A DNA stretch of 64,000 nt from Lysobacteraceae bacterium (GTDB lineage Bacteria; Bdellovibrionota; UBA1018; JAGTJX01). The stretch covers positions 499,889 to 563,888 of the forward strand of contig JAGTJX010000003.1 in assembly GCA_023657465.1 (NCBI GenBank), given 5' to 3'. Shown here one piece after another: positions 1 through 64,000 of this stretch. Both the position numbers and the translations under genes were made by a program. Position 1 is the first letter of the stretch. The number at the start of each line of letters is the position of its first letter. The notes beneath the pieces were generated by a model. It saw only the letters and a list, made by a program, of their open reading frames with translations. It had not been told where the DNA came from and ran no database searches.

Positions 1-548
1 GTCACTCTGATGTCGTAGGCGGAGTAGCGATCACTTCGGACGATGCGATTTATAAGGAGCTCAAGTTCCTGCAGAATGCTTCAGGCGCAGTACCTGCTCC
101 ACAAGATTGCTTCTTAGTCATGCGTGGGATCAAGACTCTTCACGTACGTATGGAGAGACATGCTCAGTCGGCGATGGAGATTGCGCGCTACCTTGAGAAG
201 CATCCCAAAATCGACCGCGTGATTTATCCAGGACTTGAATCTCATCCTGGTCACGCCATTGCTAAAAAACAAATGTCTGGCTTCGGCGGAATGATCACGT
301 TCTTCTTGAAGGGTGATCTCGCGAAGTCGAAGAAGTTCTTAGAGAGCGTGAAGATTTTCGCACTCGCAGAGAGCTTGGGCGGAGTCGAGAGCTTGATCGA
401 GCATCCAGCGATCATGACTCATGCTTCTGTGCCTGCTGAGACCCGTAAGGTCTTAGGCATTCACGATAATTTGATCCGTATCTCTGTCGGCATTGAGGAT
501 ATCGCAGATCTCAAAGCTGATTTAGAGCAGGCGTTAGATCAAGTTTAA
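1..548 (+). CDS. Cystathionine gamma-synthase/lyase family enzyme, 3' part
   Basis: PLP-dependent trans-sulfuration enzyme of the Cys/Met metabolism family. The frame is open from base 3, so the gene begins upstream of the window and about 181 C-terminal residues are visible. The segment starts with HSDVVGG, which in this family directly follows the PLP-binding lysine, so that lysine lies just outside. Further family signatures are FGGMITFFLKG, ESLGGVESLIEHPAIMTHAS and the ending LIRISVGIEDIADL. Sequence of this part does not separate gamma-synthase (metB) from lyase (metC) or gamma-lyase. No clear terminator follows. Confidence 0.93.
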   Translation, partial: HSDVVGGVAITSDDAIYKELKFLQNASGAVPAPQDCFLVMRGIKTLHVRMERHAQSAMEIARYLEKHPKIDRVIYPGLESHPGHAIAKKQMSGFGGMITFFLKGDLAKSKKFLESVKIFALAESLGGVESLIEHPAIMTHASVPAETRKVLGIHDNLIRISVGIEDIADLKADLEQALDQV

Positions 549-611
549 TCTGTCTATTCTCTCTCAACCTGTAAAAGCCTTATATAGTCTTTCATCTGCA
601 AAATACCGTCA

Positions 612-1781
612 TTGACTCCTAAAACGCTCATAACGTCTGGCACAGAAGCTGCTATACAACAAGCACTCTCTATTGATCCAAACAATGGAAAAGCAAATTT
701 TTATAGCGCGATCACTAAACCACTCCTCACCGCTAAAGGATTCATACCAAGATTAGAGCCGATTGCTGATGACAATCAATCGACAGAGCTTGTGAGATTG
801 AATGAGCGAATCAGTATGACAGGATTAAAAGAGCTAATTACTTTCGCAACTGAACTCCCAGAAGGTAAAAAGCCATTCGATTCTTATTATGACTTACAGA
901 GAGCTTTAAGAACTGAATTACTCCTTGCTCTAGTCGAATCTACTAAGAAATTAGAAAGAATCAGCAATGGAAAACCAATCCCCATTAACATTAACTTAGG
1001 CCGTCTTGGGATTAAGAATAATTCTGGTTATAACTGGACTTACTCTAATAGCACTTCTGATTATTCAGAATACTCTTATTGCGAAAAAGGTAGTTATACA
1101 GAAAACAAAACCACAAAATCATGGGAATGGAATTGTACAAGCACAGTTAAGGTACAAACCTATACTTATACTCAAAACAATTATCCTTCTTATATGAACA
1201 TTGATGCTTCAGACTTGAAGTTACTGAGCAGTGTTACTTTAGGTGCAGTAGATTATTTGCGCCTGATGACTGCATACAGTGCAAAAGGTCTCACAGCATT
1301 TACTAAAAGGTATAAAGCGATGGAAGAGAGATACCACATGAGACTTCCAAAGTTTTGGGCAATCGAATTGATGAAGAAATACCGCGACCTTGGTATTCTT
1401 GAATCTGATCACGAGCTTGCTGAAGTTGCTCACACTGGTGAAGAAGCAATGAAACACTTTCTTGACCTTGTTGCAATGAAGGAACAAATTTGTTCTAGCA
1501 ATGAACGTTGGGCTAAGTTTCCATTGTTCCCAAATATCTGTGTAGATGAGCGCGAGTCTAAGCATTTTCAAATCATTGCTGACTTGCTCTCAGGACCTAA
1601 GAAGGTAGCGATTGGTCTCGATATCAATGATGAACTTGTAAAAGTTCTTGTTGATGTACCTGGATTCTTGAGCAATCCTCCGAAGGATATCAAGGCCGTA
1701 CTTCCTGAACTCGATTATTCTGAAAATATTATCTCACTCCCTGATCCAAAATGGGTGGATTGCTTCCTGAAGGTGACTTGA
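612..1781 (+). CDS. Hypothetical envelope-type protein, probably frameshifted near its end
   Basis: Not recognised. The longest reading starts at TTG 612. The frame is open back to a stop at 585 without an ATG, and there is no signal peptide, so the N-terminus may be missing. Early residues (AAIQQALSIDPNNGKA) look like one TPR-type helix pair. Residues about 135-190 are rich in Tyr, Ser, Thr and Asn with two Cys. In the given frame the protein ends DCFLKVT. In the -1 frame from the AAAA run at 1748-1751 it would instead continue KMGGLLPEGDLIEKK and stop at 1816, overlapping the next ATG in ATGA fashion. That arrangement is typical of coupled genes, so a missing A is likely. Confidence 0.6.
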   Translation: MTPKTLITSGTEAAIQQALSIDPNNGKANFYSAITKPLLTAKGFIPRLEPIADDNQSTELVRLNERISMTGLKELITFATELPEGKKPFDSYYDLQRALRTELLLALVESTKKLERISNGKPIPININLGRLGIKNNSGYNWTYSNSTSDYSEYSYCEKGSYTENKTTKSWEWNCTSTVKVQTYTYTQNNYPSYMNIDASDLKLLSSVTLGAVDYLRLMTAYSAKGLTAFTKRYKAMEERYHMRLPKFWAIELMKKYRDLGILESDHELAEVAHTGEEAMKHFLDLVAMKEQICSSNERWAKFPLFPNICVDERESKHFQIIADLLSGPKKVAIGLDINDELVKVLVDVPGFLSNPPKDIKAVLPELDYSENIISLPDPKWVDCFLKVT

Positions 1782-1812
1782 TCGAGAAGAAGAAACAGGT
1801 CCACCACCAACA

Positions 1813-2238
1813 ATGATAGTACTATTGATGATGGCTGCTGTAGCTTCGGCTCAGCAGCCACAATCATGTGCAGTAGAGATTCAAAAGTACGTCCACTTTT
1901 CATCGTGGAGTAAGTCTCAGAACACGATCAAGATCGAAGCAGATCAAGCTTGTATGTCTAAGAATGGACAGCCCTTAGAGCTAAAAAACGTAACCGTGAC
2001 AATTGCTCTATCTAACAAAAAAACTGCGCGCATTGTTTCGCCACAGATTTCATATATGCCAGGATTTGATGCATTTAAGATCGGTTCGGGAGCACATCTA
2101 GAAGGAATATCCTTCGTCTCTGATCCTTCTAAACTCGTCATTGATACTAAAAAAGGTGAGATGCGGACTTCAAGCGGATTCTATCTCGACCTCAGTGAGA
2201 AGCAGTTATCGTTTAATCGAAAACGAAAATTGATATGA
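1813..2238 (+). CDS. Small secreted protein of unknown function
   Basis: Predicted 141-residue exported protein. The N-terminus MIVLLMMAAVASAQQ is a short signal peptide with a probable cut after ASA. The mature part is mixed beta-type sequence with two cysteines (SCAV, ACMS) and no recognised domain. The ATG lies at the ATGA junction with the repaired end of the upstream gene, which suggests translational coupling. The next gene starts 46 bases after the stop, so the three genes 612-3124 probably form one transcript. Function unknown. Confidence 0.7.
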   Translation: MIVLLMMAAVASAQQPQSCAVEIQKYVHFSSWSKSQNTIKIEADQACMSKNGQPLELKNVTVTIALSNKKTARIVSPQISYMPGFDAFKIGSGAHLEGISFVSDPSKLVIDTKKGEMRTSSGFYLDLSEKQLSFNRKRKLI

Positions 2239-2284
2239 TGCTCACAGTTTGACTAAAACTACCCAGCATGATACGAGGTGCGTC

Positions 2285-3124
2285 ATGATTCATTTAATTC
2301 TCGTTCTAGCCACATCTCTCACTTCCCATGCCCAAGTGCTTATCGGCACAGAACATACAGGTACTGCTGAAGTCAGAATCTTTGAAACCACACTCGTCAT
2401 CCCTAGAAACTCAACTCGGACTGAGAAGAAAGTAGCGTTTGAAGACCTCAGAGAATCACTCGCCTCGCTTGCCAATATTCGTATCGAATCGAGGAATGAA
2501 CTCGTCGTAAAAGAAAACAATAAGAAGCATTCAGAAAAATTCGTATCGAAAATCAAAACCATCACACTTGCTGATGTAGAGATTCTCCCACTTAAAGAAA
2601 CCGTTGATGGCGAATGGGTTCACATCCTGATCCAAGCAAGGGTCGCTTCCCTCCCCATTCCCAAAGATGCATTGTCTTGGGAAATTGAACCCAACTCACT
2701 CTTCGATCGTATACCGATTCAGTACAACCAAAAGTATTTGATCCGCTTCAAAAACGAATTGTCATTCATGCCCTATCAAAATAATATTTTTGAAGCATTC
2801 GATGTTCAGAAAAAGGAATGGAATTTCAATATCCGTCGTATTGGAGACCAAGTACATGACATCGCAACTTTTGGTGCTGATCGTCCCTTTCTCGTCAAAA
2901 TGAACCGCGCTCAATACAGCGGAGTTTCTTTTAATTACGATGATGGAGACATCAATTTCAATGTTCTCATCGCACGCCCTGGCCAGAAAGATATCAAACC
3001 TTATGGCAAAGGTGAAATTCCAACAGTTACTGAAATGTTAGAGTGGTATTCTCAAGATGAGTTCTCCAGTCGTATTGAAATCACTCCTGCGTTTGAAATT
3101 AAAGCCAAAAAAATTGGCGGATAG
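2285..3124 (+). CDS. Secreted protein of unknown function
   Basis: Predicted exported protein of about 279 residues. I chose ATG 2285 over the longer TTG reading at 2249 because MIHLILVLATSLTSHAQ is a good signal peptide and a GAGG ribosome-binding sequence lies just before it. The mature protein contains beta-type stretches such as VHILIQARVASLPIP and no cysteine pattern or catalytic motif that I recognise. It is the last gene of the putative three-gene envelope operon. The convergent gene that follows ends 16 bases away, and no obvious hairpin lies between. Confidence 0.75.
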   Translation: MIHLILVLATSLTSHAQVLIGTEHTGTAEVRIFETTLVIPRNSTRTEKKVAFEDLRESLASLANIRIESRNELVVKENNKKHSEKFVSKIKTITLADVEILPLKETVDGEWVHILIQARVASLPIPKDALSWEIEPNSLFDRIPIQYNQKYLIRFKNELSFMPYQNNIFEAFDVQKKEWNFNIRRIGDQVHDIATFGADRPFLVKMNRAQYSGVSFNYDDGDINFNVLIARPGQKDIKPYGKGEIPTVTEMLEWYSQDEFSSRIEITPAFEIKAKKIGG

Positions 3125-3140
3125 CCTCAATCACTCACTG

Positions 3141-4127
3141 TCACAGACTTGCAAGTTGCTTAAGTGCAGGCACTTGCTCGGCTTGCGCTACTTCAATCAT
3201 ATCAAGTAATCCTTGCTTCATCTGATCCCCCACCTTGGTGAAGTGAAGCTCAAGATACGTTTCAAAATCAAACGGCACAATGAACCTGCTTGCCCAAATG
3301 ACGAGTTTGAAAAACCAAGGGCGAAGTAAATACTGAATAATTAATGGAGAGACTTTCACTCCATTTCGTTTTGCCAAGACAGGAATGATCTCATTCATGG
3401 CTTCACATGCTATATTCAGATTATCGTTTTGCTTTAACTTCTCAAAAGACCATTCAGATTGTCTCAATGCTGCGATAAACAGATTGAGCGCTGTACCAGG
3501 AACAAGATTGCTCTTCTTGCCTTCCCGACTCAATACCGTTTTTAATCCTCCCAGATCAAACGCCCCCTTGAGCTTATCTAAAGCGAGAGAAGTAGATTCA
3601 GAATGATCAGAAGTTTTGCCTAAGACTACTTTTCCGCCTGATGGAGTCCAGAGTGCGATTCCTTTCTCTTTGAACTGCTCAGTCTTCAGTGGGGCAAAAT
3701 AACTCACTATGGGGATCGTACCTTCGACGAGTCGCGCGTGTGGGAACTTTGCGGACAAATATTCCACGTCGTGCATCCCAGGTTGAAGAGTGAGAAGTAG
3801 ACTCTTTGGATTAAGTGATTTCAAAAACGGTTCTAGCCACTCGCCACGGAGTCCAGTTGAAGATGTTGCGATGATGACGAAATCCCAATTGGTCGCGCTC
3901 ACTTCATCCAAACTTGTACAGACCTTAAACCCTGTCCACCGCTCAGCCGCTGGCACGCCGCCACTCTTGCGATTCCAAAGATAAAACAGAAACCCAGTCT
4001 TGGATTGCCACTCCAAATCTTTGCGGTACTTCTCACGCGCGAAGAAAGTAACTTCACATCCTCCGAGAGCAAGCGCTCGGCCATAAACCATACCTACTGC
4101 ACCTGCTCCGACGATGAGAATTTTCAT
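3141..4127 (-). CDS. Ketopantoate reductase (PanE/ApbA)-family oxidoreductase
   Basis: NAD(P)-dependent dehydrogenase of the 2-dehydropantoate 2-reductase family, 328 residues. The N-terminal Rossmann motif MKILIVGAGAVGMVYG gives GxGxxG. Further family features are LTLQPGMHDVEYL in the middle and an ApbA_C-type helical C-terminal domain from about residue 190 (NLFIAALRQSEWSF). True PanE makes pantoate for coenzyme A. Many paralogues have other substrates, and I cannot assign this one. The gene lies 3 bases downstream of the sensor kinase gene on the same strand, so they may be co-transcribed. Confidence 0.75.
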   Translation of the reverse strand: MKILIVGAGAVGMVYGRALALGGCEVTFFAREKYRKDLEWQSKTGFLFYLWNRKSGGVPAAERWTGFKVCTSLDEVSATNWDFVIIATSSTGLRGEWLEPFLKSLNPKSLLLTLQPGMHDVEYLSAKFPHARLVEGTIPIVSYFAPLKTEQFKEKGIALWTPSGGKVVLGKTSDHSESTSLALDKLKGAFDLGGLKTVLSREGKKSNLVPGTALNLFIAALRQSEWSFEKLKQNDNLNIACEAMNEIIPVLAKRNGVKVSPLIIQYLLRPWFFKLVIWASRFIVPFDFETYLELHFTKVGDQMKQGLLDMIEVAQAEQVPALKQLASL

Positions 4128-4130
4128 AGA

Positions 4131-5393
4131 CTACTTCCTGAGCTTCGCAACCAATGCCGCTGCATCCACTCCATCATCAGGAGCGGTGACGAACTGCACT
4201 TCGAGATTTGCATCTAGTGACTCACGGATCTTCTGAGAGAAGTCTAGCACGACATCGCGCTTGAGATCATCCGCAATGACGAAGACTTCCTGCGTGCGAT
4301 CAAGCACATAGACTGCGTCGGTTTCCTTAGACAGAAGATCTTGAAGCTTCACTAAGATGGATTCTTTAGAAATATTAGTAGGTTTATCAAACCGAAAAAG
4401 ACTCACCACTCCAATGCCGCTCGAATGCTCGAAAATCCTTGATGCGAGAACCGTGAGGAGCTGTCTCTCTTGTTCAAGCTTAGGAAGAATCAGGAACAAC
4501 CCCACAAGTCCATCCTTGCGCTCCATCTTTAATTCGCCATCGTGAATCTTCTGAATCTGATGAATGAGAAGGAGATCTGATCCCAAGCCTTCTTTGGTAC
4601 GAGTGAGAAAATCTCGCTCATTCCCTACTGTGTCAGCGAACGCAGAGGACGGAGAGAGTACACCACTTTGGAATCCTACTAATGCTTGCGACCAGTAGTT
4701 CTCCCACAGTGGCTCAGACGACTTCTCAAGCCTAAACCAAAACGAAACTTGGTGCGGAGTGAGCTCAACACTGAGTCCAGTACCCTGCTCCCCCCAGAGT
4801 GAAACGATATTCACCATCATCTCCACAGCGCGAGGGAGCTTGCCTGGATCAGCTAAGATAGGAGCGTTCATCTCTAATCGCTCACGCATTTCGGTTTTGA
4901 TTTTTCGTTCATTGAGAATGGCTTGAGAAGACTCTAGTGCTAGACGAACTGACTTCACGAGATCCATCTCACGAAGTCTCGCATGGAATGTTCCGCTCTC
5001 GAGCTCTGCAAGATCTAGAACTGATGCGAGTGTGTTCTGAAGTCTCTGAACGTTACGCTTAGCAATCGAGATCAATTCAAAATAAACAGTGTCCTTCGAG
5101 TATGAACCTTCATCGAGTAACGAAACTGCATTAGAGATAGATGTAAGTGGAGTTCTGAGTTCATGAGAAATCAGTGAAATGAGATTGGATTGAAACGAGC
5201 GGAACTGTCTCTCTTGCTCAGCGCTGAGCTCTACTTTGGGACTGAAACCTACAGCGAGTTCTGTGCCTAAAGATTTTGGATCAAACGACGACTCACTCGT
5301 CGTCGCTGTCGTCTTCGCCTTTGCTCGTGTCTGCGTATTCTTTGAGATCGGTGGGATCTTCGATTTCGATTTTGACGAGCCAGCCTTCTTCAA
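4131..5393 (-). CDS. Sensor histidine kinase, soluble, with a degenerate ATPase domain
   Basis: The HisKA dimerisation domain is clear: ISHELRTPLTSISNA carries the phospho-accepting His of the H box, followed by a helical hairpin. The HATPase domain is hard to see: no NxxxN box or GxGxG lid is evident, only a weak region around LGSDLLLIHQIQKIHDGEL. The last 100 residues form an extra unrecognised domain (VLASRIFEHSSGIGVVSLF). No membrane segment is present. The only start is TTG 5393, which makes a 101-base overlap with the GcvH-like gene. The Lys/Ser/Thr-rich first 35 residues may therefore not be real coding sequence. Neighbouring order suggests functional linkage with the GcvH-like protein. 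Confidence 0.75.
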   Translation of the reverse strand: MKKAGSSKSKSKIPPISKNTQTRAKAKTTATTSESSFDPKSLGTELAVGFSPKVELSAEQERQFRSFQSNLISLISHELRTPLTSISNAVSLLDEGSYSKDTVYFELISIAKRNVQRLQNTLASVLDLAELESGTFHARLREMDLVKSVRLALESSQAILNERKIKTEMRERLEMNAPILADPGKLPRAVEMMVNIVSLWGEQGTGLSVELTPHQVSFWFRLEKSSEPLWENYWSQALVGFQSGVLSPSSAFADTVGNERDFLTRTKEGLGSDLLLIHQIQKIHDGELKMERKDGLVGLFLILPKLEQERQLLTVLASRIFEHSSGIGVVSLFRFDKPTNISKESILVKLQDLLSKETDAVYVLDRTQEVFVIADDLKRDVVLDFSQKIRESLDANLEVQFVTAPDDGVDAAALVAKLRK

Positions 5394-5679
5394 GTGGATC
5401 CTCCGACAACGTTTCTGGTGAACCTGCTAGTCTCACATTCGCCGCATGAACTAAACCTGCTGCAGGAGTGATGAGCTCTAATGTGCCGCTCGTGCCTTCG
5501 ATCGTCACTGCGACTTCTGACTTAGTGAGATCATCGCCTTCTTCTGGGAGAGTGATGCTCTCGACTTCACCGATATCTTCTAGACCTGCGTTGGTGACAC
5601 CGATCGTGAGCACGGTCTGCTTACGAGTGAACCAAGCCTGACCATCCATGTATTCGCCACTTCGAGGTGCACTGGCCAT
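5293..5679 (-). CDS. GcvH-like (lipoyl domain fold) protein lacking the lipoyl lysine
   Basis: A 128-residue protein resembling glycine cleavage H protein. Matching elements are TIGVTNAGLEDIGEVESITLPEEGDDL, here split by position as the strand before the lipoyl hairpin, then ITPAAGLVHAAN and EDPLEEGWLVKIEIEDP near the C-terminus. In GcvH the swinging lysine sits in VESVKAAS. Here the aligned stretch is TIEGTSGTLEL, with Ser in place of Lys, so lipoylation is not expected. No other glycine cleavage genes are nearby. The C-terminus is very acidic. The 3' end overlaps the sensor kinase gene. A structural or regulatory role is more likely than glycine cleavage (inference). Confidence 0.7.
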   Translation of the reverse strand: MASAPRSGEYMDGQAWFTRKQTVLTIGVTNAGLEDIGEVESITLPEEGDDLTKSEVAVTIEGTSGTLELITPAAGLVHAANVRLAGSPETLSEDPLEEGWLVKIEIEDPTDLKEYADTSKGEDDSDDE

Positions 5680-5725
5680 ATGGATTAATTTTATGAGTAG
5701 ATTTTAGTTTAAGCAATAGCCGATC

Positions 5726-6571
5726 TTAAAACTTACCAATCTGAATGAGAGACGCTGGGTCAACTACCTGATGAACTCGCTCAGAAACTTGGCGAGCCAA
5801 GCTCATAAACGACCCTGCGATCTCTGAGTTAGGATCACGTACAGCGACTGGACGGCCTTCGTCTCCACCTTCGCGTACTGCGGGAAGGAGCGGGAGATGA
5901 GCAAGCACTTTGGTGTTGAACTTCTTAGCCAAGAGCTCTCCGCCACCAGTACCAAAAATATTGTAAGTGGTGCCTGTGTCAGGAGCACGGAAGTAGCTCA
6001 TGTTCTCTACTACTCCTATGATCGGCACGCGTACCTTGTCCCACATCACGTGAGAACGACGTACGTCTTGCATTGCGATTTCCTGAGGAGTGGTGACGAG
6101 CACCGCACCACTCACTGCTACTAATTGAGCGAGTGACAGCTGAACATCGCCAGTACCTGGAGGCATATCGATTACGAGGAAATCCAAAGTACCCCACTCC
6201 ACTTGACGACAGAACTGTGTGACTGCTTGGTGAAGCATCGGTCCACGCCAAATGAGCGGTTGATCTCCTTGTACAAGGAATCCCATCGACATGACTTTCA
6301 CGCCATGGCTCGTAGGAGGAATGAAAAACTCGCCCTTACCAGGGACATCTGTAATTTGCGGAAGCTCTGTCACACCCATCATCGTAGGAATGTTGGGTCC
6401 TGTGATGTCTGCATCCATGAGACCGACTCGCGCTCCCGTGAGTGCTAAAGCACATGCCAGGTTTGTTGAGACGGTAGACTTTCCTACGCCTCCCTTACCG
6501 CTTGATACAGCGATGATGTGACCGACGCCTGGAATTGAGTTTGGTTTTGCAGATGAAGCTTGTGCTGACAT
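5726..6571 (-). CDS. mrp: Mrp/NBP35-family P-loop ATPase without the CxxC motif
   Basis: Cytosolic ATPase of the Mrp/ApbC/NBP35 family, whose usual role is carrying Fe-S clusters to apoproteins. The deviant Walker A SSGKGGVGKSTVSTNLA is at about residue 23. Further motifs are LMDADITGPNIPTMMG, the Walker B-like FLVIDMPPGTGDVQLSL and the C-terminal IFGTGGGELLA. Family members normally have a CPxC pair after ENMSYF. Here the stretch reads ENMSYFRAPDTGTTY, so both cluster-ligand cysteines are absent. The N-terminal DUF59 domain found in some Mrp proteins is also missing, although a separate SufT-type DUF59 gene lies at 51218. Length 281 residues. Confidence 0.92.
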   Translation of the reverse strand: MSAQASSAKPNSIPGVGHIIAVSSGKGGVGKSTVSTNLACALALTGARVGLMDADITGPNIPTMMGVTELPQITDVPGKGEFFIPPTSHGVKVMSMGFLVQGDQPLIWRGPMLHQAVTQFCRQVEWGTLDFLVIDMPPGTGDVQLSLAQLVAVSGAVLVTTPQEIAMQDVRRSHVMWDKVRVPIIGVVENMSYFRAPDTGTTYNIFGTGGGELLAKKFNTKVLAHLPLLPAVREGGDEGRPVAVRDPNSEIAGSFMSLARQVSERVHQVVDPASLIQIGKF

Positions 6572-6598
6572 GAGAGTCTCCTTGAGACTTAAGCTCTA

Positions 6599-7690
6599 TC
6601 AGAATTCTAAACGAACGTCAGCTGTTGCTGCATATCTACCATCGGGAAGTGCGCCCGCTGTTGCTCCCAACTCCTGCGAGTAATACACCGCAGCAACCTT
6701 CACTGCCCAGATGTCGATAGCGAATCCATAAGAGAGAAACGAGAGCTGATTGAGCCCGATGTAGCCTGAGACGATGGGGAGCTTCATGGAAACCCCGAAG
6801 TGATTTTTCATTTTAAAATCAACGTTCTGGGTGATGTTTCTTAAATCATAGGATGCAGTTAACGAGAACGATCCAGAGTTATAGGTAACTGCTGTTCCTA
6901 GTGAGAGATTCTGCCTGATGGGGGCTGATTGATTGGATGGGAACATCGTATCCCCGATGTCTCTTATTGCTGCTCCTGCACTCCAGCTCACTAGCTTGTT
7001 TAAGGGCATGATGTATTGAGTGCCGAGATCGACACCGAAGCCAGGAGAAAAAGTCCCCATCTTTGAGTTGATGAGCCCCAAGTAGTTCGTCGTGTAGACG
7101 AGGTAATCAACAGGATCTAAATAAAAATATCCACCCCTACGAAAGAGAAACTTCCCTGCGATCCCTACTCTCCACTCTTTAGCCATGCGACGACTTTTGC
7201 CACTACCGCCTCCGAACTTCTTAGAATAGGCATAACCGATTTGAGCACCGTAAGTGATCTGTGTGCCAACAAGAGTTGTGGGTAGCGGTTGATTCACAGA
7301 ATATTGAAACGCTTCTACATCATAAATGAACGAGATGCCAAGCTTACCCGTTAGGAACGTCGGAGCAACTTGCGCTTTCGCAAATAGCGGCACACCTAAG
7401 ATAGCATTGAAGCTCGAAAGACCCGTCGTCGATCCCAGTAATCCAGAGTATTTAGTCAGTTGCTCAAGAGCAGACGATGATGCTTCAGCGTATGCATTCG
7501 TGAGATGCATTCCGAATTTATCATTCGAAGCAAGTCCTGCAGGATTATAGTAGAGCGCGTCCACTCCTTCAACACTTGCAGTGGCAGCGCCACCCATTCC
7601 AAGGACTTCTGCAGATCTATAGAGATCATGAATTTCTTCTGCTTGTGCAAATGGAGAGAGCAAAAGAGTAAGAAGGAAGAGAAGCCTCAT
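6599..7690 (-). CDS. Outer-membrane beta-barrel protein (UPF0164/FadL-like)
   Basis: Predicted outer-membrane protein of about 363 residues. The start ATG 7690 is preferred over 7702 because it makes an ATGA overlap with the upstream lipoprotein gene and gives a clean signal peptide MRLLFLLTLLLSPFAQA. The mature N-terminus carries the UPF0164-type signature AEVLGMGGAATASVEGVDAL followed by YYNPAGLA. Alternating hydrophobic strands run to the terminal phenylalanine (DVRLEF), typical of barrels recognised by the BAM complex. Ligand unknown. Translational coupling with the lipoprotein suggests that the two act together at the outer membrane. Confidence 0.83.
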   Translation of the reverse strand: MRLLFLLTLLLSPFAQAEEIHDLYRSAEVLGMGGAATASVEGVDALYYNPAGLASNDKFGMHLTNAYAEASSSALEQLTKYSGLLGSTTGLSSFNAILGVPLFAKAQVAPTFLTGKLGISFIYDVEAFQYSVNQPLPTTLVGTQITYGAQIGYAYSKKFGGGSGKSRRMAKEWRVGIAGKFLFRRGGYFYLDPVDYLVYTTNYLGLINSKMGTFSPGFGVDLGTQYIMPLNKLVSWSAGAAIRDIGDTMFPSNQSAPIRQNLSLGTAVTYNSGSFSLTASYDLRNITQNVDFKMKNHFGVSMKLPIVSGYIGLNQLSFLSYGFAIDIWAVKVAAVYYSQELGATAGALPDGRYAATADVRLEF

Positions 7691-8703
7691 GGCCCTGGCC
7701 ATCCTAGTATCGGATTATCATTCATCATGATCACGATTCCAGACGCTGCACAGGCAGTTGCGTTTTTATCAATAGTTACGGATGTATCAGCGCACATCGA
7801 TCGGTGTCTGAGTTTTACTGGGCAATCGGTGCAGAGACTCGCAGCTTCTGCAGCAGTCATCGTACAGCCATTCGCAGAATAATCTAATCCACTCGCACTG
7901 GCTCCAGCATTCAATCCCCGACAAGCATCGTTGCAAGCATCATCGAAGAAGTCTTTGAGAAGAGTGATTTGAGAGAATGCACCAGAGATAGTTGGACTCG
8001 AAAAACTCGATATTGCCTCAATTGCATCAAACATATTCATGATAGCACCTGCATATGCGCACCCCGCGGTGTCTTTAGAAACAGAATCTGCAGTGACCCA
8101 TGGTAGAGCCTGAAGCTTATTGTAGGTAGCTGCGTAAGACTGAGCTTCGAGTTTTCCGTAGCGATACTGAGTCGAACCAATGAGCGACATCGCTACAAAC
8201 ACCATCAGTGTATTCGCATTGTCATCGCGATCTGCTGGATAAATACTTCCAGGATTAAAAGCACCTGTCGGCACTGCATACTCCGCTGGAATGATTCGAT
8301 TAGGCTTGAGCCAAGTCATCAGAGTCTCTGTAGCAATCCAACCTGCTTCCATTCTTCGGTCAGTGAGAATGGAAGATGGGAAAGTCTGCGTGAGTGTTCT
8401 CCAAAGTGCAGATTCCACAATATTGTTTGTAGAAAGTGCATCAATGGTTCTAAAAAAACCCATGTTCGCAGCACATGCGTATGCAGTGGCACGCACACGC
8501 CTTACAGTATTATCACTCTGTGAAGAATTGTAATAAGGATCGATCAGTGAGATCGCTGTGTTGCAATCTCCTTTAGACATCGCTTGGTTGGCGTTGAAGA
8601 TCGCCGCTTCTTTACCCGTGAGGGATTGCGTAGCACTGCAGCCAGTAAACACGAGTGCACACATCACATAAAACAAAGCAGCAAAAGGCCGAACGACGGT
8701 CAT
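7687..8703 (-). CDS. Cys-rich lipoprotein of unknown function
   Basis: Predicted lipoprotein of about 338 residues. The start ATG 8703 is preferred over 8730 because it places the lipobox (ALVFTGC) at about residue 22 of a normal signal peptide, with GGGGGATC upstream. The N-terminal half (FNANQAMSKGDCNTAISLID) looks TPR-like. The C-terminal half has many cysteines (DACNDACRG, NGCTM, SLCTDCP), which suggests disulfide bonding outside the cytoplasm. The stop overlaps the start of the barrel gene, so the two proteins are probably made together. No enzyme motif seen. Confidence 0.75.
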   Translation of the reverse strand: MTVVRPFAALFYVMCALVFTGCSATQSLTGKEAAIFNANQAMSKGDCNTAISLIDPYYNSSQSDNTVRRVRATAYACAANMGFFRTIDALSTNNIVESALWRTLTQTFPSSILTDRRMEAGWIATETLMTWLKPNRIIPAEYAVPTGAFNPGSIYPADRDDNANTLMVFVAMSLIGSTQYRYGKLEAQSYAATYNKLQALPWVTADSVSKDTAGCAYAGAIMNMFDAIEAISSFSSPTISGAFSQITLLKDFFDDACNDACRGLNAGASASGLDYSANGCTMTAAEAASLCTDCPVKLRHRSMCADTSVTIDKNATACAASGIVIMMNDNPILGWPGP

Positions 8704-8771
8704 GAGATACACGATCCCCCTGACCCCCATTTTCGCATGATGAGAGCGTGTTTAAATAGACTGAGGATTTT

Positions 8772-8820
8772 GCCGAGTGTGAGCGGGAAACAACGAAGTT
8801 GTTTCGTGAGAAGCGCCCCA
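8772..8820 (+). repeat. REP-like palindromic element, copy A
   Basis: A stem AAACAAC-GAA-GTTGTTT is framed by CCGAGTGTGAGCGGG on the left and CGTGAGAAGCGCC on the right. Closely related elements with the same flanks occur at 11660-11705 and 16138-16178. This copy lies just past the 3' end of the RAYT-type transposase gene, the usual position for REP sequences moved by such enzymes. Confidence 0.75.
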
Positions 8821-8860
8821 GTGTCAGAAAACTAGCGTAAGTTCTATGAATCACAATGAA

Positions 8861-9397
8861 TCAAACTTTTAAATTCACCCACACTAGATCATCACGATAA
8901 GCACCTGTCAAACCTTCAACTAAGTTGAGCTTAACGTACTGAAATACAACTTTGTACTCTCTTCCCCAGGATACGACTCGAGAAAACGCTAACTGCTCAA
9001 GGAATCTACCAACTGGGTTTCCTTTTTTAGCACCCGTAACGAGCATTGAAATAGCTCCAGTGAGTCTGCGTAAGAATGATTGAAAAGCCTTACGTGTTTT
9101 AGCGCGAATGAGAAGGTGAACTTGATTACCATTCACCGATAATTCATAAACTGAGATTCCATATAACCGTGAGAAACTAACAATCATCGCTCTAATCTTA
9201 AATTGATGCTTAGGATTGAGGAGAGACCACTCACCTTTAGCTTTCTCGGCTCTCAAAACAATGTGGAGTGCACGCTTATGATCGAAAGGACGTGCAATCT
9301 TCCTCTTACCCTGTCGGAGAGATCCTCCGTGAGCAAGCTGAACTTTTATAGATTCTTTTGTTCGACTAAACAAGCTGAGTTGTGTCTGTTTCTTCAT
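8861..9397 (-). CDS. REP-associated tyrosine transposase (RAYT, Y1_Tnp family)
   Basis: A 178-residue single-domain protein of the IS200-like Y1 transposase family that mobilises REP palindromes. Visible elements are DHKRALHIVLRAEKAKG (first strand), the beta strand VNGNQVHLLIRA where the HUH motif sits, the Gly-Arg-Phe element VGRFLEQLAFSRV, and the nucleophile region VFQYVKLNLVEGL, in which Tyr aligns with the catalytic YIHLNP tyrosine. The HUH motif is usually HVHLL. Here it is QVHLL, with Gln replacing the first His, so activity is uncertain. A REP-like element lies 41 bases downstream, and two more are in the window. There are no terminal inverted repeats, as expected for a domesticated RAYT. 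Confidence 0.85.
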   Translation of the reverse strand: MKKQTQLSLFSRTKESIKVQLAHGGSLRQGKRKIARPFDHKRALHIVLRAEKAKGEWSLLNPKHQFKIRAMIVSFSRLYGISVYELSVNGNQVHLLIRAKTRKAFQSFLRRLTGAISMLVTGAKKGNPVGRFLEQLAFSRVVSWGREYKVVFQYVKLNLVEGLTGAYRDDLVWVNLKV

Positions 9398-9513
9398 TTA
9401 ATTACAAAAATTAATTACTTCAATTTTAATATTGGGGCAATGGTATTTTTAATAAATAAATCCAATTGTTTTAGTCACTTGACGGAAATAACACAGCAAC
9501 ATAGAAACATTGA

Positions 9514-10410
9514 ATGAGACGGCTCACCCTCATCGCAGTTCTTCTATTCTGTAATTCGTCACTTGCTGCTTCTACAATCCAACATGAATTCATCTCTCAC
9601 CCAAATGACTCAGCAAAAAAAGTTGAATATTACTGGACGAAACCAGAGAAGGCGGGAAGATGGCCTGCAATTATTTACATTCATGGACACCAAGAACCTG
9701 AACGCCCGGGTGGCAAAGATTATGTCGATTGGGGAGTATTAAAAGATGCCTCAGAACATGGATATGTTGCTGTTGCAGTGTCTCAGCCTGGTTATGGTGA
9801 ATCGAGCGGACCACCTGATTTCTGTGGCCCCTTTACGCAACAAGCAATCCAGAGCGTAATTGATCTCTTTCGTAAAAAAGACTTTGTTAAACCAGATAAA
9901 ATTGGCATCCCTGGAGTAAGCCGTGGTGCAATCGTCGCTAGCATGATCATTACTCAGGATCAGAAAAAAGCAGCGGCAGCTCTCCTGTCAGGGTCTTATG
10001 ATTTACATGACAGCTTTAACAAACTGATCAGAGCGAGAAAAACTGACTCGATAGCAAAAAGCATTGCGGAGAACATTTATAACGAAATCAGCCAGACTGA
10101 AACAATCAAATCAACTGATGTCCTAACAACTCAAGCTATAAAAGCACTTACTCGTAGAGCAATCTCACAGGAATCATTCTCCATGCGCTCTACACTCAGT
10201 CACGCAGAAAAAATAAAAACTCCTCTCCTCATTCTTAATGGAGCAAAAGACAATCGAACATTTCCTTATCAAGCAAAAAAACTCTCAAAGAGTGTAAGTG
10301 ATAAAGGCATATATGCGAAAGTTATGATCTACCCAAACTTCGGGCATTTTATCCAGGTTCAAGAAAGATCAAAGGAAACGATTCCATTTTTCACGAAGCA
10401 TTTAAAGTAA
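9514..10410 (+). CDS. Secreted alpha/beta hydrolase (dienelactone hydrolase/S9-like)
   Basis: Predicted periplasmic hydrolase of 298 residues. The signal peptide MRRLTLIAVLLFCNSSLAAS is followed by an alpha/beta hydrolase fold. PAIIYIHGHQEPERPGG gives the oxyanion loop, and IGIPGVSRGAIVAS holds the nucleophile Ser in GxSxG. LLILNGAKDNRTFPYQAKKL supplies the acidic residue, and YPNFGHFIQ supplies the catalytic His. The layout matches the prolyl-oligopeptidase/dienelactone hydrolase group, acting on an ester or peptide that cannot be named. It is a single gene between convergent and divergent neighbours, preceded by an AT-rich stretch at 9400-9510. Confidence 0.82.
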   Translation: MRRLTLIAVLLFCNSSLAASTIQHEFISHPNDSAKKVEYYWTKPEKAGRWPAIIYIHGHQEPERPGGKDYVDWGVLKDASEHGYVAVAVSQPGYGESSGPPDFCGPFTQQAIQSVIDLFRKKDFVKPDKIGIPGVSRGAIVASMIITQDQKKAAAALLSGSYDLHDSFNKLIRARKTDSIAKSIAENIYNEISQTETIKSTDVLTTQAIKALTRRAISQESFSMRSTLSHAEKIKTPLLILNGAKDNRTFPYQAKKLSKSVSDKGIYAKVMIYPNFGHFIQVQERSKETIPFFTKHLK

Positions 10411-10437
10411 AGAAAAATTCAAAGACTAAACTAGCGA

Positions 10438-10916
10438 CTACTTAAAACTATATTCTTTGGACCAGTAGTTAGAGCCAATAAGACGCTCACATCGAACATC
10501 TTCTGTGAGTTTGATCGATGGATTCTTGTGTGAGGATGTGCCTTTAGGAATCACAGTGACTTCAGCTAGCGCACCATTTTGATTATGTCTGAATCGCTGA
10601 GAAAGAAAAATCAGCGTGTAGCTTCTAGTATCACCTGCAAAAACTACGTAGTTATGACCATAGGGATTAAATTTTGCATAGTCGACATTTACATCTATCT
10701 CGACTTTCTTCTGCTTAATCGGGGCAATATTGTGATTGGAAACCAGAGCTTTCCAACTGAGGTATTCCAGATCTGAACCGACGATCACATCGTGCTTAAA
10801 GCAAAATGTATTGTGGCTGTTCTTGCAAAAGAACATGAATGTTCATAACTTGCAGCTTGAGTTAAAACGGACATCAACAAACTCTGTATAAAAATCACAG
10901 TTAACCCATTTGACAT
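10438..10916 (-). pseudogene. Small secreted protein gene with an apparent frameshift
   Basis: The 132-residue reading from ATG 10836 has no export signal. One frame over, ATG 10916 opens a typical signal peptide (MSNGLTVIFIQSLLMSVLTQAAS) that runs to a stop at about 10788. Joining the two frames within 10790-10842, for example at the TTTT run near 10824, gives a secreted protein of about 158 residues containing CFKHDVIVGSDLEYLSW and ending SNYWSKEYSFK. The gene starts 15 bases after the coaD stop on the same strand, so it may ride on the coaD transcript. Function unknown. The shift may be real or an assembly indel. Confidence 0.6.
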
Positions 10917-10930
10917 GTAGTATCAAAGCA

Positions 10931-11422
10931 TTACCGTTTACGAATCAAGTCCTGTTTTCCCTTAAGACTTTCAATGACTTGCTTAGGAACATAGTGAGAA
11001 ATATCCCCTCCGTAGAGGAAAAGCTCTTTGATCATTGAAGAGCTTACGAAATAGAGATTCTGAGACGTCATCATGAACACGGTTTCGACTTTAGCGGTGA
11101 TGTTCTTATTCATGCTCGCCATCATGAATTCGTATTCGAAGTCACTCGCTGCGCGGAGGCCACGGACGACTGCACTGATCTTATTCTGCTCAGCGTACTC
11201 CATGATGAGGCCAGACCAACGGTCGACCTTCACTCGAGCCTTGCCCTTCACGACTTGCTTAATGAGCTCTACTCGTTCATCAGGAGTGAAGAGTGGAGAC
11301 TTCTGACCTGTACCTGCAACGACAATGGTCACTTCATCGAAAAGAGAGAGCGCGCGATCGAGAATATCGAGATGACCATTGGTGATCGGATCGAATGAAC
11401 CTGGATATATTGCTGATCTCAT
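10931..11422 (-). CDS. coaD: Phosphopantetheine adenylyltransferase
   Basis: Catalyses the fourth step of coenzyme A synthesis: ATP plus 4'-phosphopantetheine gives dephospho-CoA and pyrophosphate. The 163-residue length is normal. The nucleotidyltransferase signature IYPGSFDPITNGHLDI (T/HxGH motif) is at the N-terminus, followed by VVRGLRAASDFEYEFMM and the C-terminal MMTSQNLYFVSSSMIKEL with the ISSS/T-like binding motif. It follows rsmD by 10 bases on the same strand, the common rsmD-coaD arrangement in bacteria. Cytosolic. Confidence 0.97.
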   Translation of the reverse strand: MRSAIYPGSFDPITNGHLDILDRALSLFDEVTIVVAGTGQKSPLFTPDERVELIKQVVKGKARVKVDRWSGLIMEYAEQNKISAVVRGLRAASDFEYEFMMASMNKNITAKVETVFMMTSQNLYFVSSSMIKELFLYGGDISHYVPKQVIESLKGKQDLIRKR

Positions 11423-11432
11423 TACGCTCTCC

Positions 11433-12023
11433 TCATCCTAAATCCCGCTTGTAGTGAGTGAGTACGCTATCGCCATACTCTTGCTCTCTCGTTTTGGTCA
11501 GTACACCTAAAGTTTCAGGCAACTCTAGCACTCTGTCTGACCACTCCAGAATAAACATGCCCCCCTCTTTTAGCAAAGTTTTCCAAGGAAAACCCTCTAA
11601 AAGTTTTATTTCCCAACCGAGACCATACGGAGGATCTGCGAAGATGAAGTCGTATTGTGTCCGAGTGGGAGACAGCGAAGCTGTCTCGTGCGAAGCGCCA
11701 GGGGGACGAAGTAAAGACTCAATAGACTTTGTATAAATATGAGACTCATCTTCTACACCCAATAATTTCTGATTCGCATTCAACGCATTAATAGCCTTCG
11801 TGTCTGAATCATAGAAGTCAGCCCATGTGGCACCTCGAGAGAGCGCTTCGAATCCAATGGCTCCTGAACCTGAGAAGAGATCGAGTACGCGAGAATCTGG
11901 AATTTGGAATTGAATGGAATTGAAGAGTGCCTGACGGATTTTAGCTTGAGTAGGACGAGTAGAATCCCCATCGGGGGTTAGAATGGAACAACCTTTAAAT
12001 CGGCCTCCCGTGATCTTGACCAA
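11433..12023 (-). CDS. rsmD: 16S rRNA (guanine966-N2)-methyltransferase, with a REP-encoded insert
   Basis: Methylates G966 of 16S rRNA in the assembled 30S subunit. The N-terminal MVKITGGRFKGCSI and TRPTQAKIRQALFNSI are family hallmarks. RVLDLFSGSGAIGFEALSRG is the SAM-binding motif I, and YDFIFADPPYGLGWE is the catalytic DPPY motif. Between YTKSIESLL and YDFIFADPPY lies RPPGASHETASLSPTRTQ, which the REP-like element at 11660-11705 encodes in frame. Other RsmD proteins have a shorter loop there. The gene shares a strand and short spacing with coaD. The enzyme core looks intact. Confidence 0.95.
   Translation of the reverse strand: MVKITGGRFKGCSILTPDGDSTRPTQAKIRQALFNSIQFQIPDSRVLDLFSGSGAIGFEALSRGATWADFYDSDTKAINALNANQKLLGVEDESHIYTKSIESLLRPPGASHETASLSPTRTQYDFIFADPPYGLGWEIKLLEGFPWKTLLKEGGMFILEWSDRVLELPETLGVLTKTREQEYGDSVLTHYKRDLG
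11660..11705 (+). repeat. REP-like palindromic element, copy B, inside rsmD
   Basis: A stem AGACAGC-GAA-GCTGTCT has CCGAGTGGG on its left and CGTGCGAAGCGCC on its right, matching copy A in flanks and loop while the stem bases covary (AAACAAC/GTTGTTT against AGACAGC/GCTGTCT). It lies entirely within the rsmD reading frame and is translated without a stop. Confidence 0.75.
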
Positions 12024-12026
12024 GAG

Positions 12027-12578
12027 TTAGCCGGTTCTTCTAGCGCCCGATTGAGACTTCTTCATGGGAACTCGAAACTCTGTGCCATCTACTAATTGAA
12101 CAACAAATGTACCTTCGTCGAATTTGAGTGATACGGATTGTTCGCCAGACTCATAATTGAGTTCTAGCTCCATATCTCCTTTGAGAGTCATCGAAAGGAG
12201 ACCAGGTCCTCCACTTGATTGAGACATTTTTGATTTCTCCTGACTTCGATTAGAAATGGGCACTACTTTTGGGGTTGAAGGATATTCTTCTTCTTGAACT
12301 TCCTCGGTGACAACTGGCTCAGTTTTCTGCTCTGTGTCTACCGGAGCAGCAGACAATAGCCCAACGCTTCCAGTCTCTTCTTCGCCGAGATCACCTAGAG
12401 TTTCCTCCATTGATCCGCCTTCTCCACCACCGCTAGCTTGAAATTCATTGAGAGATACGGCTTCAGCTGGCTCTAAAGCAGGTGCAGGATCAGCTTCAGG
12501 CTCAGCAGGTGCTTTTGACTGCAACTTCTCAATATCATTCATGATCTGGTTGATCTCGTCTAATGAATCTTCTGACAT
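12027..12578 (-). CDS. Acidic protein of unknown function
   Basis: A 183-residue protein. Residues 1-130 are low-complexity, rich in Glu, Pro, Ala and Ser (EAVSLNEFQASGGGEGG, VVTEEVQEEEYPSTPKV), and probably disordered. The C-terminal 45 residues form a compact beta-rich segment (GDMELELNYESGEQSVSLKF, then GTFVVQLVDGTEFRVPMKK). No signal peptide. It ends 3 bases before rsmD and is probably co-transcribed with rsmD and coaD. I do not recognise the family. The folded tail could be a binding domain. Confidence 0.75.
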   Translation of the reverse strand: MSEDSLDEINQIMNDIEKLQSKAPAEPEADPAPALEPAEAVSLNEFQASGGGEGGSMEETLGDLGEEETGSVGLLSAAPVDTEQKTEPVVTEEVQEEEYPSTPKVVPISNRSQEKSKMSQSSGGPGLLSMTLKGDMELELNYESGEQSVSLKFDEGTFVVQLVDGTEFRVPMKKSQSGARRTG

Positions 12579-12642
12579 GGGCGTACCCTTCCTTGCTCTC
12601 TATTTCGGCAGCCTTTAAGTTCAACTTTACCCTTTTTTAAGG

Positions 12643-12666
12643 TATTAACCCCAAGGGGGGTTTTTG
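12643..12666 (+). terminator. Hairpin plus T-run between divergent genes
   Basis: AACCCC-AAGG-GGGGTT followed by TTTGTTTT resembles an intrinsic terminator reading rightward. No rightward gene precedes it, and it lies immediately ahead of the 12684 start. It may instead be a leader attenuator, or a structured 5' end of that mRNA. Confidence 0.35.
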
Positions 12667-12683
12667 TTTTGGATCAAGAGCAG

Positions 12684-15242
12684 ATGTCTAATTGGTTACC
12701 AGGGCTAGAGGAATCACCCCGTGCAAGCCAGGGTAAGGTGCGTCCGTCACTCAGACTAGACCCACTCATCGAACGCTCCGCACTCCATCTCAAACCCAAT
12801 GTAGAAAAAAAAGACGTTCGTCAGATCCTTACGACTCAAGTTCCTTCTCCAGAATACCCTCTCACAAAAGTCTACAGTTACTTGCTTCAAGATTTTTTGA
12901 CTGAGTTTGGACATCGAAACGAACTCCTTGAACAACTCAATAAGACAAGACGCGAATCATTAGCGCAATACTTAGGTTTTCTCAATGTGAACCGCGAGAT
13001 TGCACTTCAAGTTTTCTGGAAAGAAATTTGTTTCGTCTGGCTCATGAAAGCAACCTTGCTCAAGCGCTGGAGTGACTTAGGATTAAGAGAATGGAATGCT
13101 GCAGATCTCAAGGATTTAAACTTTTCTCTCTCGCGCGCTTTAAGACCCCTCCTTCCTACAGATCGTAAGGAATGCCTCATCACTCAATCGAGTTTCTATT
13201 CCTGGCTTGTTCCTTCACAGGAACTCCGGTCAAAAGTTCACGAAACGCTCTCTGGGATCAGCTTCACTGACGAGACATTCGAGTCCTGGGTTTCGGCTAC
13301 ACTTCCCACTCTTAATCAAATCGAATCCTATGATCCTCACTGCTTGAAGGCACTCTTAAGCACTCTCTTCTCGGACGCTCAAGTGAAACAAGTTTTCTCA
13401 CCTACTCTTCGAACAGGCGAAATCATCCGTGCGTTCCCCAAACAAGCACAGTGGGTAGGACTCGAACAATCTGCGTTTTTGATTTTGATCGCTGAGACTT
13501 ACAAGCTCTGGGAGAAACCTTCGAGTCCGCCTCTTTGGGAAATTGGCTCAGGAGTGGACTGGCTCAAACATCCCAATCAATTGGGATTGAAACTAGGCGC
13601 GCCTATCTTACAAACCAAAGACAAAATTCTAGAAATTGAATCTTTCGATCTCTCCATCGTGGTCGAAGAATCTATCACACGCGCAAGCGGTAAGTCACTT
13701 CAGTCGATGAGACTGAAATACGAACTGGAGAATGGCGCTTTCTCTAAGCATTTCCGTGGCTCAAATATCAGCGTAGGACACATGCAGACTCTACTTGCTC
13801 TCAGTAAACTCAGACCCGGTGGATCTCTCATATGGCTCCGAGATGAGAGACTCGGTGAACACGAGCCACAACCTGGACTCAAAGAGCTCTTAGGCAATAG
13901 TTTACTCGTGAAGGAATGGGATCTCTCCCAGATGCAGATTGATTTTCACTCCAAGTCTCCAGCACTTCCTAAGTACATTTATCTCTTCAAACGTGAGATC
14001 AATGCAGATTTGAAAAAAGCGAATCGTCCTGAGCGCATTCAAGCTAAGGGCGCACTTCGTAGTCATATCGAAGTTCCATACTTCTTAAATGATCTTTTTG
14101 CAGAAGCGGTCAACTCAGAACACTCTGAATCTACTAAGAAGTGGGAGATTCAGAGACTCGTAAGCCCAATCCCTCAACTCGATTGGGAACAGAAGTGGCC
14201 AGAGCCCAATTGCATGCAGAATGCTTCGCTCGCTCAGAAGATCTCTCGCAATTCTCTCCCTCTGGGTAGTTTAGTTTCGATTAAGCACATTGGAATTGAG
14301 AAGAGCACGGTGTCTCCGAGTTTATTTGATTCAGGCCATCCTGCGATTTCTACTGATGCAAACTCAAATCGACTCCTCCTCTCTCATCAGTTCAACAATC
14401 AGAGCAATAGACTGTCAGTCGTCTGGGGATCAAACACCGAAGCGTTCTTAGGCGGATTCTTGATTCATACACCCAATCCTCAGTGGAGAGCCAGTCTCTA
14501 TGCTTACTTGAGCTCACCCGCGGTTACGAATTGGCTCGATCATCATGTGGAACAGAAACAAGGTCGCTGGATACTAAAAGAGCACCACATCAAACAAATT
14601 CCAGTGCCGAAAATATTCGCTGAAGTATTCCGTGAACCTCTCAACACTTCAGATCTTCATGAGCCTGAACTAGAGACAGCGCTTAAGAATGTGATCTTCA
14701 ATCCAGACGTACTTCTAGAACTCTGTAAGAATCAAATGCGTGATGGCGTGAATCTTCAAGTCTACGCGCACGTTTCTGTGATGCTCGCTGATCATGAAAG
14801 TTGCTTGAAGCCCTATACAGATTCTATCAAGCGTGATGGAAGTTTCCGTTGGAGCAAGCTCATCAAGCTACTTCCTCAGCAAGATCTCGTGCCCTGGCAT
14901 CTTCACCCTGAAGTGAGAGTCTCTGGTTCTCTACCTGCTCATATTCCGATCACTAGAATGGATCCTGTCAAAACTCCGTTTGAAGGAATCCTCCTCATCA
15001 CAGAAGCGGGACTCAATGTGGGAGTTCAGATTCAAGGCTCGCGCGCACTTCAAGAAATCCTCACGGATCAATTCCTAGAACTCAAGCACCCGACCTGGTC
15101 AGAGCTCATTAGTCAAGTGAAACTCCCTAGGAACGCAGAGCTCAGCGCACCTACAGCAAGAGAAGTTCTACGCTGCGTAAACGAGCAGACCAAACTCACA
15201 GAAAAGCTCAAGCAAATCTTAGCAACCTGTTTAGAGTTCTGA
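12684..15242 (+). CDS. Degenerate N6-adenine DNA-methylase-like protein
   Basis: An 852-residue protein (857 if TTG 12669 is used; ATG 12684 has AAGAG before it). Its plan resembles type I/IIG adenine methylases. A helical N-terminal part is followed by a Rossmann-like region VFSPTLRTGEIIRAFP...WVGLEQSAF, then SVGHMQTLLALSKLRPGGSL. After that comes a TRD-like part with YLSSPAVTNWL and LKEHHIKQIPVPK. Motif I, normally DPxCGxG, reads SPTLRTG. The NPPY motif IV is absent, its place being taken by SFDLSIVVEESITR. SAM-dependent methylation is therefore not expected. Fifteen bases downstream lies a second unknown gene, which suggests a two-gene operon. The family assignment is by pattern only. Confidence 0.55.
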   Translation: MSNWLPGLEESPRASQGKVRPSLRLDPLIERSALHLKPNVEKKDVRQILTTQVPSPEYPLTKVYSYLLQDFLTEFGHRNELLEQLNKTRRESLAQYLGFLNVNREIALQVFWKEICFVWLMKATLLKRWSDLGLREWNAADLKDLNFSLSRALRPLLPTDRKECLITQSSFYSWLVPSQELRSKVHETLSGISFTDETFESWVSATLPTLNQIESYDPHCLKALLSTLFSDAQVKQVFSPTLRTGEIIRAFPKQAQWVGLEQSAFLILIAETYKLWEKPSSPPLWEIGSGVDWLKHPNQLGLKLGAPILQTKDKILEIESFDLSIVVEESITRASGKSLQSMRLKYELENGAFSKHFRGSNISVGHMQTLLALSKLRPGGSLIWLRDERLGEHEPQPGLKELLGNSLLVKEWDLSQMQIDFHSKSPALPKYIYLFKREINADLKKANRPERIQAKGALRSHIEVPYFLNDLFAEAVNSEHSESTKKWEIQRLVSPIPQLDWEQKWPEPNCMQNASLAQKISRNSLPLGSLVSIKHIGIEKSTVSPSLFDSGHPAISTDANSNRLLLSHQFNNQSNRLSVVWGSNTEAFLGGFLIHTPNPQWRASLYAYLSSPAVTNWLDHHVEQKQGRWILKEHHIKQIPVPKIFAEVFREPLNTSDLHEPELETALKNVIFNPDVLLELCKNQMRDGVNLQVYAHVSVMLADHESCLKPYTDSIKRDGSFRWSKLIKLLPQQDLVPWHLHPEVRVSGSLPAHIPITRMDPVKTPFEGILLITEAGLNVGVQIQGSRALQEILTDQFLELKHPTWSELISQVKLPRNAELSAPTAREVLRCVNEQTKLTEKLKQILATCLEF

Positions 15243-15256
15243 TACGATTTAGGCCT

Positions 15257-16012
15257 ATGACATGGATCGATCGCAGCCCTACTCATGAGCAGTACATTGC
15301 GTTTTGCAATCTCATGGATCTCCACAGAATGACTCTCAATTGGGTCAAGTCTGTTGCTGAAGGAACGCTCAGTCTTCCTGATCACTTAAGCCGTGTTTCT
15401 AGTCCTGGAATAAAGCTCACACTTGAACAGCTCGATCAACTCAGTGAAGATGATCTTCCGACAAGCTTCGATGAGATACTCAAGGAATGGGATCCCGAAG
15501 ATCTCATCCCTACGCTCGATCGTATTGTGAAGTCCATGCAAGCTTGGATACTTCAAGGCCTGATTGATCGTACTCAGCAATCTGATCACGAGTCGCTCAT
15601 TAATATTCTAGAGAACTCAAGCTTCACTTCAGGATCGACCATTGCTCAAACTAGATGGGCTGAGAATATCAAATCAAAACCATTCACACTCGATCAAGCC
15701 TACAATGCGTTTCTGTATTCACCTCTGGGCAAGAGCGGCCAAAAAGGTTTTCTACTTGAGCGTCGTAAGTCCACTCAGACCATCGAAATTGAAACCAACA
15801 TCCTCCCACTTCATAGTGCTTATTGGGAAATTAAAGCAGTCGCGCCTCTCGTCACACGACTTCATCTTCAGTGGATGCGAGGATTCATGTACAGACTTAA
15901 TTCTCAAATTTTGGTTTCTGAATTTGATACGAATAGTTTAAACACTTCAGGCGTGAGTTTTACGATTCATTCTGAATCGCCGCGGTCTCTTAATCCACCC
16001 ATTTTTCTATAA
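15257..16012 (+). CDS. Hypothetical protein, partner of the methylase-like gene
   Basis: A 251-residue cytosolic protein of unknown family. The N-terminal half is helical and acidic (LTLEQLDQLSEDDLPTSFDE). The C-terminal half has mixed beta structure (QTIEIETNILPLHSAYWEIK, VTRLHLQWMRGFMY). It starts 15 bases after the methylase-like gene and is probably translated from the same mRNA. Its last 46 bases overlap the 3' end of the convergent sigma-54 regulator gene, with both frames intact. Function unknown. Confidence 0.7.
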   Translation: MTWIDRSPTHEQYIAFCNLMDLHRMTLNWVKSVAEGTLSLPDHLSRVSSPGIKLTLEQLDQLSEDDLPTSFDEILKEWDPEDLIPTLDRIVKSMQAWILQGLIDRTQQSDHESLINILENSSFTSGSTIAQTRWAENIKSKPFTLDQAYNAFLYSPLGKSGQKGFLLERRKSTQTIEIETNILPLHSAYWEIKAVAPLVTRLHLQWMRGFMYRLNSQILVSEFDTNSLNTSGVSFTIHSESPRSLNPPIFL

Positions 16013-17343
16013 ATCGTACGTGACGTGATCCCGAGTAACTTCGCTGTGAGGTTCTTATCTCCTTGAGTAAGTTCGAGTGTTTTCTGAATGAGGAGACTCT
16101 CCACATCCTTAAGGGGTGTACCCATGGGAACAGTAATGTGCGAGCGGGAAACAGCAGAGCTGTTTTGCGCGACACGCCCAATGCTTTCGCTGAACGTACG
16201 AATATGCGGGGGCAAATGTTTCAGCTCAATCTGATTCTCATCACATAGCACGACTGCACGCTCAATCGCATTGGATAGTTCTCGAATATTTCCAGGCCAT
16301 GGATAATCTCTTAGAACTGCAAGTACTGACTCTGAAAGCTTCGTGATCGGACGATTGTGATTCTGTGAGTGAGCAAGAGTGAGTTCGCGAATCAACTTTG
16401 GAATATCTTCCCTACGCTCTCTCAGTGGCGGAACAATCATGCTCACGACATCGAGACGGAATCTTAAGTCTTCTCTGAACAATCCCTGCTTCACGAGATC
16501 TGATAAGTTTCTGTGTGTAGCCCCGATGACCCGCACGTCGACCTTCTTGGTCTCAGTAGAGCCTAGTCTCCTCACTTCGCCTTCTTGAAGAACTCTGAGG
16601 AGCACTGCTTGCACAGAGTATGGGAGATCACCAATCTCATCGAGGAGGAGCGTGCCTCGGTGGGCGACTTCGAATAATCCTGGTTTAGCGCTCACCGCTC
16701 CAGTGAATGCACCTTTTTCATAACCGAAGAGTTCTGCTTCAATGAGGCTTTCTGGGATCGCTGCACAATTGATCGCTACGAACTTCTGATCTCGCCTCTG
16801 ACTGAACTCATGAATTCGGTGAGCAATACGCTCTTTGCCCACACCGCTTTCTCCTTCGATGAGGATACTCACATCGGTAAGTGCAACTTGTTTCACGAGG
16901 ACATCGAGCTCTTTCCAGACGAGCGAATCAAAACCAGTCGACCAGCTGTTGTCAGAATCGAGAACTTGTTTCTTCGACTGTATGAATCTTTGCATCTCTT
17001 GAATTCGACCGAGGAGATCAGACTTACGGAAGGGTTTCAGCAGGAAATCCACTGCACCCTTTTTCATTGCTTCAACCGCGTCTTCGACAGTCCCATAAGC
17101 AGTCATGAGGAGAATCGGAATTTTGATTCCACGTACAGTGATTGCTTGCAGAAGCTCTATTCCTGTCATCTCAGGCATCCTTACATCTGTTACGATGCAG
17201 TCGTAGTGATCAGGATTCTGCGAGAGGAATGAGAGCGCTTCTCTGCCGTTCATGGCGGTTTGAACTGTGTGATCGGCTAGCTCTAGAATCTTCCTTGTTG
17301 AGCTTAAACTTTGAAGATCATCGTCCACTAATAATATTCTCAT
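15967..17343 (-). CDS. NtrC-family sigma-54-dependent response regulator
   Basis: Cytosolic transcription activator of about 458 residues. ATG 17343 is chosen because MRILLVDDD starts the receiver domain and overlaps the kinase stop as ATGA. The receiver (1-115) has the phospho-Asp in [13 protein letters not shown]. The AAA+ domain (about 140-365) shows Walker A GESGVGKE, the sigma-54 contact loop KGAFTGAV, Walker [10 protein letters not shown] and the R-finger region [13 protein letters not shown]. The C-terminal Fis-type helix-turn-helix is [20 protein letters not shown]. The linker between AAA+ and HTH contains a segment encoded by a REP-like element (16138-16178). The cognate kinase is the upstream gene. 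Confidence 0.95.
16138..16178 (+). repeat. REP-like palindromic element, copy C, inside the regulator gene
   Basis: GTGCGAGCGGGAAACAGC, then AGAG and CTGTTTTGCGCGACACGCC, matches copy A (GTGTGAGCGGGAAACAAC...GTTGTTTCGTGAGAAGCGCC) in order and spacing, with a less perfect stem. It is translated in frame as [16 protein letters not shown] in the linker of the sigma-54 regulator. Confidence 0.65.
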
Positions 17344-19169
17344 GAACTCACCCTCCCCAGAGGAATACTCATTCGGAAACATGCTCCACCACTTGCGCGG
17401 TCTTCATACTCGATCACTCCTCCTGCTTCGTGAATGACTTTCTGTACGAGTGGAAGTCCTAGACCTGTGCCTTCAGCTTTAGAAGTCACGAAGGGTTGGA
17501 AAAGTTTTTCTTTTACTGACTCAGGCACTCCAGGCCCATTGTCCATCCAGAGGATCTCAAGGAAGGACTCAAGTTTAGTTCCTAGGATTTCGATTTTGCT
17601 CGCTTCTGCTTGAATAGAATTCTGCATGAGATTACTGAGTGCTTGTACCCATGAATCGAAGTCACCCGAGATGGTATGGTGACTGACCTGCGAGAGATTC
17701 CAATCAATGTCGATTTTCTGCTTTTCACACACTGTTGCGTACTGAGCGATGACCACTTCAGCAACTTCGCTCATAGAGAACGATTTGATCTTTCCTGAAG
17801 AGAGCTTTGAGAGTCTGAGATAACTCTGAGTGATGTTCTCAAGACGATCGACGGATTCTAAGATGGATTGCACAGAACTTCTCACGAGCGGAGAGTTAGA
17901 CTTCTCCAGACCATCGAGTACTAGTTCTGCTTCTAGTCCAATCGAATGAAGAGGGTTTCTCACTTCATGCGCGACTTGTGCAGAGAGACGAGCTACAGCT
18001 GCGAGTTGTTCGGCAGATTGTAGTCTTCGCTGAATTTCGATTTGATCAGTGAAGTCTTCAATGAGAAGCACCCATCCGCAAGGCTCTCCTGTTTCGTGTC
18101 TTAAGGGATGAAATGATCCACCCAATACTTTGCCTTCAAATTCCTTGGGTTCAATCCGTGTAGGGATTTCATCGAGATGAGTACCTACGAATTTTTGAAT
18201 CATCGAGACCGATGTGAGATCATGCCCTAGAACATCATTGGCCAGAGCACCTAACCACTTGAGAGCCTGCGGGTTACTTTGAGTGATTTGGCCTTTGAGA
18301 TTAGTCACGATCAATACCGATTGCATGGAACTCAGAATATTTCTATTCAACGTGGCAAGCTCACGGAGCAATTTATTTTGAGATTCAAGCCTAGCACTCT
18401 GAGACTCGACTTGTTTTTCCCACTCGAGCAAGTGCGTTGCCATTCTGTGGAACTCCCATGCGAGAGTCGATACTTCATCGTTCCTCGTGAGTGAAAGAGC
18501 TGGAATTTTGGATTTGAATTCTTTTGCGAGTCCCTTTTCTGAGATCTGTCTCACCCAACCGATGAGATCTTGCAAAGGTCTTAAAGCATGTTCACCAAAC
18601 CACAGAAGAAGGAGTGAGAGCCCTACGATGACTGCAAGCAAGATCTGCAATCCCGTCTTAAGATCACCGACTCTGCGCTCGGCATCGACGAGAGTGAGTC
18701 TACCTAAGCGGTCGGATTCACCGACAGCCCATTCTAATTCTGAAACGTATTCTTCAAACGTCGCGCGATTCTGAGTTCCTGCTTTGAGTTCGGCTCGCAT
18801 TTTCTCCCATTGAGCGGAGAATCCCACTAACCAATCTTTCCAAGCTTTTGCGTGAGCTTCGGAGTCAAACGCTTTTCCAGATTCAATATAGGGCTTGAGT
18901 CTCTCGATCTCAGTGCCCATGACTTCCACTACCCAGAGAGGCGAAGCAGAATCCCTACCCCATTCGCGCTTCAAAGTATCAGAGTCTGCACGGAGCTGGA
19001 CCAACCAGCGGTTCATAGGTTGGATGTGTTTTGAGATGCGATCGAGTGCTCCGTTGACTTGAGTGATTCGGTACAGGCTGAGGGTAGACCCAAGGACGGA
19101 GAGGACAATAAGCCCCCCAACCCCCATGAGAATGCGTCTCCTAAACGGTGCTCCACCCATTACACCCAT
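17340..19169 (-). CDS. Membrane sensor histidine kinase with HAMP and PAS domains
   Basis: Inner-membrane kinase of 609 residues, partner of the sigma-54 regulator. TM1 lies at about residues 13-33 (ILMGVGGLIVLSVLGSTLSL). A periplasmic helical sensor region runs to about 170, and TM2 is ILLAVIVGLSLLLLWFG. HAMP and a short coiled coil follow (SQSARLESQNKLLRELATLN), then a PAS domain (about 275-390, SSMQSVLIVTNLKGQITQSN). HisKA carries the phospho-His in AHEVRNPLHSIG. HATPase shows the N box LMQNSIQAEA, G1 DNGPGVPE and G2 GTGLGLPLVQK. The stop overlaps the regulator start. The signal is unknown. Confidence 0.95.
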   Translation of the reverse strand: MGVMGGAPFRRRILMGVGGLIVLSVLGSTLSLYRITQVNGALDRISKHIQPMNRWLVQLRADSDTLKREWGRDSASPLWVVEVMGTEIERLKPYIESGKAFDSEAHAKAWKDWLVGFSAQWEKMRAELKAGTQNRATFEEYVSELEWAVGESDRLGRLTLVDAERRVGDLKTGLQILLAVIVGLSLLLLWFGEHALRPLQDLIGWVRQISEKGLAKEFKSKIPALSLTRNDEVSTLAWEFHRMATHLLEWEKQVESQSARLESQNKLLRELATLNRNILSSMQSVLIVTNLKGQITQSNPQALKWLGALANDVLGHDLTSVSMIQKFVGTHLDEIPTRIEPKEFEGKVLGGSFHPLRHETGEPCGWVLLIEDFTDQIEIQRRLQSAEQLAAVARLSAQVAHEVRNPLHSIGLEAELVLDGLEKSNSPLVRSSVQSILESVDRLENITQSYLRLSKLSSGKIKSFSMSEVAEVVIAQYATVCEKQKIDIDWNLSQVSHHTISGDFDSWVQALSNLMQNSIQAEASKIEILGTKLESFLEILWMDNGPGVPESVKEKLFQPFVTSKAEGTGLGLPLVQKVIHEAGGVIEYEDRASGGACFRMSIPLGRVSS

Positions 19170-19275
19170 ACTTGAGCTAGTTTACCCTAGTTTGGGTGAG
19201 CAAATCTAAGAATCTTAGGCTTTGACACTATGCGCCTTACCTGGTAGCTATCCCCCAAGCCTTGGACTCAACTAT

Positions 19276-20454
19276 ATGAACGAAACTACACAATCTATTT
19301 TTATAACTTGCTCCCTAGGATTTGAAGAAGCGCTGGGAGCCGAGCTCTCTAGGCTCGCTCCAGACTCGCCCGTTAAACTCGAAAAAGGCGGCGTTTCCGT
19401 CGACTCCACATTAGAGAATCTCTACAGAATTTTGCAACGCTCACAGATCGCATCACGTTCTCTTGTACAACTAAAATCCTTCGCAGCTCATAATCCGCCG
19501 ATGCTTTATTCACAAACCCGACGTCTTGATTGGGAGAAACACATTGGACCTCACCGCACGTTTGCAGTCGATTGCGTTCTATCGAAGTCTTCTGATCACA
19601 AGTGGCAAGATCCCAATGCGCCAAGATCCACACTCAATAATTCTTTAGGCACCGCTCTCAAAATCAAAGACGCCATCTGCGACCGTATCCGCACTGAATG
19701 CAATGACGTTCGCCCCGATGTCGATCGTGAATCTCCAGACGTGAGAGTTCACGCGTATGTGAAAGACGGCAAATGCAGCTTGAGCTTAGATGCTTCAGGA
19801 TTCTCACTTCATGAACGCGGCTACCGTGTGGCTCAAGGCGAAGCTCCACTGAAAGAAAACTTAGCTGCTGCTTGTCTCGAATACACTGGCTGGACTCCAG
19901 ACCAAGTACTCTATGATCCTTTCTGTGGATCAGGAACATTCCTCATTGAAGCAGCGCTGAAGGCTACAAAAGCGCTCCATCATCTTCCTAACCGCAGATA
20001 CGGCGTGAAACATTGGCCAGATTTCAATCCAGTGATCTGGGACAGAGTCGCTCGTGAAGTGAAGGCTATTAAGCTAGAAGAAAAACCAAAACTCAAACTC
20101 TTCGGCTCTGATCAATCTCGTCAAATGACGACTCTGACTTCAAGAAACGCAGAACGCGCGCGCGTACTCGAGTACCTCACGATCACGACTCAAGATTTTT
20201 TCAATTCCAAGCCACCGACTGAGACCCCAGGAATCATCATCATGAATCCTCCGTACGGCGAGCGAATGGAAGCCAATGCGGATTTCTTTAAGCGCATCGG
20301 CGATCACCTCAAGCACTACTACAAGGGTTGGAATGTTTGGATGCTCTTGGGATCTAAAGAATCACTGAAACAAATCGGCCTCCGTACAGCTAAGCGCATT
20401 CCCATTTTCAACGGCCCGATTGAGTGCCGTCTTGTGAAGTTCGAGCTTTATTAA
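19276..20454 (+). CDS. rlmL: THUMP-domain RNA methyltransferase (RlmL N-terminal-type, 23S rRNA m2G)
   Basis: Cytosolic RNA methyltransferase of about 392 residues. ATG 19276 is chosen because the THUMP-containing fold starts at QSIFITCSLGFEEALGAEL. The upstream in-frame 18 codons look non-coding. The THUMP region runs to about 165 (RVHAYVKDGKCSLSLDASG). The Rossmann methylase has motif I VLYDPFCGSGTFLIEAA and the catalytic motif IIMNPPYGERM. This corresponds to the RlmL half of E. coli RlmKL, which makes m2G2445. The RlmK half is absent, as in many bacteria. Substrate position is inferred from family. Confidence 0.87.
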   Translation: MNETTQSIFITCSLGFEEALGAELSRLAPDSPVKLEKGGVSVDSTLENLYRILQRSQIASRSLVQLKSFAAHNPPMLYSQTRRLDWEKHIGPHRTFAVDCVLSKSSDHKWQDPNAPRSTLNNSLGTALKIKDAICDRIRTECNDVRPDVDRESPDVRVHAYVKDGKCSLSLDASGFSLHERGYRVAQGEAPLKENLAAACLEYTGWTPDQVLYDPFCGSGTFLIEAALKATKALHHLPNRRYGVKHWPDFNPVIWDRVAREVKAIKLEEKPKLKLFGSDQSRQMTTLTSRNAERARVLEYLTITTQDFFNSKPPTETPGIIIMNPPYGERMEANADFFKRIGDHLKHYYKGWNVWMLLGSKESLKQIGLRTAKRIPIFNGPIECRLVKFELY

Positions 20455-20569
20455 AAGCACACCGCTGAACCAATAAGGGTTCAAAAACCTCTTAGCCCCT
20501 CGCACGATATGCCGCTTTTAAACCATTTTTGCTTCAATTGACCTGAAATGAATGTGATATTAAACGCCG

Positions 20570-20962
20570 ATGTTTAACGCGAACTCCAAAACCGACCCCG
20601 CACGCCCCTCTACATGGAAAAAGTACAAAAAAGGGATGTGCGATGGCTGCTGGTCGGGTTGCTGCACTCTCCCAGTTGAAGCTTCAGTGAATGACCTCAT
20701 CCGTCTGGGACTTGCATCCAAAGACGAAGCGGCTATGAGCTTAAAGCCCATCGCAAAACGCCTGATCAAAGACCGTATCATCCAGAAGTTTGATGCCAAG
20801 TCGCAGTTATTCGTTCTGGCTCAAAGAGCAGGCCGTGATTGCATCTATCTCCACGAGAAAACACGCCTCTGCACCGTCTACGAGAAGCGCCCCAGCGTAT
20901 GCCGTGGGTTCCCAACTGAGCTAGGACCCAAACCTGGCTATTGCCCTGAGCGTCGCAAGTAG
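20570..20962 (+). CDS. YkgJ-family Cys-rich (metal-cluster) protein
   Basis: A 130-residue cytosolic protein of the YkgJ/UPF0153 family, thought to bind Zn or an Fe-S cluster. The cysteine pattern is clear: MCDGCWSGCCTLPVE near residue 25, then GRDCIYL, LCTVYEKRPSVCRGFP and GYCPERRK. No catalytic role is established for the family. It precedes typA by 36 bases on the same strand and may be co-transcribed with it. A second family member lies at 23679 on the other strand. Confidence 0.85.
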   Translation: MFNANSKTDPARPSTWKKYKKGMCDGCWSGCCTLPVEASVNDLIRLGLASKDEAAMSLKPIAKRLIKDRIIQKFDAKSQLFVLAQRAGRDCIYLHEKTRLCTVYEKRPSVCRGFPTELGPKPGYCPERRK

Positions 20963-20998
20963 TGTAGGGTCGCTTTTCACATACTTTTTGGAGATCTC

Positions 20999-22873
20999 AT
21001 GTCGGAAATCAGAAATATTTGCATCATTGCTCACGTCGATCACGGTAAAACAACACTCGTCGATCACCTCCTCCGCCAAGCAGGAACCTACGCTGCTCAC
21101 CAAGTCGCAACCGATCGCGTGATGGACTCGGGAGATTTGGAGCGCGAACGCGGAATCACGATCCAAGCTAAGAACACTTCTGTTCGTGTGGGCGATACCA
21201 AGATCAACATCGTCGATACTCCAGGCCACGCTGATTTCGGCGGCGAAGTCGAACGTATTTTAGGAATGGTCGATGGCGCGATGCTACTTGTCGATGCTGC
21301 TGAAGGTCCACTTCCACAGACTCGTTTCGTTCTCCAGAAAGCTCTCCAACAAGGTCTCAAAGTGAATCTCGTTGTGAACAAAGTTGACCGCCCAGAATGT
21401 AAAGACGGCAAACGCGTTCAAGAAGTCGTGAACCAAGCGTTCGACTTATTCGTAGAACTCGGCGCTACAGAAGAACAAGCTAGTTTCGAAATCGTTTATG
21501 CCTGTGCTCGCGAAGGCTGGTGCACCATGGACTTCGATGCGATCCCTGATCTCATTGCCAAGAAAACCAAAGGCAGTTTAAAACCCCTATTCGATCTCGT
21601 ACTGAAGTCAGTACCTAAGCCATGGAGCACGGATCTTCCAGGTTTCCAGATGTTAGTCTCCAATATTTCTTATTCTGATTACGTCGGTCGTTTGGCTATC
21701 GGAAGAATCTTATCTGGCAAAATCAAGAAAAACGAACGTGCATTCCGCAAAGGCATTAAAGCAGACGGCACTCCACATAATGAAGCTTTCTCTGTTTCTC
21801 AGCTCTATACATTCGAAGGCTTGAAACAAGCTGAAGTGAACGAACTCTCCATGGGAGACATCGTCGTTCTCGCAGGTTGTGAGAATTTCGAAATCGGTGA
21901 CACCATCGTGACTCCGGATACGATTCCTGCACGTGAACGCATCACGGTTGAGAAACCTACTCTTGCAATGATTTTCTCAGTCAACACCTCACCTCTTTCA
22001 GGCCAAGAAGGCGAAGCCATTCAATCACGTAAACTTCGTGAACGACTCATCAAAGAAGTTCGTCACAACGTGGCTCTTCGTTTCGAAGAATCAGAGACAT
22101 CAGACCAATTCAGAGTTTTAGGTCGTGGAGAACTCCAATTTGCGATTCTCATCGAACAGATGAGACGTGAAGGATTTGAGTTCATGGTCGGTAAGCCGAT
22201 CGTTCTCTACAAAACAATCGATGGCGAAAAACATGAGCCAATGGAGAAAGCGATTTTGGATCTTCCAGAAGAGTTTGCATCCGAAGTCACTCAGCTTTTC
22301 CAAAACCGTAAGGGACTTCTAACCAAATACGAAGCTCAAGACAATACTGGCGGTGGTAAGCAACGCGTCCGTCTCGAGATCGATATACCTACTCGCGGAC
22401 TCTTGGGGATGCGCTCACGCTACCTGACTGCGACTCGTGGAGAAGGATTGTTCAATACATTGTTCATGGAATACGCTCCGTACAAGGGCGAGCTCCCTCA
22501 CCGCTCAAGCGGCGCGCTTATCGCTGACCGTACGGGTGAGACTGTGGAATACGCACTCCTCACGCTTGAAGAACGCGGAGTCCTATTCTTCGGACCTGGA
22601 GTGAAAGTTTATGAAGGCATGATCATCGGCGAGAACTCCAAGGACAACGACATGAACGTCAATCCTTGTAAGGAAAAGAAACTCACGAACATCCGCTCAG
22701 CTGGAGCAGAGTTCTTGGTTCGTCTAGCTGGAACGAAGAAGATGTCACTTGAACAACACATTGACTGGGTGGACGAAGATGAGTGGATTGAGATCACTCC
22801 TGAATCGATCCGATTACGTAAAAAAGTATTGCAACTCAATCTACGTAGCGTGAAAAGATCTGAGAGAGTTTAG
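20999..22873 (+). CDS. typA: Ribosome-associated GTPase TypA/BipA
   Basis: Translational GTPase of 624 residues that binds the 70S ribosome and helps subunit assembly and stress adaptation. G1 is AHVDHGKTTLVDHLL, G2 RERGITIQAKNTSV, G3 VDTPGHADFGGEVER and G4 VVNKVDRPE. The TypA-specific C-terminal domain includes GMRSRYLTATRGEG and KEKKLTNIRSAGAEFLVRL. The start has a GGAG ribosome-binding sequence 6 bases upstream. After the stop, TTAGAATATTCTAA forms a 14-base palindrome without a T run, so termination there is uncertain. Confidence 0.98.
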   Translation: MSEIRNICIIAHVDHGKTTLVDHLLRQAGTYAAHQVATDRVMDSGDLERERGITIQAKNTSVRVGDTKINIVDTPGHADFGGEVERILGMVDGAMLLVDAAEGPLPQTRFVLQKALQQGLKVNLVVNKVDRPECKDGKRVQEVVNQAFDLFVELGATEEQASFEIVYACAREGWCTMDFDAIPDLIAKKTKGSLKPLFDLVLKSVPKPWSTDLPGFQMLVSNISYSDYVGRLAIGRILSGKIKKNERAFRKGIKADGTPHNEAFSVSQLYTFEGLKQAEVNELSMGDIVVLAGCENFEIGDTIVTPDTIPARERITVEKPTLAMIFSVNTSPLSGQEGEAIQSRKLRERLIKEVRHNVALRFEESETSDQFRVLGRGELQFAILIEQMRREGFEFMVGKPIVLYKTIDGEKHEPMEKAILDLPEEFASEVTQLFQNRKGLLTKYEAQDNTGGGKQRVRLEIDIPTRGLLGMRSRYLTATRGEGLFNTLFMEYAPYKGELPHRSSGALIADRTGETVEYALLTLEERGVLFFGPGVKVYEGMIIGENSKDNDMNVNPCKEKKLTNIRSAGAEFLVRLAGTKKMSLEQHIDWVDEDEWIEITPESIRLRKKVLQLNLRSVKRSERV

Positions 22874-23021
22874 AATATTCTAATTTAGGACTTACCATTA
22901 GCTCCATAAAACTGATTTTTATCTTTAAAAACTAAGATAGATTTCGACTTTAGTTCGCAATATTCCTAAGACAAACTAGAAACAATACTGATTTATAAAT
23001 ATTCATAGCAACCCTCTTTCT

Positions 23022-23201
23022 CTATTTAGTCCAGCTTCCAATATTCTTTCCATCATTCGAAGAAGCATCTGTAACCATTTGCCTCTTAACTTCTCTTTCT
23101 TTTGTATGTTCATAATTGCCTTGCTGAGCATGCACAGTCATTACAACCGCCATCATGAGAACGACTACTACCCCTGCGAATCCTTTAATGAATGAGATCA
23201 T
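23022..23201 (-). CDS. Very small secreted protein (59 residues)
   Basis: Short gene found by reading the minus strand. ATG 23201 is preceded by GGAGAATAAAGT, a good ribosome-binding site, and follows the stop of the 23205 gene after 3 bases. The peptide begins MISFIKGFAGVVVVLMMAVV and continues MTVHAQQGNYEH, a signal peptide with a probable cut after HAQ or VHA. The mature 33 residues end SSNDGKNIGSWTK and are hydrophilic. Function unknown, but coupling to the neighbouring exported basic protein suggests a shared role. Confidence 0.6.
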   Translation of the reverse strand: MISFIKGFAGVVVVLMMAVVMTVHAQQGNYEHTKEREVKRQMVTDASSNDGKNIGSWTK

Positions 23202-23204
23202 ACT

Positions 23205-23483
23205 TTATTCTCCAGAAGGTGTTTCATGTTTACCAGCAATTTTACTTTTTCTAAGAGTAAGATTAGAACTTCTTTTGCTATCTGGTTTAGCTCTAGCAAT
23301 TTTCCGATCCAAGCGAGCCTCACGACGAGCGTCTCTTTTTGAATAATCTTTTTCTCTATATTCTTTTTTAGCAGCTCTCCTGTCTGCCCACCTACCCGCA
23401 AAAGAATCGCTCAAAACCAAGGTGTTTAATAAAACTGAAAAAGTCAGTAAACCTGCTACAAATTTTATTTTTAATAATTTCAT
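23205..23483 (-). CDS. Small secreted basic protein
   Basis: Predicted exported protein of about 92 residues. ATG 23483 is preferred over 23534 because MKLLKIKFVAGLLTFSVLLN starts a normal signal peptide, cut probably after SFA. The mature part is strongly basic and charged (GRWADRRAAKKEYREKDY, DARREARLDRKIARAK) and could bind nucleic acid, lipopolysaccharide or peptidoglycan (inference). It is the first gene of a two-gene unit with the 59-residue secreted protein. The 23484-23678 stretch upstream is AT-rich and likely holds the promoter. Confidence 0.65.
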   Translation of the reverse strand: MKLLKIKFVAGLLTFSVLLNTLVLSDSFAGRWADRRAAKKEYREKDYSKRDARREARLDRKIARAKPDSKRSSNLTLRKSKIAGKHETPSGE

Positions 23484-23678
23484 CTGAATCCCTCTTTCTA
23501 TATTTATGAGTATAGACAGTTTTAAAAGTTCCACAATTGTGTCAAAAATGATTTTTTAAATAAATTTTGATAAATCAAGTTATACAAGACGACTACCATC
23601 GCGTGTGTACAAAAGGGCATATAACCTAGTCCCGGAACTATTTGGCCATGGCTCTAATTAAATCTTAGAGAAAAAAAA

Positions 23679-24041
23679 CTAAGGAAACACCCACCCAGGC
23701 CTAAGCGGCGGTAGCCCGTGAGCGGCTCTGGCCTCATCGCATCTGGGATAATGATTCCCGTCCTCATAAGACGCTGTGAACGCACGACAGGGAGTGGGAC
23801 GGCTATCATAGATAGTGCAAGCGACGAACTTCCCTATTCTCCCTTCAAGTGCCACGCACTTGCGAGAGTGCTTCTCGTTCGTTCCTTTCATATTGCGATG
23901 GAATTCGTCTTGTTCTTCAGTCATTTCAATGGGCACGGGATTCGGCCTCTCACGAATCTCTGCTTCTCGCCAATAGAATGCGACTCGGAAGTGAGCACAA
24001 CACGCTCCGCATATTTGACAAGGATGAACAGAGAGTGACAT
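23679..24041 (-). CDS. YkgJ-family Cys-rich protein
   Basis: A 120-residue member of the YkgJ/UPF0153 metal-binding family. The pattern is PCQICGACCAHFRVAFYWRE at the N-terminus, then KCVALEGRIGKFVACTIYDS, RPTPCRAF and a late Cys in YPRCDEAR. The CxxCGxCC plus CxxxxxRPxxC arrangement is diagnostic. The function of this family is not established. It is a single gene, divergently arranged with the DUF1905-type gene that starts 15 bases to its right. Confidence 0.85.
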   Translation of the reverse strand: MSLSVHPCQICGACCAHFRVAFYWREAEIRERPNPVPIEMTEEQDEFHRNMKGTNEKHSRKCVALEGRIGKFVACTIYDSRPTPCRAFTASYEDGNHYPRCDEARAAHGLPPLRPGWVFP

Positions 24042-24055
24042 AAACTAGCTTTAGT

Positions 24056-24559
24056 ATGCCAAAAATAGCGTATCAAGCAAAAATTGAAGTTTTAGACTCG
24101 TTTAACATGCACTATGTTCCGGTACCCAAGAAGACCGTCAAACAGCTAGGCATGGAATTCAAAGCGAGACTCCTCTGCACTTTGAACAAGAAAATCAAAT
24201 TCTCCTGCGGCCTCATTCCACTAGGAGAAGGCATCGGATTCATCATGCTATCCAAAGCTCGCATGAAAGAAATAGGAGTGCAGCGAGGCTCTTCGGTCAA
24301 AGTAGAGCTCGTACTCGACAAGAGCAAATACGGACTTCCCATGGCAGAAGAACTTGAGGAGTTACTGAAGCAAGATGACAAAGGTCGCGAGCGATTCGAC
24401 AAACTCACTCCGGGTAAGCAGCGCACAATTTTATACTATGTAGGATCAGTCAAAGATACTGACGCACGATTAGAACGAGCGATTCTATTGATTACGAATC
24501 TGAAGAAAGCCACTCCTGGCAAAGAAACATTCCGCCAGATGTTAGGAATCAAAAACTAA
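24056..24559 (+). CDS. DUF1905/YdeI-like (OmpD-associated) domain protein
   Basis: A 167-residue cytosolic protein. The first 95 residues form a small beta barrel of the DUF1905 type (VPKKTVKQLGMEFKARLLCT, LIPLGEGIGFIMLSKARMKE, GSSVKVELVLDKSKYGLPM). The C-terminal helices match the YdeI/OmdA segment (FDKLTPGKQRTILYYVGSVK, ERAILLITNLKK). Proteins with these two parts are sometimes annotated as bacteriocin-protection or OmpD-associated proteins, but no biochemical role is proven. It is divergent from the YkgJ-family gene. Confidence 0.7.
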   Translation: MPKIAYQAKIEVLDSFNMHYVPVPKKTVKQLGMEFKARLLCTLNKKIKFSCGLIPLGEGIGFIMLSKARMKEIGVQRGSSVKVELVLDKSKYGLPMAEELEELLKQDDKGRERFDKLTPGKQRTILYYVGSVKDTDARLERAILLITNLKKATPGKETFRQMLGIKN

Positions 24560-24560
24560 T

Positions 24561-25499
24561 TTACTGACTCTGCAGCTGGAATGTTTTGATCACTCCACGA
24601 TTACTTGATCTCACCGTACACTCAAGTGATTCAGGAAGACCTAGTCTTCCCGAAGTTTTCACATCTGCTGCAGCTATACAATCTAGATAATAAGTCACGG
24701 CAAACGAAGACATGGAACTCGATTTAGTAATTGCCGTAAGCTGTCTTGTCCTACGATCCCATTTAGCAGATTCAAACAACACAGGGGTATCAATTCCGAA
24801 GAAATATGAGACCTCTACCCATTGAAACGGTGTGAGCATTTTATAAAAATCTACTTCATGAGAAAGCGTACGACCGGACATCACGAATCGGTATTTCTTA
24901 GCTGAATCTACATAAACTCGCTCTAACTGTTCAGCACTGTGATCTGTAGGTGAGACTACGAGAGCCTGATTCAGTTCAGTTGATCCAGCTGTATTTTTGA
25001 AATTGAATTTCATTCCATCAGTTGGATATCCATCGGCAACGACTTCACCTTTGATGTTGTCGCCAGAGAGATTGCCTGTGAGCACGAAGGAAGACTTGGA
25101 TTGAACATTCAATCTCGGATCAGCGAGCATGGGATTGAAACCCACACGGAATAAGTTTCTCTCGGGATCAAAATAAGATTCATTGAAAGTTATCGTGAGC
25201 TTCTTCTCCGGTAGCTGAAGTTCAAGTGTCGCTCGGAGGACAGTTCGAAGGAGAGACTTCGATTGTGTCGGCGGATTATAGATTTCAGAATCTGCACTGA
25301 GACTTAGTGTTCCTACTCCGACGACTTCATCTGTCTTCTGATTGAGCACTTCACCAGTGAATGTACCCTTCAACGCATCTAGCTTAGCTAGAGTATCCAT
25401 CATCTTCTGACGGTCGATTGATTCTGGATCGACTGGCGGTCCACAGTGAATGAGACCGAGTGAAAGCACGAGAACAATGATGTGAAGATGCTTGGTCAC
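24561..25499 (-). CDS. Lipoprotein of unknown function
   Basis: A 312-residue predicted lipoprotein. The signal peptide MTKHLHIIVLVLSLGLIHC ends in the lipobox LIHC, followed by GPPVDPES. The mature protein is beta-rich with repeated strands (LKGTFTGEVLNQKTDEVVG, LELQLPEKKLTITFNESYF), like a lipocalin or barrel-type periplasmic domain, though I cannot place it. Cysteines occur only near the C-terminus (LDCIA, LECTV). It ends 1 base after the convergent DUF1905 gene. The upstream region 25500-25553 is shared with the divergent TolC-type gene. Confidence 0.75.
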   Translation of the reverse strand: MTKHLHIIVLVLSLGLIHCGPPVDPESIDRQKMMDTLAKLDALKGTFTGEVLNQKTDEVVGVGTLSLSADSEIYNPPTQSKSLLRTVLRATLELQLPEKKLTITFNESYFDPERNLFRVGFNPMLADPRLNVQSKSSFVLTGNLSGDNIKGEVVADGYPTDGMKFNFKNTAGSTELNQALVVSPTDHSAEQLERVYVDSAKKYRFVMSGRTLSHEVDFYKMLTPFQWVEVSYFFGIDTPVLFESAKWDRRTRQLTAITKSSSMSSFAVTYYLDCIAAADVKTSGRLGLPESLECTVRSSNRGVIKTFQLQSQ

Positions 25500-25565
25500 G
25501 ATTTGATATTCCCCTTTTAATTTGAGAGCTAAGGGAATAAATATGCTTCCATAATGGAAAGCGCA

Positions 25566-27023
25566 ATGGCTAGCCTATCTTCGACTCTAACATCTCGCAT
25601 TATACTTACTCGTGGCATCGTTGTAGTCGTTCTTTCATTTTTTGCTGCTCATTTTTCCTATGCCGCAGTTGATAAAAAAACACTCACTCCTGATCAGTAT
25701 TTGGAGCAAGTGAAGAAGTCCAACCAAGCTTACGTAAGTTTCATTCAAGCAAGTAGCGGCGGAGAATCCAGATCCAAGGAAGAACGCATCTCAAAAACTC
25801 CTTCGTTTTTTGCAAACGCAACTTATGGTGATGACAGATCCTATCCAACGATTGCACTCCCGGGCTTCAATTTTACAAGCTTACAAACTTACAATATCAC
25901 TTCAGGTTTTAATCAAAACTTTTGGTTTGGATTGCAATCGAAGCTCTACCTTAACTTCTTCTCAACAAACTACGTAGGACTTGCTCCCCAGTGGAGAATC
26001 GTTCAACCAAAAGCAGATCTCACCTATCCTCTTTGGTCAGGAGGTTTCGGTCGCACCACTCAAGCGAGATCTGATCTTGTAGGAGCAGCTGCTCGAGCGA
26101 GTCAGTATCAGAATAGCTTCCAAGCGAAACTTGTGCTCCAAGAAGCAGAAATCAACTACTGGAAGCTTGCCATCGCAACTCAAAGCTACCAGTTACAACT
26201 CAAAGGAATGGAGCGGGCAAAATTTCTCGCTGAATGGGCAAAGTCCCGAGCTGATCGTCACCTCTCTGATCAATCCGATGTTTATCAAACACAAGGGTTC
26301 TACTCATCTAAGCAACTCGAACTCCAGACTGCAATCGATGATCTCCGTGCAATCACTCAAACATTCAACTCAAGTAGAAACATCAACTCCACTGAGCTCA
26401 AAGAAACACTCATCACCATTGATCCAGACTTCCTCTCAGACGCATCTCTGCCTGAAGCGAAACTCAAAATCCGCGATGACTTACGAGCATCCGAGCAACA
26501 AGCGATCGCCGCACAGTCTAATGCGACCCTCTCAGCTGAAAGTACTAAGCCTACATTGAATCTTGTTTTAAGTGGCTGGTTGAACGGAAGAGACAATGGA
26601 TCTACGAATGGAATCAATGCGTGGGATGATCTCTTCCAAGCCAATAGACCGAGCTGGTCTGCCTCTATTCAGTTCAGTACACCACTGGATTTAGGTGCAC
26701 GTGCAGATACTGTTCGGGGATATGAACTCGAGCGCGAGGCTTCCGAGATCGCTTTCCAACGAAAGACTTTCGATACTGAACAATCCTGGCTCGATATGAC
26801 CCGTAAACTTGCTGAAGCTAAGCACCGACTCAAGCTCGCACGCCAAAACGAAGAAATTCAAGCCAAAAAAGCTAAGTTTGAACGTGAGAAATTCCAGCGT
26901 GCCAGAACCACGACCTCTCAAGTCGTTCAATTCGATCAGGACTATTCTAGCGCTCAGTTGCTTCGCTTGAAGATGCAGCTCGAGATTCTTTCACTCGTTG
27001 CACAGTTAAAGTTGTTTGAATGA
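25566..27023 (+). CDS. TolC-family outer-membrane protein
   Basis: Outer-membrane efflux-type protein of about 485 residues. ATG 25566 has GGAAAG before it and gives a basic signal peptide (LTSRIILTRGIVVVVLSFFA, cut after SYA). The mature sequence has two TolC-like repeats of strands plus long coiled helices, e.g. AKSRADRHLSDQSDVYQTQG and KKAKFEREKFQRARTTTSQ, the latter carrying the usual helix 7-8 pattern before VVQFDQDYSSAQLLRLKMQL. No inner-membrane pump or adaptor gene is nearby. A PAP2 phosphatase gene overlaps its stop by 4 bases. It could serve export of a substrate or a scaffold role. Confidence 0.85.
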   Translation: MASLSSTLTSRIILTRGIVVVVLSFFAAHFSYAAVDKKTLTPDQYLEQVKKSNQAYVSFIQASSGGESRSKEERISKTPSFFANATYGDDRSYPTIALPGFNFTSLQTYNITSGFNQNFWFGLQSKLYLNFFSTNYVGLAPQWRIVQPKADLTYPLWSGGFGRTTQARSDLVGAAARASQYQNSFQAKLVLQEAEINYWKLAIATQSYQLQLKGMERAKFLAEWAKSRADRHLSDQSDVYQTQGFYSSKQLELQTAIDDLRAITQTFNSSRNINSTELKETLITIDPDFLSDASLPEAKLKIRDDLRASEQQAIAAQSNATLSAESTKPTLNLVLSGWLNGRDNGSTNGINAWDDLFQANRPSWSASIQFSTPLDLGARADTVRGYELEREASEIAFQRKTFDTEQSWLDMTRKLAEAKHRLKLARQNEEIQAKKAKFEREKFQRARTTTSQVVQFDQDYSSAQLLRLKMQLEILSLVAQLKLFE

Positions 27024-27688
27024 AGATTCTTTTTATACTCACTCTACTTGCAACAGCCCAAGAGAAGCCAAAACTTCACTACCTCACCTCAGAAGATCTC
27101 ATTACCATTGAAGACGGGCTGGTATCTCCTGCCAATGGTTCAATAGAAGATCTGAAAGATGATATGAAGATCGATGAGATCATCAAGAAACGAACCCCGA
27201 AGCAATGTGCTCAAGCCACTCGAGAGATGAATCAAACATTTGAATCTTTCTTTGGCGACATGATCACTCCTGCAGATTTATTAAAACTGAAACCACTCAT
27301 CACCAAGATCGAAGATGATTTTGGGATTTCCATCTACCGTGTGAAAATGAAAGCAGAGCGAGTCCGTCCGATCGACAGGAAACCCGATCTCAAACTCTGT
27401 CCAGATCACAAACGAAAAGAAGGCGGCTATCCCAAAGACTCATTCCCGAGCGGACATGCTGGGAGCGGATACTTGGAAGCGCTCTTCCTTTCTGATCTCT
27501 ATCTGTCCAAAGCAAAAGAATTCTTGGAACGTGGTGAACAAATCGGCTGGAACAGAGTCGCCATTGGAGTTCATCACCCCTCTGATGTCATCGCAGGACA
27601 GCTCATGGCAAAACGCGCTTACAAAAGATTCAAAGCGCACGGTAAGTTCAGGAAAGCGTTTCAGGCTGTGAAGAAGTCGATCCATTAA
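27020..27688 (+). CDS. PAP2/class A acid phosphatase-family protein
   Basis: A 222-residue phosphatase-like protein, probably periplasmic. The N-terminus MKILFILTLLATAQEKPK is a short signal-like segment. The catalytic motifs are KMKAERVRP (KX6RP type), FPSGHAGSGYLEALF (PSGH) and NRVAIGVHHPSDVIAGQ (the R-X5-H-X3-D element), all in the order seen in class A nonspecific acid phosphatases. Substrate, either soluble phosphomonoesters or lipid phosphates, is not determinable. The ATG overlaps the TolC-type gene stop (ATGA), which suggests translational coupling. Confidence 0.87.
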   Translation: MKILFILTLLATAQEKPKLHYLTSEDLITIEDGLVSPANGSIEDLKDDMKIDEIIKKRTPKQCAQATREMNQTFESFFGDMITPADLLKLKPLITKIEDDFGISIYRVKMKAERVRPIDRKPDLKLCPDHKRKEGGYPKDSFPSGHAGSGYLEALFLSDLYLSKAKEFLERGEQIGWNRVAIGVHHPSDVIAGQLMAKRAYKRFKAHGKFRKAFQAVKKSIH

Positions 27689-28581
27689 AACTGATAGAGC
27701 CAGGTATTCATCGTATCGCGTAACTCTTCTGTTTCTAGGATCATTATGTGACCGTATTTTCGATTGGATTTATTCTCTGTAAACGTTCGGGACTCTGAGA
27801 GATCTCTATTGATTGCCCCTTCGACCCACTCACCTTGGATGCCACTGACTTTTAAACTTTTTGTATCTAAGCGCTGATAAACATTCAGCCATTTGTCATG
27901 AGACAATTCCTCTGCATCGAAGCCTGAGCCTGAAGACTTGTCTAAGACCGAGTTCATCCATCTCATACCACGGCCAACTGGATCGATCGTAAGTCCTGCA
28001 CGCACAGTGTGTCCATAATCCTTGAGCCGAGTAGCATAACTCATCGCAGCCTCTCCACCCATGCTATAGCCCATCGCTCGGATCACAGGTGCTTTCACTC
28101 CCGCAGCAGCTCTAGATTCAATAATCTTTTTTGTGCAATCAAAAGCGAGCGCATCGTCGTCTTTTGAGTAATAGAGAATTTTTTTGACTCCATAGAGATC
28201 TGAGCCGATGCGCTGCTTATCTAAGAGTGATTCAATGAGATTGCAGTTCTGTCTCTCATGCTCACTATTGTATTGCTCGACCATCCATTGTCTCAAGTTA
28301 TACGAAGGATGATCAGAACTGAGTGAAGTGAGATGATTATACAAGTTACCTTCTGGTAAGTTTGCTGACTGATAAACTTGAAAATGAAGTGGACAGTATC
28401 CTCCAGCTCCTTCGAAGATCACCAGAAACTCCTGAGTCGCGTGATCATCCACAGGGCATTCTTGCGGTTCTCCTTGAGCAGCACGCTTGAAAGTAGTTGC
28501 AAGAGTTTCGTAGTCGATAGTTTGTGCTGATATTGACTTGGTAGCAGATAGGAGGACAATGAGTATGAGTATATTTTTCAT
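27685..28581 (-). CDS. Secreted alpha/beta hydrolase-fold protein
   Basis: Predicted exported protein of about 298 residues. ATG 28581 has AAAGGAAAAA ahead of it and starts the signal peptide MKNILILIVLLSATKSISAQ. The fold is lipase-like: FLVIFEGAGGYCP gives the first core strand and oxyanion region, and VIRAMGYSMGGEAAMSYATR holds the nucleophile Ser in GYSMGG. RAGLTIDPVGRGMRWMNS contains a likely acid Asp, and YGHIMILE near the C-terminus holds the probable His. The substrate is unknown. Upstream lies a palindrome-rich stretch (28597-28730). Confidence 0.72.
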   Translation of the reverse strand: MKNILILIVLLSATKSISAQTIDYETLATTFKRAAQGEPQECPVDDHATQEFLVIFEGAGGYCPLHFQVYQSANLPEGNLYNHLTSLSSDHPSYNLRQWMVEQYNSEHERQNCNLIESLLDKQRIGSDLYGVKKILYYSKDDDALAFDCTKKIIESRAAAGVKAPVIRAMGYSMGGEAAMSYATRLKDYGHTVRAGLTIDPVGRGMRWMNSVLDKSSGSGFDAEELSHDKWLNVYQRLDTKSLKVSGIQGEWVEGAINRDLSESRTFTENKSNRKYGHIMILETEELRDTMNTWLYQF

Positions 28582-28596
28582 TTTTTCCTTTCTCAA

Positions 28597-28730
28597 ATCT
28601 GACTACTTCACTCGAACCACTCGTCGCGCGACGAGTTTAAATTTCTATTCTTTGCTATTCGTCGCAAAGCCGTACTTCTTGGGCTCTGCGATCTAATCTA
28701 TTGTTTGTCGCGCAAAGTGCGCACTAAAGA
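28597..28730. promoter_or_regulatory. Palindrome-rich intergenic stretch
   Basis: Between two minus-strand genes lies the perfect 18-base palindrome ACTCGTCGCGCGACGAGT (28619-28636). It is followed by a looser hairpin CTTTGC-N8-GCAAAG and a GTCGCGCAAAGTGCGCAC element. The repeated CGTCGC core suggests a terminator for the 28731 gene, an operator for the 28581 gene, or a degenerate repeat family. There is no T run after the palindrome on the minus strand. Confidence 0.4.
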
Positions 28731-28964
28731 TCAGTGCTTGATAATGAGGATGCCGCCTCTGTATATGTCTCTCTCCTCATCTTTTTTACAAGTAACGTCC
28801 GCAGCTACTATTTCTCTTTTATTGGTTAAGAGCTCTTCTAGCTTGAATTGAATATTTAATTCACATGCATGAAGGGTGTTTGTCTCAACATTAATTTTAT
28901 AAAGTTCTGTCCCAAATGATGATGCTGATCCTAGTACTGTTAATGCTATCAATAATTTCTTCAT
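28731..28964 (-). CDS. Small secreted protein
   Basis: Predicted exported protein of about 77 residues. ATG 28964 follows GAGGAAGTTT, a good ribosome-binding site, and opens the signal peptide MKKLLIALTVLGSASSFG. The longer reading to 29012 adds an Arg-rich stretch that looks untranslated. The mature part has two cysteines (LHACELN, DVTCKKDE) that could form a disulfide, and ends YRGGILIIKH. A sigma-54-type promoter sequence lies about 150 bases upstream on the same strand (29116-29131). Function unknown. Confidence 0.65.
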   Translation of the reverse strand: MKKLLIALTVLGSASSFGTELYKINVETNTLHACELNIQFKLEELLTNKREIVAADVTCKKDEERDIYRGGILIIKH

Positions 28965-29115
28965 AAACTTCCTCTTCCTTCTGGTCACATATCCAATGTT
29001 TTCCGAGCACACCCCGGGCTAGGAACTCTCATAACTGTCCCATAACTGTCCCGAAGTCCTAGGAAAGTTATTTTCCCAGTAGTTAAAACCTCAAGACCCT
29101 TTAGTTGAGTAGTAA

Positions 29116-29131
29116 TGCAGGTCTTGTGCCA
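29116..29131 (-). promoter_or_regulatory. Sigma-54-type promoter sequence
   Basis: On the minus strand the site reads TGGCACAAGACCTGCA. It has the -24 TGGCAC and a -12 TGC, with exactly 10 bases between GG and GC; the consensus is TGGCAC-N5-TTGCA. It points toward the small secreted protein gene at 28964. The same sequence type and downstream bases recur at 46837-46852. Confidence 0.5.
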
Positions 29132-29260
29132 GGCGTTATGTGCAATTTAAGAGTAAAAGAGAGTGGATTTTCAGATTCAACCTGTCTAAAGTTTTTACAG
29201 ACTTTAAGAACATAGCCACTGTGTCGTTTTGGACACTCTGAATTTAATGGTGATGTGAAA

Positions 29261-29653
29261 ATGGGGAAGAAAAAGAAGCAAGAGATCGAGATTGAAGAAA
29301 GATTAGAATTCATTGCAAATGAATTGAGAGATGCAATCACATGGATTGAAGAATCAACGCCATTTGAGGTTCTGAGTGAACTAGCAAGACTCGGAGTAAA
29401 AACCCACAACTGGAATGAGGTGGTGAAGTTTTACGATGATTGGCAGCCAAGGAAAGTAAATAAAGAGTTTATTCCAGCATCAAGTGAACTAGCGGATGTA
29501 TGGATGAGCGAGATCAAAGCAAAAAATGGGAACGAACAAATCGACGTTTCTGATGATATTTTTTTGCATATGGCAGCTGAGCACTACTGGCACAAATACA
29601 ACACAAAGGGTATCGAGGAGATGCTGTTTGGGTCGAGAACACTTTCCATGTAG
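29261..29653 (+). CDS. Small ORF in the insertion sequence, unknown function
   Basis: A 130-residue acidic, helical protein with a Lys-rich start (MGKKKKQEIEIEERLEFIA) and Trp-containing segments (ITWIEESTPFEVLSELARLG, MAAEHYWHKYNTKGIEEMLF). GTG 29255 is an alternative start. It lies inside the element ends, 34 bases before the transposase gene and on the same strand. It may be a transposition accessory protein or a passenger. ISLre2-type elements generally carry one gene, so its presence is unusual. No family recognised. Confidence 0.55.
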   Translation: MGKKKKQEIEIEERLEFIANELRDAITWIEESTPFEVLSELARLGVKTHNWNEVVKFYDDWQPRKVNKEFIPASSELADVWMSEIKAKNGNEQIDVSDDIFLHMAAEHYWHKYNTKGIEEMLFGSRTLSM

Positions 29654-29687
29654 AATTTTCCTCTAGTCAAAATGATTGGAGGAAAAA

Positions 29688-31091
29688 ATGAAGCGACGGA
29701 TCGCTGTGTTTTTGGATGCGGATATTAAAAAAGAAACCTTTTCGTTTGATGAACTAGTGATCAGAACCAAGGAGGTGTTCGATAAAAACGGAATGCCAGC
29801 AGTGATAACGCTGATTTTAGAGTGGATGGATGGTGATCTCTGTGACTCACTGACAGGAGTGCAGACAAAAGAGTCATTAGCGAGCATCAACGTAAAACCC
29901 TGCTGTAAAACTCCCTACTTTGTCAGATCGAGCAGAGAACCAAGACGTATTGATTCTACAATAGGAAAAATCAAATTCCACTGGATGAGGCTCAAATGCA
30001 AAAACTGCAAGGAATCGTTCATTCCACTAAGACAGTTTTTAAACGTTAAGCTCTACACGTCGCATACGTTAGAACTCGAAAAAATTGCATGCGAGACTGC
30101 AAGTCACCAGAGCTACAGACGATCAGCAAAACACATGACAGATATTGGTGGCAACCCACTCGGAAAAAGTAAAATCCATACTTGGGTTCAGAAGACTGAC
30201 TCTGCTCACTTAAAGCTGGAACAGAAAGAGCTCGTTACAATTGTTGCAGATGGAACTGGGTATCCCAGGTTCAAGACGAACGCTCAAAAAGAGGATGAGA
30301 AGAAAAACCCAAAACGAGATGCTGACAATAGACCTCTTGAACAAATTCGAGTGATTCTAGGGATCGACAAGCACGGCAAAACGATTCCCATGGGAGTCTT
30401 CAATGAAGAAAAATGGAACGAAATTGGGAGACTCGTAAAACGGGCTAATCACCATCCCAAGCTGAAATCTAAGCCCATAGCAGAGCTCTTAGTGAGTGAT
30501 GGAGAACTAGCCATTGAACGAGGACTAGGAAAACTAGCAAAGACCCAGCAGCGCTGCCAGTGGCATCTGACGTATGATCTGAAGTCTGTGATGAAGTACC
30601 AGGATGAAGCAAATAACGAAGAAACCAGAAAAGTGAAAGACCAGCTTCATGAAATCATGAGAATCCCGCTACCCAACGAACCAAGAGACAAAGTAAAAAC
30701 CGAAGAAATTCTAAATCTAGAGGTCTCGGTATTTAATGCGGAAAGGCAAATGAATGCACTCGTGAAAGATCTGAAAGAAAAGCAGTATTTTCAAACTGCG
30801 ACATATGTAGAGAATGCAAAAGCAAAGCTCTTTAACTATGTCAGAGTCTGGATCAGGACGGGGGATGCTCCTCCGAAAGTGAGCTCCATCATTGAGCGCA
30901 TGATGAGAGAAATAAAACTACGACTCAAACGAATCGGATGCAACTGGAGTCCCAAGGGAGCAGCACAGATGACGAAGATCATTCTGAAGAGATTTACGAA
31001 TTCAAATGAATGGGAAAAATATTGGAGTGATACACTCAAACTAGACGGGAAAATGAAGATTGAATTTGCTGGAGCTCAGTTTGTGAATTGA
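29688..31091 (+). CDS. ISLre2-family (UPF0236-type) transposase
   Basis: DDE transposase of 467 residues. ATG 29688 has the strong ribosome-binding sequence GGAGGA. A Cys-type N-terminal region is present (NVKPCCKTPYF, RLKCKNCKESFIPLRQF). The catalytic triad candidates are Asp in VTIVADGTGYPRF, Asp in AELLVSDGELAIERG and Glu in SSIIERMMREIKLRLKRIG, followed by the typical NWSPKGAAQM. QRCQWHLTYDL matches the family CxWHL-type motif. The frame is full length with no stop, so the element may be active. Confidence 0.87.
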   Translation: MKRRIAVFLDADIKKETFSFDELVIRTKEVFDKNGMPAVITLILEWMDGDLCDSLTGVQTKESLASINVKPCCKTPYFVRSSREPRRIDSTIGKIKFHWMRLKCKNCKESFIPLRQFLNVKLYTSHTLELEKIACETASHQSYRRSAKHMTDIGGNPLGKSKIHTWVQKTDSAHLKLEQKELVTIVADGTGYPRFKTNAQKEDEKKNPKRDADNRPLEQIRVILGIDKHGKTIPMGVFNEEKWNEIGRLVKRANHHPKLKSKPIAELLVSDGELAIERGLGKLAKTQQRCQWHLTYDLKSVMKYQDEANNEETRKVKDQLHEIMRIPLPNEPRDKVKTEEILNLEVSVFNAERQMNALVKDLKEKQYFQTATYVENAKAKLFNYVRVWIRTGDAPPKVSSIIERMMREIKLRLKRIGCNWSPKGAAQMTKIILKRFTNSNEWEKYWSDTLKLDGKMKIEFAGAQFVN

Positions 31092-31356
31092 TGTTAAGTG
31101 AAAATTGTACCAAGGACTTTCGGACGCTATCGAACTCTCTTCTTTTTGCCGATCAAAACAACAAGTTCCAATGCCTTCTAAAATGCACGCTTCATGCCAT
31201 GTTTTACCCACTGAAAACGGCTAAAATCGAGTTCATCACTACCCCCTACTCAGACCCTCAACACCTGTCTAAACTTTAGACAAAGTCATGCAGCTGAATA
31301 CCTATGGCAATATTTGCATTGATTGCATTTTTTGACTGGGGTATTATCATACTTGT

Positions 31357-32508
31357 ATGCCCCATAAAAGACCTAGGACTGTTCACGATCTCATCAAGAA
31401 AAAACTCAAATTCAACAGAGTTCTGGCATTGCAGGGTGCGAGACAAACTGGAAAAAGTTTTTTGGCTAGAGAAATACTCTCAAAAGAACTGCAAAAATCA
31501 TTCTATGTTTCTCTTGATTCAAAATCAGAACGAGAATTTGCCGAGAGATCTCCTCAAACCTTCCTCACAAAGCTATCTGAGCATTGTCCGGTCATGATCG
31601 ACGAGGCTCAGAAAGCTCCATCTATTTTTGACGAAATAAAACTACAGGTTGATGTTAATACAGCTCCAGGACAGTACATCCTATTGGGTTCAACCGAGTT
31701 TTCTAGAGAAGTACTAGTCAAAGAGTCTCTGACTGGGCGATTAGGCAGAATTAGAATTTTTCCAATGAGTTTTAGAGAGGCATTAGGTACTAAACATGCC
31801 AAGCCCAGTCGCACAGCTTTCCTCAAACATCTGGATCACGGTGGTATGCCTGGAATTACCTTCGTCAGAGATGCCACAGAAAGAAAATCTCTTGTTCAAG
31901 ATTGGCTGAACACCTTGTGCTTCCGGGATCTTCTGCAATTTAAAAAGCTAAAACTCGATGGTGAATTAGCTCTTGAGATTTTTGAACAAGTCTCTGTTTT
32001 GGAGAATCCTACTCTTGCAGCAATCTCAAAAGCCACTCACACATCTGCTAGACGCGTTGAATCTCACCTCAAGGCATTAGAGCAACTTTTTGCGATCTAT
32101 AGACTTCATGCACATTCGTCGATGAGATCGAGCAAACCTATCTTCCTTCCTCTGGATTCAAGTATCGTGACTTACTTTAGTGGATCCTTTAGTCGAAAAG
32201 CTCAAGTCTCACTACTCAATGAGAGGTTATGTCTATCTCATTACTCTGGAGATCCTCACGCAAAATTTTTTTATTACCATTCACGCTCAAAAAGAATGAT
32301 TCATCTCCTAGAAGAACAAAAAAATAAAAAAATTGCATTTCAGATTTTAGAATACGAAGACTTCTCAGGAGTCGATTTAGAACTCATGAGAGTTTTTTTG
32401 GCGCAACATGAAGGATACCAAGGAACTGTTTTCGCACCGATTACTAGGCAAGAAAAAATACATTCAATTAAACTCAAACCATGGGAAGCTCTCCTCGTTT
32501 TAGATTAG
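31357..32508 (+). CDS. AAA ATPase with DUF4143 domain
   Basis: A 383-residue ATPase of the AAA_14/DUF4143 group. Walker A is LALQGARQTGKSFLAREIL, Walker B is PVMIDEAQKAPSIFDEI, and sensor region YILLGSTEFSREVLVKES is followed by LTGRLGRIRIFPMSFREALG. The C-terminal part has a winged-helix-like segment (LAAISKATHTSARRVESHLK) and a nuclease-like tail ending LKPWEALLVLD. Members are common, often horizontally moved, and their role is not established. It is a single gene just outside the insertion sequence, with an AT-rich promoter region at 31300-31356. Confidence 0.82.
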   Translation: MPHKRPRTVHDLIKKKLKFNRVLALQGARQTGKSFLAREILSKELQKSFYVSLDSKSEREFAERSPQTFLTKLSEHCPVMIDEAQKAPSIFDEIKLQVDVNTAPGQYILLGSTEFSREVLVKESLTGRLGRIRIFPMSFREALGTKHAKPSRTAFLKHLDHGGMPGITFVRDATERKSLVQDWLNTLCFRDLLQFKKLKLDGELALEIFEQVSVLENPTLAAISKATHTSARRVESHLKALEQLFAIYRLHAHSSMRSSKPIFLPLDSSIVTYFSGSFSRKAQVSLLNERLCLSHYSGDPHAKFFYYHSRSKRMIHLLEEQKNKKIAFQILEYEDFSGVDLELMRVFLAQHEGYQGTVFAPITRQEKIHSIKLKPWEALLVLD

Positions 32509-32580
32509 TTTCTACGCGCTGCGCTAAACGCCAATTTCCCATGTGCTTCGCCAAAACTTATCTGGTAGCTTAAACCTCTC

Positions 32581-34197
32581 ATGGATCATGAACTCTTCGA
32601 GTGGCTCCTCCTCCTAGGACGCTGGCTCCACATCGTTGTCGGAATTGCGTGGATTGGAAACTCGCTTTTCTTCATGTGGCTCGATCGTACTTTCGAATTC
32701 AACGCAGAATCCAAGACTCCTGGACACATCGGAGATCTCTGGATGGTTCATGGCGGCGGATTCTACAAAGTTGAGAAACTCCAAATGGGGCCTACCAAAG
32801 TCCCTGCACACCTTCACTGGTTCAAATGGGAATCCTACTGGACTTGGATGAGCGGAATCTTCCTACTCGGAATGATCTTCTACGCAGGTAACGGAACATT
32901 CCTCCTCGACTCTTCTGTTTCATCGATTACTTTCATGCAAGCATTGGGACTCAGCTTCGCGTCTCTCTTAGTGTCTTGGTTCTTCTACGACTTCTTGTGG
33001 GAATCCAAACTCACAAAAACTCAACCAATCCTAGGTCACATCCTCACTCTCGCTTGGTTCGGTGGAATGGTTTATTTCCTCTGTCACACGCTCAGTGGCA
33101 GAGCTGCCTACATCCACATCGGTGGAATGCTGGGGACTTGGATGACTGCGAATGTGTTCCTTCGAATCATCCCTAGGCAAGTGTTGATGGTCGAAGCATC
33201 GAAGCGTGGCGAACCCGTCAATCAAGAATGGGGCAAAAACGCTAAGAACAGATCCACGCACAACACTTACTTCACGCTACCTGTGATCTTCATCATGCTG
33301 AGCAACCACTTTCCTTCCACTTATGGGAATAAGTACAACTGGATCATATTACTGCTGATGAGTGCAGCAGGAGCAGCAATCCGTGAATTCTTCGTCACGA
33401 GAATCAAGAATCCACCGAGATCGAAAGTCTTCGGCGCGATTGCAGTAGCAATCATTCTCTTCGTTATTTTCTTCAGTCGCGAGAATACAGGCTCTGCAAA
33501 AGTAGCTACACAGAATCATCATGAATCCGAAGCCATAACATCACCTACAGCAACGATTTCAGGAACAGGTTCCATCTACGGAATTGTGGGCTTCTCTGGA
33601 ACTATCCCACAATCTGAGAAACTCCTCCTTCCACTGGTCTGCACACCAGACAAAAAGGCCGATACTTACGCAAACAAAATCATCATCAACAAAGATGGCA
33701 TGATAAAAAACGCACTCGTCAGAATCATTGACGGACTAGGTAAACAAGTCTTCACTGACATCCCATCTCAACCTGTCGTCATCGATCAGAAGAGCTGTCA
33801 ATATGAACCCCGAGTAGTTGGTGTCAGAGTCGAGCAGAAGGTTGAGTTCTTAAACAGCGATGATACCTTCCACAACGTGCGATCACTTTCTAAGAATAAT
33901 GAGAACTTCAACGAGGCCATGCCTGCTAAGAACGACCGAATCACTAAGGTCTTCAACAAGCCTGAAATTTTCGTTCAATCCAAATGTAGCGTGCATCCTT
34001 GGATGAGTGCTTCTATTGCAGTGATGGATCACCCCTATTTTAGTGTTACGAATGAAGCTGGCTTTTATGAGATTAAGAATATACCCCCAGGCAACTACAT
34101 GGTCGAAGTCTGGCATGAAGTTTTCGGCACTCATAAAACTCGAATTGGAATCAAAGCAAACCAAAGTGATAAAATCGATTTTGGATTCAAAAGATAA
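32581..34197 (+). CDS. puuD: Membrane urate oxidase (PuuD-type) fused to a cupredoxin-like domain
   Basis: Inner-membrane enzyme of 538 residues expected to oxidise urate to 5-hydroxyisourate. Residues 1-300 match the PuuD/Urate_ox_N domain: LHWFKWESYWTWMSGIFLLG, SGRAAYIHIGGMLGTWMTAN, and NRSTHNTYFTLPVIFIMLSN, with about eight membrane helices. Known PuuD ends in a cytochrome c domain, but no CxxCH is present here. Instead residues 335-538 form a beta domain with candidate type 1 copper ligands His431 (DDTFHNV), Cys469, His472 and Met475 (CSVHPWM), followed by a carboxypeptidase-regulatory-like strand set. The copper site would replace the heme as electron acceptor (inference). The next gene, hiuH, starts 9 bases later. 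Confidence 0.88.
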   Translation: MDHELFEWLLLLGRWLHIVVGIAWIGNSLFFMWLDRTFEFNAESKTPGHIGDLWMVHGGGFYKVEKLQMGPTKVPAHLHWFKWESYWTWMSGIFLLGMIFYAGNGTFLLDSSVSSITFMQALGLSFASLLVSWFFYDFLWESKLTKTQPILGHILTLAWFGGMVYFLCHTLSGRAAYIHIGGMLGTWMTANVFLRIIPRQVLMVEASKRGEPVNQEWGKNAKNRSTHNTYFTLPVIFIMLSNHFPSTYGNKYNWIILLLMSAAGAAIREFFVTRIKNPPRSKVFGAIAVAIILFVIFFSRENTGSAKVATQNHHESEAITSPTATISGTGSIYGIVGFSGTIPQSEKLLLPLVCTPDKKADTYANKIIINKDGMIKNALVRIIDGLGKQVFTDIPSQPVVIDQKSCQYEPRVVGVRVEQKVEFLNSDDTFHNVRSLSKNNENFNEAMPAKNDRITKVFNKPEIFVQSKCSVHPWMSASIAVMDHPYFSVTNEAGFYEIKNIPPGNYMVEVWHEVFGTHKTRIGIKANQSDKIDFGFKR

Positions 34198-34206
34198 GGA
34201 CGATAC

Positions 34207-34530
34207 ATGATTAGCACACACATTCTGGATACAAGCATAGGAGCTCCGGCCTCAGGAGTCGCAGTCAAGCTCGAGAAACAAGAGGGCAAGGACTGGAGCA
34301 CAATTAGCTCCGGATTCACCAATGCTGACGGGAGACTCCAGTTTGATGTAGAGATCCAACCAGGCAATCACAGAATTGTTTTTGAGATTGAAGATTATCT
34401 GAAGAAGTCCGGCAAGGAATTCTTCTTCTTAAACGTTCCAGTGAGTTTCAAAATCGAAAACACAAAACGCAATTACCATGTTCCCTTACTTTTAAACCCA
34501 TTCGGATTCTCAACTTACCGTGGCAGTTAA
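34207..34530 (+). CDS. hiuH: 5-Hydroxyisourate hydrolase (transthyretin-like)
   Basis: A 107-residue enzyme hydrolysing 5-hydroxyisourate to OHCU (2-oxo-4-hydroxy-4-carboxy-5-ureidoimidazoline). The signatures are all present: N-terminal STHILDTSIGAPASGVAVKL with the active His, TNADGRLQF, and the C-terminal tetrapeptide YRGS that closes the active site. Length fits the cytosolic bacterial type. It sits between the urate oxidase and the large ureide protein, matching reaction order. Its last 11 bases overlap the GTG start of the next gene. Confidence 0.96.
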   Translation: MISTHILDTSIGAPASGVAVKLEKQEGKDWSTISSGFTNADGRLQFDVEIQPGNHRIVFEIEDYLKKSGKEFFFLNVPVSFKIENTKRNYHVPLLLNPFGFSTYRGS

Positions 34531-37500
34531 ATCATCTTACCTCAGCTTCTTTGATCAACTGGAGAGTCTCACTCGAGATCAACTCACACGTGTGCTCAAG
34601 CAGCGCACTTTGGATCGGGCGTTTATCGATCAGAGGACTAACGCTTGCGCAGAACTCAATAAACTCCTTCATGTAGACATCTTGGACACCTACTACGAAA
34701 CCGTCATTGGTCATGAAGACGGCAATGGAAGAATCGTCATAGGACCAAGATCTGCTGAATACACAAAGCCAATGGGTAAACCCATTGCCGATCTGCCCGA
34801 GCACCTGAAGGGCTATCACATCACTACATTCAGTCCTCCTAGCAATGAGAAAGTCTGTACGACTGCACTCAGTGTACTGGGCATCTCACTAAGAGATGAA
34901 CCAGAACTAGTCTCAGAACTCATTGATAAGTCGCAGGAACGAATCAAATGGGGAGCTGACTTCGAAGACTCACTAGTTCCAACCAAAGAAACTCTCGCGA
35001 TTGCTCAAGGCAATCTCAACAAGTGTTACTCGCAGAAAATTCATAGAGCAGCTCTTCCTATCAAGCGTTTACCTGGAATTGCGCTCTCTCATCACCTGGA
35101 TGAATTCGCTAAGCATGTATTTGAGCACTGGAGAAACCCAGAGGCTCTCACGTTCTATATTCCTAAGCTAGAGAACGAAGAAGAAGCGGCCTATATCCAC
35201 TCCGTGGTATCGAGTGCCGAGAAGTTACTGAAGGAAGAACACTCTGAGTACAAACTTGGATCAATCCGTCTCATCATTGTGTTTGAGAATCCAAGACTCA
35301 TCTACCGAGCGAATGAAGTGATCGATGCGCTTTACCCCTACTTCGCTGGCGCCTCACTGGGTTGGCATGATTACTTGGCTGCTACCGCTCGTATTTTCAA
35401 AGAAGATCCAAACTACAGAATACCTGCGAAGTCAGATCCCAACATCGTCATCAGCCACATCAAGTCTTCTCATGAACTCATTGCTCATGTCGTAGGCGGT
35501 CGCGGCGGTCTTGCGATTGGCGGAATGTTTGGTGTGATTCCTGAATCTACTGAACTTTATAGCCCTGAGTTTCAAGTCGTGATGAAGGGCTTCATCCGTG
35601 ATGTCATCACTCAGCTGAGACGCGGACTGATAGGCTTCTGGGTCGCTCATCCTGCTTTGATTCGATACGGTGTTGCACTCGTAGAAGTCTGGAAACAGAA
35701 AGATCCTAATAAGCTAGAAGAACTCGTGATTGAGTTACTGAAGAAAGAACATCAGGCAGATATCCTGGAGTTCCTACGCGCTCCCGATGTCGCAAGCCTG
35801 AGTGCCACTGAACCTCTCTATCCAAGATCACGTAGTGCTAATAATGACCCAAAAGAAATCCGTTACAACGTCAGGCAATCCCTCGCCTATCTCACTGAGT
35901 GGCTTACAGGTAATGCAAACGCAGCCCTTCCTGCGCAACTGGGTGGAAAATCCGTACAAGTTCTAGATGATCTCGCCACTGTCGAGCGATCGCGATGGCA
36001 AGTCTGGCATGAGATTCATCACGGGAGATTCGAACTCTCTGAGTTCTTAAGGATCGTTCATCAAGAAATGAGATTCATTCATAAACCGACACAAGCGATG
36101 AATATCCTCATCAAGCTCATGACAGATGAATTCCCAGTAGAGAGTGCGACTCAGCTCCTTATCCCCGCACTTCGCGCCAACCACGAAGTGACTTTAGCTC
36201 CCCACATCCAAAGATTCAACGAGTACTTCTCTTCTTGCGGAAGCATGAGATTCGCAAAGTCTCTCTCAAGCAATATCTCTTTAGATATCACTCAAGCGTC
36301 GATGATCGTGATGAGCTTCTCTCAAGAAGAAATCATCGAAGCCGCAAGCTTCCACGGTGATATCGGAGAGAATAAGAAGAACCTAGATCTCACCGCAACC
36401 CAGGAACAAGCACTCGTACTCAAGGAAGGCGATGATAAGAGAGCAGAGCTGAAGAAGCTCGGCGTGAAGTACTTCAAGAAGTACGGATTCAAATATCTCA
36501 TTTCTGCTCAAGGTAAGACGAGCGAGCAGATCAAAGCCAATCTCGATCAAAGACTGAATGGTGACAAGAAGACTGAGCTTGAGAATGCTAGGAAGGCGCT
36601 CTGGGAGATTGCACAGAAGAGACTTGCATCCATCGCAGAAAAAGATTTAAAAGGTAAAATCGAACAAGCGCTCAAAAAGTACGAAGTCACTGGCGCACAG
36701 ATCTCCGTATCAAGTGCCAAAAACGCTATACAGACTCTCTCCTTCGGTAGCACTACCACTGATACTTGGTTTGAACTTGCATCCCTAAGCAAAACCATCG
36801 CTACAGTGTTCTCTCTTGAGTACTTCAAGAAGCACAATATTTCTCTCACTTCATCTGTGAACGCTCTCTTCGAGGGCACAGAATCTCCTTACAGGATTCC
36901 ATCAGGCGATGCAGTGACCCTCACTCATCTCCTCAATCACAGTGCTCTCAACATGCACTACGTGAACGGAGTTCCACGAGCCAAAGAAATGCCAGAGATC
37001 TCTAAATGGCTGAAAAACATCAAAGTGGCAAACGAACCCGGTTCCTCATTCCAATACTCAGGTGGAGGATTCCTCGTACTTGAACACTTAATTGAAAGCC
37101 TAGAGAAAAAGTCCATTCGAGAGCTCACCCATGAGTTCTTCCAAACTTTGGGGATTCAGAATATCTCCTTTGATCAGACGAAGCTTGCAGAGCACACCGA
37201 AACCAGAGACTACAAAATGTTCCCAGCGTTTGCAGCAGGAGCTATTGGCCAAGCAAGTAGCATGACTCTCCTACTTGAGAAACTCACAGTTGCTTACCAC
37301 GACCCGCTCGCCACTGGTCCCATCTCTCACGAGACAGCAGTTCTCATGCTTCAAGATACAAATACTTCAAGTCAGTCCTTCATGGGCGTGAATATTGGTC
37401 TTGGAGTATTCATTGCTGAAGCGGGACGAAACAGACTTGCGATTCACCAAGGTGCAAACGACGGTTACCGCTGTCTCTTCGTATACTGCTACCGAGGTCC

Positions 37501-38737
37501 AAATCAGGGCTTAAGTTTTACAATCCTCTGCCAAGGCGATAACAACGGAATGCTTTTCGTTGCTCGTACCGCTCAACTCATCCTCACAGAACTCAGAATG
37601 AGTGGAATCGATACGTATCAATTTAAATCTGATTTTAATTCCTCGAATTTCAAGCAAGAAGAGATCGTCAATCTAGGATACAAGAACCTCGTATTCTCTG
37701 CATTCAAGCCTGATCTCCCTGAAGCCATCACAAGAGATTATCTAGAAGATCCACTCTCTCGTTACAATCACGCCATCGGTGCGAAAATCATCGAAGTCAG
37801 TAATCAACGATTCGCCAGGGCTGAAAATCTCATCTCTCCTTACGAGCCTGTATTCGATCCTGAACTCTACGGAGCTCAAGGGAAGATCATGGATAGCTGG
37901 GAGAGCGTGAGACATAATCCTAAACCTACGGACTGGATGATCTTGGAACTTAAGAAACCATCAGCAATCTCGACTGTCTCCTTCTCTACGAAGTTTCATA
38001 ACGGCAATCATCCTTCACATGCGATGATCGATGGTCTTGTGCCTAAGACTGCACTTGATGGTCACGCAATCAAATTCGTAAAAACGACAGATTCCAAGAC
38101 TGTGTTCAAGCAGATCAAAGTCTCGATGTTCCCAGATGGAGGCCTGACCCGTCTAGGTCTTTACGGAGATGATTTCCCTGCTGAACTGATTAAGTCTTTC
38201 TCATACCCTAATCCTATCCCTCACTCGAAGAAGCCTTTAGCTCCGAAGTACACACCTACTCCTGAGATGATCGAAGAAAATTGGAAGAGGCATCCTAAGA
38301 ACACACCAGTAGATGTTGCATGCAGTGCTTACGGTGGGACGATCGTCAGAGCTTCTAATGAACACTATGGACCTGCATCACAAGTCATCTCACCTTATCC
38401 ACCACTGGATATGTTTGATGGTTTTGAGTCTGCACGGAGTAGAACTCCAGGACACTTCGAAGAACTCGAAATCAAACTCGCTAGAAAATGTAAAATCAAC
38501 ATGATCGAAATTGATTACAAATTCTATGTGAACAATAATCCAAGAGAGCTCAAGATTTCAGCTAAGATCCATGATGAATGGAAAGAGATCGTTCCTCAGA
38601 CTTACGTGAAGCCCTTCGCTGCAAACAAGATTCAGCTTCGGATCAATGAGTCACAAGAAATTGAATTCTTAAAATTCACTGTGATTCCTGACGGTGGGAT
38701 GAATAGACTCAGAGTCTATTCCACTTCATTAAATTGA
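34520..38737 (+). CDS. Four-domain ureide-catabolism fusion: malate synthase-like, OHCU decarboxylase, serine hydrolase-like, allantoicase
   Basis: A 1405-residue cytosolic protein starting at GTG 34520, overlapping hiuH by 11 bases. Residues 1-540: malate synthase family, with KWGADFEDSLVPT (143-155), Mg-type Glu256 (IIVFENP), Asp284 (GWHDYLAATARIF), GFWVAHPAL and catalytic Asp484 in DDLATVERSRWQVW. Residues 560-706: OHCU decarboxylase, with CGSMRFAK (573-580), His612 in FHGDIG and YFKKYGFKYLISAQGKTSEQ. Residues 707-1025: beta-lactamase/DD-peptidase-like, with SxxK Ser755-Lys758 (SLSK), Tyr846 (YSG) and His976 (HQG). Residues 1040-1405: allantoicase with both repeats (RFARAENLISPYEP, and TIVRASNEHYGPASQVISPY). 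No allantoinase is seen, so the hydrolase domain may open the allantoin ring (inference). Confidence 0.9.
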   Translation: MAVKSSYLSFFDQLESLTRDQLTRVLKQRTLDRAFIDQRTNACAELNKLLHVDILDTYYETVIGHEDGNGRIVIGPRSAEYTKPMGKPIADLPEHLKGYHITTFSPPSNEKVCTTALSVLGISLRDEPELVSELIDKSQERIKWGADFEDSLVPTKETLAIAQGNLNKCYSQKIHRAALPIKRLPGIALSHHLDEFAKHVFEHWRNPEALTFYIPKLENEEEAAYIHSVVSSAEKLLKEEHSEYKLGSIRLIIVFENPRLIYRANEVIDALYPYFAGASLGWHDYLAATARIFKEDPNYRIPAKSDPNIVISHIKSSHELIAHVVGGRGGLAIGGMFGVIPESTELYSPEFQVVMKGFIRDVITQLRRGLIGFWVAHPALIRYGVALVEVWKQKDPNKLEELVIELLKKEHQADILEFLRAPDVASLSATEPLYPRSRSANNDPKEIRYNVRQSLAYLTEWLTGNANAALPAQLGGKSVQVLDDLATVERSRWQVWHEIHHGRFELSEFLRIVHQEMRFIHKPTQAMNILIKLMTDEFPVESATQLLIPALRANHEVTLAPHIQRFNEYFSSCGSMRFAKSLSSNISLDITQASMIVMSFSQEEIIEAASFHGDIGENKKNLDLTATQEQALVLKEGDDKRAELKKLGVKYFKKYGFKYLISAQGKTSEQIKANLDQRLNGDKKTELENARKALWEIAQKRLASIAEKDLKGKIEQALKKYEVTGAQISVSSAKNAIQTLSFGSTTTDTWFELASLSKTIATVFSLEYFKKHNISLTSSVNALFEGTESPYRIPSGDAVTLTHLLNHSALNMHYVNGVPRAKEMPEISKWLKNIKVANEPGSSFQYSGGGFLVLEHLIESLEKKSIRELTHEFFQTLGIQNISFDQTKLAEHTETRDYKMFPAFAAGAIGQASSMTLLLEKLTVAYHDPLATGPISHETAVLMLQDTNTSSQSFMGVNIGLGVFIAEAGRNRLAIHQGANDGYRCLFVYCYRGPNQGLSFTILCQGDNNGMLFVARTAQLILTELRMSGIDTYQFKSDFNSSNFKQEEIVNLGYKNLVFSAFKPDLPEAITRDYLEDPLSRYNHAIGAKIIEVSNQRFARAENLISPYEPVFDPELYGAQGKIMDSWESVRHNPKPTDWMILELKKPSAISTVSFSTKFHNGNHPSHAMIDGLVPKTALDGHAIKFVKTTDSKTVFKQIKVSMFPDGGLTRLGLYGDDFPAELIKSFSYPNPIPHSKKPLAPKYTPTPEMIEENWKRHPKNTPVDVACSAYGGTIVRASNEHYGPASQVISPYPPLDMFDGFESARSRTPGHFEELEIKLARKCKINMIEIDYKFYVNNNPRELKISAKIHDEWKEIVPQTYVKPFAANKIQLRINESQEIEFLKFTVIPDGGMNRLRVYSTSLN

Positions 38738-39106
38738 AGAGTTGTAAGTATTGAACTTCTTGAAAAACTTACGCGCAGCTTCGAGTATCTGATTGTCGCT
38801 GAGAAGCTCTAGAGTTTCCACTCCCACCAAGTGCTTGGCTAGGTCTGCAGGGTGATGTTTCTCGAGATGAGTTTTGAAATGTGATTTAGCCACTCCAGAT
38901 CCAAAAACAAGAAGATCATCTACTTTTCCAATCTCTTTTGCCACTGCATTAAAAAAATATTCATGCGCATTATGCTTATGTTCGTCATGATGAGCGCTTT
39001 TGTTATCTGCTTCATGATGCTTCATCGTTTTCTTATCAATTCCTGAAGCAGAAATTTTGAATACTTTAGCGTGCTCTGAATCAATCCATACAACACATGC
39101 TGACAT
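38729..39106 (-). CDS. Translational-machinery/eRF1-like small protein
   Basis: A 125-residue protein resembling bacterial eRF1-domain-3-like proteins annotated as translational machinery proteins. SACVVWIDSEHAKVFKI starts the fold. A His-rich loop (MKHHEADNKSAHHDEHKHN) follows, then HEYFFNAVAKEIGKVDDLLV, FGSGVAKSHFKTHLEKHHP and LVGVETLELLSDNQILEAAR. The actual function is unknown. Related names mentioning attachment to hosts are historical. The 3' end overlaps the large ureide gene by 9 bases in convergent orientation. Confidence 0.7.
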   Translation of the reverse strand: MSACVVWIDSEHAKVFKISASGIDKKTMKHHEADNKSAHHDEHKHNAHEYFFNAVAKEIGKVDDLLVFGSGVAKSHFKTHLEKHHPADLAKHLVGVETLELLSDNQILEAARKFFKKFNTYNSSI

Positions 39107-39178
39107 AAGAAATCTCCTTTGAATGTTTCTATTTAAATATCACCCATTGGAGAATTTAGCAGTAGATTTTTTATCAGA

Positions 39179-39940
39179 CTAGTTACGGGAAAAATTGACC
39201 CATGAAAGCTTAAAATCAAAAATCTCAGAGCGATCATGAAGGTGTTTTTGGATTTCTATTCGAAGAGATTTCCTGAAGCTCTCTCGCTCTTCTGCACTCA
39301 AGGTGTCCTCATAATGGAGAACGCGAGATTGAGAAAGAATGAGTCCCGTGAGCTGCTCAGAGTTGAGTTTGATTTTCATTTCGGGTTGACCCTCACCTAT
39401 CCACTCAAATCTAGTGTCATCTCGGAATACTCTCGTGAGCTCCTTGAGACTTCCTCTGGGTTTCTGATCAGGAGCTTTCCATCTGAGATTGAATTCACAC
39501 CTGATCCACTCGTTCAGCTCTGGCAATGCGGGAGCCTTTGGAAACTGGTATTCGAAAATTCTAACAACTCCTCTGGGTTTTAAAATTCTCAAAAACTCTG
39601 TTTTGGTTTTCTCTGGGTTCATCCAGTGGAATGCAGATCCCACGATGATGGCTTCTATCGATTGAGACTCTAGACCCGTTTTCTCGCCGCTGCCCAATTG
39701 TGATTCGATACCCGCCACATCGAGCATCTTCTGATCGGGGTCCACTCCAATGACTCGTGCTTCGATTCCCGTTTTTAGAAGTGAAACCGTAGAATGTCCA
39801 GTCCCGCAACCGATGTCTGCGATCTGATAGGGCGGAGAAAATCCTCGTTTAAGTAGATCACTCTCTAGACCTGCGAAAGTTTCAGGGGGATAGAGGGGTC
39901 GATAAAGTGAATAAAACTCAGGATCAAAGCGTGAGGTCAT
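39179..39940 (-). CDS. SAM-dependent methyltransferase (class I, small-molecule type)
   Basis: A 253-residue methyltransferase. Motif I is YQIADIGCGTGHSTVSLL (about residues 38-55), followed by ARVIGVDPDQKMLDVA and the post-I element AIIVGSAFHWMNPEKTKTEF, a form common in UbiE/biotin-type and trans-aconitate-type methylases. ILKPRGVVRIFEYQFPKAP continues the Rossmann core. The methyl acceptor cannot be read from the sequence. It lies 3 bases downstream of the antitoxin-like gene on the same strand. Confidence 0.8.
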   Translation of the reverse strand: MTSRFDPEFYSLYRPLYPPETFAGLESDLLKRGFSPPYQIADIGCGTGHSTVSLLKTGIEARVIGVDPDQKMLDVAGIESQLGSGEKTGLESQSIEAIIVGSAFHWMNPEKTKTEFLRILKPRGVVRIFEYQFPKAPALPELNEWIRCEFNLRWKAPDQKPRGSLKELTRVFRDDTRFEWIGEGQPEMKIKLNSEQLTGLILSQSRVLHYEDTLSAEERESFRKSLRIEIQKHLHDRSEIFDFKLSWVNFSRN

Positions 39941-39943
39941 TGA

Positions 39944-40258
39944 TTAGCCAGTCTTACTGTGGAGTTTCTGTTCAAGCCTTGCCACTCTATCTTCGAGAGA
40001 AGGTTCTTTCAGATGTTCCATCACTAACTGACGGATGTAAGGTTGATATCCAATTCCATTTTTTGCTGCACGTATTTTTAACTGTTCGACTGCAGCCGTT
40101 GGCAGCCTGATTGAAATCATGGCGAGTTCTAGCCTCTGATCGAGCGCATCACGCTCTTCCTTGGAAGCTGCTTTTGAGCTTGTTCCGCGCTTACCTTTTT
40201 CCCACTCATTGCCCTCATTTAGTAGAGCTTTGATTTTTGCTTCTTTAGAGTGACGCAT
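39944..40258 (-). CDS. BrnA/CopG-type antitoxin
   Basis: A 104-residue protein with a charged N-terminus and a ribbon-helix-helix segment near its end: MISIRLPTAAVEQLKIRAAK, then NGIGYQPYIRQLVMEHLKE. The Pro-Tyr-Ile/Leu-Arg motif is typical of CopG-type antitoxins that bind DNA and mask the toxin. Its start overlaps the toxin gene end by 14 bases, as in BrnTA modules where the toxin gene comes first. It probably represses its own operon by binding the AT-rich palindrome at the toxin start codon. Confidence 0.75.
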   Translation of the reverse strand: MRHSKEAKIKALLNEGNEWEKGKRGTSSKAASKEERDALDQRLELAMISIRLPTAAVEQLKIRAAKNGIGYQPYIRQLVMEHLKEPSLEDRVARLEQKLHSKTG

Positions 40259-40535
40259 AAAGTTCTTCCTCCTCTTCGTTTGGATTGTAGGCCGTAATTA
40301 ATACTGGCCTAGTTTCTTCGGGATCATCTACAAAAACAACTTTGAGCCTATGTCCTGCATTCGTTTTTGAGATGAACCAATACCTGGGATGCTCTCCATG
40401 GTTCATAGGTCTAACCTCTCGAGCATACTCACCAGTGAGATTGTAAAAAGCCTCTTCGACCTCTAAGACGGTAACTCCATGCTTTTCTAATAACTTACGC
40501 TCAATCTCTTGATAGACGATAAAGCTTACAAACAT
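40245..40535 (-). CDS. BrnT-like toxin
   Basis: A 96-residue protein placed before and overlapping a CopG-type antitoxin gene, the layout of type II BrnTA modules. BrnT has a RelE-like ribonuclease fold. Here EIERKLLEKHGVTVLEVEEA opens the fold, RYWFISKTNAGHRLKVVFVD forms the central strands, and PVLITAYNP the last strand. A BrnT-like RNase activity is inferred, not shown. The start codon lies within an imperfect inverted repeat, the probable operator. Confidence 0.68.
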   Translation of the reverse strand: MFVSFIVYQEIERKLLEKHGVTVLEVEEAFYNLTGEYAREVRPMNHGEHPRYWFISKTNAGHRLKVVFVDDPEETRPVLITAYNPNEEEEELYASL

Positions 40536-40557
40536 AATATATCTTTTGTATATATGT
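40532..40557. promoter_or_regulatory. Candidate operator of the toxin-antitoxin module
   Basis: An AT-rich imperfect inverted repeat, ACATAATATA-TCTTTT-GTATATATGT, overlaps the toxin start codon at 40533-40535. Ribbon-helix-helix antitoxins typically bind such sites to repress their own operon. Confidence 0.4.
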
Positions 40558-40787
40558 TAGCAATACATAAAAATTTCAATAAAATCAGCCATTTGAACAT
40601 ACATTTACTCTCCTTACTTTGCAGAGAGTGCAAATGTGCAGCCAAAGATATCCCGGTTCATTCTACTTAAAATTGAGGCAAGCAAAGTTCGAATTCGAAA
40701 TTGCATCTTATTGTCTGAAAATCAGACTCTAGAAAAGAAATGGCGGATACGATGCCAAATGAATGCTTTCACTGAGTTACGTGACCA

Positions 40788-40805
40788 AGTAGCCAAAAAG
40801 TAGCC
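40788..40805. repeat. GTAGCC repeat, right of the toxin-antitoxin module
   Basis: AGTAGCCAAAAAGTAGCC contains two GTAGCC units. A longer version with three units lies at 42551-42578. The HNH endonuclease gene and a membrane-protein gene lie between the two. The rest of 40558-40831 holds only a hairpin GTCTGA-AAA-TCAGAC near 40714 and no gene. Confidence 0.45.
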
Positions 40806-40831
40806 TCGTCGGATATTTCAGCCAGCTTTTT

Positions 40832-41800
40832 TTAACACACCTGAGAATCGATCTCTGACTGGCCTGGGTCAGAGCTTATTAAGGCTAGTCCTTTTTCATC
40901 CACGCACTCTCGATGGATCCAATCATGGTGGGAGGAACAAAGGGTAATGAGATTCTCAAGCGAATTGAGTCCACCCTCACTCACGGGTAGACGATGATGC
41001 ACTTCTAACCAACGTGTTTGTCCACACCGCTCTCCGGTCGGATTGATGTGCGCACATTTTCTCTTATCTCGAAGGTTGATCTGATGTTTGAGGGCCGCGA
41101 GAATGGGGGCACGAGCCGGGCGAGAATTCCCGGCTGCGACCTGTAGCGAAACAGGTTCTGCCTTCAATACTAATCCCTTTTTCACTTTGACTCGTTTGGC
41201 CTTTTCTACAGGGTCGTGTCTTTCAAGATATTCATCGGTCATTTTAATCAAGACCTCTTCAAGACTTACAGACTTGCCTCGTGCCTGGCTGAGTAAATCT
41301 TGAACTTTTCTTAATCTCAACATGTCTGTTTCTGAGAGTCCTAATTCTAGTTTCACTCGTGATGCAGTCACATACCTAGCTCGTTCAGGAGTGGCTTGCT
41401 CTGGGCGAACCTTCACCACTTCTTTTTCAAGCTGTCTTAAAGAAAGCGTTTGAGCCTTAGCTATCCACTCTACTTGATTAGATAGTGTGAGCACAGGTGC
41501 GATCTTGCGTGCGTTGGATAACGTGATTGTCCCTTTTTCAATTTCAGTTTTAAGCGCAGGCACCTCTCTAGATTTACGCATCACTGAGATGAGATTATAG
41601 GCAACGCTCTCAGATAATTTTAGATTTTTAACGACATAGCCAAACAAGCTTGAACACCCTTGATGCAGATAAACCTGATGCGTCTCTACCTGTTGCAGTA
41701 CTTCCATGAGCTCTGCCTCGGCTTTGCGGTATCGGAATGAAACATCCACTGCTCGCGAGTGGATCTGTTCATGCAATTGAAATGGTATAGCTTGTTCCAT
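40832..41800 (-). CDS. HNH endonuclease-domain protein
   Basis: A protein of about 322 residues. ATG 41800 is chosen because MEQAIPFQLHEQIHSRAV begins the conserved helical part, and the 12 upstream codons lack support. The N-terminal helical region (about 1-210) resembles that of many Bdellovibrio-type and DUF222-like HNH proteins. The C-terminal HNH nuclease domain reads CAHINPTGERCGQTRWLEVH, then HRLPVSEGGLNSLENLITLC and SSHHDWIH, giving metal-binding Cys and His residues. The linker near 41095-41160 is GC-rich and palindromic. It is probably a mobile or homing-type nuclease. The flanking GTAGCC repeats fit that view. Confidence 0.82.
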   Translation of the reverse strand: MEQAIPFQLHEQIHSRAVDVSFRYRKAEAELMEVLQQVETHQVYLHQGCSSLFGYVVKNLKLSESVAYNLISVMRKSREVPALKTEIEKGTITLSNARKIAPVLTLSNQVEWIAKAQTLSLRQLEKEVVKVRPEQATPERARYVTASRVKLELGLSETDMLRLRKVQDLLSQARGKSVSLEEVLIKMTDEYLERHDPVEKAKRVKVKKGLVLKAEPVSLQVAAGNSRPARAPILAALKHQINLRDKRKCAHINPTGERCGQTRWLEVHHRLPVSEGGLNSLENLITLCSSHHDWIHRECVDEKGLALISSDPGQSEIDSQVC

Positions 41801-41934
41801 GATTTTCCCCCATAGGTAAGTCAGAGAACATATCATAAAACATCTGTTTTTTACGTTATTTTTGATTAAAAATAAAAAAATCTCTCATACCTGTTGCACT
41901 ACAGGAGATATATTTTTTCTGAAATCTAGCTAGC

Positions 41935-42345
41935 CTAAGGACTTCTTTTATCTTCTCTTTCAACTAAATAGAGGAAACCGAAAATAATCGCAGTCAAAAG
42001 AGCGATTACTGAGTCAAGAAAGTAGACGCCTTGAGAAACGAGCAGCGATAGTGGCTTGTCGTTGTTAGGTGAATCTGTAAAAAATGACCCTATAATTAAC
42101 GTAATAGAAATCGCAAGTAGACTCAAAAAAACAATTGAAATGATTCTAGCTTTTTTTAAATTACTTTTTGAAAATCCTTTGATCAGAAGAAAAAAAACAG
42201 CTGGGGTGAATAGTAAGATGAGACAGAAAATCACAGTTGGTAAAGAATAACTCTCAAAAAGACTATATACGCCGAACCCTAAGAAAACAAAAAACCACAG
42301 CCCTGATAGAATCAATGCTGTTTGAATTAACTTATTTCTCATCAT
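41935..42345 (-). CDS. Four-helix membrane protein, unknown
   Basis: A 136-residue inner-membrane protein with four predicted helices: LIQTALILSGLWFFVFLGFG, PTVIFCLILLFTPAVFFLLI, ARIISIVFLSLLAISITLII and SVIALLTAIIFGFLYLV. Charged residues lie in the loops and at the C-terminus (EREDKRSP). It resembles no family I can name. Base composition is more AT-rich than the flanking genes. Together with the HNH gene it lies between two GTAGCC repeat sites near a tRNA gene, so it may be cargo of an integrated cassette. Confidence 0.6.
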   Translation of the reverse strand: MMRNKLIQTALILSGLWFFVFLGFGVYSLFESYSLPTVIFCLILLFTPAVFFLLIKGFSKSNLKKARIISIVFLSLLAISITLIIGSFFTDSPNNDKPLSLLVSQGVYFLDSVIALLTAIIFGFLYLVEREDKRSP

Positions 42346-42703
42346 CTACTCACCATGAAATTAATGTTTCCTGCGCTATTGATGCGCACAAACGTTTTAT
42401 CTTCAGACTCAGTAACTTGCAACCAGGGTGCCGATATCAGCCTTACAATGAGTCTCCCTTTTGACTGTTTATAGTCAAAAAAAGTGCCTAAAAGTTTTAC
42501 GAAAGATTAGAACCAAGAAAAACAGCGATCTTTTCACGTCCCCATTATCCAGTAGCCAAATGTAGCCAGAAAGTAGCCACCGATTCTTGCGACTGATGAT
42601 AATTGATTATGATTCTTAAGATGAGCGCCTTTATAACCAAATCGAAACCTGTTTTTGGTTTCGCTATCTTAGTTCTTTTTCCTATTCAGCTTGAATTCAA
42701 AAC
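42346..42703. other. Intergenic stretch without a gene, with a GTAGCC repeat
   Basis: No convincing reading frame was found on either strand. The stretch is AT-rich near 42470-42530. It contains the triple repeat AGTAGCCAAATGTAGCC plus AGAAAGTAGCC at 42551-42578, matching the site at 40788. It leads up to the 3' end of the tRNA-Ser gene, a usual place for integrated elements, but no copy of the tRNA tail was seen. Confidence 0.5.
42551..42578. repeat. GTAGCC repeat, left of tRNA-Ser
   Basis: Three GTAGCC units in 28 bases, the counterpart of the two-unit site at 40788-40805. The two sites bracket the HNH and membrane-protein genes. Confidence 0.45.
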
Positions 42704-42793
42704 TGGCGGAGAAGGAGAGATTCGAACTCTCGTTACCTGTTACGGTAAACACGCTTTCGAGGCGTGCGGTTTCAACCACTCACCCACCTCTCC
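42704..42793 (-). tRNA. tRNA-Ser (anticodon CGA)
   Basis: A 90-base class II tRNA on the minus strand, CCA tail encoded. The acceptor GGAGAGG pairs with CTTCTCC with one G-T pair. The D arm is GGTGAGTGGTTGAAACCGC-like. The anticodon stem and loop are CACGC-CTCGAAA-GCGTG with anticodon CGA, reading UCG. The long variable arm is TTTACCGTAACAGGTAA. The T arm GAGAG-TTCGAAT-CTCTC is standard. Its first 14 bases overlap the 3' end of the GNAT gene. Confidence 0.95.
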
Positions 42794-43337
42794 GCTGATT
42801 GAACTCTTCCTGAGTGATTTTATACAAAACATGTCTTCTCACAGGATGCCCTTCTGGCACAAGGGGGTGATCATAATCCCCTCCTACTTGATAGGTCATC
42901 CCCAGTCGCTCCATCACTTTACGAGAAGGAGTATTCTGGACTGCGGTCTGAGCGATGATTTCTTTGAGCCCATGTTTATTAAAACCTAACTCAAGCGAGG
43001 CCTGAGCACCTTCAGTGGCATAGCCCTTACCCCAAAACTCTGGTCTCAAACGCCAACCCACTTCGATACATGGAGCGAAGTAGAGCCCCTCACCTCGAGG
43101 AGATCCGAGACCGATCATCCCGATGAGATCGCCTGTCGACTTCAGCTCTGCTGCAAAAAAAGTAAACCCGTGATCAGTGAGAAGTTGTTCAAACCGAAGC
43201 AGCATCTTATCGCTCTCTTTACGTGTGAGGGTTTTTTCGAAATACCGCATGACCACTGGATCAGCATTCATCTGATAGAGAATGTCCAAATCCGAATCAT
43301 TCCATTTTCTTAAGATTAGCCTTTGAGTTTCGAGCAT
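42780..43337 (-). CDS. GNAT-family (RimJ/RimL-type) N-acetyltransferase
   Basis: A 185-residue acetyltransferase. The N-terminus MLETQRLILRKWNDSDLDIL is typical of the RimJ/RimL group. The acetyl-CoA-binding segment is EVGWRLRPEFWGKGYATEGA, and IIAQTAVQNTPSRKVMERLG follows the family pattern before GM. The acceptor is unknown. The start overlaps the endonuclease gene by 22 bases. The final residues FNQRRGG and the stop TGA come from the 5' end of the tRNA-Ser gene, so the two genes share 14 bases. Confidence 0.88.
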   Translation of the reverse strand: MLETQRLILRKWNDSDLDILYQMNADPVVMRYFEKTLTRKESDKMLLRFEQLLTDHGFTFFAAELKSTGDLIGMIGLGSPRGEGLYFAPCIEVGWRLRPEFWGKGYATEGAQASLELGFNKHGLKEIIAQTAVQNTPSRKVMERLGMTYQVGGDYDHPLVPEGHPVRRHVLYKITQEEFNQRRGG

Positions 43338-44053
43338 CGCTCTTTCAATACTGAGTTTCCGCTTCCTTGGATAGCTTCAATCTTCTGGGCGCGTTTACAT
43401 TCCCATGGAGTCACAGGATGCATTTTGTCCCAGGCTTCGAATAGTTTTTTGTTTTTATCAGAGATCACGCCACGACCGGGATACTCTTTCTCCATGTACA
43501 TGTATGTACGAGCGACAATACCTTTGGCTTTATCCATAGGTTCAAATTTGTTGTCTAGAATTTTGGCTTTGCATTCACCGAATGTATAATAGGAGCTAGT
43601 GAGTTCTGCCATGGAGAAGTTCGATCTCAGAGCGTTGAGTTCACCAATTTCAGGCCAGAGATTATAAAGATCAGCTGCCATTCTAGTATACTCAGGGCTC
43701 GCCTTCTCAGCGCACTTTCTTCCTCGAGTTTTGCGACCATTTTTTGAACAGATCGGAGAACCCGTTCTCCATTCCTTAAACGATTGACCAAAAGCTTCAG
43801 CAGGTACGACATGTTCCCATTCGATTTTTGCTGCTCGGCCTGCCATTCGAACGGGCATGTATCCACAGCTTTTCATGTCCACTAATTTTCCGGAATATTT
43901 ACAACCACAGTAGAGAGTTTCAGAATTTTCAGCATGGATTTTCCAGAGAATTTTTTTTGCTTCTTCAAATTTTTGAATGCGAGTATTTTTCGCAAAAGCG
44001 GTGGGAGATACGAGTAAGAGCAAGACTCCTATCGCTTTAATTAACTTGACCAT
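43316..44053 (-). CDS. endA: Secreted endonuclease I
   Basis: Predicted exported DNase of about 245 residues. ATG 44053 (MVKLIKAIGVLLLLVSPTAF) opens a signal peptide, while the reading from 44089 adds 12 unlikely codons. The endonuclease I signature includes NSETLYCGCKYSGKLVD, AKIEWEHVVPAEAFGQSF with the catalytic His, and RMAADLYNLWPEIGELNALR with Asn as metal ligand. Cysteines (CGCKYS, KSCGYM, PICSKN, RKCAEK) probably form disulfides, as in periplasmic EndA. A role in degrading external or prey DNA would fit a predator, but that is inference. Confidence 0.92.
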   Translation of the reverse strand: MVKLIKAIGVLLLLVSPTAFAKNTRIQKFEEAKKILWKIHAENSETLYCGCKYSGKLVDMKSCGYMPVRMAGRAAKIEWEHVVPAEAFGQSFKEWRTGSPICSKNGRKTRGRKCAEKASPEYTRMAADLYNLWPEIGELNALRSNFSMAELTSSYYTFGECKAKILDNKFEPMDKAKGIVARTYMYMEKEYPGRGVISDKNKKLFEAWDKMHPVTPWECKRAQKIEAIQGSGNSVLKERCSKLKG

Positions 44054-44091
44054 AATGATTAGTCTAAAGTACAAATTGGCTAGGAGCAATC

Positions 44092-44925
44092 ATGAACCCC
44101 ATCACACTCATCAGAGGCATCCTTTCTGCGCTATTCATGGCTTTTTTCCTCCTATTAACCAATATATTTCAGGTTTTAAGCCTCGTTGTACTCCCTTTTT
44201 CACCTTCACTCTTTAGACGCTGGAACCGTTTTGCAGTTGGGTGCTGGGCTAAGTCGACAGTGATCATGATGAAACACACCTCAGGTACTGAAGTACTCTT
44301 CGAAGGCGATCTCATCACTCAAGGCGAGAACGCAATCGTACTCCCTAATCACCAGAGCATGGTCGATATCATGATGACTGTGAAACTTGCTGAGTCTCCA
44401 GGCCGACTGGGTGACATCAAGCAGTTCGCCAAGGACATCATCAAGTGGTTCCCAGGAATTGGTTGGGGAATGTTTTTCGTAGACGGAATTTTCCTCAAGC
44501 GTGATTGGAACCGCGATGCAGGAACGATATTCAAAACCTTCGAGCGCCTGAGGAATCACAAGATGCCGTTTTGGATAATCAACTATCCCGAAGGAACGAG
44601 GCTCACTCTCAAGAAACTCAAATCCTCACAGGAGTATGCTCGCCTAAAAGGATTGCCAATTTTAAGCCAAGTCCTCCTGCCTAGACCAAAGGGATTTTCT
44701 GCTACACTGATGGCACTGAGGAGTGAGCTTCAAGCGGTCTACGACATGACGATTATTTATGGGAAGCATACACCGAGTTTGTGGGAGTTACTGAGCGGAC
44801 AAGTGAGATCAGTACGCGTACATGTGAAGCGCTATCCGATCACATCGCTTCCGAGTGATGAAGCAGCGATACAGTCTTGGCTCATTGAGAGATTCGTTGA
44901 GAAGGATAAGCGACTCGATCTCTAG
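44092..44925 (+). CDS. 1-Acylglycerol-3-phosphate acyltransferase (PlsC)-family protein
   Basis: A 277-residue membrane-associated acyltransferase of the LPLAT group. The N-terminal hydrophobic stretch AFFLLLTNIFQVLSLVVLP anchors it. Catalytic motif I is LPNHQSMVDIMM (NHxxxxD), motif II FFVDGIFLKRDWNRD and motif III IINYPEGTRLT. LPLATs transfer an acyl group to lysophosphatidate; the paralogue's exact substrate is not known. The C-terminus ends VEKDKRLDL, and the DNA coding this tail is duplicated with changes at 46563-46596, after the beta-propeller gene. Confidence 0.88.
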   Translation: MNPITLIRGILSALFMAFFLLLTNIFQVLSLVVLPFSPSLFRRWNRFAVGCWAKSTVIMMKHTSGTEVLFEGDLITQGENAIVLPNHQSMVDIMMTVKLAESPGRLGDIKQFAKDIIKWFPGIGWGMFFVDGIFLKRDWNRDAGTIFKTFERLRNHKMPFWIINYPEGTRLTLKKLKSSQEYARLKGLPILSQVLLPRPKGFSATLMALRSELQAVYDMTIIYGKHTPSLWELLSGQVRSVRVHVKRYPITSLPSDEAAIQSWLIERFVEKDKRLDL

Positions 44926-44928
44926 CTG
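44895..44928 (+). repeat. 34-base direct repeat, left copy (end of PlsC gene)
   Basis: GTTGAGAAGGATAAGCGACT followed by CGATCTCTAGCTG codes the last residues and stop of the PlsC-type protein. 30 of 34 bases match the copy at 46563-46596. The beta-propeller gene lies between the two. Confidence 0.75.
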
Positions 44929-45045
44929 TCTAAAATCCCTGAAAACGAACAAGTTCGTCATATCTCTTATCTGGAAATGCAGGGTCTGTCATTCTTGACA
45001 CTGCAAATTTGTCAAATCAACTAATCACATCTATAATTAAAGAAT

Positions 45046-46554
45046 ATGTACTACAATAGAATTACGCACATCAGCTCTATTCTTCTCACTGTTACACTTT
45101 CGAGCGGATGTTTCCCTACTTTGAAAGCAATAAATATTACTAAGAGTAAAACAGAATCAAGTTCGGCTTTTTCTTTACCTTCATTTATTAAACAATTTGG
45201 ATTGGGCTATCCAGGGATTATTTCTTCAAATAACGATGAGATTGCAAACTGCATTGCGATAGATTCTTTAGGCAACACCTATATGGCCGGTTCAACAGGG
45301 GGCAACTTAGCCGATACTCTCGCAGGAGGTACGGATGCATGGGTTTCTAAAACCGATTCTTCAGGTAACTTGCAATGGATCAAACAATTCGTTCCAGCAA
45401 CTTTTCCTGTACTCACCAGCGCAACAGGTTCTGAAAGTATTTTTGGAATAGCATTAGATAGCTCCGCAAATGTTTATGTAACAGGTAGAACAAATGGCAA
45501 CTTGGCTGCTACGGTAGGCGGAAGCTCCGACGCTTTCATTGCAAAGCTAGATACTAATGGAAACTTGCTATGGATAAGGCAGCTCACTACTGCCCTCTCT
45601 GCTTTAATATTAAGCGCCACGGGCTTTGACCAAGGATCTGCAATTGCGGTGGATAGTGCTGGGAATAGCTTCATTACTGGTTACACTGCAAGCGGGCTTG
45701 CTGCTACAAACGCAGGAAATGACGATGCGTGGATTGCAAAATTTAACACAAGTGGAACGATTCAATGGATTAGACAACTTACGCCGATTGTTTTTCCAGG
45801 AATCACTGCAGCTAACTTAAACGACATAGGCATAGGTATTGCCTTGGACTCCAGTGGAGATCCTTCTATTGCTGGAAGAACACAAAGCTCTATGGCCACT
45901 GCGGGCGACACCTCCAATGATATGTTCGTAGCAAAATTTGGTACAGCTGCAGGAGATCTGACCTGGATTCAGCAACTTCGCCCAACAACTTCTCCGCATA
46001 TTTTAGTAGCCAACAACTGGGATGAAGCAGACGCAATAGCGATCGATTCTTCTGGCAATCATTACATTGCAGGTTATTCAGGTGGTGGTCTAGCCGCCAC
46101 AAGTGGTGGTGGAGCCGACATTGTTATTGCCAAGCTTTCTTCTGGGGGCGCTTTGACATGGATCAAACAGTTCACGCCTGTCGTTTTTCCAGCACTGAAC
46201 AATGCAGGTGGAGGGGACTACGCGACAAGTATTACCCTAGACAGCTCGGCTAACATTTACTTTTCTGGCCACACTCAAGGCTCTCTTGTTGTAGCCAATG
46301 CAGGTAGCTATGACATGATCACAGGTAAAATGGACAGCAGTGGAAACTTGTTATGGATCAGACAGCTCACACCTGCATTTTCTACGAAAATCATAGATGC
46401 AAGCACGTCTGATCAATTGACTGGAGTAGCTGTAGATATACTTGGAAATAGTTATTCAGCAGGTATTACTTACAACAGCGCTAACTTTGCTTCCGCTTCA
46501 GGTGGATTTTCAGATATAGTTACTTTCAGACTCGACACTAACGGTAACCTTTAA
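45046..46554 (+). CDS. Beta-propeller (SBBP repeat) lipoprotein
   Basis: A 502-residue predicted lipoprotein. The signal peptide ends in the lipobox TLSSGC at about residue 22. The rest is built of repeats of about 65-70 residues, each with AIDSxGNxYxxGxT, a GxDAxxxK strand and an SGNLxWIxQ strand, e.g. IALDSSANVYVTGRTNGNLA, SDAFIAKLDTNGNLLWIRQL, and IAIDSSGNHYIAGYSGGGLA. This is the SBBP-type beta-propeller. Six copies are visible. It likely binds ligands or partners at the cell surface. It is a single gene inserted between two copies of the PlsC tail repeat. Confidence 0.85.
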   Translation: MYYNRITHISSILLTVTLSSGCFPTLKAINITKSKTESSSAFSLPSFIKQFGLGYPGIISSNNDEIANCIAIDSLGNTYMAGSTGGNLADTLAGGTDAWVSKTDSSGNLQWIKQFVPATFPVLTSATGSESIFGIALDSSANVYVTGRTNGNLAATVGGSSDAFIAKLDTNGNLLWIRQLTTALSALILSATGFDQGSAIAVDSAGNSFITGYTASGLAATNAGNDDAWIAKFNTSGTIQWIRQLTPIVFPGITAANLNDIGIGIALDSSGDPSIAGRTQSSMATAGDTSNDMFVAKFGTAAGDLTWIQQLRPTTSPHILVANNWDEADAIAIDSSGNHYIAGYSGGGLAATSGGGADIVIAKLSSGGALTWIKQFTPVVFPALNNAGGGDYATSITLDSSANIYFSGHTQGSLVVANAGSYDMITGKMDSSGNLLWIRQLTPAFSTKIIDASTSDQLTGVAVDILGNSYSAGITYNSANFASASGGFSDIVTFRLDTNGNL

Positions 46555-46562
46555 TTTCTGCT

Positions 46563-46596
46563 CGTCGAGAAGGATAAGCGACTCAGCCTCTAGCTG
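46563..46596 (+). repeat. 34-base direct repeat, right copy
   Basis: GTCGAGAAGGATAAGCGACT followed by CAGCCTCTAGCTG matches the PlsC tail at 44895-44928 with four changes. It lies just after the beta-propeller gene stop and inside the small minus-strand reading 46583-46792, which suggests an insertion boundary. Confidence 0.7.
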
Positions 46597-46792
46597 ATAA
46601 CTTACACTTAAAATGAACTTCAGACTGGTAATCTCTGTCATTAGTCATTCCATTACCGATATTACCCGCTGTATGACCAAGCCCGCCTAAACCCCATGCA
46701 ACCTTCGAAGCGTTGCGCACAGTCTTACGTGTCGACTCGTCCATACTGCCTGTGTACTTAATTGCATCTTTAACAAACACTGCAGCTTCCAT
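46583..46792 (-). CDS. Small protein, uncertain
   Basis: A 69-residue reading with a Gly-rich middle (GLGGLGHTAGNIGNGMTND) and a Lys/Thr/Arg-containing N-terminal half. Its C-terminal residues are coded by the duplicated 34-base repeat, so that end may be accidental. The reason to keep it is the sigma-54-type promoter at 46837-46852, which points toward it with the -12 element 45 bases before the ATG. No family or signal peptide is recognised. It could be a fragment of a longer decayed gene. Confidence 0.35.
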   Translation of the reverse strand: MEAAVFVKDAIKYTGSMDESTRKTVRNASKVAWGLGGLGHTAGNIGNGMTNDRDYQSEVHFKCKLSARG

Positions 46793-46836
46793 TCGTACAC
46801 ATCTGCTCGAAACATTTTAGTTTAATGACTAATAAT

Positions 46837-46852
46837 GCAGATCGTGTGCCAA
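46837..46852 (-). promoter_or_regulatory. Sigma-54-type promoter sequence, second copy
   Basis: On the minus strand TGGCACACGATCTGCA has GG and GC exactly 10 bases apart. The downstream bases TGCATTATTAGTCATT resemble those after the copy at 29116-29131 (TGCATTACTACTCA). It lies between the ISL3 remnant and the small 46583-46792 reading. Confidence 0.5.
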
Positions 46853-46939
46853 CTTCGGTTTTTTCAATCTGAGTTATATTTGAGTAGAGGCAGAAGGAGT
46901 GTGTGGGACTTAAACGGGTGGTCTCTTCCTCACGTTTTG

Positions 46940-47735
46940 TTAAGTAGTTGATTTCATTAGAGGACAGAATTGGGAGTTGAGATAGCCACAGACTTGCATG
47001 ATTTTGAGCTTAAAATACTGCATATTTATGTATCCATACGCTCTTCTGATGAGAGCCTTGATGACGTTATTGATTCCTTCAGAAGTCGCTGAAGTAATTC
47101 TGTGTCTAAAGTAGTTCTTGAGTGTGCTCCAAGACCTCTCTAGCCTGTTGTGCCAGTCCATCTGTCTCGTGAACCCAGATCTATAGATCCATTCACCAAC
47201 TTCATCGAAGATATGTTTGGCTTCTTCTTCAGTAGCAGCATTAAAGAAATGAAACATTCGTTCTTTGATGAGTTCTAGTCGCAAAAAATATTCATTCTCT
47301 GCCGTTACGTCTTCAATGAGTCGCTTCTCGTCTTTCGTTCGTCTCGAGTCTTTCTTCAAATAGATGTACTTGCCTCTGGTCAGCCTATGCAGAGGAGATC
47401 CGCTAGCGAACTCGGTGTGTAACTGCATGCGAATCTCGTGGTGTCTCCTCACTGAGCCATTCCACTTGTTCAGCTCGTGATTTCTTGCAGCCTGTACAGT
47501 GTCCTCTCCTTCTGGTGAGTGTGACTTCCACTCTGAGTCCCATCACTGGCATGCATTGAATTTTTTGCAAGTATTTGCCATCGCAATGGATGGGAGATCT
47601 GCATCTATGGCAAAGTGCTTCCTCATTCTCTTCCGCTTTGACCCATAAACAGATTCTCTGTTCACTCAAACACTCTTTTATTTCAAAAATTTCATATCCT
47701 GCGAATGCAGAACGCAAAAATCTAGGTATACTCAT
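46940..47735 (-). pseudogene. ISL3-family transposase remnant with internal deletion
   Basis: Two overlapping frames hold the ends of one transposase. 47403-47735 codes the Zn-type N-terminus (ALCHRCRSPIHCDGKYLQ, RGHCTGCKKSRAEQVEWLSE) and then runs off as DSHAVTHRVR. 46940-47452 codes the C-terminus, with the typical LTRGKYIYLKKDSRRTKDEK, LERSWSTLKNYFRHRITSAT and INNVIKALIRRAYGYINMQY. The central segment with the first catalytic aspartates is missing, and the two frames are not continuous, so the protein cannot be active. No terminal inverted repeats were identified. Confidence 0.8.
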
Positions 47736-47857
47736 CCTCGAGGTCCTTCTCTTGGTTTGTACGGCGTTTTGTTAGAACTTCATCGTACCAGACTCTGAGT
47801 TAGGACCTCATCTCTTCTATATCTATTATTACTTCACATTTTTTGAGCTAGATTCCA

Positions 47858-48769
47858 CTAGAAGCGCACCCAACCTGTGCCTTCGTTTTTGAAATGGAAG
47901 AGATCAGAATGAAGGGTTTCAGCCATGATTTCTAGGGATTCTACGACTCTAGGACCAGGACGATTGAAGTACTGATTCCCATCACAGAGATAGACTCGTC
48001 CTGACCTCACAGCCCTAAGTGTGCTCCATTCCTTACGACTCGTGAGGTAGTGCATCTCGCTTCTCGCACGTTCTATCCCCCATCCACAAGGCATGACGTA
48101 GATAACCTCTGGATCTTGTGCTACGAGATCTTCCCATTTCATATAAGGAGAGTGAATACCCGCTCTACCAAAAAGATTAATGCCGCCTGCTCGCTCAACT
48201 AACTCAGGCATCCAGTTGCCAGCTGACATCAGAGGCTCAATCCACTCAATACATGCGACGGTGGGCTTGTGGTGTAAGTCTTTGGTTTTGTCCCTGATCG
48301 CACTCATTCGGTTTTGAAGTCTCGTGATGAGCGCCTCACCACGCTCGGGAACATCTGTTGCTATAGCAATCTTACGAATGTCATCCCAGATTTCTTTCAA
48401 GCCGCCTGGGTTAAGCGCCACGATCTCAGGCTTAGATCCTAGCCAATTGCAGAGTGCGTCCTTCACGTCTTTCTCGCTCACAGCACATACTTCGCATTGA
48501 ATCTGAGTGATGAGGACATCAGGATTAAGCTCCTTTAACTTCTCTTCATCGACTCGGTAGACGGATAACCCTCTACGGACGATATCCTTGATGAGATCGT
48601 CTATCTCGGGACTCGTACCTGTTGTGGGGAATTTTGTTTCAGTCGTCTGCGGTAGACTGAGGATCAAATGAGGATAATCGCACTCATGAGATCTACCGAC
48701 GAGGCTTGACTCTAGTCCCAACTCACAGACGATTTCAGTGGAACTTGCGATGAGTGAAACGATTCTCAT
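47858..48769 (-). CDS. Cobalamin-binding (BtuF-like) substrate-binding-fold protein, cytosolic
   Basis: A protein of about 303 residues resembling the periplasmic B12-binding BtuF but without a signal peptide. ATG 48769 starts MRIVSLIASSTEIVCELG directly at the first strand. Typical are VGRSHECDYP, the helix-strand repeat VYRVDEEKLKELNPDVLITQ, IQCEVCAVSEKDV, and the second lobe VACIEWIEPLMSAGNWMPEL with ERAGGINLFGRAG. This subgroup is often found without transporter genes and may act in cobalamin or tetrapyrrole handling. It follows the FAH-family gene closely on the same strand. Confidence 0.8.
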   Translation of the reverse strand: MRIVSLIASSTEIVCELGLESSLVGRSHECDYPHLILSLPQTTETKFPTTGTSPEIDDLIKDIVRRGLSVYRVDEEKLKELNPDVLITQIQCEVCAVSEKDVKDALCNWLGSKPEIVALNPGGLKEIWDDIRKIAIATDVPERGEALITRLQNRMSAIRDKTKDLHHKPTVACIEWIEPLMSAGNWMPELVERAGGINLFGRAGIHSPYMKWEDLVAQDPEVIYVMPCGWGIERARSEMHYLTSRKEWSTLRAVRSGRVYLCDGNQYFNRPGPRVVESLEIMAETLHSDLFHFKNEGTGWVRF

Positions 48770-48777
48770 AGTTGAAC

Positions 48778-49368
48778 TCACTGACATTGAAATTTTAGAT
48801 TTGAACAACTGCCAGAAGATTCACCCAAGGCTTCAACTTTTGATCCATGTCCTAGTGGCCCAACGCCTTTTGGGGTTCCTGTGAAGATCAGATCTCCTTC
48901 TTTCAGCCCGAAAGATTCGTCTACTAGCTTAATCAGTCTAGGAACATTCCAGAGCATCATCTCAGATGATCCGTTTTGTTTCTCAGTACCATCGACTGAA
49001 AGCCCCAAGCTCCACTTTGTAGATTTCCAATCCTGCTCAAACTTTACCCAGTTCCCAACAGGAGCAAAATTCTTCAATCCCTTAGCGAATGTCCAAGGCT
49101 GACCCTTCTCCTTAGCTACATTCTGAACATCACGTGCAGTGAGATCAATCCCGATTGACCAGTCTTTGGGTTCAAGCTTGGCACCCATACGGATCACGAT
49201 CTCTACTTCGTGATGAATAGCTCCCACGATCCAAGGCAGTGAAATGAGTGTGGGTTGCTCGATGTATGAGCCAGAAGGTTTCAGAAAAACAATGGGTGAA
49301 TCAGGAATCGCGTTGCCTAATTCTTTAGCGTGTTCAGCGTAGTTTCTGCCAATACAAAATATGTTCAT
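48778..49368 (-). CDS. Fumarylacetoacetate hydrolase-family enzyme (acylpyruvase-like)
   Basis: A 196-residue cytosolic enzyme of the FAH superfamily, close in size to YcgM/FAHD1. NIFCIGRNYAEHAKELGN is the N-terminal signature. PIVFLKPSGSYIEQP, AIHHEVEIVIRMG with the metal-binding Glu pair, GIDLTARDVQNVAKEKG and LIFTGTPKGVGPL complete the pattern. FAHD1-type enzymes hydrolyse acylpyruvates or decarboxylate oxaloacetate. The substrate here is not known. It lies between an envelope gene and the cobalamin-binding-like gene on the same strand. Confidence 0.92.
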   Translation of the reverse strand: MNIFCIGRNYAEHAKELGNAIPDSPIVFLKPSGSYIEQPTLISLPWIVGAIHHEVEIVIRMGAKLEPKDWSIGIDLTARDVQNVAKEKGQPWTFAKGLKNFAPVGNWVKFEQDWKSTKWSLGLSVDGTEKQNGSSEMMLWNVPRLIKLVDESFGLKEGDLIFTGTPKGVGPLGHGSKVEALGESSGSCSNLKFQCQ

Positions 49369-49372
49369 ACCA

Positions 49373-49822
49373 TCACCACCAATCCATCCAAAATACGAGT
49401 CCCGCTGATGCTGTCATCGAAAACGGAGACGCGAGCTGATCTGTTCCAGAGAGTGCATACTGTGGAGCTGCCTCAAGAGAAATCCCAATTCCAGGAATGA
49501 ATCTTAACTCTGCAATGATACCTACTTCTGCAAACATTGCGCTCACACGAGTCGCGGCCACAGTCGCTCCATAACTCATGATTCCTGCAAACCATACAGT
49601 ACGAAGTGGCTTCATCGAATTTGCAGCTCTCACATCCGCTCTGAATATAGTGGTTTGATTCCAACCTGAGAACTCAGCCTGAAACCCAAGCGCACCATTA
49701 GCAAAACTATCAGGGTGTGCAACAGCACGAAGAGTGAGTAGACCTGGATACCCCAGTCCAATTCCTGGAGCAACATCTGCCTGTGCAGAGTTAACCGACA
49801 GCGCCTTCCAACTTAAGATCAA
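49373..49822 (-). CDS. Exported or outer-membrane protein, unknown
   Basis: A beta-rich protein of about 149 residues. Upstream readings to 49888 overlap sufB by up to 98 bases, so the start is uncertain. TTG 49822 gives the signal-like segment [19 protein letters not shown] with the smallest overlap. The mature sequence has amphipathic strands ([39 protein letters not shown]) and ends in an aromatic run WMDWW, as small outer-membrane barrels do. It is the gene after sufB on the same strand and may be translated from the suf mRNA. Confidence 0.6.
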
Positions 49823-51224
49823 GCAAACGATTAGCTTCGATAGCGAATTCCATCGGGAGTTGTTTGAAGACTTCATCACAGTAACCATTGATAATCAGTT
49901 TAACCGCATCTTCGTTAGAAATCCCGCGAGAAGTGAGATAAAAAATCTGATCCTCACTCACTTTAGATGCAGTGGCTTCATGCTCTACGACTGCAGATTT
50001 ATTCTTCACTTCAATCGTAGGGAATGTGTTGGCTTCGCACTTTCCACCAATGAGGAGCGAATCACACTGAGTGAAGTTACGTGCATTCTCAGCAGAAGGA
50101 GCGATCATGACTGCGCCACGGTAAGTGTTCTTGCCTTCATGCGTGGAGATGCCTTTAGAGATGATGCGAGACCTTGTGTTCTTACCCAGATGAATCATCT
50201 TGGTTCCGGTATCGGCTTGCATCTTGTGATTCGTGATCGCTACCGAGTAGAACTCACCAATTGAGTCATCGCCTTCAAGTACACAGCTTGGATACTTCCA
50301 AGTGATCGATGCACCGACTTCGACTTGAGTCCAAGAGATCTTCGATCCCTTGCCGCGACATGCGCCACGCTTCGTAACAAAATTATAAATCCCACCTCTA
50401 CCCTGCTCATCTCCAGCGTACCAATTCTGAACGGTAGTATATTTGATCGCGGCGTTATCAAGAGCGACAAGTTCGACAACTGCAGCGTGGAGTTGATTCT
50501 CATCTCGAGTAGGAGCGGTGCAGCCTTCCATGTAGCTTACTTCTGAACCTTCATCAGCGATGATGAGCGTACGTTCGAATTGCCCTGTACCTGTGGCATT
50601 AATTCTGAAGTAAGTAGAGAGATCCATCGGACACTTCACACCTTTAGGGATGTAAACGAACGAACCATCACTAAAGACTGCGGAGTTCAGTGCTGCGAAG
50701 TAATTGTCTGAAACAGGAACGACTGTACCAATGTACTTCTTCACAAGCTCAGGATGATCTTTCATCGCTTCACTAATGGAGCAGAAGATGACTCCTAACT
50801 TAGCAAGCTCAGCTCTGTGAGTCGTAACAACTGATACGCTATCAAACACAGCATCCACTGCAACACCTGCTAAGCGCTGTTGCTCATGAAGTGGGATTCC
50901 TAGTTTGTTATAAGTCTCAATGAGCTTTGGATCGACTTCGTCGAGAGACTTAGGTGCATTCTCATTTTTCTTAGGTGCTGAATAATAACTGATCGATTGG
51001 TAATCAATCTTAGGATAGTTCACGCGCGCCCAAGTGGGTTCCGTCATCTTCTTCCAGCGCTCGAATGCCTTCAATCTCCACTCAAGCATGAATTCAGGCT
51101 CATTCTTCTTGCTCGATATGAACTTCACTGTATCTGTATCAAGCCCTGGAGGAAGTTGGTCAGCAGCAATGTCCGTAACGAATCCGTACTTAGAATTATC
51201 AGATACAAAATCTTCGTTTACCAT
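49791..51224 (-). CDS. sufB: Fe-S cluster assembly scaffold protein SufB
   Basis: A 477-residue scaffold subunit of the SufBCD complex, which builds 4Fe-4S clusters. The family core is clear: [91 protein letters not shown] and the C-terminal [20 protein letters not shown]. The sulfur-accepting and cluster-ligand Cys and Glu/His positions appear intact by eye. The start ATG overlaps the SufT gene end by 7 bases. It is the last of six suf genes, an order resembling the sufCDSUB layout of Firmicutes. Confidence 0.98.
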
Positions 51225-51541
51225 ATTCCTAATTTCTCTTTTGCTTCTTCGGATGCCATTTCTTTAGGATCCCACTTAGGCTCCCAAACAATCGCAACAG
51301 TTGCATCCGTCACACCTGGATATTCCAATACACGTTTCTTCACTTCGCTCACCATATAATCAGCTGCTGGGCAGCCTGGAGACGTGAGACTCATTTTGAT
51401 GTCCACTTTGCCTTCTTTGAAGTCACAAGTATAAATGAGGCCTAGATCAACGAGACTCATGAGAATCTCAGGATCTTGAATGGGCTTGAGCCACTCTTTC
51501 AGTTCGTCTTGTGTTGGTTCTTTCACGAATGATTCACTCAT
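51218..51541 (-). CDS. sufT: SufT-type DUF59 (MIP18-family) Fe-S protein
   Basis: A 107-residue DUF59 protein that supports Fe-S cluster maturation. The signature [20 protein letters not shown] is followed by [20 protein letters not shown] with the reactive Cys, and [20 protein letters not shown] with the conserved Trp-Asp segment. The last residues ([10 protein letters not shown]) match SufT ends. Both ends overlap neighbours, sufU before it (ATGA) and sufB after it, which shows translational coupling in the operon. Confidence 0.93.
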
Positions 51542-51981
51542 GCTGATTTTTCCTTATTTTGATTCTCAATGAGTTCCTTCAGAGCAGTCCAAGCAAGAAG
51601 TGCACATTTAATTCTGACAGGGAATTGCCTCACTCCTGTCAGTGCTTCAACGTCACCTTCAAGCACTTCTGGTTTTTCGTTACCTTGCATGACTCCTCGG
51701 AATTGCTCGATGAGTTTCAGAGTCTTCTCGACAGATTGGCCTTTGACATCGTCAGTGAGAATACTTGCTGATGCGACAGAGATCGAGCAGCCAGAGCCTG
51801 AGAACATAATATCATCTACAGTCTTATTGTCAGGGCTGAGCTTGATTTGCACAGTCACGTTATCTCCGCAGAGTGGATTGTGCTTCGTGATTGATGCAGT
51901 AGCACTTTCCAAGAGTCCGTGGTTTCTAGGATCCTTGTGGTGTTCCAAGATGATTTCTTTATAGAGAGCATCATGTCCCAC
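51538..51981 (-). CDS. sufU: SufU-type sulfur transfer protein
   Basis: A 147-residue IscU-like protein of the SufU type, a Zn-dependent acceptor of persulfide sulfur from SufS. The three conserved Cys are in HNPLCGDNVTVQIKL, DIMFSGSGCSISVASASIL and FPVRIKCALLAWTALKELI. The Asp of CGD is present. The extra insertion near residues 84-105, LKLIEQFRGVMQGNEKPEVL, separates SufU from IscU. Starts overlap the end of sufS by 11 bases, so the two partner enzymes are translated together. Confidence 0.96.
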   Translation of the reverse strand: MGHDALYKEIILEHHKDPRNHGLLESATASITKHNPLCGDNVTVQIKLSPDNKTVDDIMFSGSGCSISVASASILTDDVKGQSVEKTLKLIEQFRGVMQGNEKPEVLEGDVEALTGVRQFPVRIKCALLAWTALKELIENQNKEKSA

Positions 51982-53200
51982 GGGAGAATACCTTCTTTGC
52001 GTTTTCGATTGCAGAGACTAATACATCCAATTCAGCTGCTGTGTTGTAATACGACAGTGAAGCACGAGTTGTTGCTGTCTGATTGAAATGTCTCAACAGT
52101 GGCTGTGCACAGTGGTGTCCCGCTCTTACGGCTATACCTTCAAGATCGAGCAGGGTCGCAATGTCATGAGGATGCACACCTTCAAGGATGAAACTGAATA
52201 TCGGTGCACGACCCTCGTGCGACTCACTACCTAGAATCTTGAGACCTTTGACTTGTTTCAGCTTAGCAAGCCCTTGTTTCACGAGCTCATGCTCAAGCTT
52301 GAGAATGTTTCCACGACCGATCTCAGTCATGAAATCAAGAGCAGCACCTAATCCTATGACTCCAGCGATATTCGGTGTTCCTGCCTCAAACTTCCAAGGA
52401 AGCTCATTCCAAATCGTGCTCTGATCTTCAACAAACGTGATCATGTCTCCACCGAATTGATAGGGCGGGAGAGATTTTAAAAACTCTTCACGAGCCCACA
52501 TGACTCCAACACCTGTAGGACCTGAGATCTTATGAGCTGAGAAGACGAATGCATCAATGAGGCCAAGATCCGAGATCTTAAACTCATCGTGAGCGACAAG
52601 CTGTGCACCATCGACGAGAACGATTGCTCCTGCTTGCTTCGCAAGAGTTGCGAGCTCGGAAACAGGATTCTTGTGTCCTAGAACATTTGACATCGCTGAG
52701 AATGAAACGATCTTAGGTTTCATCGCCATCGCGCGCTTGAAATGATCCCTGTCGAGCGTGAAATCTGATTTGAGCTCTACGATTTCAAATTTAGCTTTCT
52801 TCGAAAGCGCAAGCTGCTGCCATGGAACAAAATTCGCATGATGCTCCATTCGGGTAACAACAATCGTGTCCCCTGCTTCAACACGAGGAGCAAGTGTTGT
52901 TGAGAGTAAATTAAACGATGCTGTCGTCCCTGATGAGAAAATATATTCTTGGGTATTATTCGTTCCGAAGAACTTACAAAGCTTGTTACGGACACCTTCG
53001 TAAGAGTCAGTCGCACGCTGAGAGAGAGCATGAACTCCGCGATGTACGTTTGCATTGTCATGGTGATAAAACTTCACTTCTGCGTCGACGACTGAAGTAG
53101 GCTTCGGATGTGTTGCTCCATTATCGAAGTAGACAAGTGCCTTGCCGTTCACACGTTCTCGGAGAATTGGAAATTGTTCGCGGATTTTTTGTGCGTCCAT
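51971..53200 (-). CDS. sufS: Cysteine desulfurase SufS
   Basis: PLP-dependent enzyme of about 409 residues taking sulfur from cysteine for Fe-S assembly. ATG 53200 overlaps the sufD stop (TGATG). The N-terminus has FPILRERVNGKALVYFDNGA. VVTRMEHHANFVPWQQLA holds the cofactor-stacking His, VDGAQLVAHDEFKISDLG the PLP Asp, and DAFVFSAHKISGPTGVGVMW the PLP Lys. GIAVRAGHHCAQPLLRHF contains the catalytic Cys loop of the group II type that needs SufU or SufE as acceptor. Confidence 0.97.
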   Translation of the reverse strand: MDAQKIREQFPILRERVNGKALVYFDNGATHPKPTSVVDAEVKFYHHDNANVHRGVHALSQRATDSYEGVRNKLCKFFGTNNTQEYIFSSGTTASFNLLSTTLAPRVEAGDTIVVTRMEHHANFVPWQQLALSKKAKFEIVELKSDFTLDRDHFKRAMAMKPKIVSFSAMSNVLGHKNPVSELATLAKQAGAIVLVDGAQLVAHDEFKISDLGLIDAFVFSAHKISGPTGVGVMWAREEFLKSLPPYQFGGDMITFVEDQSTIWNELPWKFEAGTPNIAGVIGLGAALDFMTEIGRGNILKLEHELVKQGLAKLKQVKGLKILGSESHEGRAPIFSFILEGVHPHDIATLLDLEGIAVRAGHHCAQPLLRHFNQTATTRASLSYYNTAAELDVLVSAIENAKKVFSRGT

Positions 53201-54210
53201 CACTCCCACCCTCCGTCGCTTGCGTGTCCGACGAGAGCTAATCTGATCTGAGATCTCAATACATCATCAGAGATCTGCATGAGGACAGGTTCTGTGAATC
53301 CATCGACGAGCATTCCCTCAGCCATTGCGCGATCAATACCTCGTGATTCGAGATAGTAGAGATGGTCATCACTCACAGGAGAGATACTCGATCCGTGTGC
53401 GCACTTGACTTCGTCTGTTGCGATCTCAAGCTTAGGGATCGAATCAATGACTGCTTGCTTCGATAAGAGTAAGTTTGTGTTCTTCTGATAAGCATCACAA
53501 CCGAGTGCGTGTGCTGGGATCACGACTTTGCCATTGAATATAGCGCGCGCTTGATCGCCCATCACCGTCCAATGCTTAAACGAAGAGGTTGTCTTGCCTG
53601 CATCATGAGTGATGGTCGTCCAATGATCGAAGTGCTGATCAATGATTCCGCGAGTAGCGCTCATGAGAGTCGCTTGAGCTCGCTCTCCTTTTAAGCAGAC
53701 TTCTACACGAGATTGATTCTTGCTTCCTCCAACAGAAGAAATAATTCCTTTGAGCTCTGAACCAGCTTCAAGAGTGACGAGAGTACGCAGAAACCCAAGA
53801 GTACTGCGAGAGAGATTCTGAAGGTGTACCCACTCCACAACGGATCCTTCACCCAGTCTTATTTCTAAAACTTGATTGAGTAACCTAGGAGAACCTAAAA
53901 GCTCCTCGACAAGAGTCACGTTCACATTCGGAGCTACTTCGACGATCACGCGTGAGTAAATAGCTCCACAGGATTCAAAATGGTGACCGATTGAAACTTT
54001 AGTACCTGATTGTTTACCCGTAACGAGAATTCGCTTGGTATCTGGAGCATAACCACGGTTTAGATCTGCAAACGCATCATTACGAAACACCAGTGGCAAC
54101 ACATCACTGTTTGCACTCACTGGAATAGTTTCAGGTGCTTCATTCCAGTTAATAGACCGAAGGCTCGTGAATCGATAATTCTCGTCTTTCACTGATGGAG
54201 CTGCGATCAT
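53200..54210 (-). CDS. sufD: Fe-S cluster assembly protein SufD
   Basis: A 336-residue SufD, partner of SufB in the scaffold. It has a beta-helix core ([39 protein letters not shown]) and the conserved C-terminal region [20 protein letters not shown] with the catalytic His, then [20 protein letters not shown]. It is somewhat shorter than E. coli SufD in the N-terminal part. The start overlaps the sufC end by 4 bases (ATGA type) and the stop overlaps the sufS start. Confidence 0.96.
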
Positions 54211-54953
54211 GTGTTGGCCTCATGAATCCAGTCATACCCTCTACTCTCAAGTTCAAGAGCGAGATTTGCTCCACCAGACTTAACGATTCTGCCACCGAGA
54301 AGAACGTGTACATGATCGGGTTTAATGTAATTAAGCATACGCTGATAGTGAGTGATGAGGAGAATTCCACGCTCGGTAGAACGCATGGATTCAATCGTTT
54401 CTGAAACGTTCTTCAGCGCATCGATATCTAGACCTGAGTCCGTCTCATCCAATACTGCAAAGATCGGTTGTAGGAGTTTCATCTGAAGAGTCTCTAAGCG
54501 CTTCTTCTCTCCACCACTGAATCCATCGTTAAGACTTCTCGTCATGAAATTCTCAGGGATCTTAAGTGCTGCTAATTCCTTCTTCACTAGCGCACGGAAT
54601 TCCTTGGCAGGAACTTCATCACCACGTACTGAACGAACAGATGTACGGAGGAAGTTTGCAACACTCACTCCAGGTACTGCTGTTGGATATTGGAATGCTA
54701 AGAATATTCTCTTCTTAGCGCGCTCATCAGGACTGAGTCCTGTGATGTCCACTCCATTAAGGAGAATTTGTCCTGAGATCACCTTGTACTTAGGATGTCC
54801 CATGAGAGTGTGTGAAAGCGTCGTCTTACCAGAACCATTACGTCCCATGATGGCATGCACCTCACCTGTATTCACTTTGAGTGTGATTCCATGGAGAACA
54901 GTTTTGCCTTCGACACTGACGACCAAATCTTTGATTTCTAATGTTGATTTCAT
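54207..54953 (-). CDS. sufC: Fe-S assembly ATPase SufC
   Basis: A 248-residue ABC-type ATPase that drives the SufBCD scaffold. Walker A is [20 protein letters not shown], the Q-loop region is [20 protein letters not shown], the signature is [17 protein letters not shown], and Walker B is [19 protein letters not shown]. The H-loop is in [15 protein letters not shown]. No membrane partner is present, as expected for SufC. The start overlaps the Rrf2 regulator end by 4 bases. Confidence 0.98.
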
Positions 54954-55447
54954 AATGCACCTTCTAGGAAATAATTTTTGATCTGTTTTGTTTTGGATGC
55001 CGCAAGATGTGAGACCTGAGTCTGAAGTGTAGATTCTTTTTTAATGAGATCAGCAAGCGTGAGCTGACCAAGTAAATCATCGAAGTATCCAGAGAGAGTC
55101 GTCCACACCGGACGCACAGAACAATCCGAAAGATGAACGCAGGAATCTTCGCGACCAGAGAATTGATTGCAGAACGCACCTGCTTGTTTCTTCCCTGAGA
55201 TGGATTCCATAACTGACTTAAGAGTGATGAGATCAGGAGTCTGCGCGAGCGTGAAGCCTCCGCTCATTCCGCGGATCGCTTTTACCATTCCCGCTTTACG
55301 AAACCTGTGCATGAGCTTACTCACGTACTCAATGGAGATGCCTTCTCGCTTGGCAATAATCGATGCTGGGAGCGGAGCTTGTCCTGGCTGCCTTGCCAAT
55401 TGCAGGGCGCATCTCAAGCCGTATTCTTCCATTGCAGATATATGCAT
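54950..55447 (-). CDS. Rrf2-family Fe-S-sensing transcriptional regulator of the suf operon
   Basis: A 165-residue Rrf2/IscR-like regulator. The winged helix-turn-helix (1-75) reads [20 protein letters not shown], then [20 protein letters not shown] and [16 protein letters not shown]. Three cysteines follow, in GAFCNQF, EDSCVHL and SDCSVRPVW, spaced as in cluster-binding IscR/SufR proteins. It is the first gene of the suf operon and overlaps sufC by 4 bases. A perfect inverted repeat lies 30 bases upstream of its start (55477-55500) and is probably its operator, so it likely represses the operon when its cluster is full. Confidence 0.93.
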
Positions 55448-55476
55448 GAATGGGGTTTCTCATAGATCTAGGATCA

Positions 55477-55500
55477 AATCAATACTTCTAAGTATTGATT
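55477..55500. promoter_or_regulatory. 24-base perfect inverted repeat, likely Rrf2 operator
   Basis: The half-site AATCAATACTT is separated by CT from its exact reverse complement AAGTATTGATT. It lies 30 bases before the Rrf2 gene start, and about 70 bases before the divergent barrel-like gene, so it could control both. Confidence 0.75.
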
Positions 55501-55570
55501 ATGGAAGCTAAAGTAAGATTTAGGTTAAACCTATTGCAAAGCGCTGAAATTATTGAGATAACGCATTGCA

Positions 55571-56304
55571 ATGAGAATAGCTCTATCCTGCCTCATCATC
55601 TTGATTTTTCAAGCCCCCCTCACGTCTTGGGGTCAACAAAACCTATTCAACGTCCCGAGCTCGGTACTCACAGAGAAGCAGGAGCTCTTCATTCAAGAAC
55701 AGATCAATAATTACTCCGATCTCATGGGCTCAAACCTCACTGCAACTTACGGAATCGGAAAAGACTACGAAGTAGGTCTCAATTTTCTCGGCATCGACTA
55801 CATGAAAGATTCTCGGCTCTGAAAGCAGGCTCTCCAATCGGAGTAGGCATCATGACCAACTTCCAGAAAGTCATTCCTCTCAATGAATATTTCCGAGTAG
55901 GCGTCGGAGATCAATTCGGCGTAAACCTACCGAGCGAAGCAAGGCCTAGCACTCAACTCCTCTACATGGCTTACGCAAACTTTGTATTCGAAGATCCTCA
56001 GTCACACCTTCAACTTCAGATGGGTGGCTATCACGCGAATCAAGCTTACCGTGGAAAGGGCGATGGATTCATCATGATGGGACTCGATATTCCGTTATGG
56101 AAACGCAAAATCCACATCATCGCAGATTATATCGGCGGCGACACTGAGAACTCTGTCTCAGTACTAGGAGTGAGCTATCTTCCTGATCCGAATGTGGCCA
56201 TTTCTTTCGGATACCAGCCTAAAGCTGCAAATTCCCCTGCTTCAGAAGTCATTGAGATATCAATCTTTCCAGGCCGTAAGAAAAATAAGAAGAAACATAG
56301 ATAG
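55571..56304 (+). pseudogene. Exported barrel-like protein gene, frameshifted
   Basis: The first frame (55571-55822) encodes a signal peptide MRIALSCLIILIFQAPLTSW followed by NLFNVPSSVLTEKQELFIQE and ends YMKDSRL. The second (ATG 55852 to 56304) continues the same type of amphipathic strands: FRVGVGDQFGVNLPSEA, GLDIPLWKRKIHIIADYIGG. One extra A in the AAA run at 55803-55805 would join them as YMKRFSALKAGSPIGVGIM without a break. The rebuilt protein of about 244 residues looks like a small outer-membrane barrel. A frame correction or a real null allele are both possible. Confidence 0.7.
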
Positions 56305-56305
56305 A

Positions 56306-57433
56306 TTAATTCTGAGATGGCTTCTCACCAGTAAGCAAATATTCTCTAAACGGCTCTAGCGCTCGGTCAAAACTAAACTCAGCCGCCGCTCGGTAACAGT
56401 TCTGAACCATCTCATCGTAGTTAGCTTGAATGTGCTCAATCGCAGCACGAATTGTGCGCGGATCATCATCACGAATCAGAACTCCTGTGTTGTACTCGCG
56501 CACGACTTGTAAGCCCGGAAGATCAGTCGCGATCACGGGAACTCCCGCTGCAAAATAATGGAAGAGCTTGCCTGAAGGCGCCATCCAGAAGTTGAATTGA
56601 TTCATGTCTTCGAATCTCAAATCATAAAAACAAAATCCAACTCGGAACTGATGAAGGTATTCGAGCAGCTGCTTGCTTCCCATGTAATCAAGACTAAGAG
56701 ACAAATTCCCACGCGTGAGCTCATTGGAGAATTCACTACGTATGAGAAGTTCATCACTCGAGGGAACCGTACCGTGGAACGCTAACTTCTCAGTAGTATT
56801 CTGTCTGAACCACTTGAGCACGATATTGAGTCCGAACTCAGGAATGCAAGATCCTGACATCACAAGCCCACTTCGTTCATTCCATTTATTCCCTGTCTGA
56901 GGACCAGGGAAAACAGGAGCGTTCTGCACCACGAACACTGGATCAATCACGTGAGGAGAGAGACTCACTAAACGAGTCTTCGATTGAATGAGCACAGAGC
57001 GCAACTTCTCTGCCTTCAACTTAGAAACAAACGGATCACGATCATAGAGCTCTAGCGATACAAGATGCACTGACCTGCCAATCTTCTGCAAAGCCCAAGC
57101 TGCGTGAGTATCGACAGTCACCCAGATGTGAGCCTTCATACGACTCGCAACGCTAATGATTTGAATTGCGCGGAATCTTCGTCTGAGTTGTAAGGTGCGA
57201 CCTAAAACAAACTTAAAACCCTTATCAACAAAATCTAAAACTCTCTCCACTAAGTTCCAAGTTTTCACGAGTCTCAATTGTCTCGACTGATCTAATCCCC
57301 AAGGATCGCGCTTGTTGCGGAATGTGAGGATCTCAACATTCCAGTCTTTAGAGAGTTGATCATAGAGATTGAGAGTAATGGGAGAGAACGGAAGCCAGTC
57401 GTCAGGGAATACGATGATGAGTTTTCTCTTCAC
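56306..57433 (-). CDS. Glycosyltransferase, group 1 (GT4-like)
   Basis: A 375-residue cytosolic or membrane-associated sugar transferase with a GT-B fold. The N-terminal domain has RKLIIVFPDDWLPFSPITLN and VSLELYDRDPFVSKLKAEKL. The C-terminal donor-binding domain has SGLVMSGSCIPEFGLNIVLK, ERSGLVMSG and the GT4 region MAPSGKLFHYFAAGVPVIAT followed by DLPGLQVVREYNTGVLI, where the E-x7-E-like pattern is only partly kept. Substrates are unknown. It lies 5 bases after a penicillin-binding protein gene, so a cell-envelope role is likely. Confidence 0.78.
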   Translation of the reverse strand: MKRKLIIVFPDDWLPFSPITLNLYDQLSKDWNVEILTFRNKRDPWGLDQSRQLRLVKTWNLVERVLDFVDKGFKFVLGRTLQLRRRFRAIQIISVASRMKAHIWVTVDTHAAWALQKIGRSVHLVSLELYDRDPFVSKLKAEKLRSVLIQSKTRLVSLSPHVIDPVFVVQNAPVFPGPQTGNKWNERSGLVMSGSCIPEFGLNIVLKWFRQNTTEKLAFHGTVPSSDELLIRSEFSNELTRGNLSLSLDYMGSKQLLEYLHQFRVGFCFYDLRFEDMNQFNFWMAPSGKLFHYFAAGVPVIATDLPGLQVVREYNTGVLIRDDDPRTIRAAIEHIQANYDEMVQNCYRAAAEFSFDRALEPFREYLLTGEKPSQN

Positions 57434-57438
57434 ACTTA

Positions 57439-58770
57439 TTATTTAATCAATGCGTACTTTGAGCGCAAGGATTTAGGAACGATATAGTGAGATTTTAGGA
57501 AGGATTCGAATGCACGACGAGCGAGAAATGCTGATTTGACCTTCCAATATTTCTCGTGAATCGTGAGAGCCGAAACAGCGACCTTCTTACCCTGGAAGTT
57601 TGCGTAGCCCACGAACCAATCGTACTTACCGAATGGGTGCAATCCTGTGAGAGAGCCAGTTTTGCCGCCCACATCCCACTCTTGGACTTGCGCAAGCTTG
57701 ATGAAGGGTTTGAAGAACTTCTTAGAAGTTCCATGTTCCACTGTCTCATTCATGAGCTTCTTCACTTCATCTGCAGCTTCGTGACCGAGAACGGTTCTTA
57801 AGATTTTAGGCTTGGCTTTATACTGAAGCTCACCCTTCCCGTCGAATAACTTGTGTACGACGTATGGCTCCATCATCACACCATCATTGGCAATCGCCGC
57901 AGCCATCATGGCGCCTTGAACTGGACTCATCATGATATCAGTAGTGAATCCTGATGCAGCTTCAGCAACTCCCCAATCATTGTCAGGGATGATCGCGCGA
58001 GATTCTGAGACAGGCAAATCAAAATGAAGAGAATGATTGAATCCAAACTTCTCTGCGTATGCTTGAAGTGTGTGTCCACCGACGTGAAAGAGACCGATCT
58101 TAGCGAACACCGTATTCACGGACTTACCGAATGCTTCTTTCAGACTCATACTACGAGTCCAGCGATCGACCTTCTGACTGTTCACGTTCCTTCTGTAGAG
58201 AGTGTGATTGTTTCCAGAGAATGAGATTTCGCTGTTTGATTTGAATTGTTTTGTTTCAATGGCAGCAGACGCGGTCACCATTTTGAAAACAGAAGCTGCG
58301 GGATAGGTTGCTGCTAGAGCCACATTGGAACGATAGGTTTTCTTCTGCGCTGAACTCACAAACGCAAGGACTCTCCCAGTCTCAGGCTCTATCGCAACAA
58401 ACGCTGCATAGTCTGGCTTGTATTGCTTGATGAGATCTTTTACTTGTTTCTGTAAGAAGGCATCTACTGTGTACTGTGGTTTCAGATCTACAGGTTTTCC
58501 GTGGATCTCAAGCTGCATTTTCTCGGGAAGCTCTGAAACTGGATCATCTGCAAGTCCAATAGCTTTCATCTTGTCTGAGATCTGGCTCTTCTGAATTGCC
58601 CAAGTCTGAAAGAGAGACTCAAAAATGCTTGCTGGTTCTTCTTCAATAGCACTAGCAGTTTGAGATTTCTTAGCGTTCTTAGGCGCCTTGGACATCCCGA
58701 AAAACGAGAAGCTCAGCGTGAGTAAGAAAATTGAGAATATGACTTTTCCGTGTCGACGAGAGAATTTCAT
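57439..58770 (-). CDS. Penicillin-binding transpeptidase, single domain
   Basis: A 443-residue peptidoglycan cross-linking enzyme with an N-terminal membrane anchor (VIFSIFLLTLSFSFFGM). Its catalytic domain begins near residue 105 (DYAAFVAIEPETGRVLAFVS). The three motifs are SxxK in AASVFKMVTASA, SxN in GKSVNTVFAKIG, and KTG in VGGKTGSLTGLH. No glycosyltransferase or PASTA part is present, and the class B N-terminal pedestal domain is short. It lies 26 bases downstream of a GT51 transglycosylase gene, so the two may work as a split bifunctional synthase. Confidence 0.9.
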   Translation of the reverse strand: MKFSRRHGKVIFSIFLLTLSFSFFGMSKAPKNAKKSQTASAIEEEPASIFESLFQTWAIQKSQISDKMKAIGLADDPVSELPEKMQLEIHGKPVDLKPQYTVDAFLQKQVKDLIKQYKPDYAAFVAIEPETGRVLAFVSSAQKKTYRSNVALAATYPAASVFKMVTASAAIETKQFKSNSEISFSGNNHTLYRRNVNSQKVDRWTRSMSLKEAFGKSVNTVFAKIGLFHVGGHTLQAYAEKFGFNHSLHFDLPVSESRAIIPDNDWGVAEAASGFTTDIMMSPVQGAMMAAAIANDGVMMEPYVVHKLFDGKGELQYKAKPKILRTVLGHEAADEVKKLMNETVEHGTSKKFFKPFIKLAQVQEWDVGGKTGSLTGLHPFGKYDWFVGYANFQGKKVAVSALTIHEKYWKVKSAFLARRAFESFLKSHYIVPKSLRSKYALIK

Positions 58771-58796
58771 CCATTGAACAGTCTGTCACACTTAGT

Positions 58797-59540
58797 CTAC
58801 TTTTCGAAAGAGAGTTTTGTGTTTTTCCACTGATCTAATTCTTCGTCCGTCAAGACTTTGGCTGAATGAAGTTTGCCCAAAATCGTATTGATCCGTTTAC
58901 GTATAAAATCAGTGAGTTCACGTTCTCTGAAGCTCTGAGAGTACTTCTTAGGTCCTGGAAGAAGAACAGCAAGGAACACACCTTCTTTCACGTTCAGATT
59001 CTTAGGACTCTTCTTAAAGTAGAAGCGCGCAGCTTGTTCAATCCCAAAGATCCCTTCTCCCCATTCTGCAATATTGAGGTACATCTCAAGGATTCTATTC
59101 TTACTGAGATGTTCCTCTAGCTGCACCGTAAGATTAGCCTCGCGAAGCTTCCTAATGAGCGACTTGTTCTGATCTAAGAACACGTTTTTGGCGACTTGTT
59201 GAGTGATGGTCGATGCTCCACGCGCAAACTTGCCACGCTCGATATTGGTTTCGACTGCTTCTTTGATCTGACCAAAATCAAAACCTTCGTGTGAGTAGAA
59301 AGACCAGTCCTCAGAGATCAGTACCGCTCTCACCACTTCCTTCGGGATCTCAGTGAGAAATGTCCAGTTCTCAGGCAAACGCCTCTCAAGAGTGACTGTG
59401 AATGGTTTATTAGGACCTTGATAATGAACAACAGGATAATGGTTCTTCAATTGCTCAGGGTTTTGGGGAGGCACAGGCTTGTTTGTGCATGAAGTCATCA
59501 GAGTTGCTAGGGTGATCAGTGCCACAATCAAGATGCGCAT
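58797..59540 (-). CDS. Monofunctional GT51 peptidoglycan transglycosylase, lipoprotein form
   Basis: A 247-residue enzyme polymerising lipid II into glycan strands. MtgA proteins are usually held by a membrane helix. Here the N-terminus MRILIVALITLATLMTSC ends in a lipobox, so it should be a lipoprotein. Motifs are ISEDWSFYSHEGFDFGQI with the catalytic Glu, ARGASTITQQVAKNVFLD, NRILEMYLNIAEWGEGIFGI and the region EGVFLAVLLPGPKKYS. The gene precedes the monofunctional transpeptidase gene and is probably co-transcribed with it. Confidence 0.93.
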   Translation of the reverse strand: MRILIVALITLATLMTSCTNKPVPPQNPEQLKNHYPVVHYQGPNKPFTVTLERRLPENWTFLTEIPKEVVRAVLISEDWSFYSHEGFDFGQIKEAVETNIERGKFARGASTITQQVAKNVFLDQNKSLIRKLREANLTVQLEEHLSKNRILEMYLNIAEWGEGIFGIEQAARFYFKKSPKNLNVKEGVFLAVLLPGPKKYSQSFRERELTDFIRKRINTILGKLHSAKVLTDEELDQWKNTKLSFEK

Positions 59541-59589
59541 GAGATTGATTTATACCCCATTGGCCTTTGGTTTGCATTGCTTTGCTCGC

Positions 59590-59964
59590 ATGAAAAATTC
59601 AACCGGCACAAAATTACACAATCTCAGGATCGCAAAACGAGAATGGTTTGGGTTTATACCGGTGAATTCGGAGGGCAAGCGTGACGAGATTCAGATCATT
59701 GCTTACGGAGGTACTCATCATGTCGATATTGATCCTGCTCATCTGTTTTATGAAATCCTCCGAGTTCGTCCTCAGGGAATCTATCTCATCCACAATCATC
59801 CGAGTGATGATGTAAGACCCTCACTTAGTGACCGCATCCTCACAAGTAGATCCGAAGCACTCACTCGTGAATTCAATATCAAGTTCCACGGTCATTACAT
59901 TGTGGGTCCCACTAAAATCATTGTTTTCAGGAATGCGTTTGAGGAAGTCCTTGGGGATTGGTAG
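59590..59964 (+). CDS. RadC/JAB-domain protein, short
   Basis: A 124-residue protein corresponding to the RadC C-terminal JAB/MPN domain. ATG 59590 is chosen since the domain begins right after it, and upstream in-frame codons run through the divergent gene. The metal-binding motif GIYLIHNHPSDDVRPSLSDR (HxH-x(10)-D pattern) and the following FKFHGHYIVGPTK-type strand are present. The helix-hairpin-helix region of full RadC is missing. Its role in DNA metabolism is not proven for the family. It precedes a DTW-type gene by 12 bases. Confidence 0.75.
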   Translation: MKNSTGTKLHNLRIAKREWFGFIPVNSEGKRDEIQIIAYGGTHHVDIDPAHLFYEILRVRPQGIYLIHNHPSDDVRPSLSDRILTSRSEALTREFNIKFHGHYIVGPTKIIVFRNAFEEVLGDW

Positions 59965-59976
59965 TATTTCTGGACA

Positions 59977-60543
59977 ATGAGTCTGAAAATCCTCTGCCTT
60001 CAACATCCTCAAGAGCCTGACAAACATCTAGGAACCGTGCCTCTACTCAAGACCACTCTCGGCGATAGACTGACTCTCAAGGTAGGACTCTCGTGGCCGA
60101 ATCTCTCTAAAGCTGTGGGAGCTGAAGCCAAGCCGTCTGAATGGTTGGCACTTTTCATCGGATCTCGTAAGAAAGCCGAAGGCGCATGGATGCCTGATGA
60201 GCGTGGAGAAGTGAGGCGCGGACTTCACTGGATCAATCCTAAGTCGAAACCCGCTCCGGACGATCTTGCCGCTCTCAAAGGAATCATTGTTCTCGATGGA
60301 ACTTGGTCACAAGGCAAAACTCTTTGGTGGAGAAACGCATGGTTACTGAAATGCAAACAAGCATTTCTGATTCCTTTAGCTCCTTCAGCTTATGGACGCA
60401 TGAGGAAAGAGCCAGGTCCTGAGTGTGTTTCTACGCTTGAGTGCGTAGCTGAAACGCTCACACTTCTCGGTGAGAAACATGAATTAGAAAAAGAATTGCG
60501 TGAGAAGTTTGCAGAGTTTCTGAAATTGAAGAAACAGAGATAG
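59977..60543 (+). CDS. DTW-domain tRNA-uridine aminocarboxypropyltransferase (TapT-like)
   Basis: A 188-residue SPOUT-related enzyme. DTW proteins such as E. coli TapT transfer the aminocarboxypropyl group of SAM to uridine in tRNA, forming acp3U. The DTW motif lies in GIIVLDGTWSQGKTLWWRNA. SAYGRMRKEPGPECVSTLEC completes the active region, with STLE typical of the family. The N-terminus has a His-Pro element, QHPQEPDKHLGTVPLL. The Zn-type cysteines found in some members are largely missing. It shares a transcript with the RadC-like gene before it. Confidence 0.85.
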   Translation: MSLKILCLQHPQEPDKHLGTVPLLKTTLGDRLTLKVGLSWPNLSKAVGAEAKPSEWLALFIGSRKKAEGAWMPDERGEVRRGLHWINPKSKPAPDDLAALKGIIVLDGTWSQGKTLWWRNAWLLKCKQAFLIPLAPSAYGRMRKEPGPECVSTLECVAETLTLLGEKHELEKELREKFAEFLKLKKQR

Positions 60544-60545
60544 TT

Positions 60546-61202
60546 TTAATTTAAAATGGGAGCAAGCCTAATAATGGTTCGCTCGCGCCAGTCCCGATTA
60601 TCATTAAATTTTTGGGTCACATCCACTCTGAGTTCATTTAGTTTTTTTTGAATGGGATGGTTTGCATCTGCTTTTTTTGTATTAAAAAGCGGATAATAGG
60701 ATTTATTTTTTTTGGGTTCATCTAATGACTTAAAGTTAGGAGCATCAACTTGTGGTTCATCTGAAATTTCAAATGATTCAAAAAAAGATAAAAGGGATTG
60801 ATTAAAACTCAGGCCTTTAAACCAACCATTATTCGCAAGATATTGAAATGAAGCTCCTAAGAAATTAGAAACTAAATCTTCATAGGAATAAACACTTCCA
60901 AGCTCATTTTTATTGTTCGAATTCTGCTCATGTGATTCACCTGCCAAAATGGCATAGTAAAACATATACTTTGTTCTATTGATCTTGGAGTTCTTTGCAA
61001 GGAGTTCAGCCGCAGCTGTAAAATGTTTGAGGTCAATCCAGCCCCAACTCTTAGAATAGAGATATCTACATGCATGAAACTTTAACTGATCTAATCTTGA
61101 GAATTGAGATAAACAGTAAGTATCACCGACGTATTTTTCTTCTACGTAATCAGCACGTGGTTGCAGAGGAAGCAATATGAGAGAGAGAAAAGCTAGAATC
61201 AT
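60546..61202 (-). CDS. Secreted protein of unknown function
   Basis: A 218-residue protein with the signal peptide MILAFLSLILLPLQPRADYV. The mature part is helical and aromatic (SRLDQLKFHACRYLYSKSWG, SFQYLANNGWFKGLSFNQSL), with two cysteines near its start (DTYCLSQF, FHACRYLY). Base composition is more AT-rich than the flanks. Its ATG overlaps the stop of the 61450 gene in TAATG form, so the two are translationally coupled. No domain recognised. Confidence 0.7.
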   Translation of the reverse strand: MILAFLSLILLPLQPRADYVEEKYVGDTYCLSQFSRLDQLKFHACRYLYSKSWGWIDLKHFTAAAELLAKNSKINRTKYMFYYAILAGESHEQNSNNKNELGSVYSYEDLVSNFLGASFQYLANNGWFKGLSFNQSLLSFFESFEISDEPQVDAPNFKSLDEPKKNKSYYPLFNTKKADANHPIQKKLNELRVDVTQKFNDNRDWRERTIIRLAPILN

Positions 61203-61450
61203 TAGCGGCGCTTGTTTTGCATTTGATTGAGCATATTCATGGCTTGCTTCATCTGCGCTTGCATCTGCTGAGGGCTTTTTCCACCCATCATGGCTTGCAT
61301 CTGCTGCATCGCCTGACCCATGTCTTTAGAACCTGGGAAAGTCATCTTCATCATTTGCTCTGAAGCTTTTTTCAATTTCAAGAAAACGAAAATATTTACG
61401 GCTGTTAGAATAGCGACTAAAACCCATGATGTAATAATCCAAAATGACAT
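61202..61450 (-). CDS. Small Met/Gln-rich membrane protein
   Basis: A protein of about 82 residues starting at ATG 61450 (MSFWIITSWVLVAILTAVNI), a single membrane helix. The cytosolic or periplasmic part is dominated by Met, Gln and Lys in repeats (GQAMQQMQAMMGGKSPQQMQ, AQMKQAMNMLNQMQNKRR). Such segments can form helices that pack with others. The upstream 12 codons to 61486 are unlikely. It is coupled to the secreted protein gene through the shared TAATG. Confidence 0.65.
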   Translation of the reverse strand: MSFWIITSWVLVAILTAVNIFVFLKLKKASEQMMKMTFPGSKDMGQAMQQMQAMMGGKSPQQMQAQMKQAMNMLNQMQNKRR

Positions 61451-61510
61451 ATATTGCTCCCCTTTGATTGGCATCTTATATGGCACAGTTCGTGCTATTT
61501 CTACTGGTTA

Positions 61511-62254
61511 ATGAATAAACAGCTTTTAATCATGATGACGTTTTTAATGGGTCTGACTGGGTGGGCTAAAGAGCCTAAGTCCGTCGTCATACTGACCCAT
61601 GCTTCAACAGAGTTTGATGCTTATATTGAATCTCGCACAGGAATTCCAAGCATTTTAAAAATTGCCAAAAAACTTAAGCTACCTGTTTTTCACCTCTACA
61701 AAAAAGAAACAGCTGAGACTTACCCCTTTCTGAACTGCAAGAAGAACCACTGCTTGGAATCCAGCGCTGGTGAGTTCAGCGTTCCTATTACTTCGAATCA
61801 CGTGATTGTGATGGGTGGACATTGGGGGCAATGTCTGGACATTACTCTGGATAGTCTCATGAACATTTGGAGCCAAAAACAAGGTGAAAACCTCAAAATC
61901 ACTCTGATCACTGATGGGATTTATGTTTCAAATTTAATCATCAGACACAATGATCCCTATCACACTGAATTCAACTCAGATATTCTTGCCCAAGCAAACG
62001 AAGTGATGAAAACATTAGATGACGCTGAACCTTATCTCAAGATGAGCCTCGATCAGCTTCTGAGAATCATTGAGAAATACGAAGAACCTAGCAGCTACCA
62101 ACTCAGAGTTCAGTTCCTCAGACGCAAACTTCCACGTTACTTGAGATTGAGTTCTGAATATCGTGTTGTTCTTAAAATCGGCCCTGAGTACTCTGAAATC
62201 ATTAAGACAGGATTAGGCGAAAACGGTCCTACCCTTACCCTCGAATATCTGTAG
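61511..62254 (+). CDS. Secreted protein of unknown function
   Basis: A protein of about 247 residues. ATG 61511 opens the signal peptide MNKQLLIMMTFLMGLTGWAK, and the reading from 61454 adds non-coding codons. The mature domain starts KSVVILTHASTEFDAYIESR, an alpha/beta Rossmann-like start, then VIVMGGHWGQCLDITLDSL and ITLITDGIYVSNLIIRHNDP. A pair of Cys (FLNCKKNHCLE) may form a disulfide. No enzyme family is recognised. It is divergent from the 61450 membrane-protein gene across a 60-base gap. Confidence 0.7.
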   Translation: MNKQLLIMMTFLMGLTGWAKEPKSVVILTHASTEFDAYIESRTGIPSILKIAKKLKLPVFHLYKKETAETYPFLNCKKNHCLESSAGEFSVPITSNHVIVMGGHWGQCLDITLDSLMNIWSQKQGENLKITLITDGIYVSNLIIRHNDPYHTEFNSDILAQANEVMKTLDDAEPYLKMSLDQLLRIIEKYEEPSSYQLRVQFLRRKLPRYLRLSSEYRVVLKIGPEYSEIIKTGLGENGPTLTLEYL

Positions 62255-62276
62255 AAGTTTTAGACAATCGCTTGAA

Positions 62277-63002
62277 CTATGGCCAGCGAGGGAACTCACG
62301 AGTATCCGATTTGAATATCTTCTCATCTTGGAAGCAAGCCTGGCACATCTTCCTAGGAACGGACTTACCATGAAGAGTGTTATTCTTCCCGAAGAAGGGC
62401 GACAAAGCCCAAGCTTCTATTAAGCGCCTCGTGTCGTTCTCAGTTCTAGGGAAATCTTCCGTAGAAAGAGTTACACTCATCTCTGTATCTGTTTCTAACC
62501 AGACTGAATCGAGAGAATCATCTCGCTCAATATCTATTCTGGAATTGATACAAGTCAGCACAGACTCATGATCTGCAAGGAAGAACACTTCGCGCGGTAC
62601 GGGAATGAACGAAATCTCTTCTACTAAACAATCCGGAGTGTCCTCACCTACTTGCAGAACCCATTCAGGCTCCGAATGCCTGAGGAGTTCAAAGTTTAGC
62701 TTCAGTGGATCTTTTAGGGACTTGAAACACTGAAGGATCTTCTTCATTTTATCTTTTTTGATGAGTTGATCAATGGGTTGGCATTCCATTTGGTCAGTAT
62801 TGGCTTCGACTGCTCGCGCAGAACGATCACTACCTGGAGTTTCGTTAGGTTTAATCGGAGGCGCTACAGGTCTTCGCATACGGATAGGACCTACGAATAC
62901 ATTGGGAACTGTGATTCCTGGATCATCATTCTTCTGAGGGCTTGAGCAGTTGGAGATAAGAGCTAGTGCGAATAGAATGAGAACTTTATTTCTGTGAAGC
63001 AT
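62277..63002 (-). CDS. Lipoprotein of unknown function
   Basis: A 241-residue predicted lipoprotein with lipobox ISNCSS after a short hydrophobic segment (MLHRNKVLILFALALISNC). The early mature part is proline-rich and low-complexity (MRRPVAPPIKPNETPGSDRS). The later part is mixed beta and includes CQACFQDEKIFK near the end. Its start overlaps the HMG-CoA lyase gene by 17 bases on the same strand, so it may be carried on that operon's transcript. Function unknown. Confidence 0.72.
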   Translation of the reverse strand: MLHRNKVLILFALALISNCSSPQKNDDPGITVPNVFVGPIRMRRPVAPPIKPNETPGSDRSARAVEANTDQMECQPIDQLIKKDKMKKILQCFKSLKDPLKLNFELLRHSEPEWVLQVGEDTPDCLVEEISFIPVPREVFFLADHESVLTCINSRIDIERDDSLDSVWLETDTEMSVTLSTEDFPRTENDTRRLIEAWALSPFFGKNNTLHGKSVPRKMCQACFQDEKIFKSDTREFPRWP

Positions 63003-63873
63003 AAGTTTTCAAGTATCTACTCACAATCGGACGATTCATTAGTCGAAAAAGTGCAAACGATGTTTCGCAGAGCTTTTCGAGATTGACTCCAGTTTTAACT
63101 CCCATGCCGTCTAACATATAGATCAAATCTTCAGTCGCGAGATTACCCGTGGCACCAGGAGCATAAGGACAGCCACCCAAGCCACCTGCAGAAGTATCAA
63201 CGATTTTCACTCCGTGCTCAAGAGAGCGCAGAGTATTAGCAAGAGCAAGTCCACGAGTATCGTGGAAGTGAACCGCGACTCGCTTGGCTCCTAACATCTT
63301 GAGAGCTGGCTTAATGATCTGATCAACACCTTTGGGGTGAGCTACACCAATAGTGTCTCCAATAGAAACTTCCCTCACTCCGAAGTCAGCCATGCGCTCA
63401 ATGATTTTGAGTGCCTGCTTAGGAGGTGTCGGTCCTTCAAAAGGGCATCCAAACACTGTCGAGACGTATCCACGGAGTTGAATTTTTTTCTTCTTGGCTT
63501 CTTTCACAACATCGGTCATGGCACGGAAACTCTCGTCGATCGACATGCCGATATTCTTCTGATTGAATGTTTCTGTCGCTGCGGTGAAGAGTGCAACTCG
63601 TTTTACGCCTGATGAAACTGCCCTCTCTAATCCTTTCAGATTGGGCACAAGATACCAAAGCTGTGGAAACTCCTTCGCCACTTGATCGGTGTTTTCCATC
63701 TGAGGGACTTTGTCTGCCCTGACGAATGCGCCTGCTTCGACTTCATTGAGGCCAGAAGCGAGTAGTCCTTCGATGAACCATTTCTTCTGTTCAAAAGTGA
63801 GACTCATCTGCTCATTCTGAAGACCATCACGAGGACCTACATCGAATACGGTGACTTGTTTGGAAACACTCAT
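62986..63873 (-). CDS. Hydroxymethylglutaryl-CoA lyase
   Basis: Cleaves HMG-CoA to acetyl-CoA and acetoacetate, the last step of leucine degradation; 295 residues. The TIM barrel begins VTVFDVGPRDGLQNEQMSL with the family Arg-Asp-Gly metal and catalytic site. VEAGAFVRADKVPQM, YVSTVFGCPFEGPTPPKQAL and VAVHFHDTRGLALAN (metal His pair) follow, and GLGGCPYAPGATGNLATED holds the G-loop with catalytic Cys. It overlaps the end of a biotin carrier subunit gene as ATGA, which supports a leucine-catabolism operon with methylcrotonoyl-CoA carboxylase. Confidence 0.95.
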   Translation of the reverse strand: MSVSKQVTVFDVGPRDGLQNEQMSLTFEQKKWFIEGLLASGLNEVEAGAFVRADKVPQMENTDQVAKEFPQLWYLVPNLKGLERAVSSGVKRVALFTAATETFNQKNIGMSIDESFRAMTDVVKEAKKKKIQLRGYVSTVFGCPFEGPTPPKQALKIIERMADFGVREVSIGDTIGVAHPKGVDQIIKPALKMLGAKRVAVHFHDTRGLALANTLRSLEHGVKIVDTSAGGLGGCPYAPGATGNLATEDLIYMLDGMGVKTGVNLEKLCETSFALFRLMNRPIVSRYLKTYASQK

Positions 63874-64000
63874 TTCTTGGACTCCTCGAATTCAAGGAGA
63901 CTTGAACCCGGCGAGAAGTTCTCACCCTCTTTTATTTTCCATTTTTTAACTTTTCCGAGCGCAGGAGCCTTGATCGCAAACTCCATCTTCATCGCTTCAA
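63870..64000 (-). CDS. Biotin carrier end of an acyl-CoA carboxylase alpha subunit, partial
   Basis: Only the last 42 codons are in the window, and the gene continues past base 64000. The stretch EAMKMEFAIKAPALGKVKKW contains the biotinylated Lys in the EAMKM motif, followed by IKEGENFSPGSSLLEFEESK of the biotinyl domain. The stop TGA overlaps the HMG-CoA lyase start. Pairing with HMG-CoA lyase suggests methylcrotonoyl-CoA carboxylase alpha (mccA), but acetyl- or propionyl-CoA carboxylase cannot be excluded from this fragment. Confidence 0.88.
   Translation of the reverse strand, partial: EAMKMEFAIKAPALGKVKKWKIKEGENFSPGSSLLEFEESKK

Follow-up and report, generated by a model that had tools for sequence, protein, structure and literature searches.

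The analysed stretch of DNA (the window, 64,000 nucleotides) belongs to contig JAGTJX010000003.1 of a Lysobacteraceae bacterium that is placed by GTDB in the Bdellovibrionota, and it holds three consecutive open reading frames coding for a urate oxidase, a 5-hydroxyisourate hydrolase and a large four-domain protein (Table 1). An earlier note had described these frames as a tightly packed three-gene operon leading from urate to malate. The frames were recovered with the same spacing, a 9-base gap followed by an 11-base overlap, and the compact urate-to-malate operon is well supported by the Pfam domains and by the loci of relatives. Gene order and architecture recur in these relatives, so the operon is not a chance arrangement. 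A scan for promoter-like and terminator-like sites gave no excess over shuffled sequence, and it is thus the gene packing only that points to a single transcript. A gene of the xanthine dehydrogenase type, one of the genes proposed for a genome check, was indeed found in the same genome on a different contig (G000:C4:143473-144438).

Table 1. Genes and predicted domains of the operon, in positions of the window
Feature	Position	Strand	Basis
Urate oxidase, PuuD type, 538 aa	32581..34197	+	ORF call and Pfam
Cupredoxin core, residues 395-483 of urate oxidase	33763..34029	+	Structure comparison, alignment
5-Hydroxyisourate hydrolase (transthyretin-related), 107 aa	34207..34530	+	TIGR02962
Four-domain fusion, 1405 aa, GTG start	34520..38737	+	ORF call, Pfam, relatives' loci
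Malate synthase domain, divergent, boundary approximate	34520..36154	+	PF01274; alignment with 3cuz
OHCU decarboxylase domain, residues 591-703	36290..36628	+	PF09349
Beta-lactamase-fold (S12-like) serine hydrolase, candidate allantoinase, residues 712-1016	36653..37567	+	PF00144, motifs, model
Allantoicase domain, two repeats, residues 1087-1402	37778..38725	+	Pfam

The urate oxidase carries an N-terminal membrane domain (Pfam Urate_ox_N, residues 5-296, 352.6 bits, cut-off 26.9) that covers profile positions 3-292 of 295, and this full-length domain (DUF989) is common to the window protein and to the PuuD described by Doniselli et al. 2015 (PMC4562309). That PuuD has a C-terminal cytochrome c with a CxxCH motif, whereas the C-terminus of the window protein is predicted to be a cupredoxin, with the type-1 copper ligands H431, C469, H472 and M475 (motif CSVHPWM). 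Both the H, C, H, M ligand set and the predicted fold (VIA Z 12.2 to plastocyanin, rmsd 1.6, 84 aligned) are those of a cupredoxin; the 13.3 bits reached by the Pfam Copper-bind model, under its cut-off of 21.2, count against the assignment, and the membrane half of the protein was modelled with low confidence. Among relatives, a cupredoxin match was obtained at 37 loci, 34 of them with a urate oxidase frame of more than 450 residues carrying both domains. In the alignment of 34 rows (the window and 33 loci, with L071 omitted for its broken N-terminus), all four predicted ligands are invariant, and CxxCH occurs neither in the window protein nor in any other row. A plastocyanin- or amicyanin-like copper domain in place of the cytochrome c of the described PuuD is thus a predicted second novelty of the operon. 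Classical uricase (PF01014) was not found in the genome. The second protein matches Transthyretin/HIUase (115.7 bits, cut-off 25.3) and also the 5-hydroxyisourate hydrolase equivalog TIGR02962 (124 bits, cut-off 87.45).

In the fusion protein, the malate synthase TIM barrel (PF01274) scores 64.7 bits against a cut-off of 26.4, and the malate synthase A equivalog TIGR01344 gives 78.3 bits, far under its cut-off of 594.5. When the domain is aligned to malate synthase A of E. coli (3cuz), the acidic active-site positions are seen to be retained; it lacks stretches that the relatives retain, and the window copy might be impaired. The OHCU decarboxylase domain reaches 70.6 bits (cut-off 24), with the equivalog models under their cut-offs, and the allantoicase domain reaches 173.7 bits in two stretches (PF03561, cut-off 27), with the equivalog TIGR02961 not attained (189.2 versus 277.9).

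The remaining domain is a serine hydrolase of the beta-lactamase/S12 superfamily (PF00144, 78.0 bits, cut-off 27), with the motifs S755-L-S-K758, Y846-S-G and H976-Q-G. Both this domain and the odd C-terminal domain of the urate oxidase had been passed over in the earlier note. The motif residues, including S755-x-x-K758, are invariant in 77 of 77 aligned sequences, an alignment that omits four of the 80 loci (L139, L144, L145 and L147) with a short or split domain match. The fold is predicted with a pLDDT of 93.8, and the model superimposes on S12-type hydrolases with a VIA Z of about 32 (D-amino acid amidase: Z 31.9, rmsd 2.7, 304 aligned). The fold and SxxK-type active site are shared with D-amino acid amidase 2efu, the IS11 esterase 7spn and LACTB 7v21; unlike these, the window domain is predicted to be cytosolic and lies in a purine-degrading fusion, and identity to them is just 16-18%. 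Class C beta-lactamases have the motifs YxN and KTG, at whose positions YSG and HQG are found here, and the NCBIfam class C model gives 26.4 bits against a cut-off of 415. Because neither a signal-peptide-like stretch nor a hydrophobic N-terminus was found in the fusion protein, the domain is not a periplasmic beta-lactamase or PBP, and for lack of an export signal it is unlikely to act on the cell wall or on antibiotics. Fold and motifs leave the substrate unfixed, since esterases, peptidases and amidases have both.

Of 80 loci fetched from Bdellovibrionota and Planctomycetota, 72 are complete, five are cut by a contig end and three are split by a stop or frameshift; all 72 complete fusions show the identical order malate synthase, OHCU decarboxylase, serine hydrolase, allantoicase, so that the serine hydrolase follows the allantoin-forming enzyme and precedes the allantoate-consuming one. 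In a tree, the rows of the two phyla fall on separate sides. Some tree rows with other phylum labels resemble mislabelled bins.

The pattern of allantoinases in the phylum, in which 96 of 368 genomes have an allantoicase, is one of replacement. The metal amidohydrolase AllB (TIGR03178) exceeds its cut-off in none of the 66 genomes with the fusion-type serine hydrolase, genus g82 set aside (0/13 and 0/53 in two profile-search sets), and in 22 of the 25 genomes with a stand-alone allantoicase only (4/5 and 18/20). Many of the genomes behind these figures are MAGs that are incomplete, and relatives among them do not count independently. Counted by genus, AllB is present in 0 of 22 versus 14 of 16, and the swap between AllB and the serine hydrolase is seen in g15 and g19, the two genera that hold both states. 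Where stand-alone genomes were examined, AllB adjoins the allantoicase, and two of the three AllB-less ones have a partial match of 308-312 bits. AllB was likewise over its cut-off in none of the 50 genomes behind 50 named loci, which overlap partly with the phylum set; here and in the set of 53 and 20 genomes matches were restricted to E <= 1e-70, and short AllB fragments could therefore be missed. PuuE (TIGR03212, of the polysaccharide deacetylase type) gave no match in the window's own genome and none over its cut-off in 22 genomes or, separately, in 50 further fusion genomes. Exceptions to the swap were met in g82, in which the serine hydrolase domain is fused to the allantoicase alone: G228 holds such a protein together with an AllB over the cut-off; in G229 the AllB is partial and lies where a contig begins. 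Two further genomes (G208, G218) have an allantoicase and neither the serine hydrolase domain nor AllB.

Weaker matches were followed up as candidate allantoinases. The best AllB match in the window's own genome (242.8 bits, cut-off 357.85) is a dihydroorotase by NCBIfam, and the 18 sub-cut-off matches from fusion genomes that were classified all proved to be dihydroorotases or dihydropyrimidinases. An amidohydrolase gene adjoins puuD in L046, L047 and L050; those of L046 and L047 were checked and had their highest scores as guanine deaminase, at 276-297 bits still short of the curated cut-offs. An AllB-like frame in L069 (177 bits) coincides in its coordinates with a dihydropyrimidinase checked as L163.

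What probably closes the gap at the allantoinase step is the beta-lactamase-fold domain, most likely a new, serine-based allantoinase. Urate would be oxidised by the membrane-bound PuuD-type enzyme, its electrons passing to the enzyme's own blue-copper domain and not to a cytochrome c; 5-hydroxyisourate hydrolase would act next, and the remaining steps would be carried out by the single cytosolic polyprotein. Its OHCU decarboxylase domain would produce allantoin, whose hydantoin ring the serine hydrolase would open through an acyl-enzyme on S755, hydrolysed to release allantoate. The allantoicase domain would then yield urea and ureidoglycolate, the latter giving glyoxylate by the allantoicase itself, spontaneously or via a further enzyme, and the N-terminal malate synthase domain would condense glyoxylate with acetyl-CoA. 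The domains for the series of consecutive activities proposed earlier are thus present, and the activities themselves are assumed, since AllB, PuuE and AllA were not found in the genome. The sequence itself shows which domains there are, how they are ordered and conserved, that the serine-hydrolase motif and the copper ligands are intact, and that known allantoinases are lacking; all catalytic activities are inferred, most of all the role as allantoinase and the mechanism through an acyl-enzyme. Taken whole, an operon from urate to malate with the serine hydrolase as allantoinase and a blue-copper urate oxidase is the best explanation, and one that we hold to be reasonably probable.

Alternatively, the domain could be an accessory serine hydrolase (esterase, amidase or peptidase) or a structural part that plays no role in the main pathway, with a dihydroorotase or dihydropyrimidinase of relaxed specificity opening allantoin. 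S12-like folds are diverse in function, fusion genomes do contain such enzymes, and the dihydropyrimidinases found in some of them might act on allantoin. This we regard as unlikely: the invariant active-site residues and the identical placement in every complete fusion argue against it, as does the absence of AllB from all 66 genomes, and equally high sub-cut-off matches appear in AllB-bearing genomes too. The domain might instead split ureidoglycolate to glyoxylate for the malate synthase, as an analogue of the lyase or hydrolase, with an unrecognised enzyme opening allantoin. The ureidoglycolate lyase AllA (PF04115), for which a genome check had also been proposed, is missing from all 13 fusion genomes searched and was not found near the fusion at any of the 80 loci, whereas three of five genomes with a stand-alone allantoicase have it; its absence leaves a gap that the domain could fill. 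Even so, a ureidoglycolate role seems decidedly doubtful, since the domain precedes the allantoicase, the loss of AllB is the stronger pattern, and in G230 (g82) AllA lies directly downstream of the serine hydrolase-allantoicase gene on the same strand. Allantoicase, moreover, is described as acting on ureidoglycolate and could itself handle it. A purine-degradation operon of the usual kind, with fused genes, no new enzyme and an overlooked canonical allantoinase, would fit the well-known families of most domains and the xanthine dehydrogenase close to 31 of the 80 fusion loci, but is highly improbable, since the searches found no known allantoinase and the urate oxidase has no cytochrome c.

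With the serine hydrolase taken as allantoinase, the intermediates are those of the canonical pathway through AllB or PuuE, for which relatives cluster puuD, allB, alc, uraD and hiuH; the difference lies in the beta-lactamase-fold domain standing in place of both enzymes inside a four-domain fusion. Passages in two papers on fish and an apicomplexan (PMC8919083, PMC6320678) propose that malate synthase uses glyoxylate from allantoate breakdown; the genes are separate there, whereas in the window malate synthase is fused with three further domains. A literature search gave no confirmation of the malate synthase that the earlier note had placed in the allantoin regulon of Streptomyces. The operon would presumably be of advantage to a predator or scavenger. 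With slightly better than even confidence, we propose that a third, unrelated kind of allantoinase arose within the OHCU-to-malate polyprotein, spread in the Bdellovibrionota and Planctomycetota and displaced AllB, in company with a blue-copper urate oxidase.

The known allantoinases have folds quite different from that of this domain, which resembles the penicillin enzymes. The fusion and the replacement pattern together name a candidate non-metal allantoinase whose fold is familiar chiefly from antibiotic resistance. The urate oxidase, if the prediction is true, would pass its electrons to copper instead of haem; both candidates are directly testable with single proteins. Annotation by known families leaves a step missing in these bacteria, and the proposed enzyme would complete purine degradation in many members of the phylum to which the predator Bdellovibrio belongs.

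The route from urate to malate requires an allantoinase step between OHCU decarboxylase and allantoicase, and allantoinases are, to our knowledge, of two kinds, AllB and PuuE, the latter having been discovered as an allantoinase analogue. Both are absent from the genome of the window, in which the best AllB match is a dihydroorotase. The packing of the three genes described in the earlier note (a 9-base gap and then an 11-base overlap, all on the plus strand) was confirmed from the coordinates, and the operon is real and the metabolic scheme of the note largely right, but the note had omitted the beta-lactamase-fold domain of the fusion protein. An XDH-type gene, for which it had proposed a genome search, is present on another contig of the window's genome. 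A 559-aa ORF of this genome (L067) may perhaps encode a purine deaminase. In our judgement, the important content of the operon is the allantoinase candidate together with a copper-type membrane urate oxidase.

Features of the operon, its surroundings and related loci (L067 and G000:C1 belong to the window's genome; the other L handles are contig loci)
Feature	Location	Strand	Basis or remark
PuuD-type urate oxidase gene	32581-34197	+	Pfam, NCBIfam
5-hydroxyisourate hydrolase gene	34207-34530	+	TIGR02962, above cut-off
Fusion gene (1405 aa)	34520-38737	+	Malate synthase, OHCU decarboxylase, beta-lactamase (PF00144), allantoicase domains (Pfam, NCBIfam)
Malate synthase domain of fusion	34520-36154		Begins some tens of residues later than in relatives
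Transposase-like ORF	29676-31091		5' of operon; TTG start; by-eye call only
Protein resembling AAA-type ATPase	31357-32508		5' of operon; by-eye call only
559-aa ORF	L067:1168-2844		Weak amidohydrolase match; immediately before xanthine dehydrogenase genes
Second malate synthase-like gene	G000:C1:368860-369879		One TAG inside read-through frame
PuuD with cytochrome c plus AllB, single frame	L056:1287-3962 (genome G049)		Another fusion of the same pathway
PuuD membrane domain, then no cupredoxin or cytochrome c match	L102:5282-6202; L114:757-1692; L127:2076-3005

Allantoicase was found in 96 of 368 genomes of the phylum, which were divided by means of a serine-hydrolase profile. AllB exceeded its cut-off in none of the 66 genomes with the serine-hydrolase domain outside genus g82 (0/13 and 0/53), versus 22 of the 25 with stand-alone allantoicase only (4/5 and 18/20). 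Two of the stand-alone genomes below the cut-off, G010 and G392, show partial matches to AllB (308 and 312 bits), and the third, G219, which is 67% complete, has no AllB match; the rest of the 96 are three g82 genomes and two (G208 and G218) placed in neither set. Fisher's exact test of domain versus AllB gave 3e-18 with genomes as units and 1e-8 with genera, values that are too optimistic given shared ancestry, and both states occur within genus g15 and within genus g19. In the genomes behind 50 named loci, which overlap the phylum set, neither AllB nor PuuE exceeded its cut-off (0/50 each), and the sub-cut-off AllB matches that were classified were all pyrimidine enzymes (18/18).

The predicted structure of the serine-hydrolase domain (mean pLDDT 93.8) resembles S12-type enzymes, with a Foldseek match to an esterase (E 4.7e-17) and VIA matches, tied, to a DL-peptidase (Z 32.6, rmsd 3.0, 327 aligned) and a D-amino acid amidase (Z 31.9, rmsd 2.7, 304 aligned). 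All 77 aligned sequences share the S and K of SxxK, the Y of YSG and, within HQGAN, the H, G and N; of the 367 residues that the window contributes to the alignment, 38 are the same in every sequence. Class C beta-lactamases have second and third motifs unlike these, and the fusion scores far under the cut-off of the NCBIfam class C model. No stretch resembling a signal peptide or membrane helix was seen anywhere in the fusion. Most simply, a cytosolic serine hydrolase placed between the enzyme producing allantoin and the one consuming allantoate would be an allantoinase, a reading drawn from position and replacement; as a candidate new kind of allantoinase it has strong comparative support, with one clear exception.

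That exception is g82, where the domain is joined to allantoicase alone in a two-domain protein, and where strict exclusion of AllB is broken: G228 has an AllB–OHCU decarboxylase fusion besides the serine hydrolase–allantoicase protein, and in G229 part of such a fusion stands at the start of a contig. The genus shows that the serine hydrolase remains with allantoicase where the other fusion domains are absent, and its arrangement is possibly an intermediate or a second route. The two-domain proteins are those of g82 loci L172, L173, L174, L175 and L178, some alongside the AllB–OHCU decarboxylase fusion. A role as ureidoglycolate lyase is disfavoured because in G230 the serine hydrolase adjoins AllA, which lies immediately 3' of its frame on the same strand.

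In a search of 58 genomes, comprising the window's own and those of relatives, homologues of the 1405-aa protein occur in 13, the window's own counted, two of them ending at contig ends. The serine-hydrolase domain, used to scan named genome contigs, gave 80 loci, for the most part in Bdellovibrionota, plus one Planctomycetota clade. By profile search, 72 carry malate synthase, OHCU decarboxylase, serine hydrolase and allantoicase in that order in one frame, the remaining eight being interrupted by a contig end (five) or broken by a stop or frameshift (three). HIU hydrolase is found at 64 of the loci and xanthine dehydrogenase at 31; moeA and guanine-deaminase-like genes are also close by in relatives. 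Among the matches listed in the open literature, most subscription papers lying outside this scope, there was no report of the fusion, a beta-lactamase-fold allantoinase or a cupredoxin urate oxidase.

No CxxCH was found in the urate oxidase of the window, whose C-terminal domain is a predicted cupredoxin, matching plastocyanin (VIA Z 12.2, rmsd 1.6, 84 aligned) and, tied with it, amicyanin (Z 11.2, rmsd 1.9, 86 aligned). In phmmer its HNV and CSVHPW segments align, weakly, with solved blue-copper proteins (best E 0.00066), and H431, C469, H472 and M475 are invariant in 34/34. This version occurs at 37 of the 80 loci, where it invariably shares the strand of the fusion, and the cytochrome c version at 11, always on the opposite strand; neither was found in the DNA examined around the other 32. 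The cupredoxin urate oxidase and the fusion are separable traits, since G219 has only the former. Urate electrons would pass to the copper domain of the enzyme.

As for the last steps, AllA is absent from all 13 fusion genomes and, by profile search, from all 80 loci. Allantoicase itself may act on ureidoglycolate, or decay may be enough. The malate synthase domain of the window lacks several short segments kept by nearly all relatives, including a KIVQVKW region; the fusion protein forms a long branch in the tree, and the domain may be impaired. The fused malate synthase is not the sole copy, because the genome holds a second malate synthase-like gene. Malate synthase has been tied to purine-derived glyoxylate as a proposal for fish and an apicomplexan (PMC8919083, PMC6320678), and a recent Pseudomonas paper argues that it is ill suited since allantoin breakdown gives no acetyl-CoA (PMC12694930). 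This acetyl-CoA limit would not constrain a predator or scavenger digesting lipids along with nucleic acids.

Follow-up and report, generated by a model that had tools for sequence, protein, structure and literature searches.

The stretch of DNA analysed here (64,000 nucleotides, referred to as the window) carries on its forward strand a urate operon of three genes in the order puuD, hiuH and a fusion gene, the last encoding a malate synthase-like (MS) domain, an OHCU decarboxylase domain, a serine hydrolase domain and an allantoicase (Alc) domain on one chain. The first gene (32581–34197) encodes a PuuD-type membrane urate oxidase (Urate_ox_N, 2.5e-105), and the second (34207–34530) encodes the 5-hydroxyisourate (HIU) hydrolase HiuH (Transthyretin, 1.9e-33; TIGR02962, 124 bits, above the cut-off of 87.45). 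The fusion gene (34520–38737), identified by ORF calling, Pfam matches and homologues, begins with a GTG that overlaps hiuH by 11 bp and runs for 1405 codons with zero internal stops; upstream of the GTG, only about eight further codons are open (open frame, 1413). The first-pass annotation had reported a link between the fusion and hiuH, with the urate oxidase next door, and this layout bears it out. Elsewhere in the same genome, adenine deaminase and xanthine dehydrogenase genes adjoin each other, so a route from purine to urate is present.

The C-terminal end of PuuD, which is a cytochrome c in the described enzyme (PMC4562309), is replaced in the window by a cupredoxin-like tail with a Cys/His/Met copper-ligand pattern and no CxxCH; in a PDB search this tail weakly resembles a type 1 copper protein (E=0.002). 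When PuuD genes of the fusion loci and of comparison genomes were scanned for motifs, 34 of the 53 were of the long cupredoxin-like type and 12 of a short type with a haem motif. Directly 5' of the urate operon lie an AAA_14 ATPase gene (31357–32508) and a transposase-like frame with no Pfam match (29676–31091).

The four domains claimed for this 1405-residue protein were all recovered in the claimed order by Pfam, and NCBIfam and PDB searches gave the same families. The malate synthase A-like domain (residues 1–524; 34520–36091) contains an MS_TIM-barrel match (PF01274, residues 207–401, 8.5e-18) and an MS_C match (residues 445–503, 1.8e-4) that falls slightly under the cut-off (22.4 against 23.1 bits) and exceeds it in five relatives. 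It shares with malate synthase A (AceB, TIGR01344; E. coli 3cuz) the TIM barrel, the C-terminal domain and the catalytic residues, as R183, E256, D284 and D484 align with the catalytic Arg, the two Mg ligands (Glu and Asp) and the Asp base, and its modelled barrel matches 3cv2/3cuz with a TM-score of 0.74 over the target. It differs in its N-terminal attachment to ureide enzymes and in scoring 78 bits (131–143 bits in relatives) against an equivalog cut-off of 594.5. The OHCU decarboxylase domain (residues 525–704; 36092–36631; PF09349 at residues 591–703, 2.8e-19; PDB match 2q37) aligns with UraD over its C-terminal two thirds and retains the catalytic His and Glu (H612, E629–Q630, with R701), whereas its N-terminal third is divergent, its position is internal and its score is 70.4 bits against equivalog cut-offs of 124–139.4. 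The allantoicase domain (residues 1046–1405; 37655–38734) has the two tandem repeats of the known enzyme that had been claimed for it (about residues 1087–1217 and 1253–1401; PF03561 in two stretches, 3e-51; TIGR02961; 1o59 and yeast 1sg3), but it is C-terminal and reaches 189.2 bits against a cut-off of 277.9. Lying below the curated equivalog cut-offs, the fused domains are divergent members of their families.

Between the OHCU decarboxylase and allantoicase domains lies a serine hydrolase domain of the beta-lactamase/DD-peptidase fold (residues 705–1045; 36632–37654; PF00144 at residues 712–1016, 9.6e-22). Its motifs are SxxK (S755-L-S-K758, nucleophile and general base; 36782–36793), YSG (residues 846–848; 37055–37063) and HQG (residues 976–978; 37445–37453), which replaces KTG. 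Ser, Lys and the whole YSG motif are kept in 68/68 representative relatives, as are the His and Gly of HQG, while the Gln is kept in 67/68. The catalytic residues of the MS and OHCU decarboxylase domains, including Asp484, His612 and E629, are likewise invariant in all 68, so the key residues named beforehand (Asp484, His612, SxxK and YSG) are both present and conserved. The fusion had no match at E<=0.01 to the allantoinase models TIGR03178 (AllB) and TIGR03212 (PuuE).

The fusion is a widespread, conserved family that is not limited to the window genome. Among 97 related genomes we found 15 independent long homologues with 46–58% identity, and the complete ones (1,533–1,612 aa) have an unchanged domain order. 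Full-length relatives are usually 1,500–1,690 aa long, the window copy being the shortest; among the 291 Bdellovibrionota genomes sampled, about 50 have one, and relatives are also present in one Planctomycetota clade. An alignment-based scan of 84,980 species returned 132 contigs with a confirmed fusion match; the same kind of contig scan with the window protein alone as query found zero relatives. The 80 matches listed of these 132 come mostly from Bdellovibrionota (Bacteriovorax, Halobacteriovorax, Oligoflexia and others), with Planctomycetota making up the remainder. The survey of genomes for the same order, which had been proposed at the outset, thus found it in one frame in many assemblies of both phyla. 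The chance that separate genes were joined here by an error of assembly or annotation is negligible: nothing was found to support it, and independent assemblies from two phyla share the domain order in one frame. In two genomes the fusion occupies two adjacent frames (L121:4652-9260 and L125:3036-7671, broken inside the OHCU decarboxylase and inside the hydrolase), which may reflect a natural split or a sequencing frameshift.

In a tree of 69 sequences (FastTree, root unknown), the Planctomycetota fusions fall together in one supported clade within the Bdellovibrionota, a position that would fit, tentatively, a single transfer. The Bdellovibrionota operon is typically puuD-hiuH-fusion, often beside xanthine dehydrogenase genes; in Planctomycetota, hiuH is on the opposite strand from the fusion.

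Converting urate to malate takes urate oxidase, then HIU hydrolase, OHCU decarboxylase, allantoinase and allantoicase, followed by a ureidoglycolate step and finally malate synthase. Recognised families in the operon cover all of these except allantoinase and the ureidoglycolate step. The earlier proposal that the three genes lead from urate through glyoxylate to malate therefore holds in its overall direction but not as complete cover, because the window genome has no recognised enzyme for either step. The serine hydrolase, for which the first-pass annotation offered no role, is the one domain without an assigned job and the best candidate for the missing allantoinase.

Other members of Bdellovibrionota carry the pathway as a split operon, puuD-allB-alc-OHCU decarboxylase-hiuH-DUF6986. 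When each part of the split operon is paired with a part of the fused one, only two pairs fail to correspond: allB against the hydrolase, and DUF6986 against the MS domain. We counted these genes in the 291 Bdellovibrionota genomes, taking AllB above its curated cut-off, and found allantoicase in 74, AllB in 22 and the hydrolase domain in 50. Of the 74 allantoicase genomes, 49 carry the fusion but lack AllB and 21 carry AllB but lack the fusion; a single genome has both, and the other three show fragments at contig edges. The exclusion has a Fisher p of 2.8e-14, a value that ignores relatedness and serves as a guide only. Many of the genomes are metagenome bins, in which single absences carry little weight. 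Both operon types coexist inside families f2, f13 and f15 and genera g19 and g15, so the exclusion is not the trace of one ancestral lineage split. Among the three fragment cases, G010 has an AllB fragment, G167 has an AllB cut by the contig end next to allantoicase, and G327 has an allantoicase piece with fusion-type scores near a contig start. G313, the only genome with both systems, has a broken fusion locus whose pieces lie on two strands.

Joined frames were also seen for other genes of the pathway: allantoinase and OHCU decarboxylase form one 617-aa frame in G313 (L124:6877-8730), and PuuD and AllB a single 875-aa frame in G049 (L130:1338-3965). Ureide operons of the fused and of the split type can have as neighbour a conserved protein, about 300 aa long, that has no Pfam, NCBIfam or PDB match (L031:11876-12790, L036:6466-7353, L099 and L114).

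Two further searches bear on the absence of known allantoinases. AllB above the cut-off was found in 0 of 50 fusion genomes reached via named contigs, a set that includes Planctomycetota and partly overlaps the census, and PuuE above the cut-off in none of the 16 fusion genomes searched. Sub-threshold AllB matches were annotated in six fusion genomes; they are dihydroorotases above the pyrC cut-off in the window genome, G011, G036, G085 and G018, and in G091 the nearest family is dihydroorotase at 218 bits, under that cut-off. On this annotation, the dihydroorotase-like matches were rejected as the missing allantoinase. A guanine deaminase beside the fusions L022, L030 and L033 was also considered and rejected, as the L030 protein best matches guanine deaminase (281 bits, under the model cut-off).

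The hydrolase domain looks like a working enzyme, judging from its conserved motifs and its AlphaFold model (pLDDT 91.8). The nearest folds, each with probability 1.00, are esterases, R61 DD-peptidase, class C beta-lactamases and D-amino acid amidase, none of the solved structures listed reaching 20% identity, and SxxK, YSG and HxG stand in the correct fold for the serine beta-lactamase-like superfamily. With that superfamily (PF00144; R61 DD-peptidase, Ochrobactrum D-amino acid amidase, family VIII esterases) the domain shares the fold and the SxxK, YxG/N and HxG motifs, and it adds the conserved HYVxG, FPxxAAG and HQGANxGxR, which mark a separate subfamily confined to the fusion. No free-standing hydrolase domain was found in the 291 genomes: nothing scored well there except the fusion frame and those pieces of it that were frameshifted or cut by a contig edge. 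The matches to the profile that come next score 58–70 bits, and two weak ones beyond the 50 genomes are generic hydrolases. Its distribution is that expected of an allantoinase, present where allantoicase occurs and AllB and PuuE are absent. Beta-lactamases and DD-peptidases hydrolyse cyclic or peptide amides, so that opening the hydantoin amide lies within the chemistry of the fold. Taken together, the exclusion with AllB, the kept active site, the confident fold, the restriction to the fusion and the amide precedent suggest that the hydrolase domain is most likely a third, serine-type allantoinase.

The features observed for the fusion (its composition and domain order, its conservation and operon, its catalytic residues, and the fact that it and AllB exclude each other) allow the following scheme to be proposed. 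PuuD and HiuH would release OHCU, which the OHCU decarboxylase domain would turn into (S)-allantoin. The beta-lactamase-fold domain, replacing AllB, would then open the hydantoin ring of allantoin through a serine acyl-enzyme to give allantoate, and the allantoicase domain would split allantoate into ureidoglycolate and urea. Ureidoglycolate might yield glyoxylate spontaneously or by another activity, and the malate synthase A-like domain would, in the family, condense glyoxylate with acetyl-CoA to malate. We consider it probable that the fusion is a four-domain ureide-degrading enzyme that includes a serine-type allantoinase step, the activities, above all that of allantoinase, being predicted from sequence. 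With marginally less confidence, though still on the side of likely, we propose that the hydrolase domain represents a third class of allantoinase, unrelated in structure to the other two and using covalent serine catalysis, which would have displaced AllB within a single chain from OHCU to malate (minus the ureidoglycolate step) and spread from Bdellovibrionota to Planctomycetota.

Some observations count against the allantoinase reading, and other roles for the hydrolase have to be weighed against it. The domain has no close characterised homologue; to our knowledge, no member of the PF00144 superfamily acts on allantoin. The co-occurrence of both systems in G313, even with its fusion locus broken, also weighs against this reading, as does the relaxed look of the MS domain in the window. 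Genes of dihydropyrimidinase or hydantoinase type might do so instead, such as the second sub-threshold AllB match in G018, a dihydropyrimidinase, or the amidohydrolase near the L042 fusion. The hydrolase could then be a scaffold or act on an unrelated substrate as an esterase or peptidase, in keeping with its closest folds (esterases and DD-peptidases), while a dihydropyrimidinase- or dihydroorotase-like amidohydrolase elsewhere opens allantoin. We regard this as unlikely, since the active-site Ser, Lys, Tyr and His are invariant and the domain scores well in the fusion protein only. Moreover, some fusion genomes, such as G011, have a single AllB-profile match, a dihydroorotase, and split-operon genomes hold similar sub-threshold paralogues besides their AllB.

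The ureidoglycolate step offers the orphan domain a second gap, for the ureidoglycolate lyase AllA is missing as well, having been found neither in any of the 16 fusion genomes searched nor in the census fusion genomes. The hydrolase might accordingly handle ureidoglycolate, or allantoate, with allantoin opened by an unlinked enzyme that was not recognised. This appears more improbable still than a scaffold or esterase role: AllA occurs in only 3 of the 291 genomes and is missing from the other 288, including most split-operon genomes with AllB. Being rare in both operon types, AllA is absent in a way that does not track the fusion, whose exclusion is with AllB and not with AllA, and ureidoglycolate decays spontaneously. 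A substitute for ureidoglycolate lyase is thus not favoured, and the assignment of the hydrolase to allantoin remains the one we prefer.

DUF6986, the other item without a counterpart, was found in 24 of the 291 genomes, none of them with the fusion. The three AllA-bearing genomes are of the split type and lack DUF6986. These patterns hint that DUF6986 relates to the ureidoglycolate step or has a malate-synthase-like role. When the profiles of DUF6986 and the fused MS domain were compared, they had only a weak core in common. DUF6986 proteins close the split ureide operon at L040:8657-10039, L038:9588-10937 and L126–L133.

The MS domain of the window copy is a special case within the family. 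It is about 80 residues shorter than that of its relatives (about 84 aligned positions are gapped), having lost some 50 N-terminal residues, the KIVQVKW segment and other internal segments. The fusion family shares the GNGC and (M)(D/E)DxATAExSR motifs with malate synthase A, and GNGC is changed in the window. At columns at least 97% conserved in the 68 relatives, the window MS domain is changed or lost in 47 of 211, against 21 of 212 in the next most divergent relative; departures in the other domains of the window copy are few (4/35 in OHCU decarboxylase, 3/48 in the hydrolase and 2/57 in allantoicase). Identities between the window and its nearest relative L041, compared with those between L041 and L048, are 58% and 68% for MS, with a similar gap for OHCU decarboxylase (53% and 62%) and little gap for the hydrolase (55% and 58%) and allantoicase (57% and 59%). 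The contrast in departures between domains indicates that constraint on the fused MS domain is relaxed in the window copy. The hydrolase and allantoicase parts still appear to be under constraint, as would suit a protein that goes on serving ureide breakdown.

This bears on the claim of the first-pass annotation that the MS part removes the glyoxylate made by the pathway and gives direct carbon gain. For the family as a whole, the claim is credible. For the window species, direct carbon gain is uncertain, because the domain is diverged and shortened and the genome encodes a canonical malate synthase A elsewhere (736 bits, above the cut-off). The claim taken literally has in its favour the four retained catalytic residues and a barrel that still resembles malate synthase A, and we rate it as possible but somewhat less likely than not, given the departures, the gapped positions and the ordinary enzyme.

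Fusions of consecutive purine-degrading activities are known with two domains, including plant OHCU decarboxylase–HIU hydrolase, Bacillus PucL, and OHCU decarboxylase with allantoate amidohydrolase or PuuE. The present fusion differs in having four domains, among them malate synthase and a serine hydrolase. As to the proposed reaction, the known allantoinases are AllB, a binuclear metal amidohydrolase, and PuuE, a metal-independent enzyme of the polysaccharide-deacetylase fold (PMC9863593). The fused hydrolase has no sequence or fold relation to either and would share with them only the reaction, which it would carry out by covalent serine catalysis; PuuE is a precedent for the replacement of AllB by an unrelated enzyme. 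The first-pass annotation knew of no described protein of this composition. The open-licence literature searched indeed yielded no description of the four-domain fusion, of a serine/beta-lactamase-type allantoinase or of DUF6986; as a feature unique to this genome, however, the fusion does not stand, its relatives being widespread. What appears to be new, going by that literature, is the combination of four domains and the assignment of a serine-type allantoinase; all four domain families were already known.

Dozens of genomes lack a recognised enzyme for the allantoinase step, and our analysis names a specific candidate for it. The fusion is a rare case in which almost a whole catabolic branch lies on one chain, and the sister genomes with split genes provide a natural control. 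If the assignment is true, a serine-dependent class would join the metal-dependent AllB and the deacetylase-type PuuE, the only enzymes from which the reaction is known. It would also mean that enzymes of the penicillin-binding-protein fold have been recruited to nitrogen metabolism, and that an annotation as "beta-lactamase" need not imply drug resistance.
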